A stretch of 64,000 nt of DNA from Seleniivibrio woodruffii (GTDB taxonomy: Bacteria > Chrysiogenota > Deferribacteres > Deferribacterales > Geovibrionaceae): positions 868,770 through 932,769 of the forward strand of contig NZ_SMGG01000003.1 of the NCBI RefSeq assembly GCF_004339245.1, in the 5' to 3' direction. Positions 1 to 64,000 of this stretch are shown in pieces. How positions within the stretch are numbered: the first letter of the stretch is position 1; each line of letters starts with the position of its first letter. Position numbers and translations under genes: made by a program. The notes beneath the pieces were generated by a model. That model had not been told where the DNA came from. It searched no databases and saw only the letters and a program-made list of their open reading frames with translations.

Positions 1-594
1 CGTGACAGCTTCCATCTTTACATACTGGACATCGTTATGCCTATGGTCAGCGGGCTGGAACTGGGCAAAGAGATCCGCCGCCTCGACAGCGAGGCTCAGA
101 TCATTTATGCCACAACAGAACCCCAGTTTGCCCTGCAGGCATATGCCGCAAGCCCCATCAACTATCTTCTCAAACCAGTGTACAGACAGCAGCTTTTCGA
201 CACTCTTAAGCTGGCTGTCTCAAAAGCTGACCTTTCCTGTGATCAGACCTTTACAGTGAAAACCTCCGGCAGTCTGCGTGTTATCAGAATGTCTGACATA
301 GTTTGCTGTGAATACAGCAGCCACGCCGCCATTTTTACCCTGACAAACGGGGAACAGATATTCAGCCGGACATTCAGAGAGAATTTTTCAGAATACTGTT
401 CGCCTGTGCTCAGCAACAGGTGTTTTCTGCAATGCCACACCTCTTTTGTGATAAATATGCGCAGGGTTGAGCGTTTTGCCAAAGACAGCTTCACGCTTTG
501 CGGCGGCAGGAATGTGCCCATTGCCGCAAAGAGATATCCGGCCGTCAGAGATGCCTATATGGACTATCTTGCGGCAAGGGGAAAAATCAGATGA
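1..594 (+). CDS. LytTR-family response regulator (5' end outside window)
   Basis: Reading from base 1 there is a continuous open frame, so the gene begins upstream. The visible part starts inside a receiver domain: LYILDIVMP carries the predicted phospho-aspartate, and the later YLLKPV contains the conserved receiver lysine. From about base 250 a LytTR DNA-binding domain follows (VKTSGSLRVIRMSDIVCCEY, then CHTSFVINMRRV and VPIAAKRYPAV), as in AgrA and LytR. The stop overlaps the start of the downstream AgrC-like kinase, so the two form a translationally coupled two-component pair. The target is unknown, but direct repeats with LytTR-site spacing lie just after the pair at 1890-1920. Confidence 0.9.
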   Translation, partial: RDSFHLYILDIVMPMVSGLELGKEIRRLDSEAQIIYATTEPQFALQAYAASPINYLLKPVYRQQLFDTLKLAVSKADLSCDQTFTVKTSGSLRVIRMSDIVCCEYSSHAAIFTLTNGEQIFSRTFRENFSEYCSPVLSNRCFLQCHTSFVINMRRVERFAKDSFTLCGGRNVPIAAKRYPAVRDAYMDYLAARGKIR

Positions 595-1877
595 TGCAGT
601 ATTTTCCTGACATACTACGGTCTGTGACCACCGACATAATGCTGGTGTTTCTGCTCTGGACCATGGCTATGCCGAAATATAAAAGCAGAGCCGTGTATAT
701 TGTCGCCACGGCATTGATAATTGCGGTGAACCTTAGTGCAAACTACTACTTTTATCTGTCAGAGGATTACACTTCGGTATTTTATGTAAATCTTGCGATG
801 CTGCTGTTCATCGGGATTGTCATGAAGCCGCTTTTTACCGATAAGATAATGCAGTGGTGTTTCAGCTACATCACAATGCTTAATATACACGCCGCAATTG
901 TATTTTTAAGCTTCACTCTCAGTCGTGCGTTTCCTTATCCCAAATACGGCCATATAGTTTTGCGGCTGATACTGTTTTCGATTACCATTTTTGTTTTCCA
1001 TAAATGGGTTTCAAAACTGTACCGGAAAGTGCTGGATTACTGGCACATATATATGTTTCCCATCGTTGCTCTTTTCGCATGTTTTCTCAGTTATTTTTTC
1101 GGCGGCGATATCAAAGACACACTGATGAACAATTACGTTCAGCTGCTTCTTCTAATCCTTCTGGGGTTGTCGGTTTATGTAACCATCATTCATTCGCTGA
1201 AAACCATCACGAAGCAGTATGAAATGCGTGAGGAGAATCAGTCCATTCAGACGGAGAGAGAATATCTTCAGCTGGCGGCAGACGGAATGTCGGAAAGGCT
1301 TAAGCTGATGGAAGAGGTTGCAGCGCAGAACAGCCGCACCGCCCATGACAGAAGGCATTTCAACAACGTTCTTCTTGAACTTCTGGAACAGGGGCAGACC
1401 TCGGAGGCCGCCACACTTCTGCAAAGTCAGAATCAGTCTGTACCGAAGATCGGCAGGGTCTTCTGCGAAAACCCCGCAGTTAATGCCGCAGTATGCCACT
1501 ATACGGCCATTGCGGAACAGAGGGGCATTCCGGCGGAGGTCACTCTGGATATCCCGGCTGCGCTCAGTGTTGATGGGCTGGAGCTTTCCATGGTGGTTTC
1601 AAACCTTATGGAGAACGCCATCCATTCCTGCGAAAGCCTGCCAATAGGCAGAGAGCCTTATATCCGCTTTATCTGCCGCAGTGCCGGCCGTCTTCTGCTG
1701 GAGATTGAAAACCCATGCACAGGTGATATTGCTCTTGATGAGGAAGGATATCCGATAGCAGGCAGGGAAGGGCACGGCATCGGAACCAAAAGCGTTGCCG
1801 CCTTTGCAAAGAAGTATGACGGCGAAGTTGTGTACAGGATAGAAAACGGCGTTTTCCGTGTCCGCCTTCTGGTGTGA
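591..1877 (+). CDS. AgrC/GHKL-type membrane sensor histidine kinase
   Basis: This 428-residue kinase starts at ATG 591 (or 594), overlapping the regulator stop, with an AAGGGG ribosome site just before; the frame is open further upstream but only inside the regulator gene. About six hydrophobic segments fill residues 1-200, then a coiled coil leads to a short dimerisation region with the phospho-acceptor histidine in DRRHFNN, and a GHKL ATPase domain with N box NLMENAIHSC and G box GHGIGTKS. This is the architecture of peptide-sensing AgrC and of YehU/LytS-like kinases. The signal cannot be deduced; no autoinducer peptide gene is visible beside it. It very likely phosphorylates the overlapping LytTR regulator. 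Confidence 0.88.
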   Translation: MMQYFPDILRSVTTDIMLVFLLWTMAMPKYKSRAVYIVATALIIAVNLSANYYFYLSEDYTSVFYVNLAMLLFIGIVMKPLFTDKIMQWCFSYITMLNIHAAIVFLSFTLSRAFPYPKYGHIVLRLILFSITIFVFHKWVSKLYRKVLDYWHIYMFPIVALFACFLSYFFGGDIKDTLMNNYVQLLLLILLGLSVYVTIIHSLKTITKQYEMREENQSIQTEREYLQLAADGMSERLKLMEEVAAQNSRTAHDRRHFNNVLLELLEQGQTSEAATLLQSQNQSVPKIGRVFCENPAVNAAVCHYTAIAEQRGIPAEVTLDIPAALSVDGLELSMVVSNLMENAIHSCESLPIGREPYIRFICRSAGRLLLEIENPCTGDIALDEEGYPIAGREGHGIGTKSVAAFAKKYDGEVVYRIENGVFRVRLLV

Positions 1878-1889
1878 ACCTGCATAAAT

Positions 1890-1920
1890 TTTTAAGCGCA
1901 AAAAAGGGTCTTTTAAGTGC
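1890..1920. promoter_or_regulatory. Two direct repeats, possible LytTR regulator site
   Basis: TTTTAAGCGC (1890-1899) and TTTTAAGTGC (1911-1920) are direct repeats with a 21-bp period; a third partial copy TTTTAAGG lies at 1940-1947. Known LytTR regulators bind pairs of roughly 9-bp direct repeats about 21-22 bp apart, upstream of a promoter. The location right after the LytTR pair and upstream of the phosphoesterase gene fits, but the bases do not clearly match any one published LytTR consensus, so this is inference from geometry. Confidence 0.4.
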
Positions 1921-1989
1921 AGGTGCACATTTTTTCCATTTTTAAGGTTAATATCCGGGTTCCTACTTATTATTTTGCGGAGGCCCGGA

Positions 1990-3315
1990 ATGAGTTTTTC
2001 CAGAAGACATTTTATCAAAACACTTAGTGCCGGAGCAGGTGCATGTTTCATTGCGATGAACACTGCCGGATGCTCGTCAGATATCTTTCCGTCAGGTTCT
2101 GGTGCTGAACCGCTTTGGGAACCCGAAACTAAAAGAAGCAAAATAGTGGTGATAAGCGATATCCACCTCGGTATCGATGACAGATACACTGAAACACTGG
2201 AAAACCGTCCTATACTCATAAAATTCCTTCAGAGGCTTCAGCGCACCACGGATGTTCGTGAACTTGTAATCGCAGGGGACTTTCTGGATGAATGGTTCCT
2301 GCCTGTATACTATCCTTCGTACACGGATCAGGATCAGTTCTACAAAGATGTGATCGATAACAACAAAAGTGTTTTAACTGAACTGAAAAACGTTATAGAC
2401 AGCGGAATAAAGGTTGTTTATGTCCCCGGAAACCACGACCTGACACTGGAAGAGGAAATTCTTCAGAAAGCCATTCCCGGACTGGTTCAGGCCAGAGACG
2501 GCAGAGGGCTCGGAGCATATTATACCGGAGACAGGAACGAGATCGTAATCGAACACGGCCACCGCTATGATGTATTTTCAGCACCCGACACTCTTACCAA
2601 CGCTGAGCTTTGCGGCAACGATGAAACCATTATGCCCGCAGGCTATTTCTATGCACGCTATGCCGCAACCTGGGTTCTGGAAGGCCGCCCGAAGGTGATT
2701 AAAACCCTGCCCGTGGTAACAAATGTACCTGATTCCAGCGACACAGACCAGTACGGAGCTTTTCTGTATTATTCGGTGCTTAAAGATATATCCACAAGAA
2801 TTACCCCCTTTGAGGGGCTCAGCCAGAAGATATTTGATATGCGCATTTCAGGATTCAACGATTCATATACATATCTGGATTTCTATCCCGCACAGGAGGC
2901 GGACGGAACAATCACTGCTCCTGTCCTGTTCAGACATATCCAGCGCACATGGGCAGAGCGTCAGGTGCTTAACAACGTAAAAGTTCCCAACAGTTTCAGC
3001 GAATCGGTATTGGGAGCTGTTAAGTATGAGTCATTCTTCACCAGAGCAAAGGCGAATTATCTGGAAAATCCTGCGGAGAATGTTGATATCGTAGTTTTCG
3101 GGCATACCCACGTCCCTTCATACCGGAACATCGGAGGCGGCAAATGCTATCTCAACTCCGGAACATGGATAGACCACAATGTAGATCATCCTGAAACGCC
3201 CCGTTCGTTTGTTGTCATAACGACAGGCGAAACGAACAGTTCGGCAGTCTACAGCTACGGCAAAGACGGCTCTGTGGTCGATATTACCGCAAAGGTCAGC
3301 GGCAGTGACTCATAG
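1990..3315 (+). CDS. Tat-exported calcineurin-like metallophosphoesterase lipoprotein
   Basis: The 441-residue protein begins at ATG 1990, chosen over an in-frame TTG at 1975 because GCGGAGG sits 6-7 bases upstream. Its N-terminus carries a twin-arginine motif (SRRHFIK) and a possible lipobox (TAGC), predicting folded export and perhaps lipid anchoring. Metallophosphoesterase motifs follow in order: DIHLG, GDFLDEW, GNHD and, near the C-terminus, GHTH, which supply the dinuclear metal site. The substrate is unknown; sequence alone does not separate nucleotidase, phosphodiesterase or phosphatase roles. The gene stands alone after the LytTR/AgrC pair and may be its target, since LytTR-like repeats lie upstream. 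Confidence 0.85.
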   Translation: MSFSRRHFIKTLSAGAGACFIAMNTAGCSSDIFPSGSGAEPLWEPETKRSKIVVISDIHLGIDDRYTETLENRPILIKFLQRLQRTTDVRELVIAGDFLDEWFLPVYYPSYTDQDQFYKDVIDNNKSVLTELKNVIDSGIKVVYVPGNHDLTLEEEILQKAIPGLVQARDGRGLGAYYTGDRNEIVIEHGHRYDVFSAPDTLTNAELCGNDETIMPAGYFYARYAATWVLEGRPKVIKTLPVVTNVPDSSDTDQYGAFLYYSVLKDISTRITPFEGLSQKIFDMRISGFNDSYTYLDFYPAQEADGTITAPVLFRHIQRTWAERQVLNNVKVPNSFSESVLGAVKYESFFTRAKANYLENPAENVDIVVFGHTHVPSYRNIGGGKCYLNSGTWIDHNVDHPETPRSFVVITTGETNSSAVYSYGKDGSVVDITAKVSGSDS

Positions 3316-3411
3316 ATAAAGATTATCCTGCAATCATTGGTTGCGGGAACTGCTCCATAGACAAGATAAGGAAGTGTTTTCGCTTGCTCCCACCTGCAAG
3401 TAAACTCAAGG
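3316..3411. other. Intergenic stretch with small hairpins, no gene seen
   Basis: Between the phosphoesterase stop and the terminator hairpin there are short self-complementary segments (GCAA...TTGC near 3341 and CTTGC...GCAAG near 3384). A small RNA ending at the terminator is possible, but I see no promoter and recognise no RNA family. Confidence 0.2.
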
Positions 3412-3438
3412 AACGCACCCGAAGAGGGTGCGTTTCTT
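3412..3438 (+). terminator. Rho-independent terminator after the phosphoesterase
   Basis: AACGCACCC (3412-3420) pairs perfectly with GGGTGCGTT (3426-3434) around a five-base loop, followed by a T-rich tail (TCTTATTTAT). It closes the phosphoesterase transcript and separates it from the hip operators. Confidence 0.75.
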
Positions 3439-3444
3439 ATTTAT

Positions 3445-3567
3445 AATTATACTTCAGTATAATTTATTCTGCCTTTTGCCATATCAATCCATTTAATTGT
3501 ACTTTAGTAGAATTTATATTGCTTTCGTCTGTTTGCGGTGCTTTAATTATATTAAAGTAGAATTTAT
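3445..3567. promoter_or_regulatory. Three 20-bp palindromic operators 50 bp apart (HipB sites)
   Basis: Three related sites begin at 3445, 3495 and 3545. The first is a perfect inverted repeat, AATTATACT-TC-AGTATAATT. The second (AATTGTACT-TT-AGTAGAATT) has one mismatch and the third (AATTATATT-AA-AGTAGAATT) two. Each continues into TTAT or TAT. The last ends 11 bp before the hipB start codon. HipB of E. coli binds several palindromes in its own promoter, so by analogy these are autoregulatory operators. The exact 50-bp spacing is seen directly; its function is inferred. Confidence 0.75.
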
Positions 3568-3578
3568 GGTGTGCTGGA

Positions 3579-3824
3579 ATGGCGAAAAAAATAGTTAAGC
3601 ATAATGTACCCGAACCGCAAAAGCTTAAAGATCAGAAAATACTTGGTGATTTTATCCGTGCGGCAAGGACAAACAGCGATATGACGCTGGAGGATGCCGC
3701 CGCTTTGTGCAGAGTCTCAATCAAAACAATGACCAATCTGGAAAATGCCAAAGCCGACATAAAGTTCAGCACCGTGCTTAAGGTGTGCGAAGCTCTCGGC
3801 GTAACACTGCGGATTGAAGCATGA
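3579..3824 (+). CDS. hipB: HipB-like antitoxin / XRE-family repressor
   Basis: An 81-residue protein with one helix-turn-helix of the XRE type at about residues 22-77 (AARTNSDMTLEDAAALCRVS, then TMTNLENAKADI). It directly precedes a HipA homologue and their ends overlap in an ATGA junction, so it is the cognate antitoxin and operon repressor. Three palindromes upstream are its likely binding sites. The start at ATG 3579 has only a weak ribosome site (GTGCTGGA), which may be meaningful for stoichiometry but is not conclusive. Confidence 0.88.
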   Translation: MAKKIVKHNVPEPQKLKDQKILGDFIRAARTNSDMTLEDAAALCRVSIKTMTNLENAKADIKFSTVLKVCEALGVTLRIEA

Positions 3825-5080
3825 CGAACAGGCTGTATTTAAAACTGAACAGAAAACCGGTCGGTTTTATCAGTTATGAGCCTTATGAGGACATTTTTGG
3901 GATAGAGCTTGATGACAAAAACCTGCATCTGTCTCCTCATGTTTTTTCAGGTGCTCAGTTAGGAGCGGTAAAGCGTTTTCTCATGAATCTGCTGCCGGAA
4001 GGCGGCGGACTGGAGGAACTGTCGGGTATGCTGCACATATCAAAGGGAAATATTTTTGGGCTTATAAAAGCCATCGGCGCAGAAACCACGGGGGCTTTGT
4101 CGTTTCATTCCGGTCAGAATGACGAAGAGGGGACATTTTTCAGGGAAATCGGTGTTCAGGAACTGACGGGCAGAATAGGAGAGAGGGCAGACGTCCCTAT
4201 GACCGTCTGGGACAACAGACCCAGACTTTCCGTTGCAGGTGTTCAGGAAAAACTGCCCGTTATGGTTATGCCTGACGGCAGAATAGGTTTTGGAGACGGC
4301 GATTATGCCTCCACCCATATCCTGAAATTCGCCAAAAATGCAGATGAGCATATGGTGTTGAATGAGTTTCTGTGTATGACACTGGCTGAGAGACTGAAAC
4401 TTTCATCTGCCGATGTAGGGTTTATGCGCTTAGGCGAACCTGTTTTGAAAGTCAAGCGTTTCGACAGGGTTTTTAACGGCGGCAGAGTCGACAGAATGCA
4501 CGTTATAGACGGCTGTCAGATGCTGGATGTGCCTCCTTTGTATAAATACGAAAGGATTTACGGCGACGGCAGGGATGTTAAAAATATCCGGGAGGGAGCA
4601 TCTCTGAAGAAATTGTTTGAAACGGCGAAATCATGCAGTGTTCCGGCGGCGGCAGCCAGAGATATGCTCAACTGGGTGCTGTTTAACCTGCTGATAGGCA
4701 ACTGTGATGCGCACGGCAAAAATATATCGTGGCACTATTCTGCGGATGGAATACGGATTGCTCCTTTTTACGATATGCTTTCAATAACTGTTTATGAAGG
4801 CAGATACAATGAAAACCTCGCAATGGCTGTCGGAGACTGTTTTGATTCAAAGGTCAGAGCCTCTGATATAGCAGATATGTGCGAACAATGCGGGCTTCAG
4901 CCCCGTTTTGTGGCGAGGACGCTGGAAAAAATGGCAAAGGCTGTTTCTGCCGAACTTGATACAGTTGATGCCGGTCTTGAACTTTCGGAAGATGAACAGG
5001 GTTTTGCTGATAAGCTCAAGGGTGTGTTAAAAGAAAATGCCGCATGGTATATGGATGCGGCAAAGACTGTTGCGGTTTGA
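3821..5080 (+). CDS. hipA: HipA-like serine/threonine kinase toxin
   Basis: At 419 residues this is a full-length HipA. The N-terminal subdomain (1-100) is followed by the kinase core: the glycine-rich loop LSVAGVQEK (136-144), ATP-site HILKF, the catalytic loop NCDAHGKN with Asp296, and the metal-binding APFYDML with Asp318. In E. coli HipA phosphorylates glutamyl-tRNA synthetase and induces persistence; the substrate here is inferred only. All key residues I can check are present, so the toxin looks intact. It overlaps hipB by four bases. No terminator is visible before the next gene 51 bp downstream. Confidence 0.9.
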   Translation: MTNRLYLKLNRKPVGFISYEPYEDIFGIELDDKNLHLSPHVFSGAQLGAVKRFLMNLLPEGGGLEELSGMLHISKGNIFGLIKAIGAETTGALSFHSGQNDEEGTFFREIGVQELTGRIGERADVPMTVWDNRPRLSVAGVQEKLPVMVMPDGRIGFGDGDYASTHILKFAKNADEHMVLNEFLCMTLAERLKLSSADVGFMRLGEPVLKVKRFDRVFNGGRVDRMHVIDGCQMLDVPPLYKYERIYGDGRDVKNIREGASLKKLFETAKSCSVPAAAARDMLNWVLFNLLIGNCDAHGKNISWHYSADGIRIAPFYDMLSITVYEGRYNENLAMAVGDCFDSKVRASDIADMCEQCGLQPRFVARTLEKMAKAVSAELDTVDAGLELSEDEQGFADKLKGVLKENAAWYMDAAKTVAV

Positions 5081-5131
5081 GCTGAAGCGGCGGTATGATG
5101 TGGAAACCAGTATGACCTGCGAAGGTATTCA

Positions 5132-6463
5132 ATGTTAAAAGTTCTTGTTGTGGATGACGAAGCCGGAATCAGAAAGATGCTGTCCGTGTGTCTGGAATCC
5201 AGAGGGCACACCGTAAAGGGTGTTTCCAACATAAAGGATGCTCTGGCGGAGGCCGACAGGCAGGTCTATGACACTGCGTTCATCGATCTGCGGCTTGGAA
5301 CCGACAACGGAATGGAACTGATCCCCGCATTTTTAAAGACCTGCCCCTGGATGAAGATAGTCGTTATAACCGCATACGCCACTGTGGATACGGCGGTTCA
5401 GGCCATGCGGCTGGGTGCGGCTGATTATCTGCCGAAGCCTTTCACTCCGGAGCAGGTGGATATAGTAACCGAGAGAATTTCATCAGTCCGCAGGATGGAA
5501 GAGGACATCTCCCGCCTGAAGGACGATCTGTCGAAACTCCGCCCCGAAACATCGTTCACCACCGAAAACCCTGCCATGAAGCAGGTTCTTGATACGGCTA
5601 AACAGGTTGCGCCCACCGATGCCACCATCCTGATAAGGGGTGAGAACGGCACGGGAAAAACAGTTCTGGCAAAGGCCATCCATTCTTGGAGCAAACGCTC
5701 AGGCAAGCCTCTGGCTGTTGTTTCCTGCCCTTCGCTGTCTGCAGAACTGCTGGAAAGCGAGCTTTTCGGGCATGTGAAAGGAGCTTTTACGGGGGCTGTG
5801 CGTGACAACGCAGGCAGGATAGCCGCATGTGAGGGCGGAACCCTGTTTCTGGACGAGATAGGCGAACTGCCCATGTCCATCCAGCCGAAACTACTGCGGT
5901 TCATACAGGACAGAGAGTACGAACGCATAGGCGACCAGAAGACCAGACACGCCGACGTCCGCATAATCTCCGCAACCAACGCCGACCTTGAGGAGGCCAT
6001 CCGTCAGGGCAGATTCCGTGAGGATCTTTACTACCGCCTGAACGTAATTCAGCTGGATATGCCCTCCCTTGCCGGACGCACGGAGGATATTGTACCCCTT
6101 GCCCTCGACATGCTCAGGTTTTTCGGAGCGCAGAATCACAGAATTTTCAAAGGTTTTACTCCCGAAGCGGAAGCACAGCTGAAGTCATGCAAATGGAGGG
6201 GGAACCTGCGTGAAATGCGCAACGTGATCGAACGGGCGGCCATTATGTGTCCTTCGGACACCGTGGGAGCTGAATATTTTCCTTTCGGCGGCCGAAAGCA
6301 GAATCATGAAATAGCTCTCGGCGACAGGGTCTCTCTGGCAACGGTGGAAGAGAAACACATCAGAGGTGTTGTGGCTTCCGCATCCTCTTTGCAGGAGGCC
6401 GCAGAGATACTGGGAATCGATCAGGCCACCCTCTGGCGGAAAAGGAAACAGTACGGCATCTGA
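5132..6463 (+). CDS. NtrC-family sigma-54-dependent response regulator
   Basis: The 443-residue activator has a receiver domain (1-120; acidic pocket DD at 8-9, phospho-acceptor Asp52, Lys102 in PKPF), a sigma-54 AAA+ domain (about 145-375) with Walker A GENGTGKT, the GAFTGA loop at 217-222 that contacts sigma-54, and Walker B TLFLDE, then a Fis-type helix-turn-helix at the extreme C-terminus (LQEAAEILGIDQATLWRKRK). All parts needed for sigma-54 activation are present. Immediately downstream lie paired palindromes and a -24/-12 promoter, then a histidine kinase and the kdp genes, so I infer it activates that operon in place of the usual OmpR-type KdpE. Confidence 0.93.
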   Translation: MLKVLVVDDEAGIRKMLSVCLESRGHTVKGVSNIKDALAEADRQVYDTAFIDLRLGTDNGMELIPAFLKTCPWMKIVVITAYATVDTAVQAMRLGAADYLPKPFTPEQVDIVTERISSVRRMEEDISRLKDDLSKLRPETSFTTENPAMKQVLDTAKQVAPTDATILIRGENGTGKTVLAKAIHSWSKRSGKPLAVVSCPSLSAELLESELFGHVKGAFTGAVRDNAGRIAACEGGTLFLDEIGELPMSIQPKLLRFIQDREYERIGDQKTRHADVRIISATNADLEEAIRQGRFREDLYYRLNVIQLDMPSLAGRTEDIVPLALDMLRFFGAQNHRIFKGFTPEAEAQLKSCKWRGNLREMRNVIERAAIMCPSDTVGAEYFPFGGRKQNHEIALGDRVSLATVEEKHIRGVVASASSLQEAAEILGIDQATLWRKRKQYGI

Positions 6464-6468
6464 AAACC

Positions 6469-6514
6469 TTGCAATCTGCAATGCATAGAAAGTCCCCGAT
6501 ATTGCATTATGCAA
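6469..6514. promoter_or_regulatory. Paired upstream activator sites for the sigma-54 regulator
   Basis: Two inverted repeats share the form TTGCA-N3-TGCAA: TTGCA-ATC-TGCAA at 6469-6481 and TTGCA-TTA-TGCAA at 6502-6514, the second extended to a perfect 15-bp palindrome. Their centres are 33 bp apart, close to three helical turns, placing them on one face of the DNA. They lie about 50-90 bp upstream of the -24 element, the usual place for NtrC-type enhancer sites. Confidence 0.75.
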
Positions 6515-6557
6515 TGTCTCTTACGTCTAAATTCTGATTTATCAATAACATACAGTC

Positions 6558-6573
6558 TGGCATCCGTTATGCT
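6558..6573 (+). promoter_or_regulatory. Sigma-54 (-24/-12) promoter for kinase-kdp operon
   Basis: TGGCATCCGTTATGCT matches the sigma-54 consensus TGGCAC-N5-TTGCW: the invariant GG (6559-6560) and GC (6571-6572) are ten bases apart as required. Predicted transcription starts near 6584, just before the GGAGG ribosome site of the kinase gene. The matched activator gene and twin palindromes upstream support it. Confidence 0.75.
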
Positions 6574-6595
6574 TTAAAAATAGACGGAGGATGCC

Positions 6596-8416
6596 ATGAT
6601 CGGAATCAGACAAAAACTGATGCTCGGCTTCGGCGGGCTTTTGCTTATCATTCTTTTGTCGGGTGCATTCACGCTTTTCAACATCGGCAGACTGGGCGGA
6701 GCGGTGGATACCATACTGAAAGAGAACTACAGAAGCGTAACCGCAAGCCAGCAGATGAAAGAATCGCTGGAGCGAATCGACAGCGGACTGCTTTTCATCC
6801 TGACGGGAAACGGAAAAGAGGGCGGGAAGCTCGTTGAAGAGCATGTGGAAAAGTTTCTCGTTGCGCTTAAAACGGAGCAGGGGAACATAACCATAGCCGG
6901 AGAGAAGGAGGCGGCGGACAGCATTGAAAGGCTTTTTGCAGAGTACAATTCCGGCCTGCGCCCTATGCTGGACGACGGCATGACCGATGACGGTAAGCGG
7001 GCTTTCTATTATAAAAATCTCTATCCGCTCTTTTATGAGATAAAAAACAACGCACAGAAAATTCTTGATATGAATCAGGCACATATGGTTCAGGCGGGCA
7101 GGGACGCCTCGGAGCTGTCGGCAACGGTGTTCGACAGAACTGCGGCGGCAATCATAGCCTCGGTGATAATCGCCGCCATGTTTTCATTTCTCACCCACAA
7201 ATGGATACTGAACCCCATCAGGCGGCTGACAGAATCGGCAAGGCATATCAAAGACGGCAACCTTAATCTGGTGCTTGAGGTCGGCTCAAAGGACGAGATA
7301 GGTCAGCTGTCAAAGTCTTTCAACGAGATGGCGCATGCCCTGCGCACGGCTAAAAAACATGATATGGCGAAACTTGCAACTGCGGAGCGTTCCGCATCGG
7401 ACATGCTGAAAGCTCTGCCGGAGGCTATCGCCGTTATCAGCACCGACGGAACAATAAAATCCGCCAGCGAAACGGCAGAGAAGAATTTCGGGATAAAGCC
7501 CGGAGAAGATATAGGGAATCTGGGGATAGGCTGGGCGGAAAAGCTTTTTGAAAAATGCCTGATAGAGCATAAGCAGCAGACCTATGACGGATATATTCAG
7601 CATTTCATAGGCGGAAATGAGTACTTTTTTCAGCCCACGGTAATTCCAATCCCACTCGGCAGAGCGGACAGGAAGATGACTTCCGCCGCACTTATCCTGA
7701 AAGACGTTACACAGGTGAACGAACAGCAGGAACTTAAAAAGAGCGTGGCCGCAACGGTCTCCCATCAGCTTAAAACACCTCTTACATCAGTCCGTATGGC
7801 TGTTCATCTTCTGCTTGAGGAGAGGGTGGGCGGTCTGAACGAAAAGCAGACCGAGCTTCTGCTGGAAGCCCGTGACGGCAGCGACAGGCTTTCGTCCATA
7901 ATTGACAGCCTGATAGCCATCGACGCTGCGGAGGGTAAGAAAAACAGTGCGGCTGTATATTCAGCAGGGCTTCTGATGGCGGACGCTAAGGATGTTTTTG
8001 AGGCCGACGCACTGGACAGAGGCCTGCGCCTGATTTGCAGGGAATCATCCGGTCTTCCGGAGGTTCTGGCGGACAGAGAGGCCATTGCCCATGTTTTTTC
8101 AAACCTTATCAACAATGCGTTCCGTTTCACTGCCGCCGGAGGCGAGATAATTCTGGATGCGGCGGTAAACGGCGATTTCGTGACGTTTTCCGTGACCGAC
8201 ACAGGCAGAGGGATACCGCAGGAGCATCTTGAGCATATTTTCGACCGTTTTTACAGGGTTCCGGGGCAGGAAGGAAGCACCGGAACAGGCCTTGGGCTTG
8301 CCATTGTGAAAGAGATTGTTCAGACACACGGCGGTCAGGTTTCGGTGCTGAGCCGTGAAAGCTCCGGCTCGGAGTTCAGGTTCAGTCTGCCTGTTCATAA
8401 GGAGGAATACAAATGA
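6596..8416 (+). CDS. Membrane sensor histidine kinase (4-helix sensor-HAMP-PAS-HisKA-ATPase)
   Basis: The 606-residue kinase has a first membrane helix at about 10-32, an extracytoplasmic helical domain to about 180 that looks like a four-helix bundle, a second helix at about 183-203, HAMP (about 204-256), a PAS-like region (270-380), HisKA with the phospho-acceptor His390 in SHQLKTP, and a catalytic domain with NLINNAFRF, DTGRGIP and GTGLGLA. Start ATG 6596 follows GACGGAGG. Its stop overlaps the kdpF start (ATGA), so it is the first gene of the kdp operon and probably the partner of the sigma-54 regulator at 5132-6463. It is not KdpD: it lacks the KdpD sensor and Usp domains, which are encoded separately at 12665-13798. 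Confidence 0.9.
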   Translation: MIGIRQKLMLGFGGLLLIILLSGAFTLFNIGRLGGAVDTILKENYRSVTASQQMKESLERIDSGLLFILTGNGKEGGKLVEEHVEKFLVALKTEQGNITIAGEKEAADSIERLFAEYNSGLRPMLDDGMTDDGKRAFYYKNLYPLFYEIKNNAQKILDMNQAHMVQAGRDASELSATVFDRTAAAIIASVIIAAMFSFLTHKWILNPIRRLTESARHIKDGNLNLVLEVGSKDEIGQLSKSFNEMAHALRTAKKHDMAKLATAERSASDMLKALPEAIAVISTDGTIKSASETAEKNFGIKPGEDIGNLGIGWAEKLFEKCLIEHKQQTYDGYIQHFIGGNEYFFQPTVIPIPLGRADRKMTSAALILKDVTQVNEQQELKKSVAATVSHQLKTPLTSVRMAVHLLLEERVGGLNEKQTELLLEARDGSDRLSSIIDSLIAIDAAEGKKNSAAVYSAGLLMADAKDVFEADALDRGLRLICRESSGLPEVLADREAIAHVFSNLINNAFRFTAAGGEIILDAAVNGDFVTFSVTDTGRGIPQEHLEHIFDRFYRVPGQEGSTGTGLGLAIVKEIVQTHGGQVSVLSRESSGSEFRFSLPVHKEEYK

Positions 8417-8493
8417 TCTGGCTTGCATCGATTTTTGCCGTGGGATGCGGCGCATATCTGATATATGCCCTGCTTTTTCCCGAAAAACTCTGA
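8413..8493 (+). CDS. kdpF: KdpF small subunit of the potassium ATPase
   Basis: A 26-residue peptide, a single hydrophobic helix ending in YLIYALLFPEKL, with the YLxYALL pattern of KdpF. It starts within the stop of the preceding kinase (ATGA) after GGAGGAATACAA, and ends just before the kdpA ribosome site (GAGGAG). KdpF stabilises the KdpABC complex in the membrane. Size, hydrophobicity and position directly before kdpA make the call good despite the small length. Confidence 0.8.
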   Translation: MIWLASIFAVGCGAYLIYALLFPEKL

Positions 8494-8504
8494 GGAGATT
8501 TTTT

Positions 8505-10103
8505 ATGATACTCGTAACGATGGTAATAGGGATTTCTGCGGTTCTGTCGTGGTATCTCGGAAAATACATGGCCTATATTCTGGATACCGAAGCGGAGGGA
8601 ACATGGCGTACCTATCTTAAACAGTTTGCCGTGTTCAATGCCTTAATGTTCGCTGTCTGTTTCACAGTGCTGTCATTTCAGCAGTATCTGCCGCTGAATC
8701 CGGACGGCAGGGGAGCCTTGACGCCAGACCTTATTTTCAACACGACAGCTTCATTCGTGACGAATACTAACCTTCAGCACTATTCGGGCGAAGTATCCAT
8801 GAGCTATTTTTCACAGCTTTTTGCCCTGATGTGGCTCCAGTTCGTTTCGGCGGCAACGGGCATTGCGGCTCTTGCGGCTCTGTCCAGAGGTCTCAGCGGA
8901 AAGGGATTCGGCAGCTTTTATAAGGATATGACCCGTACAACCCTCTTTATCCTTCTGCCTGCTGCTTTCGTTGTTGCTGTGCTTCTGATATTCACAGGCG
9001 TACCAATGACCTTCGGCGGCACTGTGGAAGCCCATACTCTGGAAGGGGCGATACAGAACATCGCAAGGGGGCCGGCGGCGGCGTTCATCGCAATTAAACA
9101 GCTCGGCTCAAACGGCGGAGGATTCTTCGGGCCAAACTCAGCCCATCCCTTTGAGAACCCCAGTTTCCTTTCAAACATAATAGAGACCATGAGCATAATC
9201 ATAATCCCCATGTCCTGCGTCTGGATGTTCGGAAGGCTCACAGGAAAAATGCGCCATGCCGCAGTCATTTTCAGCGTGATGCTTCTGCTTCTGGTGATGA
9301 AGGTGTCGTTCGCTTCATATTTTGAATCAGCACCGACAGGTGCTCTGGCTGGGCTTGATGTTCAGACATCGTCCAACCTTGAGGGCAAGGAACTGCGGTT
9401 CGGAACCTCTGCCGCACCCCTTTGGACAGCCGTCACCACTTCCACCAGCAACGGTTCGGTGAACAGTATGCACGACAGCCTTAACCCGCTGACGGGACTT
9501 GTGCCTCTGACGGGAATGTGGCTGAACGAGACGTTCGGCGGTGTCGGTGTGGGGATGATAAACATGTTCATCTATATCCTGACAGGTGTGTTCATCTGCG
9601 GGATGATGGTGGGCAGAACTCCTGAATATCTGGGGCGCAAGGTCGAAACGCAGGAGATGAAACTGGTGCTTCTGGCTCTTCTGGTGCATCCGTTCTGCAT
9701 CCTCGGCGGCACGGCTCTGTTCACAATAATGCCCTGGGGTGCGGAAACCGTTCATAATGCCGGAGCGCACGGGTTCACAGAGATTCTTTACGAGTTTACG
9801 TCCGCTTCCGCCAACAACGGGTCTGGTTTTGAGGGGCTTGGAGACAACACCCCTGCGTGGAATATAGCAACCGGATTGGTCATGCTTATCTCCCGCTATG
9901 TGCCAATAGTTCTGCCGCTGATGGCTGTTGGCTCTCTTTCGGCCAAGAAAATATCTCCCGACACGAACGGAACCCTCCACACCGACACATTGCTTTTCGG
10001 CGCAGTGATACTGGGCAGCATAATCTTCATCGGCGCACTGCTTTTCATGCCCGTTGCTGTTCTGGGGCCTGTGTCTGAATACATGGCAGGAGCTTTAAAA
10101 TGA
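8505..10103 (+). CDS. kdpA: KdpA, potassium-binding subunit of Kdp ATPase
   Basis: The 532-residue, multi-pass protein is the channel-like subunit that selects potassium. The four selectivity loops are recognisable: VTNTNLQHYSGE, GSNGGGFFGPNSAHPFENP, TTSTSNGSVNSMHD and SASANNGSGFEG. RTPEYLG, also typical of KdpA, is present. ATG 8505 is chosen, since GAGGAG lies 9-14 bases upstream and kdpF ends at 8493; the frame is open upstream only within the kinase and kdpF. It overlaps kdpB by four bases. Confidence 0.96.
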   Translation: MILVTMVIGISAVLSWYLGKYMAYILDTEAEGTWRTYLKQFAVFNALMFAVCFTVLSFQQYLPLNPDGRGALTPDLIFNTTASFVTNTNLQHYSGEVSMSYFSQLFALMWLQFVSAATGIAALAALSRGLSGKGFGSFYKDMTRTTLFILLPAAFVVAVLLIFTGVPMTFGGTVEAHTLEGAIQNIARGPAAAFIAIKQLGSNGGGFFGPNSAHPFENPSFLSNIIETMSIIIIPMSCVWMFGRLTGKMRHAAVIFSVMLLLLVMKVSFASYFESAPTGALAGLDVQTSSNLEGKELRFGTSAAPLWTAVTTSTSNGSVNSMHDSLNPLTGLVPLTGMWLNETFGGVGVGMINMFIYILTGVFICGMMVGRTPEYLGRKVETQEMKLVLLALLVHPFCILGGTALFTIMPWGAETVHNAGAHGFTEILYEFTSASANNGSGFEGLGDNTPAWNIATGLVMLISRYVPIVLPLMAVGSLSAKKISPDTNGTLHTDTLLFGAVILGSIIFIGALLFMPVAVLGPVSEYMAGALK

Positions 10104-12130
10104 CAAAAACAGAGAGGCGTGAGGCTCGTTCCTCCGCAATATTCAATAAACAGGCGGCGGCCTATGCGGCTGTTCAATCCATCAAGATGCTGTCGCCGAA
10201 AGTGATGATAAAGAACCCGGTGATGTTTGTCACCGAGATGGGTGCCGTGCTCTCAACAATATCGCTGTTCGCCGTGTCGGCGGATGCCTATGCGGTTTCT
10301 GTTACTGTGGTGCTGTGGTTCACGGTTATTTTTGCAAACTTTGCCGAGGCTCTGGCCGAAGCGAAAGGAAAAGCGGGGGCGGACAGCCTTAAACAGGTGC
10401 GCAGGGAAACAGTGTGCACAAGGTTTGTTGACGGCGGGTCGGAGCAGATCGTCTCTTCGGAGCTTAAGGTCGGCGACAGAGTATTGGTTGCAGACGGCGG
10501 TATAATACCCTGTGACGGCGAAGTGGACAAGGGCATTGCCTCCGTTGACGAATCCGCAGTGACCGGAGAATCCGCACCAGTAATAAGGGAATCAGGCGGC
10601 GACAGAACAGGTGTGACCGCCGGAACAAAGGTGCTGACCGGAAGCATTGAGGTCATTGTTACGGCGGGAGCGGGAGAGTCGTTTCTGGACAGGATGATAT
10701 CACTTGTTGAAGGTGCAGTCCGGCAGAAAACTCCCAACGAGCTGGCTCTGACTGTCACCCTTTCGGGGCTTACTCTGGCATTTCTGATGGTCACTGTCGC
10801 TCTTCTGCCCATGGGCAGATATTTCGGTGCGGAGCTGTCAATTCCAACACTGACCGCTCTTCTGGTATGTCTTATCCCCACCACCATCAGCGCACTGCTC
10901 CCCGCCATAGGCATAGCCGGAATGAACAGAGCGCTGGCGGCAAACATTCTGGCCAAGAGCGGAAAAGCGGTTGAGCTTGCTGGCGACATCGACACCATCC
11001 TTCTGGACAAAACGGGCACTATCACCGTGGGCAACAGGCAGGCGGTGGAGTTTGTTCCTGTGGAGGGAGTTACCGGAAGAAAACTGGCGGAAACGGCCAT
11101 GAACGCTTCATACGGCGACACTACGCCGGAGGGGAAATCCATTGTGGTTCTTGCGGAAAAGCTGGCGGGGCTGGAAGCGGATATACCCGACGGTGCGGAG
11201 ATTATAATTTTTTCGGCGCATACCCGCCTCAGCGGTGTCGACAGAGAAGGCCGGAAACTGCGCAAGGGGGCATATGATGCCGTGACCGCTTTTGTTCAGC
11301 AGAACGGAGGCCTAATCCCCCCTGACCTGAAAGAGATAACCGACAGGATAGCTTCGTCCGGATGCACACCCATTGTCGTTGCGGAGGATAACGAGATTCT
11401 CGGTGTCGTTTCGCTTTCAGACGTTTTGAAAGCGGGTATTCAGTCGAGGTTTGCGAGGCTCAGGTCAATGGGCTTGCGGATAATCATGGTGACGGGAGAC
11501 AACCATCTGACCGCAAAGGCAATTGCCGATGAGGCGGGAGTTGACGGATTCGTTGCCGAGGCAAAACCGGAAGACAAACTTAACTATATAAGAAAAGAGC
11601 AGAAGGGCGGGCGGCTCATAGCCATGATAGGTGACGGAACAAACGATGCTCCGGCTCTTGCGCAGGCGGATATCGGCGTTGCCATGAACTCCGGCACTCA
11701 GGCGGCAAAAGAAGCGGGCAATATGGTGGATCTGGACAACAACCCCACCAAGCTTATTGAGGTCATCGAAGTAGGAAAACAGCTCCTTATGACCCGTGGA
11801 GCACTAACAACCTTCTCCGTGTCCAACGACGTTGCGAAATATTTCGCCATCATTCCGGCGATGTTCATCCTCGCCATGCCCCATCTGGCAGGGCTGAACA
11901 TTATGCGTCTGGCATCCCCCGAAAGTGCGGTGCTGTCGGCACTGATATTCAATGCGGTGGTGATACCCGCTCTGATCCCACTCGCCATAAAAGGGGTCAG
12001 GTTCAGAGCTATGGGTGCGGATGCGCTTCTGAGGCGCAACCTGCTGATATATGGTCTTGGCGGGGTGATTCTGCCTTTCGCAGGGATAAAGCTGATCGAT
12101 ATGCTTCTGTCGGCAGCGGGAATATTTTAG
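10100..12130 (+). CDS. kdpB: KdpB, catalytic P-type ATPase subunit
   Basis: The 676-residue protein carries the P-type ATPase signature DKTGT with the phosphorylated Asp303, the actuator motif TGES, the nucleotide-binding KGAYDAV region and the hinge GDGTNDAP, plus about seven membrane helices. It hydrolyses ATP to drive potassium uptake through KdpA. The start overlaps the kdpA stop (ATGA) and the stop lies 9 bases before the kdpC start. Confidence 0.97.
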   Translation: MTKTERREARSSAIFNKQAAAYAAVQSIKMLSPKVMIKNPVMFVTEMGAVLSTISLFAVSADAYAVSVTVVLWFTVIFANFAEALAEAKGKAGADSLKQVRRETVCTRFVDGGSEQIVSSELKVGDRVLVADGGIIPCDGEVDKGIASVDESAVTGESAPVIRESGGDRTGVTAGTKVLTGSIEVIVTAGAGESFLDRMISLVEGAVRQKTPNELALTVTLSGLTLAFLMVTVALLPMGRYFGAELSIPTLTALLVCLIPTTISALLPAIGIAGMNRALAANILAKSGKAVELAGDIDTILLDKTGTITVGNRQAVEFVPVEGVTGRKLAETAMNASYGDTTPEGKSIVVLAEKLAGLEADIPDGAEIIIFSAHTRLSGVDREGRKLRKGAYDAVTAFVQQNGGLIPPDLKEITDRIASSGCTPIVVAEDNEILGVVSLSDVLKAGIQSRFARLRSMGLRIIMVTGDNHLTAKAIADEAGVDGFVAEAKPEDKLNYIRKEQKGGRLIAMIGDGTNDAPALAQADIGVAMNSGTQAAKEAGNMVDLDNNPTKLIEVIEVGKQLLMTRGALTTFSVSNDVAKYFAIIPAMFILAMPHLAGLNIMRLASPESAVLSALIFNAVVIPALIPLAIKGVRFRAMGADALLRRNLLIYGLGGVILPFAGIKLIDMLLSAAGIF

Positions 12131-12139
12131 GTGATTGAT

Positions 12140-12661
12140 ATGAAAAGTGATATAATTCAGAGTGTTAAAGCGGTTGTGATAACAATGTTCGTCTGTAGCG
12201 TGCTCTACACGGGTGCGGTCTATGCAGTGGGTTTTCTGGCAAAGGACAGGGCGGAAGGCTCGCTGATTTATAAAGGCGGAAAAGTCATAGGCAGCAGGCT
12301 GATAGCGCAGGGTTTCACAAGCGGCAGATATTTTCATCCGAGACCGTCTGCTGTGGACTATAACGGGGCAGGCGCAGGCGGAAGCAACCTTTCGCCCTAT
12401 TCAAAAGAGATAAGAGAACGGGCTGAGAAAATAATTGCCTCAAACGGCAAAGGGTTGCCTGCGGATATGGTTACGGCATCGGGCAGCGGGCTTGATCCGC
12501 ATATCAGCCTTAATTCCGCCATGTTTCAGGCGAAACGGGTTGCGGATGCGAGAAAAATGGACATAAACAGGGTCGTTGCCGTGATAAACGGACACACGGA
12601 CGGCAGCCTGAAAATTGTGAACGTGCTTGAGCTGAACATGGCTCTGGACAATGCGGAGTAG
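12140..12661 (+). CDS. kdpC: KdpC subunit of the potassium ATPase
   Basis: KdpC is a periplasmic-facing subunit with one N-terminal membrane helix (about residues 10-32) and conserved motifs GAGAGGSNLSPYSKEI and GSGLDPHISLNSAMFQAKRV, all seen here. I prefer ATG 12140 (173 residues), because AGGTGAT lies at the right distance; GTG at 12131, in the same frame, would add three residues. It stabilises KdpB and increases ATP affinity in the known enzyme. Confidence 0.94.
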   Translation: MKSDIIQSVKAVVITMFVCSVLYTGAVYAVGFLAKDRAEGSLIYKGGKVIGSRLIAQGFTSGRYFHPRPSAVDYNGAGAGGSNLSPYSKEIRERAEKIIASNGKGLPADMVTASGSGLDPHISLNSAMFQAKRVADARKMDINRVVAVINGHTDGSLKIVNVLELNMALDNAE

Positions 12662-12664
12662 AAT

Positions 12665-13798
12665 ATGAACGGCGAACGGGCGGACAGCTTTCTGCGGATG
12701 ATAAAGCAGGCTCAGCGGGGCAGGCTGAAGATATATCTTGGCTATGCCGCAGGGGTCGGAAAGACCTATAAGATGCTTCAGGAGGCTCATAAGCTGAAAA
12801 GCGAGGGTATCGACGTTGTGGTCGGCTATGCCGAAACGCACGGGCGGAAAGAGACCGAGGCTCTGCTTGAAGGACTGGAGACCTTTCCGCAGATAAGTAT
12901 GAGCTACAGGGGTATCGACATCCATGAAATGGACACGGCGGGGATAATCGCCCGCCGCCCGGAAGCGGTTATTGTCGATGAACTGGCGCACACCAACGTC
13001 CCCGGCTCAAGACACTCAAAACGCTGGCAGGATGTGGAGGAACTGCGCTCGGCGGGCATACATGTCATCTCCGCTTTGAACGTTCAGCACATAGAGAGCC
13101 TGTATGACACCATTGAGAAGCTGACGAACGTTAAGGTTAAGGAGCGGATACCCGACAGGGTGATAGCCGAAGCCGACCAGATAGTGAACGTGGACGTTAC
13201 GGCGGAGGATCTGCGCCAGAGGCTCTCGGAGGGCAAGGTCTATATTGCCGAAAAGATTGAGGCGGCTCTGGAAAATTTCTTCAGGATCAATAATCTGGAA
13301 CATCTGAGGGAGCTTACACTGCGTGAGCTTGCGGCGCATATTGATTTCAGGCAGAGGGCGGCGGAGAAAGAGGAGATGACAGCCAACCCCGATCAGGTGA
13401 TGGTTTGTCTCAGCTCCAAAGGGCCAAACAGCGGGATGCTTCTGCGTTATGCATCAAGGCTTGCGGGAAAACTGAACCGCAACTGGTACGCCCTTTATGT
13501 TGAAACATCCAAAGAGAAGCCGGAAAAGATAGATGCCCACACCCAAAGACTTCTGGGAGACACTCTTGAACTGGCGCAGGAACTGGGCGCAACTGTCTAT
13601 ACCTACCGGAGCGACGATATTGTGGGTACTATTCTGAAATTTGCCGAAGAACACCGTGTGGGGCATATTGTGATAGGTTCACCCGGCAGAAAACTGCCCT
13701 ACTGGAAGCGTGTTCTGGGCGATGTCGGGCTTGCGGAAAAGCTGATTAACGCCAGCAGAGGTGAGAACATCGTGGTGCTGAACACCAGGCGAATGTGA
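12665..13798 (+). CDS. Short KdpD: sensor plus Usp domain, no kinase
   Basis: This 377-residue protein matches only the N-terminal cytoplasmic part of KdpD. The KdpD domain (about 15-220) has the Walker-A-like GYAAGVGKT (26-34) and Walker-B-like VIVDELAHTN, with SRHSKRWQDVEELRSAGI; a Usp-like domain fills 235-377 (CLSSKGPN to VIGSPGRKLPYW). The membrane helices, GAF and histidine kinase of normal KdpD (about 890 residues) are absent, and the ORF ends with a clean stop. Truncated KdpD proteins are known in Anabaena and Deinococcus. Here it closes the kdp operon and may pass a potassium or c-di-AMP-like signal to the separate kinase; that is inference. Confidence 0.85.
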   Translation: MNGERADSFLRMIKQAQRGRLKIYLGYAAGVGKTYKMLQEAHKLKSEGIDVVVGYAETHGRKETEALLEGLETFPQISMSYRGIDIHEMDTAGIIARRPEAVIVDELAHTNVPGSRHSKRWQDVEELRSAGIHVISALNVQHIESLYDTIEKLTNVKVKERIPDRVIAEADQIVNVDVTAEDLRQRLSEGKVYIAEKIEAALENFFRINNLEHLRELTLRELAAHIDFRQRAAEKEEMTANPDQVMVCLSSKGPNSGMLLRYASRLAGKLNRNWYALYVETSKEKPEKIDAHTQRLLGDTLELAQELGATVYTYRSDDIVGTILKFAEEHRVGHIVIGSPGRKLPYWKRVLGDVGLAEKLINASRGENIVVLNTRRM

Positions 13799-13909
13799 TA
13801 CAGTTGCGATAAAAGTGTTTACGGAGCTCAAGACCATATAATGCGAAATAATGCCCGATTGTCGGAAACTTTAATTTTATTAACAATCAATAGATGTTCA
13901 GTGAAGGTG

Positions 13910-13927
13910 CCAAATTAATAAATTTGG
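13910..13927. repeat. A+T-rich perfect inverted repeat
   Basis: CCAAATT-AATA-AATTTGG is a perfect hairpin between the kdp operon and the recombinase remnant. No T-tract follows, so it is not an obvious terminator; it may belong to the decayed element. Confidence 0.35.
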
Positions 13928-13937
13928 TGATCCGTCC

Positions 13938-14129
13938 ATGAAGTATAATAATATTAAAGAGTTTCACTATTTCAGAGCATTAAAGGCTCTCGTGCTGAAA
14001 GAAAGGAAACTTTACCAGACACGTTATACGTTCGCTGTCATGATGCTCAAAGCAGGAGATGAACTGGCTTGGATTCGTGATATGTTGGGACATACTGATT
14101 TGAAACAGAGTTGGTTGAAAGGTAGGTGA
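13938..14129 (+). pseudogene. Tyrosine recombinase (integrase) C-terminal remnant
   Basis: Residues 22-59 of this 63-codon frame read like the end of a phage-type integrase: LYQTRYTFAVMMLKAGDE then IRDMLGHTDLKQ, where the active-site Arg (TR-x-TF) and His (LGH) are recognisable. The usual His after the Arg is replaced by Tyr, the catalytic Tyr region is missing, and the first 20 codons do not look like an integrase. The rest of the gene is absent. Its position 1 kb from the tmRNA gene, a common integration target, suggests a decayed element. The surrounding 13799-14176 holds no other gene that I can support. Confidence 0.7.
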
Positions 14130-14176
14130 ATTGGGTTGGTAAATCTAAAGGCAGAAGGGGCGTTGCAATATCTGAA

Positions 14177-15112
14177 TTATTTTTGTAGCGGAATTTTTGA
14201 TTTTATAATTCTCGTTGGTATTCTATCTTTTTCTTTGTCTAATAAGCTTATGCTATATTTAAGTTTATTATGATTTACAAGAGAACCAACTATTATTTCT
14301 TTTATTGGCATTTGTTCGTTTTGACTGAGTGTCTTCGCACTTGTATCTAACTCAATATACGGCGTTATCATATTATTTCTTACTCTGAATAATATATCTT
14401 GCTTATCAGGCTCATGTGAAAAAATAGACAGAATTATCCTCCACTCTTTTTCTTCTGAGAAAACTGGGTTTTTAATTGTATGTGAAATGTGTTTTAAACA
14501 ATAAAAAAGATAGCTACTTGAATGTACTATTATAGTGTCTTTTTCCTCGTTTTTTGTTATTAGATATAATGCGGATTTGATTAATTTTAAATATTTAATA
14601 ATTACTTCAATGACTAATTCTTCTTGCAATTTTCTATCATAGATTACTTTTTTTAAATTAACAAAAATCCATTCTTTTTGACTTAAATCATTCAGTAAAA
14701 TTGAAGGGTCAAAACCAATTGAAACGCCTTCTCCTTGATTTGCATATCCTTTCCATTGGCTTAAAAGGTCTCCTTTTTCAGAAAAACAAACAATGTAGGT
14801 GTTTGTTATTCCATCATCTATAGTTAGAAGGTGTTGGGTCAATTTTAAGACTTTTATTATTTCTTCAGATTTTTCATTTTCTAATAGTTTTGTTATAATT
14901 TGTTTTACTATTTTATGTCCATATTGAGTTTCATGACTGTCATTAAGGAATTTGACATTTGTTGCCCATAACTTCTTAGTGCTTATTATGTTTAATAAAG
15001 CAACCATGTCTGTGTAATGATAGAGAAGCCTATTGTATTTTACTTTTTCTTTATCATGTGTAATTGAAGCCGCATGTTGCCAAAGTAATTCAGTTACTTC
15101 TTCTGATGTCAT
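14177..15112 (-). CDS. DUF2971-family protein, A+T-rich, probably acquired
   Basis: A 311-residue protein of unknown function. It has the DUF2971 pattern: LYHYTDMVALLNIISTKKLW at the N-terminus, LNDSHE, CFSEKGDLLSQWKGYA, GVSIGFDP and EEKEWRI. The gene is much richer in A+T than the kdp genes beside it and lies between an integrase remnant and the 3' end of tmRNA, as expected of cargo of an element integrated at ssrA. DUF2971 proteins are often found in variable regions; a defence role is sometimes proposed but nothing here proves one. The start ATG 15112 has no strong ribosome site. Confidence 0.7.
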   Translation of the reverse strand: MTSEEVTELLWQHAASITHDKEKVKYNRLLYHYTDMVALLNIISTKKLWATNVKFLNDSHETQYGHKIVKQIITKLLENEKSEEIIKVLKLTQHLLTIDDGITNTYIVCFSEKGDLLSQWKGYANQGEGVSIGFDPSILLNDLSQKEWIFVNLKKVIYDRKLQEELVIEVIIKYLKLIKSALYLITKNEEKDTIIVHSSSYLFYCLKHISHTIKNPVFSEEKEWRIILSIFSHEPDKQDILFRVRNNMITPYIELDTSAKTLSQNEQMPIKEIIVGSLVNHNKLKYSISLLDKEKDRIPTRIIKSKIPLQK

Positions 15113-15139
15113 AGACTACTCTTTTCCTATTAAAAGTTT

Positions 15140-15160
15140 ATCGGCAAATAATCGGCAAAT
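15140..15160. repeat. Tandem 10-bp repeat beside the tmRNA 3' end
   Basis: ATCGGCAAAT occurs at 15140-15149 and again at 15151-15160 (11-bp period). The pair is flanked by AGTTTA (15134-15139 region) and TAAACT (15166-15171), an inverted repeat. It lies 26 bp past the tmRNA 3' end, where recombinase binding sites of an integrated element would be expected. Confidence 0.35.
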
Positions 15161-15185
15161 TTCCGTAAACTATTGATAGTAAAAA

Positions 15186-15531
15186 TGGAGGCGGTGGGAA
15201 TCGAACCCACGTCCGAAGAACTTTCAACCAAAGGCCCTACATGCTTAGTCTATGTATTTGTCTTTTCCCGCCTGCTGAAACACAGACAATTCTACAGGCG
15301 GAAGCAGTCCCTAAATTTCACCCCTGAGCCGAGACAATCAAAGGAGCAATCCCACTAGTTGTTTGTGCCCTCAGTCAGACCATGGGCGAGTCTTAACTGA
15401 GGACATCGTGCCTTAAGCGGCAGCGAGTGCGTATTCGTCGTTAGCAATTATATGCTTTGGCTTTACTAACGGGGTAACCCCCCCGGCATGCTCCCGTGGC
15501 CTACGTTTCCCCGTCGAAACCGTGCGCCCCC
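15186..15531 (-). ncRNA. ssrA: Transfer-messenger RNA (tmRNA, SsrA)
   Basis: On the minus strand the 5' end GGGGGCG pairs with CGCCTCC near the 3' end, leaving the G3-U pair that marks alanine charging; TTTCGACGGGG and GCATGCCG follow as in known tmRNA, and the T arm is GTGGG-TTCGATT-CCCAC. The terminal CCA is not encoded. The tag reading frame lies at 15413-15445 and gives ANDEYALAAA followed by TAA. tmRNA with SmpB rescues stalled ribosomes and tags proteins for proteolysis; smpB is in this window at 59140-59583. This is a one-piece tmRNA of about 346 bases. Confidence 0.97.
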
Positions 15532-15543
15532 GTGAGAAGATAC

Positions 15544-15565
15544 AAAAGCTCCCGCTAGGGGAGCC
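15544..15565 (-). terminator. Hairpin between oxidoreductase gene and tmRNA
   Basis: On the minus strand GCTCCCC-TAGC-GGGAGC is followed by TTTTGTATCTT. It could terminate the oxidoreductase transcript. It could instead be part of the tmRNA precursor leader, because a promoter-like sequence lies upstream at 15577-15604 and the T-run is short. Confidence 0.5.
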
Positions 15566-15576
15566 TTGTTAATGTT

Positions 15577-15604
15577 ACTATATTAAGTAGCACATATTAT
15601 GCAA
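15577..15604 (-). promoter_or_regulatory. Possible sigma-70 promoter for tmRNA
   Basis: On the minus strand TTGCAT (15604-15599) and TATAGT (15582-15577) are 16 bp apart, about 45 bases before the mature tmRNA 5' end, which would leave a leader for RNase P to remove. The hairpin at 15544-15565 lies within that leader, which is a difficulty for this reading. Confidence 0.4.
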
Positions 15605-15610
15605 TAAAAA

Positions 15611-16156
15611 TTACAGTGCCGCAAGTCTTTCCTTTAAGGTCGCCGCCTGAGCAAGGGCTTTTGCGGTTATCTCGTCCTTGTCGCCTGAAACTCCGGGGAT
15701 ATAGGTCATTCCCCATGATATGACATCTTCCATGGTTTCAAGTCCGGTGAATTCCGCAAGGGCTCTCAGCGGCTGGAGCAAAACTGTAAGATAGTTTTGA
15801 CCTTCGGACTCATAGTCCTTTTCTGAGCCGCCGACAGTAACTGATACCAGAAGTTTTTTACCCCTCAGCCTGTCGCCGCCTGTACCGTATGCGAACCCGT
15901 AGAGCAGAACGTCCTCGAACCATTTCTGGAGTGTCGAGGGTGTGCTGAACCAATAGAAGGGGAACTGAAGCACAATGACATCCGATTCGATTATTGCCTT
16001 TTGTTCCTCCGCAACGTCAAACTCGCCCTTCATAAGAGTTTCCGCCAAAACTCTGACGCTTACCCCTTCAACCTTCCTCATCTCATCGGTTATCAGTCTG
16101 TTTGACAGTGAATTTTCCGGATGAGGGTGTCCCATTACAAAAAGTGTCTTCTTCAT
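15611..16156 (-). CDS. NAD(P)H-quinone/flavin oxidoreductase, flavodoxin-fold (MdaB/KefF type)
   Basis: A 181-residue flavodoxin-like protein: MGHPHPENSLSNR at the N-terminus is the phosphate-binding loop for FMN/FAD, and FPFYWFSTPSTLQKWFEDV with the following FAYGTGGDRLRGKKL is typical of the YwrO/MdaB/KefF family of NAD(P)H dehydrogenases. These reduce quinones or electrophiles, or accompany Kef potassium channels. It sits directly downstream of a MarR repressor gene, and a perfect palindrome matching one at the repressor gene lies 15 bp before its start codon, so it is probably induced by a small aromatic or quinone-like ligand of that repressor. Confidence 0.88.
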   Translation of the reverse strand: MKKTLFVMGHPHPENSLSNRLITDEMRKVEGVSVRVLAETLMKGEFDVAEEQKAIIESDVIVLQFPFYWFSTPSTLQKWFEDVLLYGFAYGTGGDRLRGKKLLVSVTVGGSEKDYESEGQNYLTVLLQPLRALAEFTGLETMEDVISWGMTYIPGVSGDKDEITAKALAQAATLKERLAAL

Positions 16157-16171
16157 GCCTTCTCCTCATAA

Positions 16172-16185
16172 TGCTTGTACAAGCA
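16172..16185. promoter_or_regulatory. Palindromic MarR operator upstream of oxidoreductase
   Basis: TGCTTGTACAAGCA is a perfect 14-bp palindrome placed 15 bp before the oxidoreductase start codon. A near-identical site lies at the marR-like gene (16634-16647). Confidence 0.7.
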
Positions 16186-16203
16186 ATTATATTGTATAAA
16201 AAA

Positions 16204-16623
16204 TCAAGTCAGCTTTTTGAAAGCTGAAAACATTTCACAGGCCAGTCTGTCTGCGCTTTCTTTGCCCAGTTTGGATGCATAGTCCTCGTAAAGTCCGTTC
16301 CAGCATGCCTGAATGGTCTCTTTCATGGCCGTTCCGGCTTCTGTGGGGAGCATGGACGAGTTTTTTCCTGATCTGTCACGGGTAATGTATCCCTCTTTGA
16401 CAAGGGTGTCCGCAAATCTGGTTATAGTGGATGGTGCAAGCTCCAGAGCCTCCGCCACCGCAGTGGGGTTCAGTCCCGGCTCCTCTATCACATAGAGAAG
16501 CAGAAAGGCCGCAGAAGGGCACAGTCCGGTCTTGGCAAATCTTTTATCCGCCATCCTGCCGAGTTCTCTTGCCAGAAAAACAGAAGAGAAATACAGGCAG
16601 CCCTGCTCTTTTACATCATACAT
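16204..16623 (-). CDS. MarR-family transcriptional repressor
   Basis: A 139-residue winged-helix regulator: helix-turn-helix around LNPTAVAEALELAPSTITRF and the wing DRSGKNSSMLPTEAG, ending in helices for dimerisation. I choose ATG 16623 (MYDVKEQG), which has GGTGAT upstream; an in-frame ATG at 16644 has no ribosome site and would overlap the operator. It most likely represses itself and the oxidoreductase gene just downstream, since matching palindromes lie before both. Confidence 0.85.
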   Translation of the reverse strand: MYDVKEQGCLYFSSVFLARELGRMADKRFAKTGLCPSAAFLLLYVIEEPGLNPTAVAEALELAPSTITRFADTLVKEGYITRDRSGKNSSMLPTEAGTAMKETIQACWNGLYEDYASKLGKESADRLACEMFSAFKKLT

Positions 16624-16633
16624 GCTATCACCA

Positions 16634-16647
16634 TGCTTGTACATACA
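16634..16647. promoter_or_regulatory. Palindromic MarR operator upstream of the repressor gene
   Basis: TGCTTGTACATACA matches the perfect palindrome at 16172-16185 in its left half and centre and has one mismatched pair in the right half. It lies 11 bp before the chosen repressor start, the expected place for autoregulation. Confidence 0.65.
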
Positions 16648-16689
16648 ATGATAACGGAGTGCGTGTCAACAAAAATATAATTGTGAAAT

Positions 16690-16704
16690 ATGCAGTGCCT
16701 GCAT
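16690..16704. promoter_or_regulatory. 15-bp palindrome before the polysaccharide operon promoter
   Basis: ATGCAG-TGC-CTGCAT is a perfect inverted repeat ending 12 bp upstream of a -35 element at 16717. It could be an operator for the long sugar operon; the binding protein is unknown. Confidence 0.4.
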
Positions 16705-16716
16705 TTATAAATAAAC

Positions 16717-16745
16717 TTCACAAATAAGCCCTGTTTGTGTATAAA
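16717..16745 (+). promoter_or_regulatory. Sigma-70 promoter of the galE-rml operon
   Basis: TTCACA (16717-16722) and TATAAA (16740-16745) are 17 bp apart. The predicted start, near 16752, falls on the start codon of the next gene (16751), which implies a leaderless message or an unrecognised downstream start. Confidence 0.5.
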
Positions 16746-16750
16746 ATTAC

Positions 16751-17263
16751 ATGCGTTTTAAACTGCTGACTATTTGTCTGTCAAAAATGCTTTTTTTTGT
16801 TATTCTTTCAGTAAGTCCATTCCTGCAGGCCTTTGCATATGACGAGGAGTGTCTGCAGAGAGCCTCGCTGCGGTATGGCGTGCCTGAGATAGTCATCAGA
16901 GCCATAATCGATATGGAAAGCGGCGGAAAGAGGCTTGCAATGAACATTGAAGGTAAGCCCTATTTTCCGGAATCTGATCTGGAAGCCCAGAAAATTCTCG
17001 AACAGAACAAGGGTAGAAGTACCGACGTGGGGCTTATGCAGATCAACAGTTTCTGGTTTAAAAAGCTGAACGTGCCCCAGACATACGGCTTTCGTGAGTG
17101 TTTCAACATAAATTTCGGTACATGGATACTTGCTTATGAAATTGAAAACCACGGGCTGAATCTGAAAGCGATAGGAAAGTATCATTCCCCTGATAATGCA
17201 AAAGGTCGATCATATTCTTCAAGAGTGCTTGATATAATGATAAAAATTCTTAAGAACGGGTAA
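16751..17263 (+). CDS. Exported lytic transglycosylase (SLT domain, IagB/PilT-like)
   Basis: The 170-residue protein has a long signal peptide (residues 1-29, ending QAFA) and one SLT lysozyme-like domain: the catalytic Glu in AIIDMESGG, the substrate-cleft DVGLMQINSFW and a C-terminal IGKYHSP segment. Such small enzymes cut peptidoglycan to let envelope machines pass. It is three bases upstream of galE and starts the polysaccharide operon, so it may open the wall for the exporter encoded further on; this is inference. No ribosome site precedes the ATG. Confidence 0.85.
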   Translation: MRFKLLTICLSKMLFFVILSVSPFLQAFAYDEECLQRASLRYGVPEIVIRAIIDMESGGKRLAMNIEGKPYFPESDLEAQKILEQNKGRSTDVGLMQINSFWFKKLNVPQTYGFRECFNINFGTWILAYEIENHGLNLKAIGKYHSPDNAKGRSYSSRVLDIMIKILKNG

Positions 17264-17266
17264 TAT

Positions 17267-18274
17267 ATGAAAAAGATTCTTGTAACAGGCGGAGCAGGCT
17301 ACATCGGCAGCCATGTTGTCAGGCAGTTTGCCGAAAACGGAAACTGCTCTGTGACTGTCCTTGATAACCTTTCCACAGGCTTTGCCTCCACAATAGAAAC
17401 TCTCAGAAGCAAATACAGCAATATTGAATTCGTTCAGGCAGATCTTTTTCAGTGGGATTTCATAGCCGATTTTATGAGGAATAATAAATTTGACGCTGTG
17501 GTTCACTTTGCGGCTTCGCTTATAGTTCCCGAATCTGTCACTGAACCCCTTAAATATTATCTGAATAACACCGCCAACACTGCTAATCTTATCAAATGCT
17601 GTGTGGAGTCCGGAACGAACAGGTTCGTTTTCAGCTCAACAGCGGCAGTTTACGGCGAACCGGAGCATGTTCCGCAGACAGGAATAAATGAATTGAGCCT
17701 TCTTAACCCTATAAACCCATACGGCAGAAGCAAAATGTTCAGCGAGCATGTCCTTCGGGATACTGCGTCTGCACATCCTGATTTTAAATTTGCGATACTC
17801 AGATATTTCAACGTTGCCGGAGCATCTTCCGACGGGCTTATCGGTCAGTCGACCCTGAATGCCACACACCTTGTTAAGGTTGCGGCGGAAACGGCTCTTG
17901 GCAAGCGTCAGAAAATGAGCATTTTCGGTACGGATTATAAAACTCCCGACGGAACCTGTGTCAGAGACTATATACATGTAGAGGATCTGGCATCGGCTCA
18001 TCTGAGGGCTCTGGAATATATTGATGCCAATGGCAGCGACATATTCAACTGCGGTTACGGCCACGGGTACTCTGTCCGTGAGGTGATAGATGTCATGCGG
18101 AAGGTCAGCGGTGTTGATTTCAGGGCGGATGAGGCTTCCAGAAGAGCCGGAGATCCTGCTCTGCTTATCTCAGACAGCACAAAAATGAGAGAGAAAACAG
18201 GCTGGGTTCCCCGCTATGACGATCTGGAATATATATGCAGAACGGCTTTGGATTGGGAAAAAAAGCTGAGGTGA
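17267..18274 (+). CDS. galE: UDP-glucose 4-epimerase
   Basis: A 335-residue extended short-chain dehydrogenase. The NAD loop GGAGYIGSH, the Ser of SSTAAVYG, and Tyr and Lys of YGRSK give the full catalytic set of GalE; VLDNLSTG and ADLFQWD are also typical. It interconverts UDP-glucose and UDP-galactose in the cytoplasm. It lies between the transglycosylase (3 bp) and rmlA (4 bp). Confidence 0.93.
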
Positions 18275-18278
18275 TGCT

Positions 18279-19166
18279 ATGAAGGGAATTATTCTTGCAG
18301 GCGGAAGCGGCACAAGACTCTATCCGTCAACAAAAACGATATGTAAGCAGCTGATACCTATTTACGACAAACCGATGATCTATTATCCCTTTTCAACCCT
18401 TATGCTGGCGGGGATCAGGGAGATACTCATAATAAGCACTCCCGTTGACATCAGCCGTTTCGAGTCACTCTTCGGAGACGGAAGCGAACTGGGAATGAAG
18501 ATTGAATATGCTGTGCAGGAGCATCCCAACGGTCTTGCGGAAGCTTTTATAATAGGTGCGGATTTCATCGGGAACGATAACGTCTGCATGGTGCTCGGCG
18601 ACAATCTTTTCTATGGCAGGGGACTCTCACTGATGCTTAAAAAAGCTGTCAGCGATGTTGAAAACTCAGGCGGTGCTTCGGTTTTCGGGTACTATGTGAA
18701 CGATCCGGAGAGATACGGAGTAGCCTCTTTCGACAGCGAAGGGAACGTTACCTCCATTGAGGAGAAGCCTCAGAATCCAAAATCCAACTATGCCGTCACG
18801 GGTCTTTACTTTTATGACAATAAGGTGGTTGATATCTCAAAAAGCATCAAACCGTCTGCCAGAGGCGAGCTTGAGATAACCACTGTTAACAACGAATATC
18901 TGAAAGAGGGCAGTTTGCGTATTGAACTTCTGGGCAGAGGGTTTGCGTGGCTTGACACCGGAACCCACGAAAGCCTTCTCGATGCATCGGAGTTCATACA
19001 CATCATCGAAAAACGTCAGGGGATTAAGATCGCCTGCGTTGAAGAGATTGCCCGACTCAACGGCTGGATAGATGACAATCAGCTGGAGGAACTGGCAAAG
19101 CCCATGATTAAGAATGATTACGGTAAATATCTTATGCAGATAGTAAATAACAATAGAAAAGGCTGA
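18279..19166 (+). CDS. rmlA: Glucose-1-phosphate thymidylyltransferase
   Basis: The 295-residue enzyme begins with the nucleotidyltransferase signature [11 protein letters not shown], followed by [15 protein letters not shown], the metal-binding LGDNLFYG, and [10 protein letters not shown] near the end, all diagnostic of RmlA. It makes dTDP-glucose, the first step to dTDP-L-rhamnose, and is followed at once by rmlC, rmlD and rmlB. Confidence 0.96.
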
Positions 19167-19169
19167 TTT

Positions 19170-19718
19170 ATGCCCTTTATTTTTAACAGACTCGACATTG
19201 AAGGCGTTGTGCTGATAGAGCCGAAGGTTTTCAGCGATGAGAGGGGTTTTTTCACCGAGACCTACAAACGCTCGGATTTTGCCGCCGCCGGGCTGGACTT
19301 TGAGTTCATTCAGGACAACCACTCAAAATCGGTCAAAGGTGTTCTGAGGGGACTCCATTATCAGCTGTCGCCGTTTGCGCAGGGCAAACTGGTGCGCTGT
19401 ATTCAGGGTGAGATTCTGGATGTGGCGGTGGATATACGAAAGGATTCTCCAACATTCGGAAAATGGAGTGCTGAGAAGCTGAGTGCGGACAATAAGAGAA
19501 TGCTATATATTCCGGTTGGCTTTGCTCACGGATTTCTGGTTTTAAGCGATACCGCAGAGATAGTGTATAAAGTGCACGGCGGCGAATATGCACCGCAATA
19601 CGACAGAGGCATCATGTGGAATGATCCGGAGCTGGCAATTGACTGGGGTGTTGCTGATGTCATAGTTTCGGATAAAGATACGAAGCATCCTCTTTTCAGG
19701 GATGCCGAGGTTTTTTGA
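19170..19718 (+). CDS. rmlC: dTDP-4-dehydrorhamnose 3,5-epimerase
   Basis: A 182-residue cupin enzyme. DERGFFTETYKRSDF, QDNHSKSVKGVLRGLHYQ (catalytic His) and YIPVGFAHGFLVLSD are RmlC motifs. It performs the double epimerisation at C3 and C5 in rhamnose synthesis. Its stop overlaps the first bases of rmlD. Confidence 0.96.
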   Translation: MPFIFNRLDIEGVVLIEPKVFSDERGFFTETYKRSDFAAAGLDFEFIQDNHSKSVKGVLRGLHYQLSPFAQGKLVRCIQGEILDVAVDIRKDSPTFGKWSAEKLSADNKRMLYIPVGFAHGFLVLSDTAEIVYKVHGGEYAPQYDRGIMWNDPELAIDWGVADVIVSDKDTKHPLFRDAEVF

Positions 19719-20590
19719 TGATATGGCTGACTGGATGCAGAGGGATGCTGGGGCGTGAGCTGGCTCTGGTTTTTGAGCGTGAAGGGCTTGATTTCACAGG
19801 AACAGGCTCTGAAACAGATATCACCGATCCCGAAGCTGTCCGGCAGTTTATTGAGAGCAGGCGGATATCGTGGATTGTGAACTGCAGTGCCTACACGGCT
19901 GTGGACAAGGCCGAGCAGGAGAGCGAAAAAGCGGAGAGCATAAACAGGCTCGGAGTTCGGAACCTTGCTCTGGCTGCCGAAAAGCTCAATGCAAAAATGA
20001 TACATTTTTCAACCGACTACGTTTTTCGTGGAGATTCGGGTAATCCATACAGAGAGACAGATGAGACCGGTCCGGTCTCTGCATATGGCCGCACCAAGCT
20101 GGCCGGAGAGCAGGAACTGGTAAGCGCCTGTTCAAAATATTTCATATTCAGGATAAGCTGGCTGTATGGTTTATACGGCGGCAACTTTGTCCGCACCATG
20201 CTCAGGCTTATGAACGAAAGAGATTCCCTCGGTGTCGTCTGCGACCAGAGGGGTGCGCCGACATATGCAGCCGCACTGGCTGATAACATTGCGATGCTCA
20301 TAAAATCTGATAAATCGGACTACGGAATATATCATTACAGTGATGATGGGGATATTTCATGGTATGATTTTGCATCGGAAATCTATGAATACGGGAAAAA
20401 AGCCGGGCTGATAAGAAAAAACACTGTCATAAGCCCTATAACCTCAGATCAGTATCAGACAGCGGCCGTACGACCCGCTATGTCTGTTTTCAACAGAGAT
20501 AAGGTCGTCCGTGTTCTGGGCTTCTGCATAAAAGACTGGAAAACTAACCTGCACGAGTATCTGGAGAGAATTGCCAATGAGAACCTTTAA
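19718..20590 (+). CDS. rmlD: dTDP-4-dehydrorhamnose reductase
   Basis: The 290-residue reductase has the nucleotide loop TGCRGMLGREL, NCSAYTAVDKAE, FSTDYVFRGD and the catalytic YGRTKLAGE. It gives dTDP-L-rhamnose. ATG 19718 overlaps the rmlC stop by one base; a TTG three bases earlier is also in frame. Confidence 0.95.
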   Translation: MIWLTGCRGMLGRELALVFEREGLDFTGTGSETDITDPEAVRQFIESRRISWIVNCSAYTAVDKAEQESEKAESINRLGVRNLALAAEKLNAKMIHFSTDYVFRGDSGNPYRETDETGPVSAYGRTKLAGEQELVSACSKYFIFRISWLYGLYGGNFVRTMLRLMNERDSLGVVCDQRGAPTYAAALADNIAMLIKSDKSDYGIYHYSDDGDISWYDFASEIYEYGKKAGLIRKNTVISPITSDQYQTAAVRPAMSVFNRDKVVRVLGFCIKDWKTNLHEYLERIANENL

Positions 20591-21650
20591 GAATATCATC
20601 GTAACCGGTGGAGCCGGATTTATAGGCTCAAATTTTATCCGCTACGTTTTTAAAAATACAGATTTCGAAGGCCGGATCATAAATCTGGACAAACTGACCT
20701 ACGCCGGAAATGCGGAGAGTCTGGAAGACGTGCGCAGTGAGTATCCTGAAAGATATTTCTTTGAGCACATAGATATATGCGATTTCGATTCGGTGAAGGA
20801 CTGCATGGAGAGGTACGGGGCAGACTGCATAATCCATTTTGCGGCTGAGTCCCATGTGGACAGATCCATACATGGTCCTGCGGACTTTATCCGAACCAAC
20901 ATCAACGGCACTTTCACTCTCCTTGAGGTTTGCCGTCAGGTCTGGGGGGACAGAAAGGACGTTCTTTTCCACCATGTCAGCACAGACGAGGTGTTCGGTT
21001 CTCTCGGAGAAACAGGTTATTTCTACGAGACCACACCCTATGACCCCAGAAGCCCTTATTCAGCATCCAAAGCCTCTTCGGATCATATTGTTAACGCCTA
21101 TCACCACACATATGGCCTGAATGTTACCATGTCCAACTGCACAAATAACTACGGACAGTTTCAGTTCCCTGAGAAACTGATCCCAGTGATGCTTCTTAAC
21201 ATGCTCGATGAAAAACCTCTGCCCGTCTACGGCGACGGAATGAACATCCGTGACTGGCTGTATGTGACAGACCATTGCAGCGGTGTGTGGGCTGTTGTCT
21301 GCAAAGGAAGAATAGGTGAAACCTACAACATAGGCGGCGAGAACGAGTGGACAAACATCAGCCTTGTGAACCGGATGTGTGAGATACTGGCTGAAAAAAC
21401 CGGTAAAGAAACCGACTATTACAAGAAACTTATAACATATGTGAAAGACAGGCCGGGACACGACAGACGATATGCCATTAAGTGCGACAAGATAAAGTCT
21501 GAGCTCGGCTGGAACCAGTCGGTAACGTTCGACGAGGGACTTAATCTCACCGTTGACTGGTATCTCTCCAACAGTAAATGGGTTGAGAGTGTCAGAAGCG
21601 GAGAATATCTCAAATGGGTGGAAAAGAACTACGGCGGACGTAATAAGTGA
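20577..21650 (+). CDS. rmlB: dTDP-glucose 4,6-dehydratase
   Basis: A 357-residue enzyme with NAD loop GGAGFIGSNF, FAAESHVDRSI, the active-site STDEVFG and YSASKASSDH, and NNYGQFQFPEKLIP, a classic RmlB set. ATG 20577 follows CTGGAGAG and lies inside the end of rmlD (14-base overlap). It makes the 4-keto-6-deoxy intermediate between RmlA and RmlC. Its stop overlaps the GTG start of the next gene. Confidence 0.96.
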   Translation: MRTFKNIIVTGGAGFIGSNFIRYVFKNTDFEGRIINLDKLTYAGNAESLEDVRSEYPERYFFEHIDICDFDSVKDCMERYGADCIIHFAAESHVDRSIHGPADFIRTNINGTFTLLEVCRQVWGDRKDVLFHHVSTDEVFGSLGETGYFYETTPYDPRSPYSASKASSDHIVNAYHHTYGLNVTMSNCTNNYGQFQFPEKLIPVMLLNMLDEKPLPVYGDGMNIRDWLYVTDHCSGVWAVVCKGRIGETYNIGGENEWTNISLVNRMCEILAEKTGKETDYYKKLITYVKDRPGHDRRYAIKCDKIKSELGWNQSVTFDEGLNLTVDWYLSNSKWVESVRSGEYLKWVEKNYGGRNK

Positions 21651-23674
21651 AAAAAATATTAATCTATCTCATAGTATTCCTGACAGCGTGTGCCCCTGCT
21701 TTTGCAGATGAGGGCTATTTCAGTTCAACTTCCGATAACGGCCTGACGGGTATTTTCGAAACCCCCACCGCCAGAATCATGGACGAGAACACATTCAGAG
21801 TTTTTTATAGTCAGGCAAAGCCTTACAGAAACTACGGTGCTGCCGTGTCTCTTTACGGAAGGCTGGAACTGAGCGGCCGTTTCACCGAGATAATGGGCGA
21901 TAACATGTCCGAAAGGGATGACGAGTATTGGGCCGGTTACGGAAACTATAAGGATAAGTTCGTTGCGGCAAAGTTCAGACTGAGAAAAGAGAGCAAATAT
22001 CTTCCGGAGATATCTCTGGGAGTGAGTGATCCGCACGGAACAAAGCTCTATGGAGCACAGTATTTTGTAATGTCCAAACAGCTTTATCCGTTCGATTTCA
22101 GTTTCGGAATGGGGCTTGGCAGGCTGGGTGAGAAACAGTTTACCGAATACAGCAAAACGGACATCGCAAAGAACATGATCAACCCCAAGGAATACATAGA
22201 GAACGGCAAGCCCTTCTTTAATATAAATTTCAGACCTAATAAGAAGTTTGCCCTGCTTTATGAATATAATCCTGTTGACTATGAAAAGAATACCAACGAT
22301 CCGGCGGTCAAAAAAGGGCTGGTAAGTTCCGATTCGCCGCACAGCTTCGGTGTGCGCTATTTTGTCGGAAAGAATATGTATCTGACAGGTTCCTACCAGA
22401 GGGGAAATACCTACGCATTCGGCGTGACCATGCCATTTGACATAGGCAAACCAATGGTGCCGATATACAATCCCAAACCCTTTTTCACGGATGAAAAGAA
22501 GCAGAGCGGTGACGACTATTTCAAAATAAGAGAGGCGCTTTACGGTGCTGGATTCGACCACTACAGTGTAGTCATCGAAGGAAATACCGCTTATATAGAC
22601 TTCCAGAACAACAGATTCTTTTTCGAATACGACGCACTCAAAATGCTTGTTGACTCCGTTTCGTCCATCAACCCTTCTGTGGAGAATTATGTGTTCACGG
22701 TCTCCTCAAGCGGAACTCAGATATATCATTTCCGCATGGATAAGGAGTTGATGAATCTCTATGCAGCAAAGAAGATAACTTTTGACGAGATGTACGATTA
22801 CATGTACGTCCGCACGGATTATCTCGACCTTCAGGTTCTTAAAGGGGTTAAAAAATATAATGCCAGACCCCACTCATACGGTATCTATCCCAACCTGAAC
22901 TTCTATATAAACGATCCTTCCGGTTTTTTCAAAGGTGCGATGGGCGTCAGGGCGTGGACAGGTTATGAACTGACCGACAACCTGATGGCTGTGGGCGGTC
23001 TTGCTTACTATCCTGTTAACAGCATTTCAACCGTTAACGAAATCGGGCAGGATGCAGTAAGGTCGGATATAGCCGACTACACAGACAATAGAATGATCCT
23101 CGATATGGCTCTGCTGGACTATAAGGACAGAATCAGAAATACAGATATCTTTATGAACGTTGAAGCCGGAATACTTGAAATACAGTACACCGGTGTGAAT
23201 GCCGAAACGGCGGTTCCGTTCTTTAACAATAACCTGCTGCTGGGCCTCAGCGGAAGTTATGTCAGAAAGAGAGACAGTGAGGATATTATCCGCCTTAACG
23301 AAAATGATCCATATTACACCGCTTTCGTTAAAGGCAGGGTTCACTTTAAGAAGATAAAAACTTACGTTGACGTTGACGCAGGAAGATTCCTCGCCGGAGA
23401 TGTCGGCGCAAGAGTGAAAATTACCAAGAAAATAAATGACGTGGAATTGTCAATATGGGCAACTAAAACGAAAACGTCCGGTTTTGATAGTGAGTATAAC
23501 AGAGGGTATACTGATAAAGGGATAATGTTCACAATACCTTTAAGAGTATTTTCCGGAAAAGATTCGCGCGCTGTCTATTCTCAGAAGTTCGTTCCATGGA
23601 CAAGAGACGTAGGGGTGCAGGTCAGCGAGTTCACCAACCTGTTTAACTTTATAGACAGGAACTACCAAAAATAG
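21647..23674 (+). CDS. YjbH/GfcD-like outer-membrane polysaccharide export protein
   Basis: A 675-residue exported protein starting at GTG 21647 (GTGA overlap with rmlB). The signal peptide contains LTAC, a possible lipobox, followed by APAFADEG. STSDNGLTGIFETPTARIMD and many alternating beta-strand segments rich in aromatic residues fit the YjbH/GfcD family of predicted outer-membrane barrels, about 700 residues in E. coli. In E. coli these proteins are encoded in the yjbEFGH and gfc (group 4 capsule) operons. The next gene resembles the small GfcA/YjbE protein of those operons, which supports the assignment. Confidence 0.8.
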   Translation: MKKILIYLIVFLTACAPAFADEGYFSSTSDNGLTGIFETPTARIMDENTFRVFYSQAKPYRNYGAAVSLYGRLELSGRFTEIMGDNMSERDDEYWAGYGNYKDKFVAAKFRLRKESKYLPEISLGVSDPHGTKLYGAQYFVMSKQLYPFDFSFGMGLGRLGEKQFTEYSKTDIAKNMINPKEYIENGKPFFNINFRPNKKFALLYEYNPVDYEKNTNDPAVKKGLVSSDSPHSFGVRYFVGKNMYLTGSYQRGNTYAFGVTMPFDIGKPMVPIYNPKPFFTDEKKQSGDDYFKIREALYGAGFDHYSVVIEGNTAYIDFQNNRFFFEYDALKMLVDSVSSINPSVENYVFTVSSSGTQIYHFRMDKELMNLYAAKKITFDEMYDYMYVRTDYLDLQVLKGVKKYNARPHSYGIYPNLNFYINDPSGFFKGAMGVRAWTGYELTDNLMAVGGLAYYPVNSISTVNEIGQDAVRSDIADYTDNRMILDMALLDYKDRIRNTDIFMNVEAGILEIQYTGVNAETAVPFFNNNLLLGLSGSYVRKRDSEDIIRLNENDPYYTAFVKGRVHFKKIKTYVDVDAGRFLAGDVGARVKITKKINDVELSIWATKTKTSGFDSEYNRGYTDKGIMFTIPLRVFSGKDSRAVYSQKFVPWTRDVGVQVSEFTNLFNFIDRNYQK

Positions 23675-23763
23675 GGTTGACATTCGTTGTAATTGTGCCA
23701 AACTGGATAATATAAATATGAAATAACGGCATTGGCTAATACTATAGTTTAAAGAGGTGCAAT

Positions 23764-24114
23764 ATGAAAAAGTTTTTAGCATTGGTTATGATAATCGCTC
23801 TTCCCGCAGCAGTTTTTGCTGCTGAAATAGTTGTTGCTCAGGCAGCAGGCGGATCAGGAGCAGGTGCTGGCAGCTCAGCAGGCGGAGCAGGTGCAGGAGC
23901 TGGAGCAAGCGGAGCGGGCGCAGGAGCCGGAGCGGCAGGTGCAGGTGCAGCAGGTGCAGGCGGTGCAGCAGCAGGTGCGGCAGCAGCAAGTGCAGCAGCA
24001 GTCGGCGGAATCACAGCAGGTGCGATAGCAGCAGGAGTTGCGGCAGCAGCGGCAGTGGGTGCAGCAGTAGCAGCATCTTCAAGCTCTTCAAGTACAGCTC
24101 ACCACGGCAACTAA
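23764..24114 (+). CDS. GfcA/YjbE-like exported Gly-Ala-rich low-complexity protein
   Basis: A 116-residue protein: signal peptide (residues 1-20, ending FAAE), then about 60 residues of Gly-Ala-Ser repeats, a hydrophobic Ala-Val segment (about 78-102), a run of six Ser and a HHGN tail. The order signal peptide, low-complexity stretch, Ala/Gly/Val helix, Ser/Thr tail recalls E. coli GfcA and YjbE, although those are Thr- or Ser-rich. It follows the YjbH-like gene and is closed by a terminator, with its own possible promoter (TTGTAA, 17 bp, ATATAA at 23687-23715). RBS GAGGTGC. Function of the family is not known. Confidence 0.7.
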   Translation: MKKFLALVMIIALPAAVFAAEIVVAQAAGGSGAGAGSSAGGAGAGAGASGAGAGAGAAGAGAAGAGGAAAGAAAASAAAVGGITAGAIAAGVAAAAAVGAAVAASSSSSSTAHHGN

Positions 24115-24128
24115 GATCAAAAAAATGC

Positions 24129-24155
24129 GGGAGTCTTTCGGGACTCCCTTTTTTT
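24129..24155 (+). terminator. Rho-independent terminator after Gly-Ala protein gene
   Basis: GGGAGTC (24129-24135) pairs with GACTCCC (24142-24148), followed by seven Ts. It would end most transcripts coming from the galE-rml operon, so the exporter genes beyond need their own promoter. Confidence 0.85.
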
Positions 24156-24158
24156 ATC

Positions 24159-24638
24159 ATGAAAATATTCATTTTTTCTTTTCTAATCATTTTTTCTTTT
24201 CATATGGCATTTGCCAACGAATATGAGCCCCTTGAAAGCTGTGAGGCTTTTTTTGTCAATCTGAAATCCGGAGAATATATTAAAGCATGGGACGGCCTGA
24301 CAAAAGAATCTCAGAAGAACATTGTTCAGGAGGTCTCAGATTCACTTAAAAAGGCCGGTTATGCCGCCGAGAGTGACAAAGTTTTTCTTACGAACGAATT
24401 TAACACCTGCGGCTCAATATGTGTTTCATACTGGAGCACTTTTGTGAAAGCTTTCAATCCCGACATCGTACTAAGGGATTCAGAGTGGAGTCTGGGTGTG
24501 TCCAAAAAGAACTATTTCGAGATAGTAATTTTATATAAAGAATCCGAAACTCCTTCCATTTTAAAAATGTTCAGAGAAGACGGCAAGTGGCGTCTGGGTC
24601 TGAAAGAGACTTTCTGGGTCAGAAAGCTCTTTATGTAA
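24159..24638 (+). CDS. Exported protein of unknown function
   Basis: The 159-residue protein has a clear signal peptide (residues 1-19, ending AFA). The mature part, about 140 residues, begins YEPLESCEAFFVNLKSGEYI and ends with EDGKWRLGLKETFW, resembling the general shape of small NTF2-like or DUF4878-like domains; I do not recognise a family with certainty. Two Cys (CGSIC) could form a disulphide. The ATG lies only four bases after the terminator T-run and has no ribosome site, so the start or expression is uncertain. Confidence 0.65.
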   Translation: MKIFIFSFLIIFSFHMAFANEYEPLESCEAFFVNLKSGEYIKAWDGLTKESQKNIVQEVSDSLKKAGYAAESDKVFLTNEFNTCGSICVSYWSTFVKAFNPDIVLRDSEWSLGVSKKNYFEIVILYKESETPSILKMFREDGKWRLGLKETFWVRKLFM

Positions 24639-24705
24639 TTCTCAAATTTACTGTAGTTACAATTTATGGTAGTATTGCTCAACTAAACTGATAAAGGCGT
24701 GGAGA

Positions 24706-27642
24706 ATGAAAAAAATATTCCTTTTGCTTTTGCTGGCCGTTTCCGTTTGTGCCAGTGCGGCGTCACTAGCAGACGAAGCTCTTTTCAACCAGATAATCAA
24801 TGCGCAGAAAGATAAACTGGGGATTACCGACAGACAGTCGAACGTTCAGGACAGGAATCTTCAGAACACCGGTCAGACAGGAAATACCCCTCAGAACAAT
24901 CTTCAGAATGTTCAGACGGGCAACACCACCCCTAATGTTATCAAACAGCCTAAAGAGGTTTTAATATACGGACACGATATGTTCGGAACATCTGATACTG
25001 CTTCCGGCAGTTCAAATCAGTTTGTTGCGGATCAGAATGTAAACGTGCCCGACGACTATGTTCTGGGTTCGGGCGATACTGTCAGGCTCCAGTTCTGGGG
25101 AAGGACTGCTAAGACAGAGGAGCTTGTTCTCGACCGTTCCGGCGAGGCTTTCTCGGAAACACTCGGGAAGATAGTTCTCGGCGGCCAAACATACGGACAG
25201 GCGAAAACAATAGTTGAAAAAATGGTGCAGGGCATGGAGGGAGTTTCCGCCAGCCTTGTTATAAGCAATACAAAGACGGTCAAAGTTCTCGTTTCAGGCG
25301 GGGTGAACAAACCCGGATACTACATCATGAACGTATTCGGAAACGTTACTCAGGCCATTGTGAACGCAGGCGGAGTTAAGGATTTTGCCGACATCCGCAG
25401 GGTGGCCATCATAAGAAACGGCAGAACTGTAGAAACCATAGACTACTACGAACTTATCAATAAAGGATCCTACAGGCCGAAAATTCAGAAGCTGATGCCC
25501 AATGACGTAATATTCGTCCCCAGGACCACAAAAAGGGTGCTGGTTGAAGGTGCGATAAAGAATGAAGCCTATTACGACATAAGAAACGAAAACACCGTAA
25601 ACGACGTTATACGCCTCGCAGGAGGGCTTGCCTCAAATGCGGTTTCCAACAACGTTGTTGTTACCAGAGTCAACAAGACCGATCTGAAATATACCGTTAA
25701 AAGCCTTGATATCAGCAAAGGACGTGATGCCTCATTCAGAGTTGAGGACGGCGATAAAATTACCATCTACGGTCTTAACGATAAAAATCTTAATTCCGTT
25801 AAACTCACAGGAAATGTTGTATATCCCGGAAACTATGAGTTCAGGAAAGGTATGAGAATTTCAGATATCATTAAGAGTGTCAGCTACCTTCTTCCGGATA
25901 CTGAAATGTCCGCATCATACATCGTCAGAAAAGATGTTAAAACCAGCGAAACTGTCATTGTGCCTTTCAGTCTGGACAGAATAATGGAGAGCAAACATTC
26001 GGCCTACGACATCGCACTGCAGGCCTATGATGAAATAGTCGTTGTGGGCAAATATACCGCAATGGAGAATATTCATATTGATGTTTCAGGCGAGGTGGTT
26101 TCTCCCGGAGACTATGCAGCCAAGAACAATGCAACAGTCTATGAAATGATTGTTAAAGCAGGGGGGCTTACAGCCAACTCTGATAAAAGTGCTATAGAAA
26201 TAATAAGTTATCTTAACGGAAGTTACTCTTCCGAATATATGGACATCAACAAATCGATGTCTGCCAAAGCTCCTCTTCAGGGATTCATAGTTGTTCACGG
26301 AATATATGAGTCGGCTATGCTGAACTATATCGAAATAAGCGGCGATATTATGAACCCGGGCGAGTTTTTCTTCCACAAGGGGATGTCCCTCAGGGAACTT
26401 CTGGATAAAGCCGTAAGTCCGGATAAGAAAAACATCCGCTACTCAATTCTTATTTACAGGAAGAACACTGACACCTCAGGAAGCGAAGTCTTCAGCCTCG
26501 ATCTCAAAAACCTTTCCGATCCGAAAGTTGCTTATACTCTCAAGCAGGGTGACAAAGTTATAGTCAAACAGGTGACTAAAGAGGTTAAAAGATATGTAAA
26601 CATTGAGGGTGCAGTTTTTGATCCCGGAACTTATCAGTATGCGGACAACCTCACTGCCGGACAGCTTATTACTATGGCCGGCGGACTCAAAGACAGTGCA
26701 TATTACGATGCCATTGAACTGATCAGAAAAGAAATAGCAGATGGCGGAGTTGAGCAGGAGTTCATCTCCGTCAATAAAGACGAAATAGCCAAATTCAGCC
26801 TTATGGCCGGTGACAGACTGGTTGTAAGAGACATCTCGGAATATAACAAAATGGACTATGTAACTCTCAGCGGAGAGGTCAAATTTCCCGGCAGATACCC
26901 CATCAAAAAGGGCGAGAAGCTTTCATCCATCATAGAGAGAGCGGGCGGATTCACTGATTTTGCCTATCTGAAGGGTGCGGCGTTCAGTAGAGTCCGTGTC
27001 AGGGTGGAAAAACAGAAAATGCTGGATAAAATGATCAGGAATCTTGAAAGAGAGATACTTGTTAATGCCAATGTAGAGGCCATGACTGCCAGCACAACCA
27101 CAAGCATCGACTCTTCCGAGCTCATGCTTAAGACAAAAGATGAGTTCATAAAATCAATGAGGAATCTGAAGGCCGACGGAAGGGTTGTTCTTAAACTTTC
27201 CCACCCCAGACTGCTGAAAGGAAGCTCAAACGATCTGGATCTTGAGAACGGTGATGAGCTTTATATTCCCAAAGCGCCTTCAACTGTGGTTGTTTCAGGT
27301 TCGGTGCTCAGCCCCGGCGCATTTGTTTATAACTCTAAAATGGACTGGGAAGATTATATCAAGCTGACGGGCGGACTGCTCTCTCAGGCGGATAAAAAGA
27401 ATATCTTCATAATGAAGTCCGACGGAACTGCGCAGAAAGCCAACAGCGAAACTCTTGCGTGGTCGCCTCAGAACGACAGGTGGGAGTTCTCATTCTTCAG
27501 CAAAACCAACCCCCTTGATCCCGGGGATATCATAATGGTTCCCGATAACTACAATAGAGTTCCATGGATGAGAAATATCAAGGATATAACGCAGATCATG
27601 ATGCAGATTGCCGTTACAGCCGGCGTTCTGACGAATCTATAA
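24706..27642 (+). CDS. Wza-like polysaccharide exporter with eight SLBB repeats
   Basis: The 978-residue exported protein (signal peptide residues 1-19) has an Asn/Gln-rich stretch (40-80), a polysaccharide-export domain (DYVLGSGDTVRLQFWG, from about 119) and eight SLBB-like repeats of the form VxGxVxxPGxY near residues 191, 276, 363, 455, 540, 628, 717 and 861. E. coli Wza has far fewer repeats and 379 residues; long versions occur in Vibrio-type capsule loci (WbfF). No lipobox is obvious. The C-terminal hydrophobic segment (DITQIMMQIAVTAGVLT) may cross the outer membrane as in Wza. RBS is GTGGAG. Confidence 0.88.
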   Translation: MKKIFLLLLLAVSVCASAASLADEALFNQIINAQKDKLGITDRQSNVQDRNLQNTGQTGNTPQNNLQNVQTGNTTPNVIKQPKEVLIYGHDMFGTSDTASGSSNQFVADQNVNVPDDYVLGSGDTVRLQFWGRTAKTEELVLDRSGEAFSETLGKIVLGGQTYGQAKTIVEKMVQGMEGVSASLVISNTKTVKVLVSGGVNKPGYYIMNVFGNVTQAIVNAGGVKDFADIRRVAIIRNGRTVETIDYYELINKGSYRPKIQKLMPNDVIFVPRTTKRVLVEGAIKNEAYYDIRNENTVNDVIRLAGGLASNAVSNNVVVTRVNKTDLKYTVKSLDISKGRDASFRVEDGDKITIYGLNDKNLNSVKLTGNVVYPGNYEFRKGMRISDIIKSVSYLLPDTEMSASYIVRKDVKTSETVIVPFSLDRIMESKHSAYDIALQAYDEIVVVGKYTAMENIHIDVSGEVVSPGDYAAKNNATVYEMIVKAGGLTANSDKSAIEIISYLNGSYSSEYMDINKSMSAKAPLQGFIVVHGIYESAMLNYIEISGDIMNPGEFFFHKGMSLRELLDKAVSPDKKNIRYSILIYRKNTDTSGSEVFSLDLKNLSDPKVAYTLKQGDKVIVKQVTKEVKRYVNIEGAVFDPGTYQYADNLTAGQLITMAGGLKDSAYYDAIELIRKEIADGGVEQEFISVNKDEIAKFSLMAGDRLVVRDISEYNKMDYVTLSGEVKFPGRYPIKKGEKLSSIIERAGGFTDFAYLKGAAFSRVRVRVEKQKMLDKMIRNLEREILVNANVEAMTASTTTSIDSSELMLKTKDEFIKSMRNLKADGRVVLKLSHPRLLKGSSNDLDLENGDELYIPKAPSTVVVSGSVLSPGAFVYNSKMDWEDYIKLTGGLLSQADKKNIFIMKSDGTAQKANSETLAWSPQNDRWEFSFFSKTNPLDPGDIIMVPDNYNRVPWMRNIKDITQIMMQIAVTAGVLTNL

Positions 27643-27650
27643 GGTGTTTT

Positions 27651-28280
27651 ATGAAAATGAATCATACATTCTTAATATTAACATTTGTTGCAATAGCATT
27701 TTTTGGTCTTTTTGGGATTGGATATGCTCAGAATGGGAACAGCGAAGCTGAAAATAATACGAGCTCAGCCATGAGCTGTGATTCGTATTCCGGCTGTATT
27801 TCTCTTGGACTTAAAGAGAGAGGCGCAGGAAAAGAATCTGTTCTGCTGTATTTTTCTGAAAGTGTTAAGGAATCCAGATATAATATCTTTGACAATATCA
27901 GTCTCCGTTTGTCCAGCAATACCTGTCCTCCAATTATCAGCGTATATAAAAAGGTTAATAATGTGAATTACATTATGGATGTTTTCACTGGTAATCAGTC
28001 TAACGGCTGTGTTAAATATTTTGCAAATGTTACAGGCGACAACAGAGACCGTGACTCTATTGTCGGGCAGTTGGAAGTTACCTATTGTAACGATGATGAA
28101 CTCTTTGAGAGTTGCAGGCAGGGTATTATATATTCAAGGATTAATTCGTTTAAAAACGAAAAAAATAAAGAACAGATGCCCGGAACTTTTCCGGCACAGA
28201 GCCAAAATTTACCCATGGTAAATCAGCAGTCTGATATTTCAAATTATAATGGGAATGGACAGATCCCCCTGCAAAGGTAG
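27651..28280 (+). CDS. Exported protein of unknown function
   Basis: This 209-residue protein starts at ATG 27651 after AAGGTG, eight bases past the exporter stop. A signal peptide (about 1-26, ending GYAQ) is followed by a domain with six Cys in conserved-looking pairs (MSCDSYSGCISL, NTCPP, NGCVKY, YCNDDELFESCRQG), suggesting disulphides in the periplasm, and a Gln/Asn/Pro-rich tail. I recognise no family. Co-transcription with the exporter suggests a role in assembly or attachment of the polysaccharide. Confidence 0.65.
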   Translation: MKMNHTFLILTFVAIAFFGLFGIGYAQNGNSEAENNTSSAMSCDSYSGCISLGLKERGAGKESVLLYFSESVKESRYNIFDNISLRLSSNTCPPIISVYKKVNNVNYIMDVFTGNQSNGCVKYFANVTGDNRDRDSIVGQLEVTYCNDDELFESCRQGIIYSRINSFKNEKNKEQMPGTFPAQSQNLPMVNQQSDISNYNGNGQIPLQR

Positions 28281-28591
28281 TTTTGTAAATGGGTTTTCAT
28301 GACTTCAGTTTGTACGGGATATTGTTAAATCATTTTCCGCAAGGCGCATTATGTGCAGGAAATCCCATCTTTCAGCAGTCACACCGTATGTGCCGATAAC
28401 TCAGCTTTTACTTGAATTACAGGATAATTGTCATTCAGTTATCTGATTAAGCTAAATATTGATAGAATAAGTGCAGATATGGACTTTTTTGAGGCATAAC
28501 AGTTTTAAGTCTATCTTGCCTTCTGTATTGTTGCAGTTGCATAAAGTATTTATGCATAAAAGGTAAATTGAACATTGCGGTGTCCCTTTTA
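28281..28591. other. 311-bp non-coding stretch before wzz
   Basis: No open frame or RNA gene is recognisable. The stretch is A+T-rich and marks the start of the A+T-rich cassette. Only a short inverted pair (ATGCATAAA region near 28541-28560) and a promoter at its end are seen. Confidence 0.4.
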
Positions 28592-28620
28592 TTGACAACT
28601 GATATTATTGGAATTATTAT
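28592..28620 (+). promoter_or_regulatory. Strong sigma-70 promoter for wzz and the leg cluster
   Basis: TTGACA (28592-28597) and TATTAT (28615-28620) are separated by 17 bp: a perfect -35 and five of six -10 bases. Transcription would begin near 28627, shortly before wzz. Confidence 0.75.
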
Positions 28621-28644
28621 CACAATGAATTGGCGGTGCGAGTG

Positions 28645-29496
28645 ATGAACACAGAAAATAGCAGAATTGAAGAGAATGAGATAGATATGTTAACATTGGT
28701 ATCCATAATCTGGAAACGTAAATTTCTTATTGCCGGACTTGTTTTTCTCGTTTCTCTGGCGACAGTTATATATGTCGTCACTCAGGACAATATGTATGCC
28801 TCCACTGCAGTTTTAAAGCCTGTGGAGAGTGCCTCTTCTCCCTCATTAAACGGTTTAGGCACTTTGGCAAGTATTGCCGGCGTCAGTGTCAGCTCCGGTG
28901 GTTCTGTCTTCGGAGATCTCAGTGTTCTGCTTAACGACAGAGATTTTTTGGCAGGTTTTATTAAAAAGAATAACCTTACAAAAAAACTGATCGAGGAGAC
29001 TGCATTTCTGGATACGGAAGAGTTTAAATCAAATGAAAAATTTTACCTGTCAAATCTGATGAAAAAGAATACGAGTTTGTTTGAAGATCAGACAACAAAG
29101 TATATTACTATTTCATTTCAGAATAAAAATCCTGCCATTGCTAACAATGTTCTTTCCCTTCTTCTGAAAGATGCCAGCGAAGTTCTCCGGTTAAAACAGC
29201 TTGAAAATGTTGACGAAAGGATCGCAAACTATAAATCAGAAATAGACCTTACGAAGGATATAACTTTAAAATCAAAGCTCAGTGACCTTGTTGCAAATCT
29301 CATTCAAAGCAAAGTATTAGCAAATGCAGACAAATACTATGGCTTCAGCATAATTTCTGCGCCGTCCCTTCCTGATGCTTTAGATAAGGTTGGACCAAAA
29401 AGAGCGCAGATATGTATAATAGCATTTTTTGCCAGCATGGTTTTGTCCATTGTCGGCGTTGTCTGGTATGAGACGCTGAGAAAATCGAAAGCATAA
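28645..29496 (+). CDS. wzz: Wzz chain-length determinant protein
   Basis: A 283-residue inner-membrane protein with the Wzz layout: a cytoplasmic N-terminus (IDMLTLVSIIWKRKF), first membrane helix (about 31-52), a periplasmic alpha-helical domain, and a second helix near the C-terminus (ICIIAFFASMVLSIVGVVW). SIISAPSLPDALDKVGPKR is the proline-rich motif before the second helix. No kinase domain follows, so it sets polymer length in a Wzy-dependent pathway without an attached tyrosine kinase. I place the start at ATG 28645; GTG at 28642 is an alternative. Confidence 0.88.
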   Translation: MNTENSRIEENEIDMLTLVSIIWKRKFLIAGLVFLVSLATVIYVVTQDNMYASTAVLKPVESASSPSLNGLGTLASIAGVSVSSGGSVFGDLSVLLNDRDFLAGFIKKNNLTKKLIEETAFLDTEEFKSNEKFYLSNLMKKNTSLFEDQTTKYITISFQNKNPAIANNVLSLLLKDASEVLRLKQLENVDERIANYKSEIDLTKDITLKSKLSDLVANLIQSKVLANADKYYGFSIISAPSLPDALDKVGPKRAQICIIAFFASMVLSIVGVVWYETLRKSKA

Positions 29497-29533
29497 AGGA
29501 TGGCGAGAAGGCTTTCCGTGGAGTATTCAAAAG

Positions 29534-30727
29534 ATGTCAGAACAGATACTTGAACTGATAGGAAGAAAAGAAGAACTTTTTACAGACGATATATCTCGGT
29601 TTGAAAATGAGTTGCAAGAAATCGTCGCTAATTCTACGTTTCTTGTAATTGGAGGCGCAGGCTCAATCGGTCAGGCTGTAGTTAAAGAGATATTCAAACG
29701 CAATCCTTTAAAACTTCATGTCGTGGATATAAGTGAGAATAATCTTGCGGAGCTGGTTCGGGATATAAGAAGCTCTTTCGGATATATAAACGGTGATTTT
29801 CGCACTTTTGCTTTAGACGCAGGTGCTGCGGAATATGATGCTTTTATCAGGAGCGACGGCAAATATGACTATGTTCTTAACCTATCTGCCCTGAAACACG
29901 TCAGAAGCGAAAAAGACCCATATACCCTAATGAGGCTTATACGCACTAACGTATCCAATACGGAGAAGACCGTGATGGATTCAGTTAACAACGGTTCTAA
30001 GAAGTATTTTTGCGTTTCAACGGATAAGGCTGCTAATCCTGTTAATATGATGGGTGCTTCCAAAAGGATAATGGAGATGTTCCTGATGAGGCTCAGCACT
30101 GAAATTCCCATTTCCACTGCCAGATTTGCCAATGTTGCATTTTCAGACGGCTCCCTGATGTTTGCTTTTAATCAAAGGATTCAGAAGCGTCAGCCCATCG
30201 CTGCTCCAAATGATATTAAAAGGTATTTTGTAACGCCTAAAGAATCGGGCGAACTTTGCCTTATGAGCTGCCTGCTTGGAGAGAACAGAGATATCTTCTT
30301 TCCTAAACTTAGTGAAAAACTCCATCTGATAACTTTTGCTGAAATAGCGGTTAAGTACCTTTCAATGATAGGTTACGAACCATATCTGTGCTCAACCGAG
30401 GAGGAGGCCAGATCGAAAGTTCTGGAGTTGATAGATAAAAAGAAATGGCCGTGTTTGTTTACCACCAGCGACACCTCCGGAGAAAAAGATTTTGAAGAAT
30501 TTTATACAGATAATGAAATTCTTGATATGGAGCGGTTTAATAACCTAGGTATTATTAAGAATGACTGTATTTACGATGAGGCGGTCATTGACAATTTTAG
30601 GAATTCAATAAACTCAATGCTTGCACGTGGAAGCTGGACAAAAAGAGAGATTGTTGATTTATTCAATAAAACCATTCCCGAATTTAAACACATTGAGACC
30701 GAAAAGTATTTAGACGGGAAAATGTAA
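29534..30727 (+). CDS. legB: NDP-HexNAc 4,6-dehydratase (LegB/FlaA1-like)
   Basis: A 397-residue dehydratase of the FlaA1/CapD family. The NAD loop is GGAGSIGQAV; STDKAANPVNMMGASK carries the Asp-Lys pair and the Met-x3-Lys that replaces the usual Tyr-x3-Lys in FlaA1-type enzymes. It is followed immediately (TAATG overlap) by a LegC-like aminotransferase and then NeuB- and NeuC-type genes, which points to the legionaminic acid pathway rather than pseudaminic acid. The product would be a 4-keto-6-deoxy-HexNAc nucleotide; the nucleotide is probably GDP, because ptmE is nearby. Confidence 0.8.
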   Translation: MSEQILELIGRKEELFTDDISRFENELQEIVANSTFLVIGGAGSIGQAVVKEIFKRNPLKLHVVDISENNLAELVRDIRSSFGYINGDFRTFALDAGAAEYDAFIRSDGKYDYVLNLSALKHVRSEKDPYTLMRLIRTNVSNTEKTVMDSVNNGSKKYFCVSTDKAANPVNMMGASKRIMEMFLMRLSTEIPISTARFANVAFSDGSLMFAFNQRIQKRQPIAAPNDIKRYFVTPKESGELCLMSCLLGENRDIFFPKLSEKLHLITFAEIAVKYLSMIGYEPYLCSTEEEARSKVLELIDKKKWPCLFTTSDTSGEKDFEEFYTDNEILDMERFNNLGIIKNDCIYDEAVIDNFRNSINSMLARGSWTKREIVDLFNKTIPEFKHIETEKYLDGKM

Positions 30728-31872
30728 TGGCTGATTTTGCTGAGATAACAAACTTTATAAAAAATCTTTTTGGTGACAGTTTTGTTCCTCTGCATGAACC
30801 CAGATTCAGCGGGAATGAGAAAAAATATCTGAATGACTGCATTGATTCCACGTTTGTTTCAAGTGTCGGGAAATATGTCGACAGGCTTGAAAAGGATTTT
30901 GCGGAATACACCGGTTCCGGCTATTCTGTGGCCGCAGTTAACGGGACATGTGCTCTTCATACTGCTTTAAAAGTTGTTGGAGTAAACTCCGGAGATGAAG
31001 TGCTTACACAGCCGTTAACTTTCATAGCTACGGCAAATGCTATAAGCTATTGCGGAGCATCACCGGTTTTTATTGATGTGGATTTAGATACTCTTGGAAT
31101 GAGTCCTGAGTCGCTTTCAGATTTTCTTAATGCAAATTGCAGCCTTGTCGGTGGTAAATGTGTTAACAGTGCGACAGGCAAAGTTATAAAAGCTTGTGTG
31201 CCTATGCATACTTTTGGTCATCCTTGCAGGATAGATAAGATATGTGAGATCTGCGCTGAGTGGCATATCCCTGTCATAGAAGATGCTGCGGAAAGCCTTG
31301 GGAGCACATATAAAGGCAGGCACACCGGCACATTCGGCATCTTAGGTGTTTTCAGCTTTAACGGCAATAAAATCATTACGTCCGGCGGGGGCGGGGTGAT
31401 CGTTACTGATGACGAGCTCCTGGCAAGACGTGCTAAGCATATAACAACAACTGCAAAACAGCCTCATAAGTGGGAATATGTTCACGATGAGGTCGGATTT
31501 AACTATCGTATGCCTAATTTGAATGCTGCTCTGTTGTGTGCACAGCTTGAACAGGTTGATGGCTTTCTCAAAAATAAGCGGGAACTTGCAGATATATACA
31601 GAAGGTTCTTTGAGACTTCAAATATTGAGTTTTTTAAAGAACCTGATTGTGCGAATTCTAATTACTGGCTGAATGCAGTGATTTTATCAGGATTAAAAGA
31701 GCGTGACAATTTTCTTGAATATTCTAACTCAAATGGTGTGATGACACGCCCAATATGGCGGCTTATGAATAAACTCAGCATGTTTTCCGACTGTTTTTCC
31801 GCCGATCTTAAGAATTCCGAATATCTTGAAGAGAGGGTCGTCAATATTCCGAGCAGTGCGAGGCTCGGGTGA
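30727..31872 (+). CDS. legC: LegC-family PLP aminotransferase
   Basis: The 381-residue aminotransferase of the DegT/DnrJ/EryC1/StrS class has the cofactor-binding EDAAESLGS and FSFNGNKIITSGGGG, where Lys215 should form the PLP Schiff base. It belongs to the LegC-like subgroup by neighbourhood (legB before it, legI and legG after). It would aminate C4 of the keto sugar. After its stop there are 60 non-coding bases. Confidence 0.82.
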   Translation: MADFAEITNFIKNLFGDSFVPLHEPRFSGNEKKYLNDCIDSTFVSSVGKYVDRLEKDFAEYTGSGYSVAAVNGTCALHTALKVVGVNSGDEVLTQPLTFIATANAISYCGASPVFIDVDLDTLGMSPESLSDFLNANCSLVGGKCVNSATGKVIKACVPMHTFGHPCRIDKICEICAEWHIPVIEDAAESLGSTYKGRHTGTFGILGVFSFNGNKIITSGGGGVIVTDDELLARRAKHITTTAKQPHKWEYVHDEVGFNYRMPNLNAALLCAQLEQVDGFLKNKRELADIYRRFFETSNIEFFKEPDCANSNYWLNAVILSGLKERDNFLEYSNSNGVMTRPIWRLMNKLSMFSDCFSADLKNSEYLEERVVNIPSSARLG

Positions 31873-31932
31873 AGTCCGGAAGAGTTTTGTAATACCTTCT
31901 GGAGCCTTTGTTCAGACAGGGAGTGTTTTTAA

Positions 31933-32928
31933 ATGAGCATATTTATAATTGCTGAAGCGGGTGTAAACCATAACGGCGATATTGAGACAGCAAAAAAACT
32001 TATTGATGCTGCCGTGGAAGCCGGGGCTGATGCGGTTAAATTTCAGACTTTTAAAGCTGAAAAGATTGTAAGCAGAACTGCCGATAAAGCTGATTATCAG
32101 AAAGCGGCAACTGGCTCGGATGAATCACAGTATGATATGATCAAAAAACTGGAACTTGATAAGGAATCGCATTTTAAGCTTATGGAGCATTGCGTTAACA
32201 GAAATATTATGTTTCTTTCAACTCCTTTTGATCATGACAGTATAGAATTGCTCAGTGGGATGGGGCTTGAAATATTCAAGGTACCCAGCGGGGAGATCAC
32301 AAATTTACCCTATTTAAGACACATAGGTAGCCTGAAGAAAAAAGTAATTCTCTCCACAGGAATGGCTGATCTCGGCGAGATAGAGGATGCTCTCAATATT
32401 CTTATAGATGCCGGAACTGAAAAAGATAATATAACTGTTTTACATGCCACCACTGAATACCCGTGCCCTCTTGATGAGGTCAACCTCAGAGCTATGCTGA
32501 CGATAAAGAATGCGTTCAATGTCAGCATTGGTTATTCGGATCACACGAAAGGGATTGAAATTCCTGTTGCTGCCGCAGCACTTGGAGCAGATGTCATAGA
32601 AAAGCACTTTACTCTGGATAGAATGATGGAAGGACCTGACCATAAAGCCAGCCTTGAACCGGACGAACTTTGTGCGATGGTTAAGGCGATACGGAATATT
32701 GAACTCGCCATTGGGGATGGAATAAAGAGACCCAGCCGGAGCGAGATAAAGAATAAATTGGTTGCAAGAAAGAGTATTGTTGCATCATGCAATATAAAAA
32801 AAGGTGATACTCTGTCGTATGATAATGTGACTGTTAAGCGTCCCGGAGGGGGCATCAGCCCTATGAGATGGGACGAAGTCATCGGTTCTGAGGCCGGTAA
32901 AGACTATATGCAGGACGAGCTGATATGA
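31933..32928 (+). CDS. legI: Legionaminic/neuraminic acid synthase (NeuB/LegI)
   Basis: A 331-residue synthase that condenses a 6-carbon sugar with phosphoenolpyruvate to a nonulosonic acid. The barrel starts with AEAGVNHNGD, followed by AVKFQTF, STPFD, KVPSGEITNLPYL, ATTEYPCP and GYSDHTKGIE; the C-terminal antifreeze-like (SAF) domain is at about 275-331 (ARKSIVASCNIKKGD). All match NeuB-type enzymes. Substrate specificity (legionaminic versus neuraminic) is inferred from legB and legC. Confidence 0.92.
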   Translation: MSIFIIAEAGVNHNGDIETAKKLIDAAVEAGADAVKFQTFKAEKIVSRTADKADYQKAATGSDESQYDMIKKLELDKESHFKLMEHCVNRNIMFLSTPFDHDSIELLSGMGLEIFKVPSGEITNLPYLRHIGSLKKKVILSTGMADLGEIEDALNILIDAGTEKDNITVLHATTEYPCPLDEVNLRAMLTIKNAFNVSIGYSDHTKGIEIPVAAAALGADVIEKHFTLDRMMEGPDHKASLEPDELCAMVKAIRNIELAIGDGIKRPSRSEIKNKLVARKSIVASCNIKKGDTLSYDNVTVKRPGGGISPMRWDEVIGSEAGKDYMQDELI

Positions 32929-34112
32929 GTCGGAAAAAAGTCTGTGTGGTCACAGGCACAAGAGCTGAATATGGTCTTCTCTACTGGCTCATGAAAGGAA
33001 TAGTGGAAGACCCTGAACTTGAGCTTCAGGTTATTGTGACAGGCATGCATATGAGTCCTGAGTTTGGTCTCACATATATGGATGTTGAAAAAGAATTTAA
33101 AATTAACAAGAAGATAGAAATTCTTCTGTCTTCTGATACACCTGTTGGGATCTCGAAATCTATGGGCTTGGCAATGGTTTCCTTTTGTGAGGCATATGAA
33201 GAACTCAGACCGGATATCCTTATCGTATTGGGAGACAGGTTTGAAATTTTCAGTGCGGCAGCAGCAGCTGTCCCTGCCAGAATCCCTATAGCCCATCTGC
33301 ATGGAGGCGAATCTACCGAAGGTGTCATTGATGAGGCTATCAGACACAGCATAACAAAGATGAGTCACTTGCATTTTACGGCTACAGAGGCCTACAGAAA
33401 AAGAGTTATTCAACTTGGTGAATCTCCTGAAAGGGTGTTTTGTGTCGGCGGAATGGGCATCGAAAACATCAAGCGACTTAAACTGCTTTCAAAAGAAGAG
33501 TTTGAAAAGTCGATAGATTTCAGGCTGACAGACAAAAACTTGCTTGTTACGTTCCATCCGGTGACTCTGGAACAGTCCACGGCTGAAAACCAATTTCTTG
33601 AACTTCTTGAGGCAATCAGCTGCCTGGAAAACACACATACCATATTTACAAAAGCAAACAGCGATACCGATGGAAGGATAATTAACTGGCTGATCGATGA
33701 ATACACAGCTAAGCACAGTGATATATCGGTTGCTTTTAACTCTTTAGGGCAACTCAGATATCTTAGTGCATTGCAGTTTGTTGATGCTGTGGTGGGCAAC
33801 AGTTCAAGTGGTTTAATCGAAGCTCCTTCATTTAAAATAGGTACAATTAATATAGGCGACAGGCAGAGAGGACGCATAAAAGCGGAGAGCGTGTTAGACT
33901 GTAAATCTGAAAAACACGACATACTGAATGCTATAAATACTCTTTATTCAGAAGAGTTTCAGCTTAAATTGAAGAATGTTGCCAATCCTTATGGTGAAGA
34001 ATGCGCGAGTCGGAATATAATCAATATAATAAAGAAAACTGATTTAAGTAGTATCCTTGCAAAAAAGTTTTATGATCTTGAGTTCAATATCGGAGAGATG
34101 TTATTATCTTAA
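32925..34112 (+). CDS. legG: NDP-HexNAc 2-epimerase, hydrolysing (NeuC/LegG)
   Basis: The 395-residue enzyme has GTRAEYGLL at the N-terminus, VLGDRFEIFSAA, LHGGESTEGVIDEAIRHSIT, FHPVTLE and GNSSSGLIEAP, the usual motifs of hydrolysing UDP-GlcNAc 2-epimerases of the NeuC type. It removes the nucleotide and inverts C2 to give the synthase substrate. It overlaps legI by four bases. Confidence 0.9.
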   Translation: MSRKKVCVVTGTRAEYGLLYWLMKGIVEDPELELQVIVTGMHMSPEFGLTYMDVEKEFKINKKIEILLSSDTPVGISKSMGLAMVSFCEAYEELRPDILIVLGDRFEIFSAAAAAVPARIPIAHLHGGESTEGVIDEAIRHSITKMSHLHFTATEAYRKRVIQLGESPERVFCVGGMGIENIKRLKLLSKEEFEKSIDFRLTDKNLLVTFHPVTLEQSTAENQFLELLEAISCLENTHTIFTKANSDTDGRIINWLIDEYTAKHSDISVAFNSLGQLRYLSALQFVDAVVGNSSSGLIEAPSFKIGTINIGDRQRGRIKAESVLDCKSEKHDILNAINTLYSEEFQLKLKNVANPYGEECASRNIINIIKKTDLSSILAKKFYDLEFNIGEMLLS

Positions 34113-34154
34113 AAAAGGTTATAGGATTTAGTTGAGGATATTCAAGGAAAACTT

Positions 34155-35216
34155 ATGCTTAATGATTTTGCAAAACTGATCATTGACTCTTCTGCAACTG
34201 TAAAAGATGCGATGAGAAAACTTGATGAAACATCTTTGAAGATACTTTTTGTCGTTGAAAACGGGAATGTGTTGCTCGGTTCTTTGAGTGACGGCGATAT
34301 ACGTCGCTGGATACTGCGAGACGGACAGCTCAGTGCGACGGTCGGCGAGGTTTGTTTTAAAGAAACTTTCTTTGCTACAGTGCCTTATAATATTGAAGAC
34401 GTAAAAGACGAGATATACCGAAGAAAAATATTATATGTTCCGGTTGTATCAAAAACAAAAGAGATCAAAGAGTTTCTTATCTGGGATAAGCTCTTCGCTA
34501 ATATGAAGAGAAATGTTAATGATAAACTTGATGCCGATGTTGTCATCATGGCCGGTGGAAAAGGAACGAGACTTGAACCGTTCACAAAGGTGCTTCCTAA
34601 ACCTCTGATACCTGTGAACGATAAGACGATTCTTGAGCATATCATTGATAAGTTTCTGGATTTTAATGTTTGTAGTTTTTATATGTCTATAAACCATAAG
34701 GCAGTTATAATAAAAGCATATTTTGAAGAGCTCAATCCGCCGTATACCATTACATATATTACTGAGAATAAGCCCCTAGGAACAATAGGTGCTGTTCGGC
34801 AGCTAGCTGGAAAGATTGAAAAGGAACTCATTCTCACCAACTGCGATATACTGATAGACGCTGATTATCACGATATACTTGCGAGCCACAGACAGCTCGG
34901 AAACCATGTGACCATGGTTGCATCTCTGAAACAGTATAAAATTCCTTACGGCGTATGTGAGATACAGAATGGTGAACTGGTGCGTATGAAAGAAAAGCCG
35001 GAATATGATTTTCTGGTTAACACCGGTATGTATGTTATAAATAAAGAGATGCTCGAACTTATTCCGGAAGATACATATTTTGATGCAACTCAGTTTCTTG
35101 ACAAAGTGAAAGAGAGCGGATTTAAGGTCGGAATTTATCCCATAAGTGAAGAATCATGGACCGATATCGGCGAATGGGCTGAATATCGCAAGGCAGTTTC
35201 AAAAATCCAGCTTTAA
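34155..35216 (+). CDS. ptmE: PtmE-like nucleotidyltransferase with CBS pair
   Basis: The 353-residue protein joins an N-terminal CBS pair (about 1-118, SLSDGDIRRWIL and VPVV) to a nucleotidyltransferase (about 125-350; MAGGKGTRLEPFTKVLPKPLIPV, NCDILID, NTGMYV). This architecture is that of Campylobacter jejuni PtmE, which makes GDP-glucosamine for the legionaminic pathway. RBS is AAGGAAAA. Its presence supports a GDP-based pathway. Confidence 0.82.
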   Translation: MLNDFAKLIIDSSATVKDAMRKLDETSLKILFVVENGNVLLGSLSDGDIRRWILRDGQLSATVGEVCFKETFFATVPYNIEDVKDEIYRRKILYVPVVSKTKEIKEFLIWDKLFANMKRNVNDKLDADVVIMAGGKGTRLEPFTKVLPKPLIPVNDKTILEHIIDKFLDFNVCSFYMSINHKAVIIKAYFEELNPPYTITYITENKPLGTIGAVRQLAGKIEKELILTNCDILIDADYHDILASHRQLGNHVTMVASLKQYKIPYGVCEIQNGELVRMKEKPEYDFLVNTGMYVINKEMLELIPEDTYFDATQFLDKVKESGFKVGIYPISEESWTDIGEWAEYRKAVSKIQL

Positions 35217-35244
35217 CAGCCGGATACAACTTATGGGAGGACTT

Positions 35245-36174
35245 TTGAAAGCGCTTATTATCGGTTTCGGTTCCATTGGAAAAAGACATTATGATATCCT
35301 TTGCGGTCTTATCGGCAGCGGGAATGTCGGAGTTGTCAGCAGAAGGGAAACTGGCCTTGATAAATCATACGGATCTTTAGCGGAAGTCACCGATATAAAT
35401 GAATACGGTTATTTTGTTATAGCATCAAAAACCTGCGAACATTTTGAAGATCTCTGTCATATCAATAACTCAGTTGAAGATAAAATCATTCTCTGCGAGA
35501 AACCACTGTTTGAAAGATCAAGGAGTATGGTAAGCCTTAAAAATCACGTGTATGTCGGTTATAATCTGCGTTTTCATCCGGTTGTGATGAAGTGCAGGGA
35601 ATTACTGGGCATATACGGGAAAGTTTTGTTTGTACGCAGTTATGTTGGTCAGTATTTACCTTCATGGCGTCCGGGAACCGACTACCGTGACTCTTACAGT
35701 GCTAAAAAAGAGGAAGGTGGCGGCATAATGATGGATTGCAGTCACGATATTGATATTATCAGGTTTCTTTTCGGACGTATCGTTTCTTTCAACGCTTACA
35801 ACGACAAAATATCAGATCTTGAAATTACTTCGGACGATTATTTTTCAATGATAGGGAGGACGGAAGGTGGAGTGCTTTTTTCACTGAATATGGATTATAT
35901 ATCAAAAAAAGCAGCCAGAGTAATCGAGATTAATACCGAAGAAGCAACCATTGTGGCGGACATCATAGGCAAAACAATAACCTTGACTACAAGAAGCGGT
36001 GAAACTGAAATTATGCATTTCCCTGAAATCGATAGAAATACAACTTATACTGCGATGCATGAGTCAATAATTGAAAAAAAGGACAACCATTGTGCGGATT
36101 ACGCAGATGGATTAGATATTGCATCGATATTCGATAATGTCAGAAAAAATAATCTTAAACAGGTATGGCAATGA
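35245..36174 (+). CDS. ptmF: PtmF-like Gfo/Idh/MocA oxidoreductase, first copy
   Basis: A 309-residue NAD-binding oxidoreductase: LIIGFGSIGKRH, CEKPLF and YNLRFHPVV. I start it at TTG 35245, after GGGAGGA, because the second copy in this window starts at the equivalent residue (MKALIIG). ATG 35233 in the same frame would add four residues and lacks a good ribosome site. It belongs to a ptmE-ptmF-ptmB-ptmA run as in C. jejuni; PtmF function there is only partly defined. Confidence 0.8.
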   Translation: MKALIIGFGSIGKRHYDILCGLIGSGNVGVVSRRETGLDKSYGSLAEVTDINEYGYFVIASKTCEHFEDLCHINNSVEDKIILCEKPLFERSRSMVSLKNHVYVGYNLRFHPVVMKCRELLGIYGKVLFVRSYVGQYLPSWRPGTDYRDSYSAKKEEGGGIMMDCSHDIDIIRFLFGRIVSFNAYNDKISDLEITSDDYFSMIGRTEGGVLFSLNMDYISKKAARVIEINTEEATIVADIIGKTITLTTRSGETEIMHFPEIDRNTTYTAMHESIIEKKDNHCADYADGLDIASIFDNVRKNNLKQVWQ

Positions 36175-36869
36175 AAATATTGTGTACTATTCTTGCTCGC
36201 GGAGGCTCCAAAGGCGTAAAAAACAAGAATATTAAATCTATTCTCGGCAAACCTCTTATTCACTATACGATAGAACAGGCGATTGCTTCAGGGTTGTTTA
36301 CCCATATTGTGGTCAATAGTGATTCAGAAGAAATTCTTAATGTTGCTTCAGAGATAAATGGAATAGACACCGTGATTAGGCCATCTGAGTTGGCAACTGA
36401 TACCAGTGCGAAGCTGCCTGCCATAATATATACCGTAAATGAAATGGAAAATCGGCACAACACGGTTTATGACATTGTTGTAGATTTGGATTGCACTTCC
36501 CCCCTTAGAGATGTTGAAGACATTAAGAATGCATTCGATAGTTTTGCCAGCAATGGTAATTTGAATCTTATAACTGCAATGCCAGCCCGTAGGTCCCCAT
36601 ATTTCAACATGGTGAAACTTGATGAAAATGGCAGTGCGGTACTTGTAAACAGAACAGATTCTCATGTTGTCAGGAGGCAGGATGCTCCTGAGTGCTTTGA
36701 TATGAACGCATCCATCTATATATGGAAAAGAGATGTGTTGCTGAACAGCACTACTTTGTTTCTGGGTAATACCGGACTGTATGTTATGCCTGAGGAAAGA
36801 TCCATAGATATTGATACTCACTTAGATTTTGAGTTTGTCGAATTTTTGCTGAGGAAGAAAAATGCTTAA
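36171..36869 (+). CDS. ptmB: CMP-nonulosonate cytidylyltransferase (LegF/PtmB), first copy
   Basis: A 232-residue cytidylyltransferase with ILARGGSKGVKNKNI (nucleotide loop), LIHYTIEQA, DLDCTSPLRDVEDI and RRSPYFNM, as in NeuA and LegF. It activates the nonulosonic acid as a CMP-sugar. ATG 36171 gives an ATGA overlap with ptmF and the same length as the second copy; ATG 36165 is also possible. A diverged paralogue is at 56291-56989. Confidence 0.87.
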   Translation: MKILCTILARGGSKGVKNKNIKSILGKPLIHYTIEQAIASGLFTHIVVNSDSEEILNVASEINGIDTVIRPSELATDTSAKLPAIIYTVNEMENRHNTVYDIVVDLDCTSPLRDVEDIKNAFDSFASNGNLNLITAMPARRSPYFNMVKLDENGSAVLVNRTDSHVVRRQDAPECFDMNASIYIWKRDVLLNSTTLFLGNTGLYVMPEERSIDIDTHLDFEFVEFLLRKKNA

Positions 36870-37632
36870 AGATAAGGTAATTGTTATAACTGGCGGTGCA
36901 GGCAGACTAGGCATAGAATTCGCTTCAGCCGTTATTGAAAACGGAGGATATGCAGTTATTGCGGACGTGAACGATGAGGTTGGAAATGCGGCTGTATCTT
37001 CAATTGCAGAGAAATATAATATCGATCGTATCTTTTTCGTAAACCTCGATATAAGTTCTGTCGAATCTCTTGAAAAATTGATAGACAGTGTTGATAGCAA
37101 GTTTAAACGCATAGATGGACTTGTTAACAGTGCCTATCCAAGAAATAAGAATTACGGCAGGCATTTTTTTGATGTTGAATACAGTGATTTCTGTGAGAAT
37201 GTTTCCATGAATCTTGGTGGATATTTTCTTGCCTGCCAGAAATTTTCGCAATACTTTAAAAAGCAGGGATATGGTAATATTGTTAACATATCGTCAATCT
37301 ATGGAGTTATTGCTCCAAAATTTGAGATTTACGATAACACACCAATGACAATGCCTGTTGAGTATGCAGCGATAAAATCTGGTCTTCTAATGCTGACCCA
37401 GTATATGGCAAAATATTTCAGAGGAATGAATATTCGTGTCAACGCCCTCAGTCCTGGCGGAATACAGGATGGACAGCCAGAGTCTTTTTTGAGTGCTTAT
37501 AAGAATGTATGCCTTAATAAAGGGATGCTTGACAAAACCGATATCAGCGGGGCACTTGTATTTTTGCTTAGCGAAATGAGTCAGTATATTAACGGACAGA
37601 ATATTATCGTTGATGATGGTTTCAGTATATAG
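36862..37632 (+). CDS. ptmA: PtmA-like short-chain dehydrogenase, first copy
   Basis: The 256-residue SDR has the NAD(P) loop GGAGRLGIEF, NSAYPRNKNYG, the catalytic Ser (NISSIYG) and Tyr-x3-Lys (VEYAAIKSG). NSAYPRNKNYGRHFFDV is identical in the second copy at 56983-57735. In C. jejuni ptmA is part of the flagellin glycosylation cluster. It overlaps ptmB by eight bases, RBS GAGGAAG. Confidence 0.85.
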   Translation: MLKDKVIVITGGAGRLGIEFASAVIENGGYAVIADVNDEVGNAAVSSIAEKYNIDRIFFVNLDISSVESLEKLIDSVDSKFKRIDGLVNSAYPRNKNYGRHFFDVEYSDFCENVSMNLGGYFLACQKFSQYFKKQGYGNIVNISSIYGVIAPKFEIYDNTPMTMPVEYAAIKSGLLMLTQYMAKYFRGMNIRVNALSPGGIQDGQPESFLSAYKNVCLNKGMLDKTDISGALVFLLSEMSQYINGQNIIVDDGFSI

Positions 37633-37659
37633 TATGCTTTATGAGCTTGCAGGTGCATA

Positions 37660-37968
37660 ATGGATAGTATTAAAGTTGCATTGATTGGTGCTGGCCAGCT
37701 TGGGAGCAGGCATCTTCAGGCTTTGGCATTCAGCCAAAGCACTACAGATATTTCTGAGACCAAAAAAGATAAGTTAGTTAACTCTGAAGAGGATTATATC
37801 AGAGAATATAATGGAAATATCTACGACGAAACTCCAAATAAAGCTATATGCATAGATATTTGTCAATACGGAAGCGATATTCTGCTTGAACACAATATTT
37901 ACTTGAGTGAGTACAGTAATAAAATTATTGCTGACAAGATTTTTAAAAACGGAAACCATGTTCAATAA
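37660..37968 (+). pseudogene. Truncated or internally deleted Gfo/Idh/MocA oxidoreductase
   Basis: A 102-codon frame with a good start (AGGTGC before ATG). The first 24 residues are a typical nucleotide-binding start ([18 protein letters not shown]), but the fold does not continue: residues 25-102 are charged and A+T-coded with no motif I know. The family is usually 300 residues or more. I read this as a remnant after deletion; a small diverged protein is less likely. The flippase start codon lies inside its end. Confidence 0.65.
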
Positions 37969-39223
37969 ACTACTTAAAAACTCATTCATCTATGTATTAG
38001 GGGATGTCTTAAACAAGTCGATACCATTTTTTATGCTTCCAGTGCTTACTAGATATCTCACTCCTGAAGACTACGGAACGATTGCCTCTTTTTCAGCACT
38101 TGTTTCTGCTTTTGCTGTTTGCTCCGGTCTCAGCGTACATGGAGCTGTTAATGTTAATTTTTTCAGGATAGGAAAAGAAGAGCTTAAGGAATACATAGGG
38201 AATACTATAATTATTCTCAATGTTTCAACTTTGGTAATTTTTGCAATTACTTTTGTAGTGAGCCCTATAATCGGTGAAAAACTTAAGCTTCCCACTGAAT
38301 GGATCTTGATTGCAGTTATTCTTGCATTTGCTCAATTTCTTACAACAATCAATCTTGTGCTCTGGACAGCAGAACAAAAGCCTAAACAATACACGATATA
38401 TCAGCTTTCTCAGACCCTATTGTTCGCTACTCTTTCGCTGACGTTCATCGTTGCTTTGAAAATGGACTGGAAGGGCCAGTTAATTGCACAAAGTATAGGC
38501 ACCATCCTTTTTGCGGGTTTCAGCTTTCTTTTTATCATAAAAAGAGGTTACCTAAGATTTAAAATGAACCGTGAGTACATTTCTGACGCTTTAAAATTTG
38601 GTATTCCTCTTATTCCTCACCAACTATCAATGTGGCTCAAAACTGGCTCTGACAGGGTAATCCTGATGTCTTTGGTAGGAAGCGCAGAAACAGGCATTTA
38701 CTCTGTCAGTTATCAGATAGGTACAGTGATTAGTGTTCTTGTGGCGGCATTTAACAAGGCTTGGAGTCCATATCTGTATAGAGTGCTTTCAGAAGAACCT
38801 AAAATTGAGACCAAGTTAAAGCTGGTTAATTTTACCTACATATACATGGCGGCAATAGTTGTAATCGCACTTTTATTTTCTCTATCTGGAAAATATCTTA
38901 TTCCATTCTTTCTTGGAGAAAGATTTGCGTCTTCCATGAAATATCTGGTTTATTTCAGTATGGCATTTGCCTTTCAAGGAATGTATTGTATGGTTGCTAA
39001 CTATATGTTTTATGCGAAAAAAACAAATCTCATCTCTTATGTTACCTTTACAACTTCTCTACTTCATGTTGCTATGACTTATACATTTACTAAGCTCTAC
39101 GGGTCGATAGGTGCTGCCTATTCAACTTTGATATCTTATTTTTTGACATTCATATCTATTTGGTATGTTAGTAATAAAGTTTATCCAATGCCTTGGTTTT
39201 TTAGAATTAAGTCAAATCAATGA
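37958..39223 (+). CDS. wzx: Wzx-type polysaccharide flippase
   Basis: The 421-residue protein has about 12 hydrophobic helices and the N-terminus [21 protein letters not shown] with [15 protein letters not shown], common in Wzx/MATE-like O-unit flippases. I choose ATG 37958, 17 codons inside the open frame, overlapping the remnant gene. It would move lipid-linked repeat units across the inner membrane. Strong A+T codon use. Confidence 0.9.
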
Positions 39224-39230
39224 GAGTACA

Positions 39231-39929
39231 ATGGACAAAAAATCAATATTAATTTTGGGTTCTAAACCTGATCCAATTATTCCAAAGAAAGATTACGATA
39301 CTGTAGTTTTCGTAAACGGTAGTATTCACTTAAAAAATGATAAAATAACCAGTCGGCAAGTGGTCCATATTATGTCTTCATCAATATTGTTTGGTGAGTC
39401 ATTGCTTATAGAAAAAACGGTTGATTGTTTTCGCAATAAGAGTGTTGATGAGGCCGTTGTTATTACCTACTTCCCTGATAAAAAAAGTATTGAAGATATA
39501 AGTAAAAGATTGCTAGAACTAAACTATACTTACAATAGAATTACGCTATATTCTCCGGAAGAATTTGAGCAGAAATTTCTTTTTTTCTCACATGTTCAAT
39601 ATTGGAAAACTTTTTTGATCAATATATTTAATAAAAACTTTAGCTGTAAGGAAAAAATTAATACAGCAAGGTCATATCTGAGGGGAAGGGTGCATCTTTC
39701 TACTGGTTTTTTTAGTATTTTCTATGCTTTAAAAGAGAAAGATATAGCGGAGGTTGTTGTTAGCGGTATAGGTATGGTAACAGGTGGGTATAGTTATTTA
39801 TCAGGATATAGGGGTCATCAATATAAAGACTTCATTGCTCTACAGCTACTAAAAAATACAGGATATGTTTCTAGGCTTAATTTTACAGACTCAGAGTTAA
39901 ATAAAATTGGTTTACAGTATAATGATTAA
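39231..39929 (+). CDS. Candidate sialyltransferase-like (GT42-like) glycosyltransferase
   Basis: A 232-residue soluble protein. The start ILILGSKPDP with VVFVNGSI resembles the nucleotide-site start of Campylobacter CstI/CstII (GNGPSL and after), STGFFSIFYALKEKDIAEVVVSGI (157-180 region) resembles their helix-strand segment, and GHQYKD (His196, Asp200) sits where CstII has the catalytic-His segment GHSKNTD. A transferase for CMP-nonulosonate is needed by the preceding leg genes. This is a motif-level guess; it could be another small transferase family. Confidence 0.4.
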   Translation: MDKKSILILGSKPDPIIPKKDYDTVVFVNGSIHLKNDKITSRQVVHIMSSSILFGESLLIEKTVDCFRNKSVDEAVVITYFPDKKSIEDISKRLLELNYTYNRITLYSPEEFEQKFLFFSHVQYWKTFLINIFNKNFSCKEKINTARSYLRGRVHLSTGFFSIFYALKEKDIAEVVVSGIGMVTGGYSYLSGYRGHQYKDFIALQLLKNTGYVSRLNFTDSELNKIGLQYND

Positions 39930-41070
39930 AGTTGAAACCATTTTTTTTTACATAGGCTTTTTTCTTTGTTTTCCATTTTTATATATTCCTATTGGTAGTA
40001 GTAATATCCGTTTTGAGGATATTGCTGTTTTGCTGCTTTTATTTTTTGCTTTTATATATAATAAAAAATTATTTTCAAAATCCATTCTTGTTTTCTCTAC
40101 CATATTTGTTCTTTTTATTGTTTATGGCCTTTCTCTGCGTCCTTTCTTTGATTTTAACTATGAGAATTATCCTCTAACCAGAATTGTTGGAATTACAATG
40201 TATTTCTTCGTCTTTGCATTTTATATGAAGCAAGAAGAGGTTAAAAGTCTCTGCAAAGGAGCTTTTGCTGGCTCATTATTGTCTGCGATAGTAATTCTAT
40301 CTGTCTTGCTTATGCATCTTGTAAATATAGGTTTTACTATAAGAAATATGTATGTATTCAAAGAATCTTTAAGGGGTATTTCAAGTTTTAACCCAAATAG
40401 CTATGGAGCTCTTATGGTTTTTGGCTCTTTTGCTTCATACTATCTATTCTCTCTTACAAAGAAGTCTATGTATAGATACGCAGCATGTTTCTTTCTACTT
40501 ATACCTTTCATATTGATTATCAGAAGAGATATTGTTGGTATTATATTCGCATTAATAAGTGTATTTTTTATTTCAAGGAATACAAGAACAAAAATTATTC
40601 TTTACCCTACTCTTATCATTATTTGTTTATATATTGGTTTCTCAGTAGTTAATTATCTGCAAGGATTAGACTCTTATAGATTTATGGCTCATAGAGATAC
40701 ACAGTATATCGCTGCACTGAGTGCTATTCAAGAAAATAAAATGGGTTATGGCTTGGGTTCTGAGACATTTATCATGAAAGATAGAATTAACAGAGAAGCG
40801 GTGACGCATAACTCATTCTTGTCCTTATCTCTTGATCTCGGATTGTTTAATGCGTTAGTTGTCCTCGGTATGATTGTTTTTATTTTTTTTAATATAAAAG
40901 ATAAGTGGTTTAAGTTTTATCTTATTGCATTTTTTATTCAAAGCCTTTTTGGCAGCGGTTTCTATTTCTTTAAGTATCACTATGTATTTGTTGCTATACT
41001 TCTATGTACTATGACTATTTCATGTAGGGGGCGTAACGATGAAAAAAATTCTACTATTCTCACCAAATAA
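39922..41070 (+). CDS. wzy: Wzy-type O-antigen/capsule polymerase
   Basis: A 382-residue protein with about 10-11 hydrophobic helices. ATG 39922 overlaps the preceding stop. A periplasmic loop with GISSFNPNSYGALM and a later YGLGSETF...HNSFLSLSLDLGLF, as in O-antigen polymerases and ligases, fits a Wzy role beside the Wzx flippase and Wzz. Such proteins are too variable for closer assignment. Confidence 0.82.
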   Translation: MIKVETIFFYIGFFLCFPFLYIPIGSSNIRFEDIAVLLLLFFAFIYNKKLFSKSILVFSTIFVLFIVYGLSLRPFFDFNYENYPLTRIVGITMYFFVFAFYMKQEEVKSLCKGAFAGSLLSAIVILSVLLMHLVNIGFTIRNMYVFKESLRGISSFNPNSYGALMVFGSFASYYLFSLTKKSMYRYAACFFLLIPFILIIRRDIVGIIFALISVFFISRNTRTKIILYPTLIIICLYIGFSVVNYLQGLDSYRFMAHRDTQYIAALSAIQENKMGYGLGSETFIMKDRINREAVTHNSFLSLSLDLGLFNALVVLGMIVFIFFNIKDKWFKFYLIAFFIQSLFGSGFYFFKYHYVFVAILLCTMTISCRGRNDEKNSTILTK

Positions 41071-42169
41071 TTGGGACTCTCCTTTAAAATATCAAAGACA
41101 CCATTTAGCAGAATATTTGGCTGATCAGGAATCTGTTGAATGTGTTTATTTCTTATCAAAAGTGGCAGTTCGAAAACTTAAGATAAGTGATTTTATTAAA
41201 ATGTTATTTAGTAAGTTGCTATCGAGAAAAGTTAGCATAGAGCGTAAGAAGCATGATAAAATTTCTATTGTTAATTATGGATTGATACCGTATCAGTTCA
41301 AAATACTTAATCATTTTCTTAAAAAAAAGTTTTTTAGAAAAATTGCAGCCTTGAATTTAGTTGCAGATGAAATAGTCATTATATCATACCAGCCCTTTCC
41401 TGAACTACTAGAACTAGTTGAGAGACTTAAACCAACTAAATTTATTTATATTTCTGTACATGATTATGAAAATATGACCAGCGTGTGTAAAGAAGTAATG
41501 AAAACCGAACAGGCAATTATTAAGAGAGCAGATCTCTTCTCTACAGATTCCTATTCTCTTTTTGAAAAACTTTCAGGTAAATCTGTATCCGAACGTGTTA
41601 TAACGCTCGCACCTGCATGTCCAACATCTGTTTTAAAGAAATCAAAAGATACTAAGTATGAAAAAAATGAGATACGAAAGTTAATTTATTTCGGTACTAT
41701 TGCAAACTATCTTGATTGGGACTTTATAAATAAAGCCTTTTCTGATGGCTTTCGTATTGATTTTTTGGGCTATGAATATGACTTTAATCTTGCAAGTAAT
41801 CTTCCTGAATCAAAAAGATACGATCCTACAGATTTTGAGAATGCGTATGAAATATTCATGCAATATGATGCTATAATACTGCCATACTTAATTGGTGACA
41901 GAAACCAGCATGTTTTGCCAGCAAAAATATATGAATGCTTCTCATTAGGGCTTCCTGTATTTGCTCCTGATATGCTTTGGGTGAAGGCAAAAGATATTAA
42001 TGACTTTGTATTTACTTATGAAAATTTTGATGACTTTAGGTGTAAAGTAAATAGTTTCGATATGCAAGGATTTCAGATAATACGTGAGCATATGCTTGGT
42101 GTGGCTGAAAATAACAGGTGGGAAAAAAGATTTGAACCTCTTTTTAGGTTTATTCAGGAGTCAAAATGA
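41039..42169 (+). CDS. Glycosyltransferase (GT4-like fold)
   Basis: A 376-residue protein of GT-B shape. Beginning KKILLFSPNNWDSPLKYQRHHLAEYLA, later YFGTIANYLDWDFI, then LPYLIGDRNQHVLPAKIYECFSLGLPVFAP, the acidic-loop region that binds the sugar nucleotide in this class. RBS GGGGGCG. Sugar and linkage are unknown. It overlaps wzy by 32 bases and the next gene by four. Confidence 0.82.
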   Translation: MKKILLFSPNNWDSPLKYQRHHLAEYLADQESVECVYFLSKVAVRKLKISDFIKMLFSKLLSRKVSIERKKHDKISIVNYGLIPYQFKILNHFLKKKFFRKIAALNLVADEIVIISYQPFPELLELVERLKPTKFIYISVHDYENMTSVCKEVMKTEQAIIKRADLFSTDSYSLFEKLSGKSVSERVITLAPACPTSVLKKSKDTKYEKNEIRKLIYFGTIANYLDWDFINKAFSDGFRIDFLGYEYDFNLASNLPESKRYDPTDFENAYEIFMQYDAIILPYLIGDRNQHVLPAKIYECFSLGLPVFAPDMLWVKAKDINDFVFTYENFDDFRCKVNSFDMQGFQIIREHMLGVAENNRWEKRFEPLFRFIQESK

Positions 42170-43377
42170 AGAAAATCCTCAATCATTTTCCATGGATAAA
42201 GGATAAAATTAAGACTATTTATCTATATCTCAAATACATAAAATATGGTAAAAGCTATCGCCAAAAAAGCCAACATGATTTTATAAAAATATCATTAAAT
42301 GATGAAGAGTCTTTTTTTGGCTATTATGATAAGTTTCCTCAGCAAAATAATAATATACTATTTTATAGTACTCCACTTAAAACATCTGAGCTTCCTTCTC
42401 CTAATGTTCCATTAAAAATTTGTATATATGACACAATAGATTCTACTGCGAGAATTGCTACGACAACAATGAGTTATAATTGGCAACAGGGTTGTAGAGC
42501 ACATTGGATTGACACTAATAAATTTATTTATAATGATTTTGTTGAAAACTCTTATCAAGCTATTGTTTTTGATATCAAGCAAAATAGAAAAATAATGCAA
42601 TACGATAAACCTGTTCAGGATAGTTATAAAGATATTTACTTTTTATCTTTAAATTACCGTAGGCTGAGAACTCTACGACCTGATTACGGATATTATAATT
42701 TACCAGGTATGTCCAAAAAGGAACTGCAGTCGCTAGATAATGATGGTGTATGGTATGTAGACATGCGTACGGGCAAATCAAACCTCTTGATAAAATTTAA
42801 TGATATCATAGATATGAATGAAGAATCTCTTTCTGGTGTTCTTCATAAAATAAACCATGTGATGATTTCTCCAGATGGAGATAAGTTTGTTTTTATGCAC
42901 AGATGGTTCTGCAATAACAAAAAATATGATCGTCTTTTTTTATCTGATTTGAAAGGTAATACTAGATTGTTGGCTGATTATGGGATGGTAAGTCATTATT
43001 CATGGGTGACTAATGATGTCCTTTTCGGGTACATGGCAGGTCCAGAAGGAAATGGATATTATAGTATAAATGTTAATGATGGTGCCATCATGAAATTTAA
43101 AGACTTAAATATTAGACAATATGGTGATGGCCATCCCTCATGTAATAAAAGTGGATTTATTACTGATACTTATCCAGATAAAGGACGAATTCAGTATCTA
43201 CTCCGCTATTCTTTTGATAACAATGATTATGAATGTCTTGGAGAATTTTTCCACGGTGTTAGCTATAGTAATGAGTCACGTTGTGATCTTCACCCTCGAT
43301 ATAATCATGAATACAGGTCAGTATTTTTTGATTCTATTTTTACAGGGCGTAGACAGCTATATATGATGGGGCTATAA
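42166..43377 (+). CDS. Beta-propeller-like protein in the glycan cluster
   Basis: This 403-residue protein has no signal peptide. Blade-like repeats such as FFGYYDKFPQ, HVMISPDGDKFVFMHRW, YSWVTNDVLFGYM and RCDLHPRYNHEYRSVFFDS recall TolB and oligogalacturonate-lyase type propellers. Proteins of this kind occur now and then in O-antigen loci. Its position between two glycosyltransferases and its overlaps suggest a cytoplasmic part in repeat-unit assembly, but the activity is unknown. Confidence 0.6.
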   Translation: MKKILNHFPWIKDKIKTIYLYLKYIKYGKSYRQKSQHDFIKISLNDEESFFGYYDKFPQQNNNILFYSTPLKTSELPSPNVPLKICIYDTIDSTARIATTTMSYNWQQGCRAHWIDTNKFIYNDFVENSYQAIVFDIKQNRKIMQYDKPVQDSYKDIYFLSLNYRRLRTLRPDYGYYNLPGMSKKELQSLDNDGVWYVDMRTGKSNLLIKFNDIIDMNEESLSGVLHKINHVMISPDGDKFVFMHRWFCNNKKYDRLFLSDLKGNTRLLADYGMVSHYSWVTNDVLFGYMAGPEGNGYYSINVNDGAIMKFKDLNIRQYGDGHPSCNKSGFITDTYPDKGRIQYLLRYSFDNNDYECLGEFFHGVSYSNESRCDLHPRYNHEYRSVFFDSIFTGRRQLYMMGL

Positions 43378-43379
43378 AC

Positions 43380-44186
43380 ATGAAATTTTCTGTATTAATG
43401 TCAGTTTATTACAAAGAACAACCGGAATTTTTTAGATTAGCTCTTGAAAGTTTGGTAAACCAGACTACTAAAGCAGACGAGATTATTATTGTTAAAGATG
43501 GGGTTTTGACTACAGAGCTTGATAGCGTAGTTGATGATTTTTCTGGTAAGTTACCTATTAAGGTAGTTGCATTGGAAAAAAATGGTGGTTTAGGAAATGC
43601 CCTTCGTTTAGGTGTTGAAATGTGCAGTTATGATATCATTGCACGAATGGATACCGATGATATTTGTCGTTCTGATAGATTTGAAAAACAGATAAAATTC
43701 TTGAGTGAACACATAGACATAGATATTGTTGGTAGCTGGATAAGTGAATTTGATGGTAAACCTGAAAATATATATGCTTTGAGGCGGCTTCCATGTGAAC
43801 ATGATGATTTAGTTGTTTTTGCTAAAAAACGTAATCCTTTTAACCATATGACGGTTGTTTTTAGAAAGCAGTCCGTTTTAAATGCTGGTAACTATAAGCA
43901 TTTTATGTGTTTGGAGGATTATAACTTATGGGTTAGGGTGATCATGAGTGGAGCCAGATTGGCAAATATTCCTGAGGAGCTTGTAAATGTCCGGGCTGGA
44001 TTGAATATGGTTTCAAGAAGGAAAGGCCTTAAATATGCAATCAACGAATATCGACTACAAAAAGAATTTTTGGATATAGGTTACTTAAGTTATTTAGAAG
44101 CCCTTATTAATACTTTGATAAGAGTTCCAGTTCGATTAATGCCGTCTTGTGTTCTTAAGTTTGTTTATCGTCTTCTGAGGCGTTAA
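43380..44186 (+). CDS. Family 2 glycosyltransferase
   Basis: The 268-residue enzyme has FSVLMSVYYKEQPEFFRLALESL, EIIIVKDG, EKNGGLGNALRLGVE and the metal-binding MDTDDICRSDRF, followed by the acceptor-side CLEDYNLWVRVI. These are standard GT2 motifs. Sugar and linkage cannot be told. It ends the A+T-richest part of the cluster. Confidence 0.9.
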   Translation: MKFSVLMSVYYKEQPEFFRLALESLVNQTTKADEIIIVKDGVLTTELDSVVDDFSGKLPIKVVALEKNGGLGNALRLGVEMCSYDIIARMDTDDICRSDRFEKQIKFLSEHIDIDIVGSWISEFDGKPENIYALRRLPCEHDDLVVFAKKRNPFNHMTVVFRKQSVLNAGNYKHFMCLEDYNLWVRVIMSGARLANIPEELVNVRAGLNMVSRRKGLKYAINEYRLQKEFLDIGYLSYLEALINTLIRVPVRLMPSCVLKFVYRLLRR

Positions 44187-44271
44187 TATATAGACATAGA
44201 AGTATTACTTGGTAACAAAATACGGATAATCATGATGCAGTGTTGACTAAACTGATATTATGGAGACTTCA

Positions 44272-46257
44272 ATGAGATATAGGGCAGATATTGACGGATT
44301 GCGTTCAGTAGCTATAATTCCAGTTGTTCTTTACCATGCTGGAATGAATATGTTTTCTGGCGGCTTTATAGGTGTTGATGTTTTCTTCGTTATATCCGGA
44401 TATCTTATAACATCTATTATTCTGAATGATATTGAAAAAGATAAGTTCTCCATATCGCAGTTTTATTTCAGACGAATCAAGCGTATTTTTCCTGCACTAT
44501 ATTTTTTTCTGACAGTTACAACCTTATTTTGTTTTTTCTTCTATCTCCCGGAAGATTTTAGAGCCTACGGAAAAAGCCTCTTCGGTTCGGTATTCTTCAT
44601 ATCAAATATTGTATTCTGGCGAGAGAGCGGATATTTTGATACGTCATCTGAGATGAAACCGCTTCTGCATACTTGGTCTCTTTCGGTGGAAGAGCAGTTC
44701 TATATTTTTTACCCGGTAATGCTTCTGATTCTGGCTAAATACTTTAAAAAACGCTATTCAGGTGCTGTTATCGTTGTTTTTATTCTTTCTTTCATGCTGA
44801 GTATTTTTGCTACCCCAAAAGCTGCATCAGCATCTTTTTATCTTTTACCCACAAGAGCCTGGGAACTTATGTTAGGTGCTCTTCTTGCTTTAAACGTTTT
44901 GCCGCAGACGAACAACTTCAAATTACTGAACATTGCTTCATTGTGTGGAATTACGATGGTCTTAATCGGAGTGTTCGCTTATGACCAGTCCACTCTGTTT
45001 CCCGGTATTGCTGCATTGCTTCCTTGCGGCGGGACAGCTTTGATAATATATTCCGGCATTTCGGACTCACAAAAACCTTTCATTAATCGTCTTCTTTCTT
45101 TTAAATTGTTTGTAATTATAGGACTTGTTTCATATTCATGGTATCTCTGGCACTGGGCATTATTTGCTTTCAAAAATTATTATCATGGCGTTCTCAGAGA
45201 CATGTTCTTTTTATCTACACCTTTTCTTATCGTTCTGTCTCTGGTGTTAGCTTTCGTTTCTTATTTTGTAATCGAAAAACCATTCAGAGATATAAAATGG
45301 GAAAATAGAAAAATGGTTTTTGCCGGTGCTTTTCAGGTTATGGCTGTCGCCGGGATAGTTGCTTTGGTTATATGGACTCAAAAAGGATTTCCGGATAGAT
45401 TTTCCGACAGGATTGCAGATTTGTCTGCGGCAGGAAAAGACATGATCAGCATGGAAGAATACAATAGGAAGAACGGATTGGAGCACCTTGATAAAAACAG
45501 ATTCTACATTCTTGGCGATAAAAATACTCGTCCGTCTTTCGTTTTGCTGGGTGATTCAATAGCGCATTCTGTTGCTCCCGGAATAGGGATGCTGGCATCT
45601 GAATCAGGAAAATCCGGTTATCTCTTTTCAAATGCTGCAACACTGCCTGTTCTGGATGTATATGCCATTAATAAAGCTACTAATCCTGAAAAATTTCTCA
45701 GGCGTGTATTTGAAATTATAAATGGGGATGAGAATATTAAAACAGTTATTATAGCTGCCCGCTGGCAGGGCTATCTTAATCTGTGGGAGATATATTCTAC
45801 AGATAGCAACGGTAAAATGAGCCCAGTCGACTTAAAGGACAGAAAGGAGCTTATTGCTGAAGAGCTTAAAAAAACTGTTGAGCTTTTGAGATCAAAAAAT
45901 AAGAATGTGCTTGTGATAGGAAATTTGCCTGAAAGTAAAGTCAATATCCCTGACAGCATTGTAAAATCACAATATATTGCTGAACAATATCCGAAATTAT
46001 ATAAAGTTCCCGATATTGCACCTTCATATGAAAATAACGTTGAAACAAGAAGATCGGTTGAGGATATTTTTAAATATATTAAGAATATTGACAATGTCCG
46101 TTTCATATACCCTGATGATGTTCTGTGCAAAGAGAATAAATGTGAATTTGCCGATTCCGAAATGCGTTCGTTCTATGCGGATAACAGCCATCTGACTTCA
46201 TACGGCGCACAATATATCTTTAAAAAGAAGGCGACAACTGTGGTTCCATTGCTCTGA
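44272..46257 (+). CDS. OafA-like acyltransferase with SGNH domain
   Basis: A 661-residue membrane enzyme. The N-terminal acyltransferase-3 domain (about 1-350, ten helices) has RYRADIDGLRSVAIIPVVLYHAG with the catalytic His and GVDVFFVISGYLIT. The C-terminal SGNH hydrolase domain has VLLGDSIAHS (Ser) and DNSHLTSYGA (Asp/His). It O-acetylates a surface sugar in the periplasm. ATG 44272 follows GGAG; ATG 44260 in frame is less likely. Confidence 0.93.
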   Translation: MRYRADIDGLRSVAIIPVVLYHAGMNMFSGGFIGVDVFFVISGYLITSIILNDIEKDKFSISQFYFRRIKRIFPALYFFLTVTTLFCFFFYLPEDFRAYGKSLFGSVFFISNIVFWRESGYFDTSSEMKPLLHTWSLSVEEQFYIFYPVMLLILAKYFKKRYSGAVIVVFILSFMLSIFATPKAASASFYLLPTRAWELMLGALLALNVLPQTNNFKLLNIASLCGITMVLIGVFAYDQSTLFPGIAALLPCGGTALIIYSGISDSQKPFINRLLSFKLFVIIGLVSYSWYLWHWALFAFKNYYHGVLRDMFFLSTPFLIVLSLVLAFVSYFVIEKPFRDIKWENRKMVFAGAFQVMAVAGIVALVIWTQKGFPDRFSDRIADLSAAGKDMISMEEYNRKNGLEHLDKNRFYILGDKNTRPSFVLLGDSIAHSVAPGIGMLASESGKSGYLFSNAATLPVLDVYAINKATNPEKFLRRVFEIINGDENIKTVIIAARWQGYLNLWEIYSTDSNGKMSPVDLKDRKELIAEELKKTVELLRSKNKNVLVIGNLPESKVNIPDSIVKSQYIAEQYPKLYKVPDIAPSYENNVETRRSVEDIFKYIKNIDNVRFIYPDDVLCKENKCEFADSEMRSFYADNSHLTSYGAQYIFKKKATTVVPLL

Positions 46258-46338
46258 AGTCCATGGATAAGTATGGTTTGAACCAGAGCTGAAAGAAATA
46301 TGAGAAACTGGATAATGCTTTTAGGCGTTAATAATTAC

Positions 46339-47613
46339 CTAAAGTCTCCCATCGCTGTTCTCGATAACACTTTTTACGTCATATATGACTGTTGATATAT
46401 CGGAGCTGTTTCTCATATCAACTATTCCCGGTTCAAGCTCTTTAAATTCTTTGTGGGCAACAGCCAGAACCACAGCTGAATAGCCGCTGAGGTCAGTTAT
46501 TTCAGCTGAACACTCCAGTCCGTATTCGTGCATAACCTCGTCTTTGTCTGCCCACGGGTCAACAACGTCCACAGAGCATCCGAAATCCTGAAGCTCCTTG
46601 ATAACGTCAATAACTTTGCTGTTTCTTATGTCGGGGCAGTTCTCTTTAAAGGTGATGCCCATAACAAGAACCTTTGAGCCATCGATACGATGGCCGTTCT
46701 TTATCATAAGTTTGATTACCTGATTTGCTATATAAATTCCCATATTGTCGTTCAGGCGTCTTCCGGCAAGGATTATTTCGGGGTTATAGCCCAATTCCTG
46801 TGCCTTGTGTGAAAGATAGTAGGGGTCAACGCCTATGCAGTGTCCGCCCACGAGACCCGGTTTAAAGGGCAGGAAATTCCACTTGGTGGCGGCGGCTCTG
46901 AGAACAGCAGATGTGTCTATTCCCATTTTATTGAAAATAATTGCGAGTTCGTTCACAAAAGCTATGTTCACATCCCTCTGGGTGTTCTCTATAACCTTTG
47001 CCGCTTCCGCAACTTTTATGCTGTCGGCCTTGTAGGTTCCGGCGGTAATGATGCTTCTGTAAACGCCGTCAACAGCTTCGGCTGCTTCAGGAGTGCTTCC
47101 GCTGGTAACTTTCATTATTTTGGAGACAGTGTGTTCCTTGTCTCCGGGGTTTATGCGCTCGGGTGAGTATCCGCAGAAAAAGTCTTTATTGAATTTCAGA
47201 CCGGAGAATTTTTCGAGAACAGGAACGCAGTCCTCCTCGGTTGCACCCGGGTAGACAGTACTTTCGTAAACGACAATATCCCCTTTTTTCAGAACCTTAC
47301 CCACAGTTTCGCTGGCTTTGATGAGAGGTGTCAGGTCGGGTCTTTTGTGGGAATCTATGGGTGTAGGGACAGTGACAATGAAGAAATTGCACTGTTTTAA
47401 GTCTTCAAGACTGCTTGTTATTGAGAGTCCTTTGCCCACAACCTCACGAAGCTGCTCGGAGGAGAGCTCCAGTGTGCTGTCTTCAAAGTTTTTGAGTTCT
47501 TCTATTCTGGCGGGCTTGACATCGAATCCCGTCACTTCGTATTTTTTCGCAAATTCAACTGCGAGGGGCAGTCCGACATAGCCAAGTCCGATAACAGCAA
47601 TTTTGTATGACAT
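46339..47613 (-). CDS. UDP-HexNAc 6-dehydrogenase (TviB/WbpA-like)
   Basis: A 424-residue UDP-sugar dehydrogenase. NAD loop [42 protein letters not shown], and the active-site Cys in [22 protein letters not shown] and overall length fit the UDP-GlcNAc or UDP-GalNAc dehydrogenases TviB, WbpA and WbpO rather than UDP-glucose dehydrogenase. Start ATG 47613 follows CCGGAG. It is 16 bases downstream of the epimerase gene in the same operon. Confidence 0.88.
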
Positions 47614-47629
47614 CAGAAACTCCGGAAAA

Positions 47630-48682
47630 TTATAAATTGTAGTAATTTTTATACCAGTGCACAAATTTTGATATTCCCTCCTCGATGCTTGTGGAGGGTT
47701 TATATCCGTGATCCCGTATCAGATCATCAACGTCGGCAAAAGTTTTATGTACATCGCCGGGCTGGAGGGGCATAAGGTTTTTAACGGCTTTAATGCCCAG
47801 TTCCTTTTCCAGTGTCTCTATCATGTAGAGAAGCTGAACGGGTTTGTTATTGCCTATGTTGTATACTTTGTAAGGGTCTGAGGATGAACCGGGATCGGGT
47901 GCGGAGCTGTCCCAGAGCGGGTTGCCCTGCTGGTCTTTGTAAATCACTCTGCATACGCCTTCAACTATGTCGTCAACGTATGTGAAATCCCTTTCCATCT
48001 CACCGAAGTTATATACGTCGATGGGTTTGCCCTGACGCATCAGATCGGCAAATTTGAACATTGCCATGTCAGGTCTGCCCCAGGGGCCGTATACCGTGAA
48101 AAATCTGAGGCCGGTGGTTCCTATCTTATAAAGATGGCTGTATGTATGGGCGATGAGCTCGTTCGCTTTTTTTGTTGCAGCGTAGAGGCTCATGGGATGG
48201 TCGACGTTGTGCGCTGTTGAGAAGGGCTGAACCGAATTTTTGCCGTACACAGAGGAACTGCTGGCATAAATCAGATGATTTGCGCCAAAGTTTCTGCATC
48301 CCTCGATGATGTTTATGAACCCTGTGATGTTTGAGTCTATGTATGCGTAAGGGTTTTCGATGCTGTAGCGCACACCGGCCTGAGCGGCCAGGTTGCACAC
48401 CTTATCGAATTTTTCATTTTTCATAAGGTTGTGAAGGTTTTCCCTGCCCTCCAGATTCAGCTTTATGAACCTGTAAGCGGGCATGGTGTTTGAAGCAGTC
48501 AGACGGTTGTATTCGATATTGTCTGTGTTTATGCCGCATTCTTTCAGTCGGTCATATTTCAGTCTGACATCGTAATAGTCATTTATAGAGTCCAGACCGA
48601 CAACCTCGTGTCCGTCTTTTATCAGTTTGTTCAGGGTATGAAAGCCTATGAATCCGGCTGTGCCCGTTAAAAGAATCTTCAT
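47630..48682 (-). CDS. UDP-glucuronate 4-epimerase (CapI/LpsL-like)
   Basis: The 350-residue enzyme has [55 protein letters not shown] and [16 protein letters not shown], all characteristic of UDP-glucuronate (or -galacturonate) 4-epimerases. In the same operon as the UDP-HexNAc dehydrogenase, it could act on UDP-GlcNAcA as the TviC/WbpP group does; the LpsL-type motif favours uronic acids. Confidence 0.87.
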
Positions 48683-48761
48683 ATGTCCTCGTCCTTTCGT
48701 ATGTGGAACTTTAAGCCAATGAGTCGGTTTTGTATAGCATTTTTAAGCTTAAAATACTATT

Positions 48762-50060
48762 TTATCGCCCTTTTCGGAACAGGACAATAAGTATTGTTTT
48801 GAAAATTATCCTTAAGTCGAGGAAGAACGAATAATTCTTTATGTAGTAAAGGTCGTATTTCAGTTTCATTTTGGAATCCTCAACGGATGCGCCATAACCG
48901 TAGTTTACCTGAGCCCAGCCTGTCAGGCCGGGTTTTATGAGGTAGCGCAGCATGTAGTAGGGTATCTCCTTTGAAAGCTCCCTGTCAAACTCGGGTCTTT
49001 CCGGACGGGGGCCAATGAAGCTCATGTTTCCGATGAGAACATTATACATCTGGGGTATTTCATCTATTCTGGTTTTTCTGAGAAAATTGCCCACAGGAGT
49101 TATTCTGCTGTCATTCTGGGATGCCCATTTAGCACCGTCCTTTTCGGCATCCTGTCTCATTGTTCGGAGCTTGTAGATTGTGAAAGGCTTACCGTTTTTT
49201 CCTGTCCTTGTCTGGGAGAAAAGGATGGAGCCTTTTGAGTCAATTTTTATCATCACCGCCGCAATCAGTAGCAGGGGCAGAGATATTGTAAGGCCTATCA
49301 CTGCGAGAAAAATATCCGTGATTCTTTTCAGGCGGGAATAGTTGCTTAAAAATATGCTGTCGAAGCCTTTTGAGAGAATGAGCCATTCGTCATTAATGCT
49401 TTCAATGGCGATCTTGTTGAGGTAAAGTTCGCAGAAATCCGCATAGGTATGGACATAGTATCCGTTCATTTTCAGGGCAAGAATATTTTTCTGCTCATGT
49501 TCGGTGTAGCTGGTCAGGTTGTTAATCAGCACAATTGTTTCTTCTTTGTTCAGATTCTGCCGGACAGTTGTAAAAAAGTCCTCTGTCTTGTGAACACCCA
49601 TGTAATACCAGTTATTGCGGCGTGATGCCTTTTCCTTTATAAGGTATTCCATCTTTTCAGTGCCGGAACTGCTGAGTATGTATATGTTTTTTCTGTTGTT
49701 TTTCAGATAAATGAAAAGAAGATATCTTCTTATGTAGAGATAGATGAGCGAAAGCCCGTTTATCTTCAGCAGACCTGTTTTTGTGTATATGAAACGTTCA
49801 AAAAGAGAGAACTGAAGAATTATTATGCATATGTTCAAAACGATGATCAACGTAATTACACTTATAAAATAGGTGCTTCTGTTCTGAAATCTTGCACTGT
49901 AGAAGTTGAAAACCACCATAAGAAGCATGAAAAGAATGATAGTGCTGGTGAAAAGTGTCAGGTCAGATTTTAAGAACCTGACAGTGAATGCAATAAGGAG
50001 GAAAACAAAAAAGTCAATTATAGGTAGAAAAAATGATATTTTTTGTTGTTCTGATAACAT
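48762..50060 (-). CDS. Polyprenyl-phosphate sugar phosphotransferase (WcaJ/WbaP family)
   Basis: The 432-residue membrane protein has four N-terminal helices, a central Rossmann-like region, a fifth helix (AVIGLTISLPLLLIAAVMI) and the C-terminal catalytic domain with GKNGKPFTIYKLRTM, SRITPVGNFLRKTRIDEIPQ, FIGPRPERPEF and KPGLTGWAQVNYGYG. It starts the repeat unit by loading a sugar phosphate on undecaprenyl phosphate. The start at 50060 has GGAG 11 bases upstream; an ATG at 50084 in frame has none. Confidence 0.92.
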   Translation of the reverse strand: MLSEQQKISFFLPIIDFFVFLLIAFTVRFLKSDLTLFTSTIILFMLLMVVFNFYSARFQNRSTYFISVITLIIVLNICIIILQFSLFERFIYTKTGLLKINGLSLIYLYIRRYLLFIYLKNNRKNIYILSSSGTEKMEYLIKEKASRRNNWYYMGVHKTEDFFTTVRQNLNKEETIVLINNLTSYTEHEQKNILALKMNGYYVHTYADFCELYLNKIAIESINDEWLILSKGFDSIFLSNYSRLKRITDIFLAVIGLTISLPLLLIAAVMIKIDSKGSILFSQTRTGKNGKPFTIYKLRTMRQDAEKDGAKWASQNDSRITPVGNFLRKTRIDEIPQMYNVLIGNMSFIGPRPERPEFDRELSKEIPYYMLRYLIKPGLTGWAQVNYGYGASVEDSKMKLKYDLYYIKNYSFFLDLRIIFKTILIVLFRKGR

Positions 50061-50150
50061 TGTGTATATATCTCCAATCTTCATGATCTAAAAAATTCAG
50101 TCATTATCCGATATCATAATGATACCAATGAAATTTAATTATATCACCCA

Positions 50151-50199
50151 ACTACCTTATTTGGTAGTATAAATTTGTGTGACATGGTATTTATACCAT
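50151..50199. promoter_or_regulatory. Two inverted repeats in a divergent promoter region
   Basis: ACTACC-TTATTT-GGTAGT (50151-50168) and the perfect palindrome ATGGTAT-TT-ATACCAT (50184-50199) lie between the divergent phosphotransferase and WbpB-like genes. There is no T-tract, so they look like operator or hairpin sites rather than terminators. Confidence 0.4.
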
Positions 50200-50301
50200 T
50201 ATCAGTAAGGATGATTTTGTATTTCATGAATTTTATATTGCCCGTTTGAATGATAACTAATAATATAATGCTTTACAGTAGACCCATACAGGAGATTCGA
50301 T

Positions 50302-51243
50302 ATGGCGACAGATAAAATTAAGATCGGGCTTCTCGGCGTCGGCAGAATGGGACAGAACCACCTGAGAAACATCCTTCAGCTTAAGGATGCCGAGCTCTCG
50401 TTTATTTATGATGTGGACAGGGAAACGTGCGCAAAGCTCTCTGCGCAATATGGCGTTGCTGTCTCCGAAGACCTTGATGCGGATATGAAAAAGGTTGACG
50501 GAGTCGTTATCGTCACCCCGACTTTCACTCACTTTGACTATATTAAGCGTGCCGCTGAGTGCGTTAAAAACATATTTGTCGAAAAACCTCTTACAGACAG
50601 CGCCGAGACGGCAAGAGAGGTTGTGAAGCTGGCAGAGGAGAAGGGGCTGAATATTCAGGTGGGTTTCATCGAAAGATACAACCCCGCCGTAGCATCCCTT
50701 AAAGCTGTAATGCTGAACAGTTCAAGCGTCATCAACGCAGAGTTCAACCGTTCCAACAAGGTGGCAAGCGGCCGCATCACCGACGTTGACGTAGTTATTG
50801 ACCTTATGATCCACGACATAGACCTTGCTTTGGGGCTGAACGGCAAAGCGGTCAGGGTTTCCGGTCACGGCTGCCGCAAAAACGGCATGATAGAATACGC
50901 CCGTGCTCTTGTGACCCATGAAAACGGAAGGGTTTCAGACATAACCGCAAGCCGCATCACAGAAAAGCGCATCCGTCAGGTTAATATTGCCTGTGAGGAT
51001 ATGTTCATCGACTGCAACCTGCTGAACAAAGAGGTCAGGGTTCACCGTCAGCCTGAACAGACAATTAATGGCGCTGTTCTTTCCGCAAAGGATGAGGCTG
51101 TGGAGGTTAAGCTTTATGACGCTCTTCAGGCGGAGCTTTCAGACTTCCTGAAACTTTGCAGAGGGGAGAAGACACAGGCTTCTGATGTTTATGCGGGGCT
51201 TGAATCCCTTGAGATAGCTGAAGAGATAAGAAAACAGATATAG
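50302..51243 (+). CDS. WbpB/WlbA-like UDP-HexNAcA 3-dehydrogenase
   Basis: A 313-residue Gfo/Idh/MocA enzyme: LLGVGRMGQNHLRNI, VTPTFTHFDY, FVEKPL, VGFIERYNPA and DLMIHDIDLALGL. It resembles the group in which WbpB and WlbA oxidise C3 of UDP-GlcNAcA to let an aminotransferase act. The WbpE-like aminotransferase is encoded convergently just downstream, and a UDP-HexNAc dehydrogenase is nearby at 46339-47613, so a diamino-uronic sugar is plausible. Other MocA substrates cannot be excluded. Confidence 0.78.
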   Translation: MATDKIKIGLLGVGRMGQNHLRNILQLKDAELSFIYDVDRETCAKLSAQYGVAVSEDLDADMKKVDGVVIVTPTFTHFDYIKRAAECVKNIFVEKPLTDSAETAREVVKLAEEKGLNIQVGFIERYNPAVASLKAVMLNSSSVINAEFNRSNKVASGRITDVDVVIDLMIHDIDLALGLNGKAVRVSGHGCRKNGMIEYARALVTHENGRVSDITASRITEKRIRQVNIACEDMFIDCNLLNKEVRVHRQPEQTINGAVLSAKDEAVEVKLYDALQAELSDFLKLCRGEKTQASDVYAGLESLEIAEEIRKQI

Positions 51244-51262
51244 ACGATTAGTCCATAAGTCG

Positions 51263-51290
51263 AAAAAAAAGGCGGCCCAACGGCCGCCTT
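51263..51290. terminator. Bidirectional terminator between convergent genes
   Basis: GGCGGCC-CAAC-GGCCGCC (51271-51288) has eight As before it and TTTGCTTT after it, so it can stop transcription from both the WbpB-like gene and the minus-strand WbpE-like gene. Confidence 0.88.
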
Positions 51291-51294
51291 TGCT

Positions 51295-52374
51295 TTATGA
51301 GTTTACAGTTTCGATAACGAATTTCTGCTCGTCCTCTTTCAGGAAAGCGGACATGGGCAGAGCCATGATGTCCTTGGACACTGTCTCTGTAACGGGGAAA
51401 TCCCCCTCTTTGTGGCCGAGGTATGCGAAAACTTTCTGCAGGTGCAGAGGGATGGGGTAGTAAACCGCCGTGGGAACGCCTGCGTCGCTGCATTTTTTGA
51501 TCATTGCGTCACGGTCGTTGACTCTGATGCAGTACTGCGCCCATACGGAAACGTTGTCCTTTTCTACGAAGGGTACGACAACGTTTTTAAGGCCTTCTGC
51601 GTAGCGTTTTGCCACAGCCTGTCTGACCTCGATCTCTTCGTTGTAGTATTTCAGTTTAACGTTGAGCACGCCCGCCTGAACTGCATCAAGTCTGCCGTTG
51701 ATGCCCACATGGCTGTGAACGTAGCGTTCTGTCTGGCCGTGGTTCAGCAGTATTCTCATTTTGGCGTTCAGCTCATCGCAGTTGGTGAAGATTGCTCCGC
51801 CGTCTCCGTAGCAGCCGAGGGGCTTTGCGGGGAAGAATGACGTGCAGCCTATTTCGGACATGCCGCATGAGCGTTTGCCCTTGTAGAGTGCGCCGAAGCT
51901 CTGTGCACCGTCTTCAATAACGGGTATATTGTGCTTTTTGCCGATGGCGTTTATGGCGTCCATATCGGGTGTCTGGCCGAAAATGGAAACGGGCATGATG
52001 GCTTTTGTTTTGGAAGTTATCTTCTCTTCGATCTTTGCGGGGTCGATGTTGTAGGTTTTGTCTTCGATATCAACGAAAACGGGAACCGCGCCCACGAAAG
52101 CGATCATCTCGGCTGTTGCGATGAAGGTGAAGGGTGAGGTTATAACTTCATCTCCGGGTTTAACGTCCAGAGCCATGAGAGCCAGAAGGAGAGCGTCCGT
52201 TCCGCTGCTGCATGCTATTGCGTGCTTCACTCCGGTGAATTCCGCAAGATTCTTTTCCAGTTCTGCGACCTTGGGGCCGAGGATATAGGATGACGTATCA
52301 AGCACCTGATGAATCTGGGTGTCGATCTCGTCCTTATATTTTTTGTACTGTGCCTGAAGGTCAATAAAGTTCAT
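51295..52374 (-). CDS. WbpE/WlbC-like PLP aminotransferase
   Basis: The 359-residue aminotransferase of the DegT/DnrJ/EryC1/StrS class starts NFIDLQAQYKKYKDEID and contains SSGTDALLLAL, EDGAQSFGA and FFPAKPLGCYGDGGA with the PLP Lys. Closest motif-level match is the WbpE/WlbC group that aminates UDP-3-keto-GlcNAcA, consistent with the WbpB-like partner. ATG 52374 is nine bases after GGTGAG; ATG 52380 is also possible. It is transcribed alone, divergently from gmd. Confidence 0.85.
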   Translation of the reverse strand: MNFIDLQAQYKKYKDEIDTQIHQVLDTSSYILGPKVAELEKNLAEFTGVKHAIACSSGTDALLLALMALDVKPGDEVITSPFTFIATAEMIAFVGAVPVFVDIEDKTYNIDPAKIEEKITSKTKAIMPVSIFGQTPDMDAINAIGKKHNIPVIEDGAQSFGALYKGKRSCGMSEIGCTSFFPAKPLGCYGDGGAIFTNCDELNAKMRILLNHGQTERYVHSHVGINGRLDAVQAGVLNVKLKYYNEEIEVRQAVAKRYAEGLKNVVVPFVEKDNVSVWAQYCIRVNDRDAMIKKCSDAGVPTAVYYPIPLHLQKVFAYLGHKEGDFPVTETVSKDIMALPMSAFLKEDEQKFVIETVNS

Positions 52375-52575
52375 TTTCATATTCTCACCTGTTTTTGGTT
52401 TGAAAGCGTACTTTCATAAAGAAATATAGTAATACTTCTGCGGCAAATTACAACAGAAAACAGCCGGAGCGGCTCCGGCGGCTTTGGTAAAGAGCTGTTG
52501 AAATGAAAGAGATTTTAACGTACAATCGAAGATTAAAACGAATTTGCTTTTTATGTGTATATTTTGCGGGGGCAT

Positions 52576-53610
52576 ATGAGGACAGCTATCATAACAGGCG
52601 TCACCGGACAGGACGGAGCCTATCTTTCAGAGCTTCTTATTAATAAAGGATACAGGGTTTACGGTACATACAGAAGAACGTCTTCGGTTAATTTCTGGCG
52701 TCTGGAGGAGCTGGGAATCCTCAAGCACCCCTCGCTGAACCTTGTTGAATATGACCTCACCGACCAGCCAAACAGCATCCGTCTGGTGAACTCCGTTCAG
52801 CCGGACGAAATATATAACCTTGCGGCTCAGAGCTTTGTGGGCGTTTCGTTTGAACAGCCCGTAACAACCTCACAAATAACGGGAATCGGTGCTCTGCACC
52901 TGCTTGAGGCAGTGCGCATCGTGAACCCTAAGATAAAATTCTATCAGGCATCATCCTCCGAAATGTTCGGACTGGTGCAGGAGATTCCTCAGACCGAGAA
53001 AACCCCCTTCTATCCCAGAAGCCCCTACGCAATAGCCAAGCTGTATGCTCACTGGATGACGGTGAACTACCGTGAGGCATACGGAATTTTCGGCAGCAGC
53101 GGAATACTTTTCAATCACGAATCCCCCTTAAGAGGGCTTGAGTTCGTCACCAGAAAGATAACCGATGCCGTTGCAAAGATAATCCAGAATAAGGCTGAAT
53201 GCGTCTATCTGGGCAATCTGGACGCAAAAAGGGACTGGGGCTACGCAAAAGACTACGTCGAGGGCATGTGGCGCATACTTCAGGCAGACACGCCCGACAC
53301 CTTCGTTCTGGCAACAAACCGCACGGTGACCGTTCGTGATTTCGTTAAGATGGCGTTCAGCGTTGTGGGAATAGAGCTTGAGTTCAGGGGCAGCGGGGAT
53401 CAGGAAACGGGAGTGGACACCGCGACCGGAAAGACCCTTGTCCGTGTTGATCCGAAATATTACAGACCCGCCGAGGTCGAACTTCTCATAGGAAACCCCG
53501 AAAAGGCAAAAAGGGTACTGGGCTGGGAGTCCGGCACAACCCTTGAGGAACTCTGCCGGATGATGGTTCAGGCGGATATTGAAAGGAATAACACCGGTTT
53601 CTGTTTTTAG
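52576..53610 (+). CDS. gmd: GDP-mannose 4,6-dehydratase
   Basis: A 344-residue enzyme with [50 protein letters not shown], the catalytic [15 protein letters not shown] and [18 protein letters not shown], all diagnostic for Gmd. It converts GDP-mannose to the 4-keto-6-deoxy form. ATG 52576 follows GCGGGGG. No reductase (Rmd, Fcl) or perosamine synthase is adjacent, so the final sugar is not clear. manC follows 10 bases on. Confidence 0.92.
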
Positions 53611-53620
53611 AGGAATATCT

Positions 53621-54961
53621 ATGAAAAACCTTGTAATCTGCGGCGGTTCGGGAACGAGGCTCTGGCCTCTCAGCCGGAACCTTATGCCCAAGCAGTTCGC
53701 TAAGCTTATCAACAACAAGTCGCTTTTTCAGCTGGCTCTGGAACGAAACAGCGCCTTCTGCGACAGTTTCTGCATAATCTCAAACGTTGAGCATTTCTTT
53801 CTGGCTCACGACCAGATGGACGCATCAGAGCTTAATAAGAAAATAGTCAAAGATACTAAATATATACTTGAGCCTGTGGGCAGAAACACAGCCCCTGCCA
53901 TCGCCCTTGCGTGTCTTACGCTGAACGATGACGATATGGTGCTTGTATCCCCCAGCGACCACCTGATAAAGAACCACGAGGAATACGAAAAGGCCGTTGC
54001 CCGTGCCGCTGTTCTTGCGGAGCAGGGCAATATTGTGGTTTTCGGCGTAAAACCTGCCTATGCCGAAACAGGCTACGGCTATATCGAGGTGGACGGCGAG
54101 GATGTTATCAGCTTTAAAGAGAAGCCTGATGCAAAAACCGCCGGAGAATATGTTGAAAGCGGCAGGTACTACTGGAACAGCGGCATGTTCTGTTTCAAGG
54201 CCGGAAAGTTTCTTGAGGAGCTTCAGAGACATGCGCCGGAAATATACGATGCATGCAGGGTTGCCCTTGAGAACGCCTCAAATTCCCAGTATGTGCGTAT
54301 CGGGCTTGAAGATATGCTTATGATCCCCGAGGACAGCATCGACTATTCCGTGATAGAGAAGTGCGACTGTCTCAAGGTGGTTGTGAGCGATATCGGCTGG
54401 AGCGATGTGGGCAGTTTCGATTCCCTTTCGGCGGAGCTGGAGAACGACAAAGATAATAACCTCATTATATCAAATAAATATGTTGCCACAATAGATGTGA
54501 ACGACATGATAGTGGTTGATACCGACGATGCTCTTCTGATATGCAAAAAAGGTTCAAGCCAGAAGGTCAAGGACGTTGTCCACAAGATAAAGACCGTTAA
54601 GCCTGAGCTGGCGAACATCCATATGACAGCCTACCGTCCGTGGGGAACATACACTGTTCTGGAGAACACCTACGGCTATAAGATAAAGCGGATAGAGGTC
54701 AAGCCCGGTAAAAAACTCAGCCTTCAGAGACACATGCACCGTAGCGAACACTGGATAGTGGTCAGCGGCACAGCCACCGTCACTGTGGGCGACAGAACCA
54801 CGATGGTTCGTCCAAATGAATCCACCTACATCAAAATGGGTGAGATGCACAGGCTGGCCAACGAGGGAAAGATTCCCCTTGTGGTGATAGAGGCTCAGGT
54901 GGGCGAGTATACCGGAGAGGATGATATCATCCGTTCCGAGGATGACTACGACAGGGATTGA
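53621..54961 (+). CDS. manC: Mannose-1-P guanylyltransferase / mannose-6-P isomerase
   Basis: The 446-residue bifunctional protein has a nucleotidyltransferase domain (ICGGSGTRLWPLSRN, PKQF, VGRNTAPAIALA, YWNSGMFCF) and a C-terminal cupin isomerase domain (RPWGTYTVLE, LSLQRHMHRSEHWIVVSG, YIKMGEMHRL). It makes GDP-mannose, the Gmd substrate, and stands directly behind gmd. The start ATG 53621 has AGAGGAA upstream. Confidence 0.95.
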   Translation: MKNLVICGGSGTRLWPLSRNLMPKQFAKLINNKSLFQLALERNSAFCDSFCIISNVEHFFLAHDQMDASELNKKIVKDTKYILEPVGRNTAPAIALACLTLNDDDMVLVSPSDHLIKNHEEYEKAVARAAVLAEQGNIVVFGVKPAYAETGYGYIEVDGEDVISFKEKPDAKTAGEYVESGRYYWNSGMFCFKAGKFLEELQRHAPEIYDACRVALENASNSQYVRIGLEDMLMIPEDSIDYSVIEKCDCLKVVVSDIGWSDVGSFDSLSAELENDKDNNLIISNKYVATIDVNDMIVVDTDDALLICKKGSSQKVKDVVHKIKTVKPELANIHMTAYRPWGTYTVLENTYGYKIKRIEVKPGKKLSLQRHMHRSEHWIVVSGTATVTVGDRTTMVRPNESTYIKMGEMHRLANEGKIPLVVIEAQVGEYTGEDDIIRSEDDYDRD

Positions 54962-55042
54962 TTTTCCTGCTGCTGTGCAACGGATTTCTTTTTACCTGAA
55001 TCATCTCTTTTTGAATGAGGAATTATCCTGTATAATATAAGT

Positions 55043-55378
55043 ATGCTTAAGCTGAGGATTAATTTTTTCGGTGTCCTGATACTGGTGTCTTATCTGATGC
55101 TTACTCCGCTGAATGCGCCGGATGTAGGTGTTGATAACGCTGATAAGATTGTTCATGCCGCCTGCTACGGCTATCTGTTTGTAAGCGGATATGCGGTTTT
55201 CAGGCGGGCGTTTCCTCTATGGATATTTCTGCTGGGACACGGTGCCTTTGTCGAACTTATTCAGGGATATATCCCATTCAGATCCGCATCCGCAGGTGAT
55301 TTGGCTGCGGACGGGGCAGGACTTCTGCTCGGATATATTATGATAAGGTTGTTCGCTTTTTTCAGACGAACGACATGA
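55043..55378 (+). CDS. VanZ-family small membrane protein
   Basis: A 111-residue protein with about four hydrophobic helices and VanZ-like features: DNADKIVHAACYGYLF after the first helix and FVELIQGYIPFRSASAGDLAADGAG. The function of such short VanZ-like proteins in sugar loci is unknown. A TATAAT box lies only seven bases before the ATG, with no ribosome site, so the message could be leaderless or the true start could lie further in (for example Met19). Confidence 0.75.
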   Translation: MLKLRINFFGVLILVSYLMLTPLNAPDVGVDNADKIVHAACYGYLFVSGYAVFRRAFPLWIFLLGHGAFVELIQGYIPFRSASAGDLAADGAGLLLGYIMIRLFAFFRRTT

Positions 55379-55388
55379 GGGGTGTTCT

Positions 55389-56294
55389 ATGAAGGCATTG
55401 ATAATCGGCTGCGGTTCCATCGGACAGCGACACGACGAGGTGCTTCGAAACACCGGACTTTTCACGGATATTGATTTTGTCTCCCGCAGACAGCAGGACG
55501 GCAGAACGGCCTATGCCTCCCTTCCGGAGGTGAAGGATATCAACAGTTATGACTATTTCGTCATAGCATCTGAAACATCAAAACATTACGAACAGCTTGT
55601 CTGGCTCGACTCAAACGTGTCGGGCAGGACGATCATGTGCGAAAAACCCCTGTTTGCAGACGGAGTTCTGCCTGAAATTAGGAACAACAGAGTTTTTGCG
55701 GGCTATGTGCTCAGGTTCCATCCTGTTGTGCAGGAGCTCAGGCGGATACTCTCAGGAAAACCCGTTATATCAGCAAACGTCATCTGCGCATCTTATCTTC
55801 CCCAATGGCGCAAAGACAGGGACTACAGAACAACATACAGCGCAAAGGCGGCGGAGGGCGGCGGAGCACTGCTTGATCTCAGCCATGAGATAGACTATTC
55901 TCTCATGCTCTTCGGCGGTTTCGCCGAGGTCAGGGGAATGACTGCGAAGGTGTCGAAACTGGAAACAGACAGCGAGGACACCGTAAGTATCATAGCGAAG
56001 ACAGAGAGCGGCGGCGTGGTCACCATGAATATGGACTATATCAGCAGGATTCCCGTCAGAAAAATTCTGGCACATACGGATGAATTTACTGTTTCCGCCG
56101 ATATTATTGAAAACCGGATTGAATTTTGCGGACAGGACGGCGAGGATGTCGTCACAGACTTTATTATTGAACGCAACGAGATGTTCGACGCCATGCACAG
56201 GGATGCTCTGGCGGGCGGAACCCTCGGATGCACATATGCGGAGGGACTTGAGGTGATGAAAGTTATCAGAACGGTTCAGGAACAGAGCCGATGA
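55389..56294 (+). CDS. PtmF-like oxidoreductase, second copy
   Basis: A 301-residue paralogue of the protein at 35245-36174, with LIIGCGSIGQRHDEVL, DYFVIASETSKHYEQL, MCEKPLF, YVLRFHPVV and YLPQWRKDRDYR in matching order. RBS GAGGGGTG. It begins a second ptmF-ptmB-ptmA run that lacks ptmE and whose codon use is closer to the native G+C than the first. Confidence 0.82.
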   Translation: MKALIIGCGSIGQRHDEVLRNTGLFTDIDFVSRRQQDGRTAYASLPEVKDINSYDYFVIASETSKHYEQLVWLDSNVSGRTIMCEKPLFADGVLPEIRNNRVFAGYVLRFHPVVQELRRILSGKPVISANVICASYLPQWRKDRDYRTTYSAKAAEGGGALLDLSHEIDYSLMLFGGFAEVRGMTAKVSKLETDSEDTVSIIAKTESGGVVTMNMDYISRIPVRKILAHTDEFTVSADIIENRIEFCGQDGEDVVTDFIIERNEMFDAMHRDALAGGTLGCTYAEGLEVMKVIRTVQEQSR

Positions 56295-56989
56295 CGGATG
56301 TTTTATGTACCATTTGCGCCAGAGGCGGAAGCAAGGGAGTCTTAAACAAAAATATCAGGGAGCTTAACGGAAAACCCCTGATAGCACATACAATTGAACA
56401 GGCGTTGGAGACAAAGCTGTTCGACCGGGTTGTTGTGAGCACGGATTCCGATGAGATAGCCGAAACAGCCGTAAGATACGGTGCGGAGGTATTCTTTAAA
56501 AGGGATGCGGAGCTGGCATCGGACACGGCGGGCAAGCTGGACGTTATCCGTGACGCATTTGTGCGGAGCGAGGAGCACTACGGCCGGACATACACCTATC
56601 TGGTGGATCTGGATGCAACTTCGCCCCTGAGAGACGTGCGGGACATCCGCTCGGCTTTCATTCAGTGTGTGTGCGACGGCAACTGCAACCTGATAACCGC
56701 AATGCCGAGCCGCAGAAGCCCTTATTTCAACCTGATAGAGGTTGATGAACAGGGCAGGGTAGGCCTTTCCAAACGGCTGGATAAGAGCGTTGTCCGGCGT
56801 CAGGATGCGCCTAAAACCTATGACATGAACGCTTCGATATACGTCTGGACGAGGGACTGCATTCTCAACAGCGGGTCTGTGTTCAACGGCAATACCGGAC
56901 TTTATGTCATGCCGGAGGAACGTTCAATAGACATCGATTCGGAACTGGATTTCGAATTCGTCGAATTTCTTATGAGGAAAAGATGCTGA
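56291..56989 (+). CDS. CMP-nonulosonate cytidylyltransferase, second copy
   Basis: The 232-residue enzyme has ICARGGSKGVLNKNI, DLDATSPLRDVRDI, RRSPYFNL, VVRRQDAP and GLYVMPEERSIDID, aligning along its whole length with the copy at 36171-36869. All core residues are kept, so it should be active. It overlaps ptmF-like copy 2 by four bases. Confidence 0.85.
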   Translation: MTDVLCTICARGGSKGVLNKNIRELNGKPLIAHTIEQALETKLFDRVVVSTDSDEIAETAVRYGAEVFFKRDAELASDTAGKLDVIRDAFVRSEEHYGRTYTYLVDLDATSPLRDVRDIRSAFIQCVCDGNCNLITAMPSRRSPYFNLIEVDEQGRVGLSKRLDKSVVRRQDAPKTYDMNASIYVWTRDCILNSGSVFNGNTGLYVMPEERSIDIDSELDFEFVEFLMRKRC

Positions 56990-57735
56990 CAAATCAGGTT
57001 GTGGTCATAACCGGAGGCGCAGGGCTTCTGGGCAGGGAATTTGTTAAGGCTGTGACGGCGCAGAACGCAACGGCTGTCATGGCGGATATGGACACGGCAA
57101 GGGCTGAGGCCGCCGCAGAGGGAATACTGAACTGCGATGTTCAGCATCTGGACATCACTTCGAAGGATTCCGTCAGCAGGCTTATTGAAACTCTTCACCT
57201 GAAATACGGGCGGGTGGATGCCGTTGTTAACAGCGCCTATCCCCGTAACAAAAACTACGGCAGACATTTTTTCGATGTGGACTATGACGATTTCTGCCAT
57301 AACATGAACCTGAATCTGGGCGGGTATTTTCTTGTTTCGCAGATATTTGCCGAATATTTTGTCAGGCAGGGCTACGGAAATATAGTTAATATCGCCTCGA
57401 TATACGGGGTTTCAGCTCCCAAATTTGAAATATACGAAGGGACAAAGATGACCATGCCAGTTGAGTATTCGGTCATAAAGTCCGGCCTGATACACCTGAC
57501 GAAATATATGGCCGCATACCTTAAAGGAAAAAATATACGGGTGAACAGCATCAGTCCCGGCGGAATCCTTGACGGCCAGCCGGAACCTTTTCTGGAAAAA
57601 TATGCGGAAAACTGCCTGAATAAAGGTATGCTGGACAAAACCGACATAAGCGGAACACTGGTCTATCTGTTAAGCGGAATGAGCAGATACGTTAACGGCC
57701 AGAACATAGTGGTGGACGACGGCTTCAGCCTCTAG
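56983..57735 (+). CDS. PtmA-like short-chain dehydrogenase, second copy
   Basis: A 250-residue SDR matching the protein at 36862-37632, including NSAYPRNKNYGRHFFDV, ASIYGVSAPKFEIYE, VEYSVIKSG (catalytic Tyr and Lys) and LNKGMLDKTDISG. It overlaps the preceding gene by seven bases, and a small inverted-repeat element begins two bases after its stop. Confidence 0.85.
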   Translation: MLTNQVVVITGGAGLLGREFVKAVTAQNATAVMADMDTARAEAAAEGILNCDVQHLDITSKDSVSRLIETLHLKYGRVDAVVNSAYPRNKNYGRHFFDVDYDDFCHNMNLNLGGYFLVSQIFAEYFVRQGYGNIVNIASIYGVSAPKFEIYEGTKMTMPVEYSVIKSGLIHLTKYMAAYLKGKNIRVNSISPGGILDGQPEPFLEKYAENCLNKGMLDKTDISGTLVYLLSGMSRYVNGQNIVVDDGFSL

Positions 57736-57736
57736 G

Positions 57737-57933
57737 CTAGAGCATAGTTCAGAATGCTTAACGTATTGATTGTATGCGTAAAACGTCACCCTGATAACTC
57801 CACTCACGTCACTCTGAGGCGAAGCCGAAGAGTCTCTGCTCAAACTGAGATGCTTCACTGCGTTCAGCATGACAAATTCAACCTACGCATGGGATTAAGC
57901 AGTGTACGACAGATATTATGGAAAATGCTCTAG
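57737..57933. mobile_element. 197-bp MITE-like element with inverted ends
   Basis: CTAGAGCAT (57737-57745) is the exact inverse of ATGCTCTAG (57925-57933), giving 9-bp terminal inverted repeats. Between them lies a non-coding, self-complementary sequence with GAGGCGAAGCCGAAG and GAGATGCTTCACTGCG-TTCAGCATGAC, a type of dispersed repeat seen in many bacterial genomes. No target-site duplication is evident. Its right end forms the last codons of the DUF4143 ATPase gene. Confidence 0.6.
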
Positions 57934-59046
57934 AAACTCCCAGAAGTTCTCCCTTGTGACGGTCTGAAATGTGTGTCCAGGATAAGCCTGGGCAAATGTT
58001 GAGGGTAAGCTGGCCTTCCTGCTGCCGTATTTGAACTCATATGCATGAAGTTGTCCTTCACACTCCTCAATATAGTCTATCTCCTGCTGCTGTTTCGTGC
58101 GCCAGAAGTATGAATCTGAGCTTAAAGTATTGTTGTGATTTCTTTTAATTCGTTCGCTCACAAGATAATTTTCCCAGAGTGCCCCTATGTCGCTTCTTGA
58201 TTCCACGGGTAAGAAATTACCTATTACTGCGTTTCTGATTCCGTTATCATAGAAGAAGATTTTACGGCTTTTCTTAATTTCGTTGCGTACATTGCGGCTG
58301 AATGCCGGAAGCTGAAACACCACATAGGCTTTTTCCAGAAGATTGACATATTTTTCCGCTGTGGGTGCGCTTGTTCCTGTCAGCTGTGCAAGTTCGTTGA
58401 AGGAAACTTCGCTCCCTACCTGCAGAGCCAGTGCTTTGACAATCTTCTCCAGCAGATGAGGTTTCGCAATATTTTCCAGAGACAGAATGTCCTTATACAG
58501 GTAACTGTCTGCCAGCATTTTCAGGTTATCTCTTCTCTCATCCGGTTTGGTAACAATTTCAGGGTAATATCCGTAAATCAGCCTCTGATCCGTCATTCTG
58601 GTTTCATCCAGAAGTCCGTGATGTTCGGTCATTTCAGCAAAAGAGAGCGGAAAAAGATTAAATTCATATTTTCTGCCCGTCAGCGGTTCTTTAATACTGC
58701 TTTTAAGCTCAAAAGCGCTTGATCCGGTGGCTATGACCTGAATTTCCGGAAAATTGTCAGTTAAAATCTTGATGATAAGCCCGATATCTTTTATCCGCTG
58801 AGCTTCGTCTATGAAAACGGTGGTTTTAGTGCCTGCAAGAGCCTTCAGTTTTGCCGTTGAGTATGAAGAAAGGGTTTCCCTGACGTCCATATCGTCACCG
58901 TTAAGATAAAGCACCCTGTCTTTCATGTCTGAAAGCATACTGCGGATAAGGGTTGTTTTTCCGCTTTGGCGAGGACCGTAAATTATCACGGCTTTGCCTT
59001 TTCCTAATTTTGCAGATATTTTTGATGTCAGGCTTCTGTGTATCAT
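57916..59046 (-). CDS. AAA ATPase with DUF4143 domain
   Basis: The 376-residue protein has an ATPase domain (1-170; Walker A YGPRQSGKTTL, Walker B TVFIDEAQ, ATGSSAFEL) and a DUF4143 domain (about 180-376; FNLFPLSFAEM, FYDNGIRNAVIGNF, GALWENYLVSER, FWRTKQQQEIDYI). The family is widespread, often in variable regions, and its role is unknown. Its last residues (LEHFP and stop) are encoded by the right inverted repeat of the element at 57737-57933, so the C-terminus may have been altered by an insertion. Confidence 0.88.
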   Translation of the reverse strand: MIHRSLTSKISAKLGKGKAVIIYGPRQSGKTTLIRSMLSDMKDRVLYLNGDDMDVRETLSSYSTAKLKALAGTKTTVFIDEAQRIKDIGLIIKILTDNFPEIQVIATGSSAFELKSSIKEPLTGRKYEFNLFPLSFAEMTEHHGLLDETRMTDQRLIYGYYPEIVTKPDERRDNLKMLADSYLYKDILSLENIAKPHLLEKIVKALALQVGSEVSFNELAQLTGTSAPTAEKYVNLLEKAYVVFQLPAFSRNVRNEIKKSRKIFFYDNGIRNAVIGNFLPVESRSDIGALWENYLVSERIKRNHNNTLSSDSYFWRTKQQQEIDYIEECEGQLHAYEFKYGSRKASLPSTFAQAYPGHTFQTVTRENFWEFLEHFP

Positions 59047-59139
59047 GATGATAGTATAATCATATGGGAGAGAAAAACAATGACTATTTGAAAATAGATT
59101 TTAAAAAAGTTATAACTATTTTAAAATACTTTTCGGATT

Positions 59140-59583
59140 CTACTTGAGTTTGATGTCCCTTCCCAGCTCACGCTGAAGGTCACGCTCTTTTATCGTGTTG
59201 CGCTTGTCGTGTGTCTTTTTGCCTTTTGCCAGAGCAATTTCAACCTTAACCAGACGATTTTTTGAATATACGGAAATGGGCACAAGGGTAAGTCCCGCCT
59301 CTTTGATGCGGCCTATCAGACGGTCTATCTCTCTGCGTTTCATCAGCAGTTTGCGGCTGCGGGTTGGGTTGTGGTTAAACCTGTTCGCCTGTTCATACTC
59401 AGCCACATGGGAGTTGACCAGCCATAACTCGTTCGAAAGTATCTTTACGAAAGCCTCTTTGATACTGATTTTTCCCGCCTTTACGGACTTAACCTCCGTT
59501 CCGGTGAGTGCGACCCCTGTTTCAAAGGTCTCCAGTATTTCGTAATCAAAAAAAGCCTTCTTGTTTTTGGCAAAATCGGACAT
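59140..59583 (-). CDS. smpB: SmpB, tmRNA-binding protein
   Basis: A 147-residue basic protein: NKKAFFDYEILETFETGVALTGTEVKSVK, LVNSHVAEYEQANRFNHNPTRSRKLLM, and KKTHDKRNTIKERD at the C-terminus are SmpB motifs. It delivers alanyl-tmRNA to stalled ribosomes; the tmRNA gene is at 15186-15531. RBS AAGGGAG. Confidence 0.97.
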   Translation of the reverse strand: MSDFAKNKKAFFDYEILETFETGVALTGTEVKSVKAGKISIKEAFVKILSNELWLVNSHVAEYEQANRFNHNPTRSRKLLMKRREIDRLIGRIKEAGLTLVPISVYSKNRLVKVEIALAKGKKTHDKRNTIKERDLQRELGRDIKLK

Positions 59584-59730
59584 ATGCTCCCTTGGTTTCC
59601 GCTTAATTTCTATATAAATAGCAGGATGTTATTTATATGTATATGTGATTAGGATACATTTTTTATATTGAAAAGCAACCTGTTTGATGTACAATGACCA
59701 TTATTTCAGTATTTCAGCGAGGGTCGAAAT

Positions 59731-60150
59731 TTGGCATCATTCGGCGAGGAATTCTGCTGTGGCATAGCCTTTATGGACAATGGCACCAAAAAGTTTATAA
59801 GCGAGCTGAACAAACTCTCCCACGCAATGAAAACGGGCGAGGGCAGACAGCATGTCGTGTTCGCTTTGGACTATCTTGCCGAATATACCGAAAAGCATCT
59901 CAAAGACGAAGAAAAGGTAATGATAAAGTACCGTTTCCACGATATTGAGAACCACGCCGTTCAGCATGACGAACTGCGCACCGAACTTTCAAAGGTCATC
60001 GGCGAATATGCAAAGCGTGGTGCCGACCATGCATTTCCTTTGCTTATCCAGCGTCTTATGGCCGACTGGCTGAGCAGGCACATTTCAAAGAGCGACAAGA
60101 TCCTCGGTGACTATTTCATCGCAATGGTCAACAAATCAAAAACTTCCTAG
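59731..60150 (+). CDS. Hemerythrin-like protein lacking the first iron ligand
   Basis: A 139-residue four-helix protein started at TTG 59731 after GCGAGGG. Six of seven canonical diiron ligands align with correct spacing: His56 and Glu60 (KHLKDEE), His75 and His79 (NHAVQHD), His117 and Asp122 (SRHISKSD). The first, normally His in a D-x-Q-H-K-K-L-F segment, is Thr19 (MDNGTKKF). It may bind iron differently, act as a sensor, or have lost oxygen binding. It converges with, and overlaps by four bases, the FmdB-like gene. Confidence 0.82.
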   Translation: MASFGEEFCCGIAFMDNGTKKFISELNKLSHAMKTGEGRQHVVFALDYLAEYTEKHLKDEEKVMIKYRFHDIENHAVQHDELRTELSKVIGEYAKRGADHAFPLLIQRLMADWLSRHISKSDKILGDYFIAMVNKSKTS

Positions 60151-60401
60151 CCTTTCGCCGCGGGACAGCCGCCGCATCCTCCGCCGGAACCGGCCGCAGG
60201 GCAGGACGGCTTGCTTTCGTTCTTTCCATATCCCTGAGCATACCAGCCGCCGCCTTTCAGATGGAAAGCTGAAGCTGATATCATTCTCTTTGCCTCACCT
60301 TTACATTCGGGACACTCAACAGGATTGTCGGCAGCGCTGAAGCTGACCAGTTTCTCAGTCACTTTGCCGCAATTTTCGCAAGAATATTCATATATAGGCA
60401 T
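60147..60401 (-). CDS. FmdB-family zinc ribbon protein
   Basis: The 84-residue protein begins MPIYEYSCENCGK and has a second pair VECPECKGEAKRM, the FmdB zinc ribbon with CxxC pairs. A Gly/Cys-rich tail (GGGCGGCP) follows. RBS AGGTG; ATG 60401 is chosen because the homologous family starts MPxYEY. The function is regulatory by annotation only; not proven. Confidence 0.88.
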   Translation of the reverse strand: MPIYEYSCENCGKVTEKLVSFSAADNPVECPECKGEAKRMISASAFHLKGGGWYAQGYGKNESKPSCPAAGSGGGCGGCPAAKG

Positions 60402-60471
60402 AATGCACCTTTTATTAATAATTTTTAGAAATAATATAATCTTGTGCAGATTTTTCAAGGAAAAAAAGCAA

Positions 60472-61902
60472 TCAGTTCGTCCGGGCGACGTTCCTTCCGA
60501 ATATCCAGCCGGAAACCTTTCTGCCGTTCCGGTTCAGATTAACCTCAAGCCAGCCTTCGCTGTTTTCGCTTAGAATAGTGACTGTTTCGCCGCCTGAAAC
60601 CTTCGCAAGTATCTCTGCGTTCAGATCGGGCGTTTTGCGCAGATTGAGGATGTTGGCCTTGACCGTTCCTGTTTCGGCAGCGGGTTCCGGTTTCTGAACG
60701 GCCTGCTGAACAGGTTCCTTAACGGCCGCTTTCTCAGCCTTGGGCTGAACTGGTGCGGCTTTAGGGGCTGTCACGGGTGTTCTTGTGGAAACTGAGACCA
60801 CAGGCTTTTCCTGAACAGTTTCTGCCGCCGCTGTTGAGGCCTGTGTCGCCGTCTGCTGTTCTGCCGCAGGCTGAATCGGAGCAACAGGTTCAGGCTTCTG
60901 AACAGGTGGTGCTTTGGGTACAGGTTTCGGCTTTGGTGCTTCCTGCTGCGCAACCGGTGCGGGGGCAGGTGGCGGTGTCAGCCGTTTGGAATAGAGCGTG
61001 CCGTAATAGAAGGCCGCTCCGGCAATGCAGACCACAGCCAGCAGTGCCGCAACTGCATAAAGAAGCAGATTCGATTTTGGCTGTTCCCTCTCAACATCCA
61101 TCTGAAGGCTCACAGCGGCGGATATCAGATGCTTTTTGTTCAGCAGTTTGTTCTGATCCACATATGCCGCCATCAGCGCCCTTTCCATCAGAAGGTTGAT
61201 GAGTCTGGGGTTGCCTTTGGAATAGCTGTAAAGTTTTTTGTAGAATGCCGTATCGGGGTATATTCCTCTGTATGAGGCCTTTGTAAGCCTGAAAGAGACG
61301 TATTTGGACATCTCCTCATAGCTCATTATATCGAGATTTATGCGCAGAGTGATGCGCTGTTTCAGCTGTCTGAGAGCCTGTGAATCCAGCTTAAGGTCGA
61401 GTTCAGGCTGTCCTGCAATGACAAACTGGATGAGCTTCTCTTTTTCGGTTTCAAGGTTTGAGAGGATGCGCAGTTCTTCGAGGGTTCGCTCGGAGAGGTT
61501 CTGCGCCTCGTCTATTATCAGCAGGGTCTTTTTCCCCTGAAGCCTTTTTTCTGTGAGGAAGTCACGGAATCCAGCAAAAAGAGTGTTCTTGGTCTGGTTT
61601 TCGGTTATGGGGTAGCCGAAATCCTCCAGAACGGCGTGGAACATCTCTTCGGGTTCCAGCGAGGGGAACATGACATACGCATATTCGACGTTCTCCGGCA
61701 GTTCGTTCATGAACTTGCGCAGGGTAATGGTCTTTCCTGTGCCCGGCTCTCCGGTGAGAACAAGGAAGCCTTCGTTTGAATCCGCAAAATATTTAAGGGA
61801 CTGAAGTGCTTCCGAGTGCAGAGGGCTTGCGAAGAAGAACTGCACGTCGGGTGTTATTCTGAAAGGATGCTCTTTAAAATCGAAAAAATCTATATAGCTC
61901 AT
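60472..61902 (-). CDS. ExeA/GspA-like ATPase with membrane helix and SH3 domain
   Basis: The 476-residue protein has an ExeA-type AAA domain (residues 1-270; Walker A GEPGTGKT at 51-58, Walker B LLIIDEAQNL, sensor VIAGQPEL), a membrane helix (about 279-302), a long Pro/Ala/Gln-rich linker (305-405) and a C-terminal SH3-like domain (about 410-476; ANILNLRKTPDLNAEIL, GWLEVN). ExeA works with ExeB to place the secretin ring in the cell wall; a similar role for pili, secretion or polysaccharide export is likely. SH3b instead of a peptidoglycan-binding domain is a variation. Confidence 0.85.
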   Translation of the reverse strand: MSYIDFFDFKEHPFRITPDVQFFFASPLHSEALQSLKYFADSNEGFLVLTGEPGTGKTITLRKFMNELPENVEYAYVMFPSLEPEEMFHAVLEDFGYPITENQTKNTLFAGFRDFLTEKRLQGKKTLLIIDEAQNLSERTLEELRILSNLETEKEKLIQFVIAGQPELDLKLDSQALRQLKQRITLRINLDIMSYEEMSKYVSFRLTKASYRGIYPDTAFYKKLYSYSKGNPRLINLLMERALMAAYVDQNKLLNKKHLISAAVSLQMDVEREQPKSNLLLYAVAALLAVVCIAGAAFYYGTLYSKRLTPPPAPAPVAQQEAPKPKPVPKAPPVQKPEPVAPIQPAAEQQTATQASTAAAETVQEKPVVSVSTRTPVTAPKAAPVQPKAEKAAVKEPVQQAVQKPEPAAETGTVKANILNLRKTPDLNAEILAKVSGGETVTILSENSEGWLEVNLNRNGRKVSGWIFGRNVARTN

Positions 61903-62021
61903 TTCATAAAATTACCTGATATAAACGGAGGAAACAAGTCAAAAATTGCGTAAAGGCACTCGGAAACCACGGGATTTAAAACGATCTCTGTTTTTTATGC
62001 TTGACTTCGGGCGGAATAATT

Positions 62022-62040
62022 GATAATGAAAATCATTATC
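62022..62040. promoter_or_regulatory. Fur box
   Basis: GATAATGAAAATCATTATC differs at one position from the classical 19-bp Fur consensus GATAATGATAATCATTATC. TTGACT at 62001 and GATAAT overlapping the box look like a promoter, so iron-Fur would block it. It lies between the divergent ExeA-like gene and the Cys-rich peptide gene. Confidence 0.85.
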
Positions 62041-62092
62041 GTTTAAATCAGCCTTATGCAATACGCCGGAAGCATTGCGGAGGAGGGGTTTT

Positions 62093-62281
62093 TTGAGTGC
62101 TGACGCTCTTATAGTTATTTCAATTGTGATTTCGGTTGTAATATACGTTACCTACTATTTATTTGTCAGAAAATTCTGCCGCTGTGAAGAGGAAAGAACG
62201 GAGGCCGACAGACAGAGCATCGAACACGTCTGCTGCGGCAGATGCTATGAGAAACCGGAATCACGGAAAACTTTAAGCTGA
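62093..62281 (+). CDS. Small Cys-rich single-pass membrane protein, Fur-box gene
   Basis: A 62-residue peptide starting at TTG 62093, which has AGGAGGGG just upstream; an earlier in-frame TTG at 62075 lies before the ribosome site. One hydrophobic helix (about 5-25) is followed by a charged tail with five Cys (FCRC at 29-31, CCGRC at 47-51) that could bind metal. It resembles in plan the FeoB-associated Cys-rich membrane proteins but no feoB is next to it and the Cys spacing differs. The Fur box 52 bases upstream suggests an iron-related role. Confidence 0.65.
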   Translation: MSADALIVISIVISVVIYVTYYLFVRKFCRCEEERTEADRQSIEHVCCGRCYEKPESRKTLS

Positions 62282-62309
62282 TGTGCTATAATGTCGGTAG
62301 GGGTGCTAT

Positions 62310-63353
62310 ATGGCCGACATTACACAACTTATTGTCATGCTCAGATCGGGTCCTGAAAACCCGGATGATTTTACCGCATTTGCCGAAAAGATAATTTCAG
62401 AGAGCAATTCAGAAGACTGCATTAAGGCTGTCTGCACGGTTTCGGATACAATGCTGGAACTCAGGCGCAGCAAAGAGCGCATCCGGACTCTTGAGGAAGC
62501 TCTGAAAGATGCCGAAAGCAAGAGCTGCGAGCATCTTCTCTCCTCCCGTTCTCTTATGATGCGGCAGGAGAAACTGGCCGCCATAGGTCAGCTGGCCGCA
62601 GGGATAGCCCACGAACTTAACAACCCGATAGGATATATATCCGGTAACTTTGAGGCTCTCAGAGGCTACAGCATATCCATCTGGAAATTTCTGAACGATC
62701 TTGAGAGCATCGCCTCGGACGACTTCAGAGAAACCGCCGCACAGCTGAAAGCCGGATATAAGATAGATTACATAATGGAGGATTCCGAGGCCATCTTTCT
62801 GGAATGTTCGGAGGGATTCCGCAGGATATCCGGAATAGTGAACAATCTGCTCTCATTTGCCCGTCAGGATGTGGGAAGCTTCCGGCCGGGCAACCTGAAC
62901 AACAGCATCCGCACAACGGCCGCCATTGCCCACAGCCAGTCAAAGTTCATTGCGAAGATAAAACTGGAGCTTGAAGATATCCCCGATTTCGTTTTCTGCG
63001 CAGGGGAGATAAATCAGGTTCTGCTTAATCTGATTCTCAACTCGGTTCAGTCCATCAAATCCCAGAACAGGAGCGAAGAGGGAACCATAACCATCCAAAC
63101 CCGCATAGAGGGCGATTTCGTCCTATGCACGGTGGAGGATGACGGTCCGGGCATACCGCCGTCGCTGATGAGCAGGATATTCGATCCTTTCTTTACAACA
63201 AAGCCGGTCGGCGAGGGCACAGGGCTGGGACTTAATATATCATACGACATAATTGTGAACAGGCATAAAGGTACTATAGACGCTGAGAGCAGGCCGGGCA
63301 GAACAGTATTCAGCTTCCGGCTTCCTTTCGATCCGGGGGCGGTTCATGGCTGA
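62310..63353 (+). CDS. Cytoplasmic sensor histidine kinase
   Basis: The 347-residue kinase has no membrane segment. A helical N-terminus with coiled coil (about 45-80) precedes HisKA (phospho-acceptor His in AHELNNPIGY) and the ATPase domain (NLILNSVQSI, DDGPGIP, GTGLGLNI). RBS AGGGGTG. It overlaps the HDOD response regulator by eight bases, so the two form a pair. Sensory input is unknown. Confidence 0.9.
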   Translation: MADITQLIVMLRSGPENPDDFTAFAEKIISESNSEDCIKAVCTVSDTMLELRRSKERIRTLEEALKDAESKSCEHLLSSRSLMMRQEKLAAIGQLAAGIAHELNNPIGYISGNFEALRGYSISIWKFLNDLESIASDDFRETAAQLKAGYKIDYIMEDSEAIFLECSEGFRRISGIVNNLLSFARQDVGSFRPGNLNNSIRTTAAIAHSQSKFIAKIKLELEDIPDFVFCAGEINQVLLNLILNSVQSIKSQNRSEEGTITIQTRIEGDFVLCTVEDDGPGIPPSLMSRIFDPFFTTKPVGEGTGLGLNISYDIIVNRHKGTIDAESRPGRTVFSFRLPFDPGAVHG

Positions 63354-64000
63354 AGAAGGAACAATTCTGATTGTTGACGACGAGCAGAACATTTTAAGCT
63401 CCCTTCGCCGCCTTTTTATGTGCCATGACGTTGACGTGCGCACGGCAAACAGTGCCGAGGAGGCACTGGAGATGCTCGCCGAGCGTCCGGCGGAGTTTCT
63501 TCTCTGCGACTACAAGATGCCGGATGTTAACGGGATTCAGCTTCTGGAAAGGGTAAAGACCCTCTATCCGGATATGTTTCGTGCCATTCTCAGCGGATAC
63601 GTCGAGGCGGACACAATAACCTATGCCATAGGCAGGGGCACAGCCATGGCATATTTCAAAAAGCCTTGGACCGACTATGATCTTGCAGGCAAGATTCTGC
63701 ATATAATCAGTACTATGCGCCACATAAAGGACAAAGAGCTTCTGAGGATCTTCGGAACGATAGACAAGCTGCCGGGCATACCGAAGATATATTATGAAAT
63801 AAATGATGCGGTCACCGCCGGGCAGTCAATTGACAGGATAGCCGGAATTATAAAGAGGGATACGTCGCTTACGGCGAAGGTATTGCAGATAGGCAACTCT
63901 GTGTTTTACAGCGGAAAGGGCAGCGCCACTCTGGAACAGGCGATACTTATGATAGGTCTGACCACCATAAAGGATATGGTTCTTATGTATAAGATTTCCG
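63346..64000 (+). CDS. Response regulator with HDOD output domain (3' end outside window)
   Basis: From ATG 63346 the frame is open to the window end (218 codons). A receiver domain (about 5-120; ILIVDDEQNI, phospho-acceptor Asp in LLCDYKMP, Lys in YFKKPW) is followed by the start of an HDOD domain (about 135 on; LPGIPKIYYEINDAV, KRDTSLTAKVLQIGNSVFY, ILMIGLTTIKDMV). HDOD response regulators occur in signalling of motility and stress. It is paired with the overlapping kinase upstream. Confidence 0.9.
   Translation, partial: MAEEGTILIVDDEQNILSSLRRLFMCHDVDVRTANSAEEALEMLAERPAEFLLCDYKMPDVNGIQLLERVKTLYPDMFRAILSGYVEADTITYAIGRGTAMAYFKKPWTDYDLAGKILHIISTMRHIKDKELLRIFGTIDKLPGIPKIYYEINDAVTAGQSIDRIAGIIKRDTSLTAKVLQIGNSVFYSGKGSATLEQAILMIGLTTIKDMVLMYKIS

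Follow-up and report, generated by a model that had tools for sequence, protein, structure and literature searches.

Pathways for the synthesis of CMP-legionaminate are well known and transferases that use it are few; a 2020 paper (PMC7439481) states that no bacterial enzyme moving Leg onto cell surfaces had been reported. A polysaccharide locus of Seleniivibrio woodruffii, contained in a stretch of 64,000 nucleotides that we analysed as a whole (here, the window), raises the question in concrete form: which of its proteins transfers the sugar that its own genes activate? We focus on the 232-residue product of the gene at 39231–39929 on the plus strand, whose reading as a transferase of CMP-nonulosonate, built on the GT42/GT29 plan yet not within GT42 as that family is described, we put at a probability of roughly 0.7. 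If this reading is right, a compact transferase that no catalogue lists becomes a testable candidate, and some of the sialyltransferase superfamily escapes the profile libraries.

The gene is the tenth in a run of plus-strand open reading frames (ORFs), a count that leaves out a short oxidoreductase fragment at 37660–37968. The run opens with a LegB-type sugar nucleotide dehydratase (29534–30727, Polysacc_synt_2), which is followed by a LegC-family aminotransferase (30727–31872, TIGR04181), a NeuB/LegI-type nonulosonate synthase (31933–32928, TIGR03569) and a NeuC/LegG-type hydrolysing epimerase (32925–34112, TIGR03568), these three being called by NCBIfam models over their cut-offs. Next come a CBS-nucleotidyltransferase with a profile match (34155–35216), which we take to be PtmE-like; a Gfo/Idh/MocA oxidoreductase (35146–36174, family match), presumably PtmF-like from its position; and a CMP-nonulosonate synthetase (36165–36869) and a PtmA-like short-chain dehydrogenase (36862–37632), both of whose models score below cut-off (PseF model, 134.5 bits against 205.7; 284.7 bits against 350). 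These matches confirm that the operon upstream of the candidate makes a CMP-nonulosonate, as first annotated, and point to a legionaminate-type sugar without fixing it exactly: reading by eye through the ORFs listed from position 28000 on, down to a length of 90 residues, showed no LegH-type acetyltransferase.

Two genes of polysaccharide export and assembly flank the candidate. The wzx-type flippase (37907–39223, plus strand) matches PF01943 (Polysacc_synt) with 83.4 bits against a cut-off of 28.2; its coordinates start at a GTG, and the true start may lie further downstream. On the other side, a hydrophobic protein of 387 residues (39907–41070, plus strand), which probably starts at an ATG at 39922, within the last codons of the candidate gene, is without a Pfam match and is a probable wzy polymerase from its look and from a Wzy_C match at the equivalent position of the one relative described below. 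The first-pass annotation had placed the candidate between wzx and wzy, a statement that is secure for the former and probable for the latter. Between the PtmA-like gene and wzx, the 102-residue ORF at 37660–37968 starts like a Gfo/Idh oxidoreductase and closes with what resembles the tail of such an enzyme, as though an internal deletion had left a remnant of the gene.

The candidate gene itself is genuine, as had been claimed. From an ATG at 39231, eight bases past the final base of the wzx stop (39223), the ORF runs open to a TAA at 39929, and this start agrees with that of the relative; a longer ORF from the ATG at 39165 was set aside, as its extra part only reads into wzx.

No catalogued family accounts for the product. 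The window protein (P0001) has no match above cut-off in Pfam, NCBIfam or PHROGs, its relative has none in Pfam, and neither matches the Pfam models of GT42 (PF06002, CST-I), GT29, GT52, GT80 or Maf/DUF115 in hmmscan even at an E value of 10, so that the profile comparison with GT42, GT52 and GT80 proposed at first pass came back empty. A YtpI match of the window protein (19.3 bits, cut-off 29.4), absent from the relative, was dismissed as chance. BLASTP against CstII returned out-of-register pieces only, and a profile search of solved-structure sequences returned nothing relevant. With a profile built from seven GT42 sequences and searched by hmmsearch against 1272 ORFs, the relative reached 6.1 bits (E value 0.43) and the window protein 1.6 bits (E value 11), both outscored by a gene that is NeuB-like by eye (7.3 bits). 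PF06002 found no match in the candidate's own genome, in a search whose controls were also silent, and one weak match, under cut-off, across 384 genomes.

We found one relative, a protein of 220 residues (P0002) in a genome of the same order and a different family (G025), with 45% identity in the alignment. Its gene lies between a gene that is wzx-like by eye and one that matches Wzy_C (69.4 bits), where it closes an operon whose genes by eye are of LegB, LegC, NeuB and NeuC type, PtmE-like and for a CMP synthetase, and which also includes formyltransferase and PIG-L deacetylase genes (Pfam matches). The glycosyltransferase genes past wzy differ between the two loci. What persists is the set of CMP-nonulosonate synthesis, wzx, the candidate protein and wzy, which outlasts both divergence to 45% identity and the exchange of glycosyltransferases, two loci being few. 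Kept in both proteins in the pairwise alignment are LGSKP, Asn29, Gly159 and Gly195-His196, and conservation between two members says little.

We predicted both structures with AlphaFold2 from these two sequences only, and the models are of low confidence (pLDDT 57.3 and pTM 0.61, and pLDDT 57.9 and pTM 0.60, for the two proteins), with pLDDT below 50 in the segments ahead of the motif helix described below and around the His loop. Both run through their secondary structure in one succession: three strands and a group of helices, then a strand, a helix and a strand, four helices, a strand and a loop, and last a helix and a strand. When the relative's model was compared by VIA-align 2 with 999 of the 1000 top Foldseek-ranked chains, sialyltransferases filled 23 of the top 24 rows. 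The highest Z scores of all went to GT29 enzymes (ST6GALNAC2, ST3Gal1, ST6Gal1 and ST8SiaIII among the family; Z 8.3–9.9, rmsd 3.4–4.8 over 160–178 residues), and GT42 enzymes came close (Z 8.1–8.6, rmsd 4.7–5.0 over 168–183 residues), with CstII (15–17% identity) and CstI of Campylobacter jejuni and the Pasteurella multocida GT42 (9c08) as matches. In Foldseek itself, the best match of this model was ST8SiaIII (E value 7.1e-3, probability 0.91).

For the window protein's own low-confidence model, the best row was a LOG protein (Z 7.1 over 123 residues), not a sialyltransferase; sialyltransferases took 18 of the best 50 rows at Z 5.2–6.4 (GT42 chains 5.2–5.8, GT29 chains 5.8–6.4) with the longest alignments listed (159–183 residues), and Foldseek alone placed none among its best 50 rows. 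Because the proteins are 45% identical, we apply the relative's clearer result to both, though cautiously, since neither model is strong. The fold comparison with CstII suggested at first pass gave a clearer match for the relative than for the window protein, in each case from a low-confidence model, and the unrelated fold named there as refuting did not appear.

The leading alternative, which we regard as unlikely, is that the nonulosonate is the business of a different protein of the cluster and that the 232-residue protein adds another sugar or modifies the repeat unit. The product of 41039–42169, a protein of 376 residues, could fill this role: it resembles a GT-B glycosyltransferase by eye and has no useful match in Pfam or among solved structures, so the nonulosonate could be its donor, and nonulosonate transferases of GT-B type exist in GT38, GT52 and GT80, according to PMC5811610. 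Moreover, a legionaminate-type locus in another genome (L021 in G030) has no relative of the 232-residue protein and must use something else. Against this, a look through the ORFs of 150 residues or more in the relative's locus showed no evident counterpart of the 376-residue protein, whereas the 232-residue protein has one there, and the fold predicted for the relative points toward CMP-sugar enzymes.

The preferred reading, a transferase on the GT42/GT29 plan, also draws on motifs. In seven aligned GT42s, an [ST]G turn opens a helix, an Ala lies eight residues past the Ser/Thr and the following strand ends in G[IM]D. Residues 155–190 of the window protein (39693–39800, plus strand), an HLSTG helix and an EVVVSGIG strand, approximate this [ST]G-x6-A-x11-G[IM] arrangement, with one residue more and GI at the end; the relative has the exact spacing but GF. 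A looser pattern, [ST]G-x6-A-x(6-8)-[VIL]x[VIL]xG[IMF], is found in both proteins and all seven GT42s, never arises when either protein is shuffled 20000 times, and hits 10 of the 1272 ORFs (the window gene once, the relative's gene three times in overlapping loci, five GT42s and one unrelated gene, ThiD by eye), counts that overstate the case because the pattern was composed with the sequences in view. Unaided, hhalign picks the same register, setting window residues 155–190 on CstII 129–163. Its scores are not significant: against GT42, shuffled columns do as well 14 times in 200 and 13 times in 300, and against a GT29 chain 61 times in 300, and other ORFs score as high in 62 of 326 cases for the window protein and 37 of 326 for the relative. 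Sequence statistics by themselves do not prove homology.

Of the likeness to CstI and CstII first noted, the helix and strand stand, with approximate spacing, and the start loop does not. Residues 9–13 (39255–39269), in the first loop after strand 1, read LGSKP in both proteins at the place of the GT42 AGNGx, and the A-G-N-G-x-S with Asn9 that is invariant in the seven GT42s is absent, as is G[IM]D-x-Y (CstII Asp154 and Tyr156), replaced by GIGMV in the window protein and GFSRK in the relative. Asn29 (in VNGSI, 39315–39317), kept in both, may be the counterpart of CstII Asn31, which is invariant in seven of seven aligned GT42s. The GHQYKD with His196 (39816–39818) is present as described, and in the relative, which reads GHELQD, three of its six residues recur (G, H and D); since the His is the only invariant residue at this place in the seven GT42s, GHxxKD is not a GT42 signature. 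The conserved His lies 17 and 19 residues past the motif Gly in the two proteins, against 35–37 in the seven GT42s, and the tail after it is short (29–36 residues). We take the CstII lid, from its residue range, to fall within this Gly-to-His stretch. In both models a helix and then a strand come after the conserved His, as in CstII, which makes His196 the best candidate for the base. For CstII, PMC4202792 describes His188 as the general base and a lid that becomes ordered over CMP.

Both proteins share with GT42 the [ST]G helix leading to a strand and Gly, the later His with its helix and strand, and the nearby CMP-nonulosonate genes. The notion of a strongly diverged GT42 member is nevertheless not supported, given the missing PF06002 match, GSKP in place of AGNG, a G[IM]DxY that has lost its Asp and Tyr and a distance from Gly to His that is only half as great; the GT42-like plan and the transferase role are probably right, judging from the relative's fold and the context in a second family.

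The missing counterparts of CstII Asn9 and Asp154, invariant in the seven GT42s, would suit a sialyltransferase-like protein that is degenerate or non-catalytic and aids another enzyme, an explanation that we find improbable, as both ORFs are intact at 45% identity and LGSKP, Asn29, Gly159 and Gly195-His196 are strictly kept, as for an active site under selection. The one chain among the top 24 rows of the relative's model that is no sialyltransferase was a thiamin pyrophosphokinase (Z 8.7 over 121 residues); five further rows, four of them with that name, had Z 6.8–7.6, and all remaining rows Z of at most 4.5. As the sole other fold near the top, it raises a still slimmer chance that the proteins are nucleotide-binding or pyrophosphokinase-like kin of the thiamin pyrophosphokinase/MptE type and match sialyltransferases through a shared alpha/beta arrangement, but these alignments are shorter (121–125 against 160–183 residues), no Pfam match to such families appears even at an E value of 10 and both genomes place the gene in a polysaccharide locus.

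As a CMP-nonulosonate transferase, the protein would be a soluble or peripherally bound cytoplasmic enzyme of a single alpha/beta domain, inverting and metal-independent. Its donor would be the legionaminate-type CMP-nonulosonate from the operon directly upstream, and its acceptor a lipid-linked repeat unit, modified while still in the cytoplasm; flipping by wzx and polymerisation by wzy would come afterwards. We infer from the order of the elements that His196, as the equivalent of CstII His188, could act as the general base on the acceptor hydroxyl, and the CMP would be held by the LGSKP loop, Asn29 and the turn of Ser157-Thr158-Gly159.

Similar Z scores to GT29 and GT42 fit a further branch of the superfamily that joins them, any finer placement being beyond two sequences and weak models. 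The STG...AL...G(I/F) of the candidate is reminiscent of sialylmotif S in 2wnb and 6apj. Compared by eye with 2wnb, the candidate differs from GT29 in having neither the sialylmotif L sequence nor motif III, and in H-x3-D against H-x4-E; from the GT29 profile and sialylmotifs L, S, III and VS, the S-like segment was all that was seen. GT29 has some bacterial members, and the two families are held to be distantly related, as stated in PMC5811610. We raise tentatively, at somewhat below even odds, that the two proteins form a new glycosyltransferase family in the GT42/GT29 superfamily. Its enzymes would be compact and of legionaminate type, have a GSKP donor loop and a lid cut short, act on lipid-linked repeat units and stand between bacterial GT42 and GT29. 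The Maf/DUF115 transferases that place nonulosonates on flagellin would have their donor in common with the candidate; they are much longer than 232 residues, and the candidate's locus is of wzx/wzy type and not flagellar. One of them, Maf4, was later than the 2020 statement proposed as a putative legionaminyl transferase (PMC9298399).

Collections of genome contigs, viral contigs, plasmids and phages yielded no relatives, and a single-sequence search matched 2 of 99 whole genomes, its own included. A two-row profile matched 3 of 45 genomes of the order, 3 of 50 of the phylum, 3 of 384 related genomes, 7 of 397 from G090's phylum (taken, on a 16S probe, to be Campylobacterota) and 2 of 249 relatives of G156, in genome sets that overlap; every match other than those of the two true members was partial and reached no more than 20.2 bits. 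Four of these weak-match ORFs were inspected in translation and bore no resemblance, and the others were rejected on score alone. NeuB-domain matches occur in 45 of the 45 genomes of the order, many being distant synthases at about 40 bits, and the window locus and that of the relative rank third and second among them. The strongest lies in the legionaminate-type locus of G030, which does without the candidate protein, so the latter is one of several solutions. A 463-residue protein without a Pfam family that adjoins the operon there (L021:4359-5750, contig C46) is possibly that locus's own nonulosonate transferase.

The candidate's own genome has a second, isolated NeuC/NeuB-like pair on another contig (C5, L022:8039-10191), near which the rest of a nonulosonate operon was not seen among the listed ORFs of at least 180 residues. 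Further along the window's polysaccharide cluster, 42166–43377 encodes a 403-residue protein with no Pfam match at an E value of 1, and 44260–46257 a membrane acyltransferase that carries a fused SGNH domain, likely an O-acetyltransferase of the same polysaccharide.
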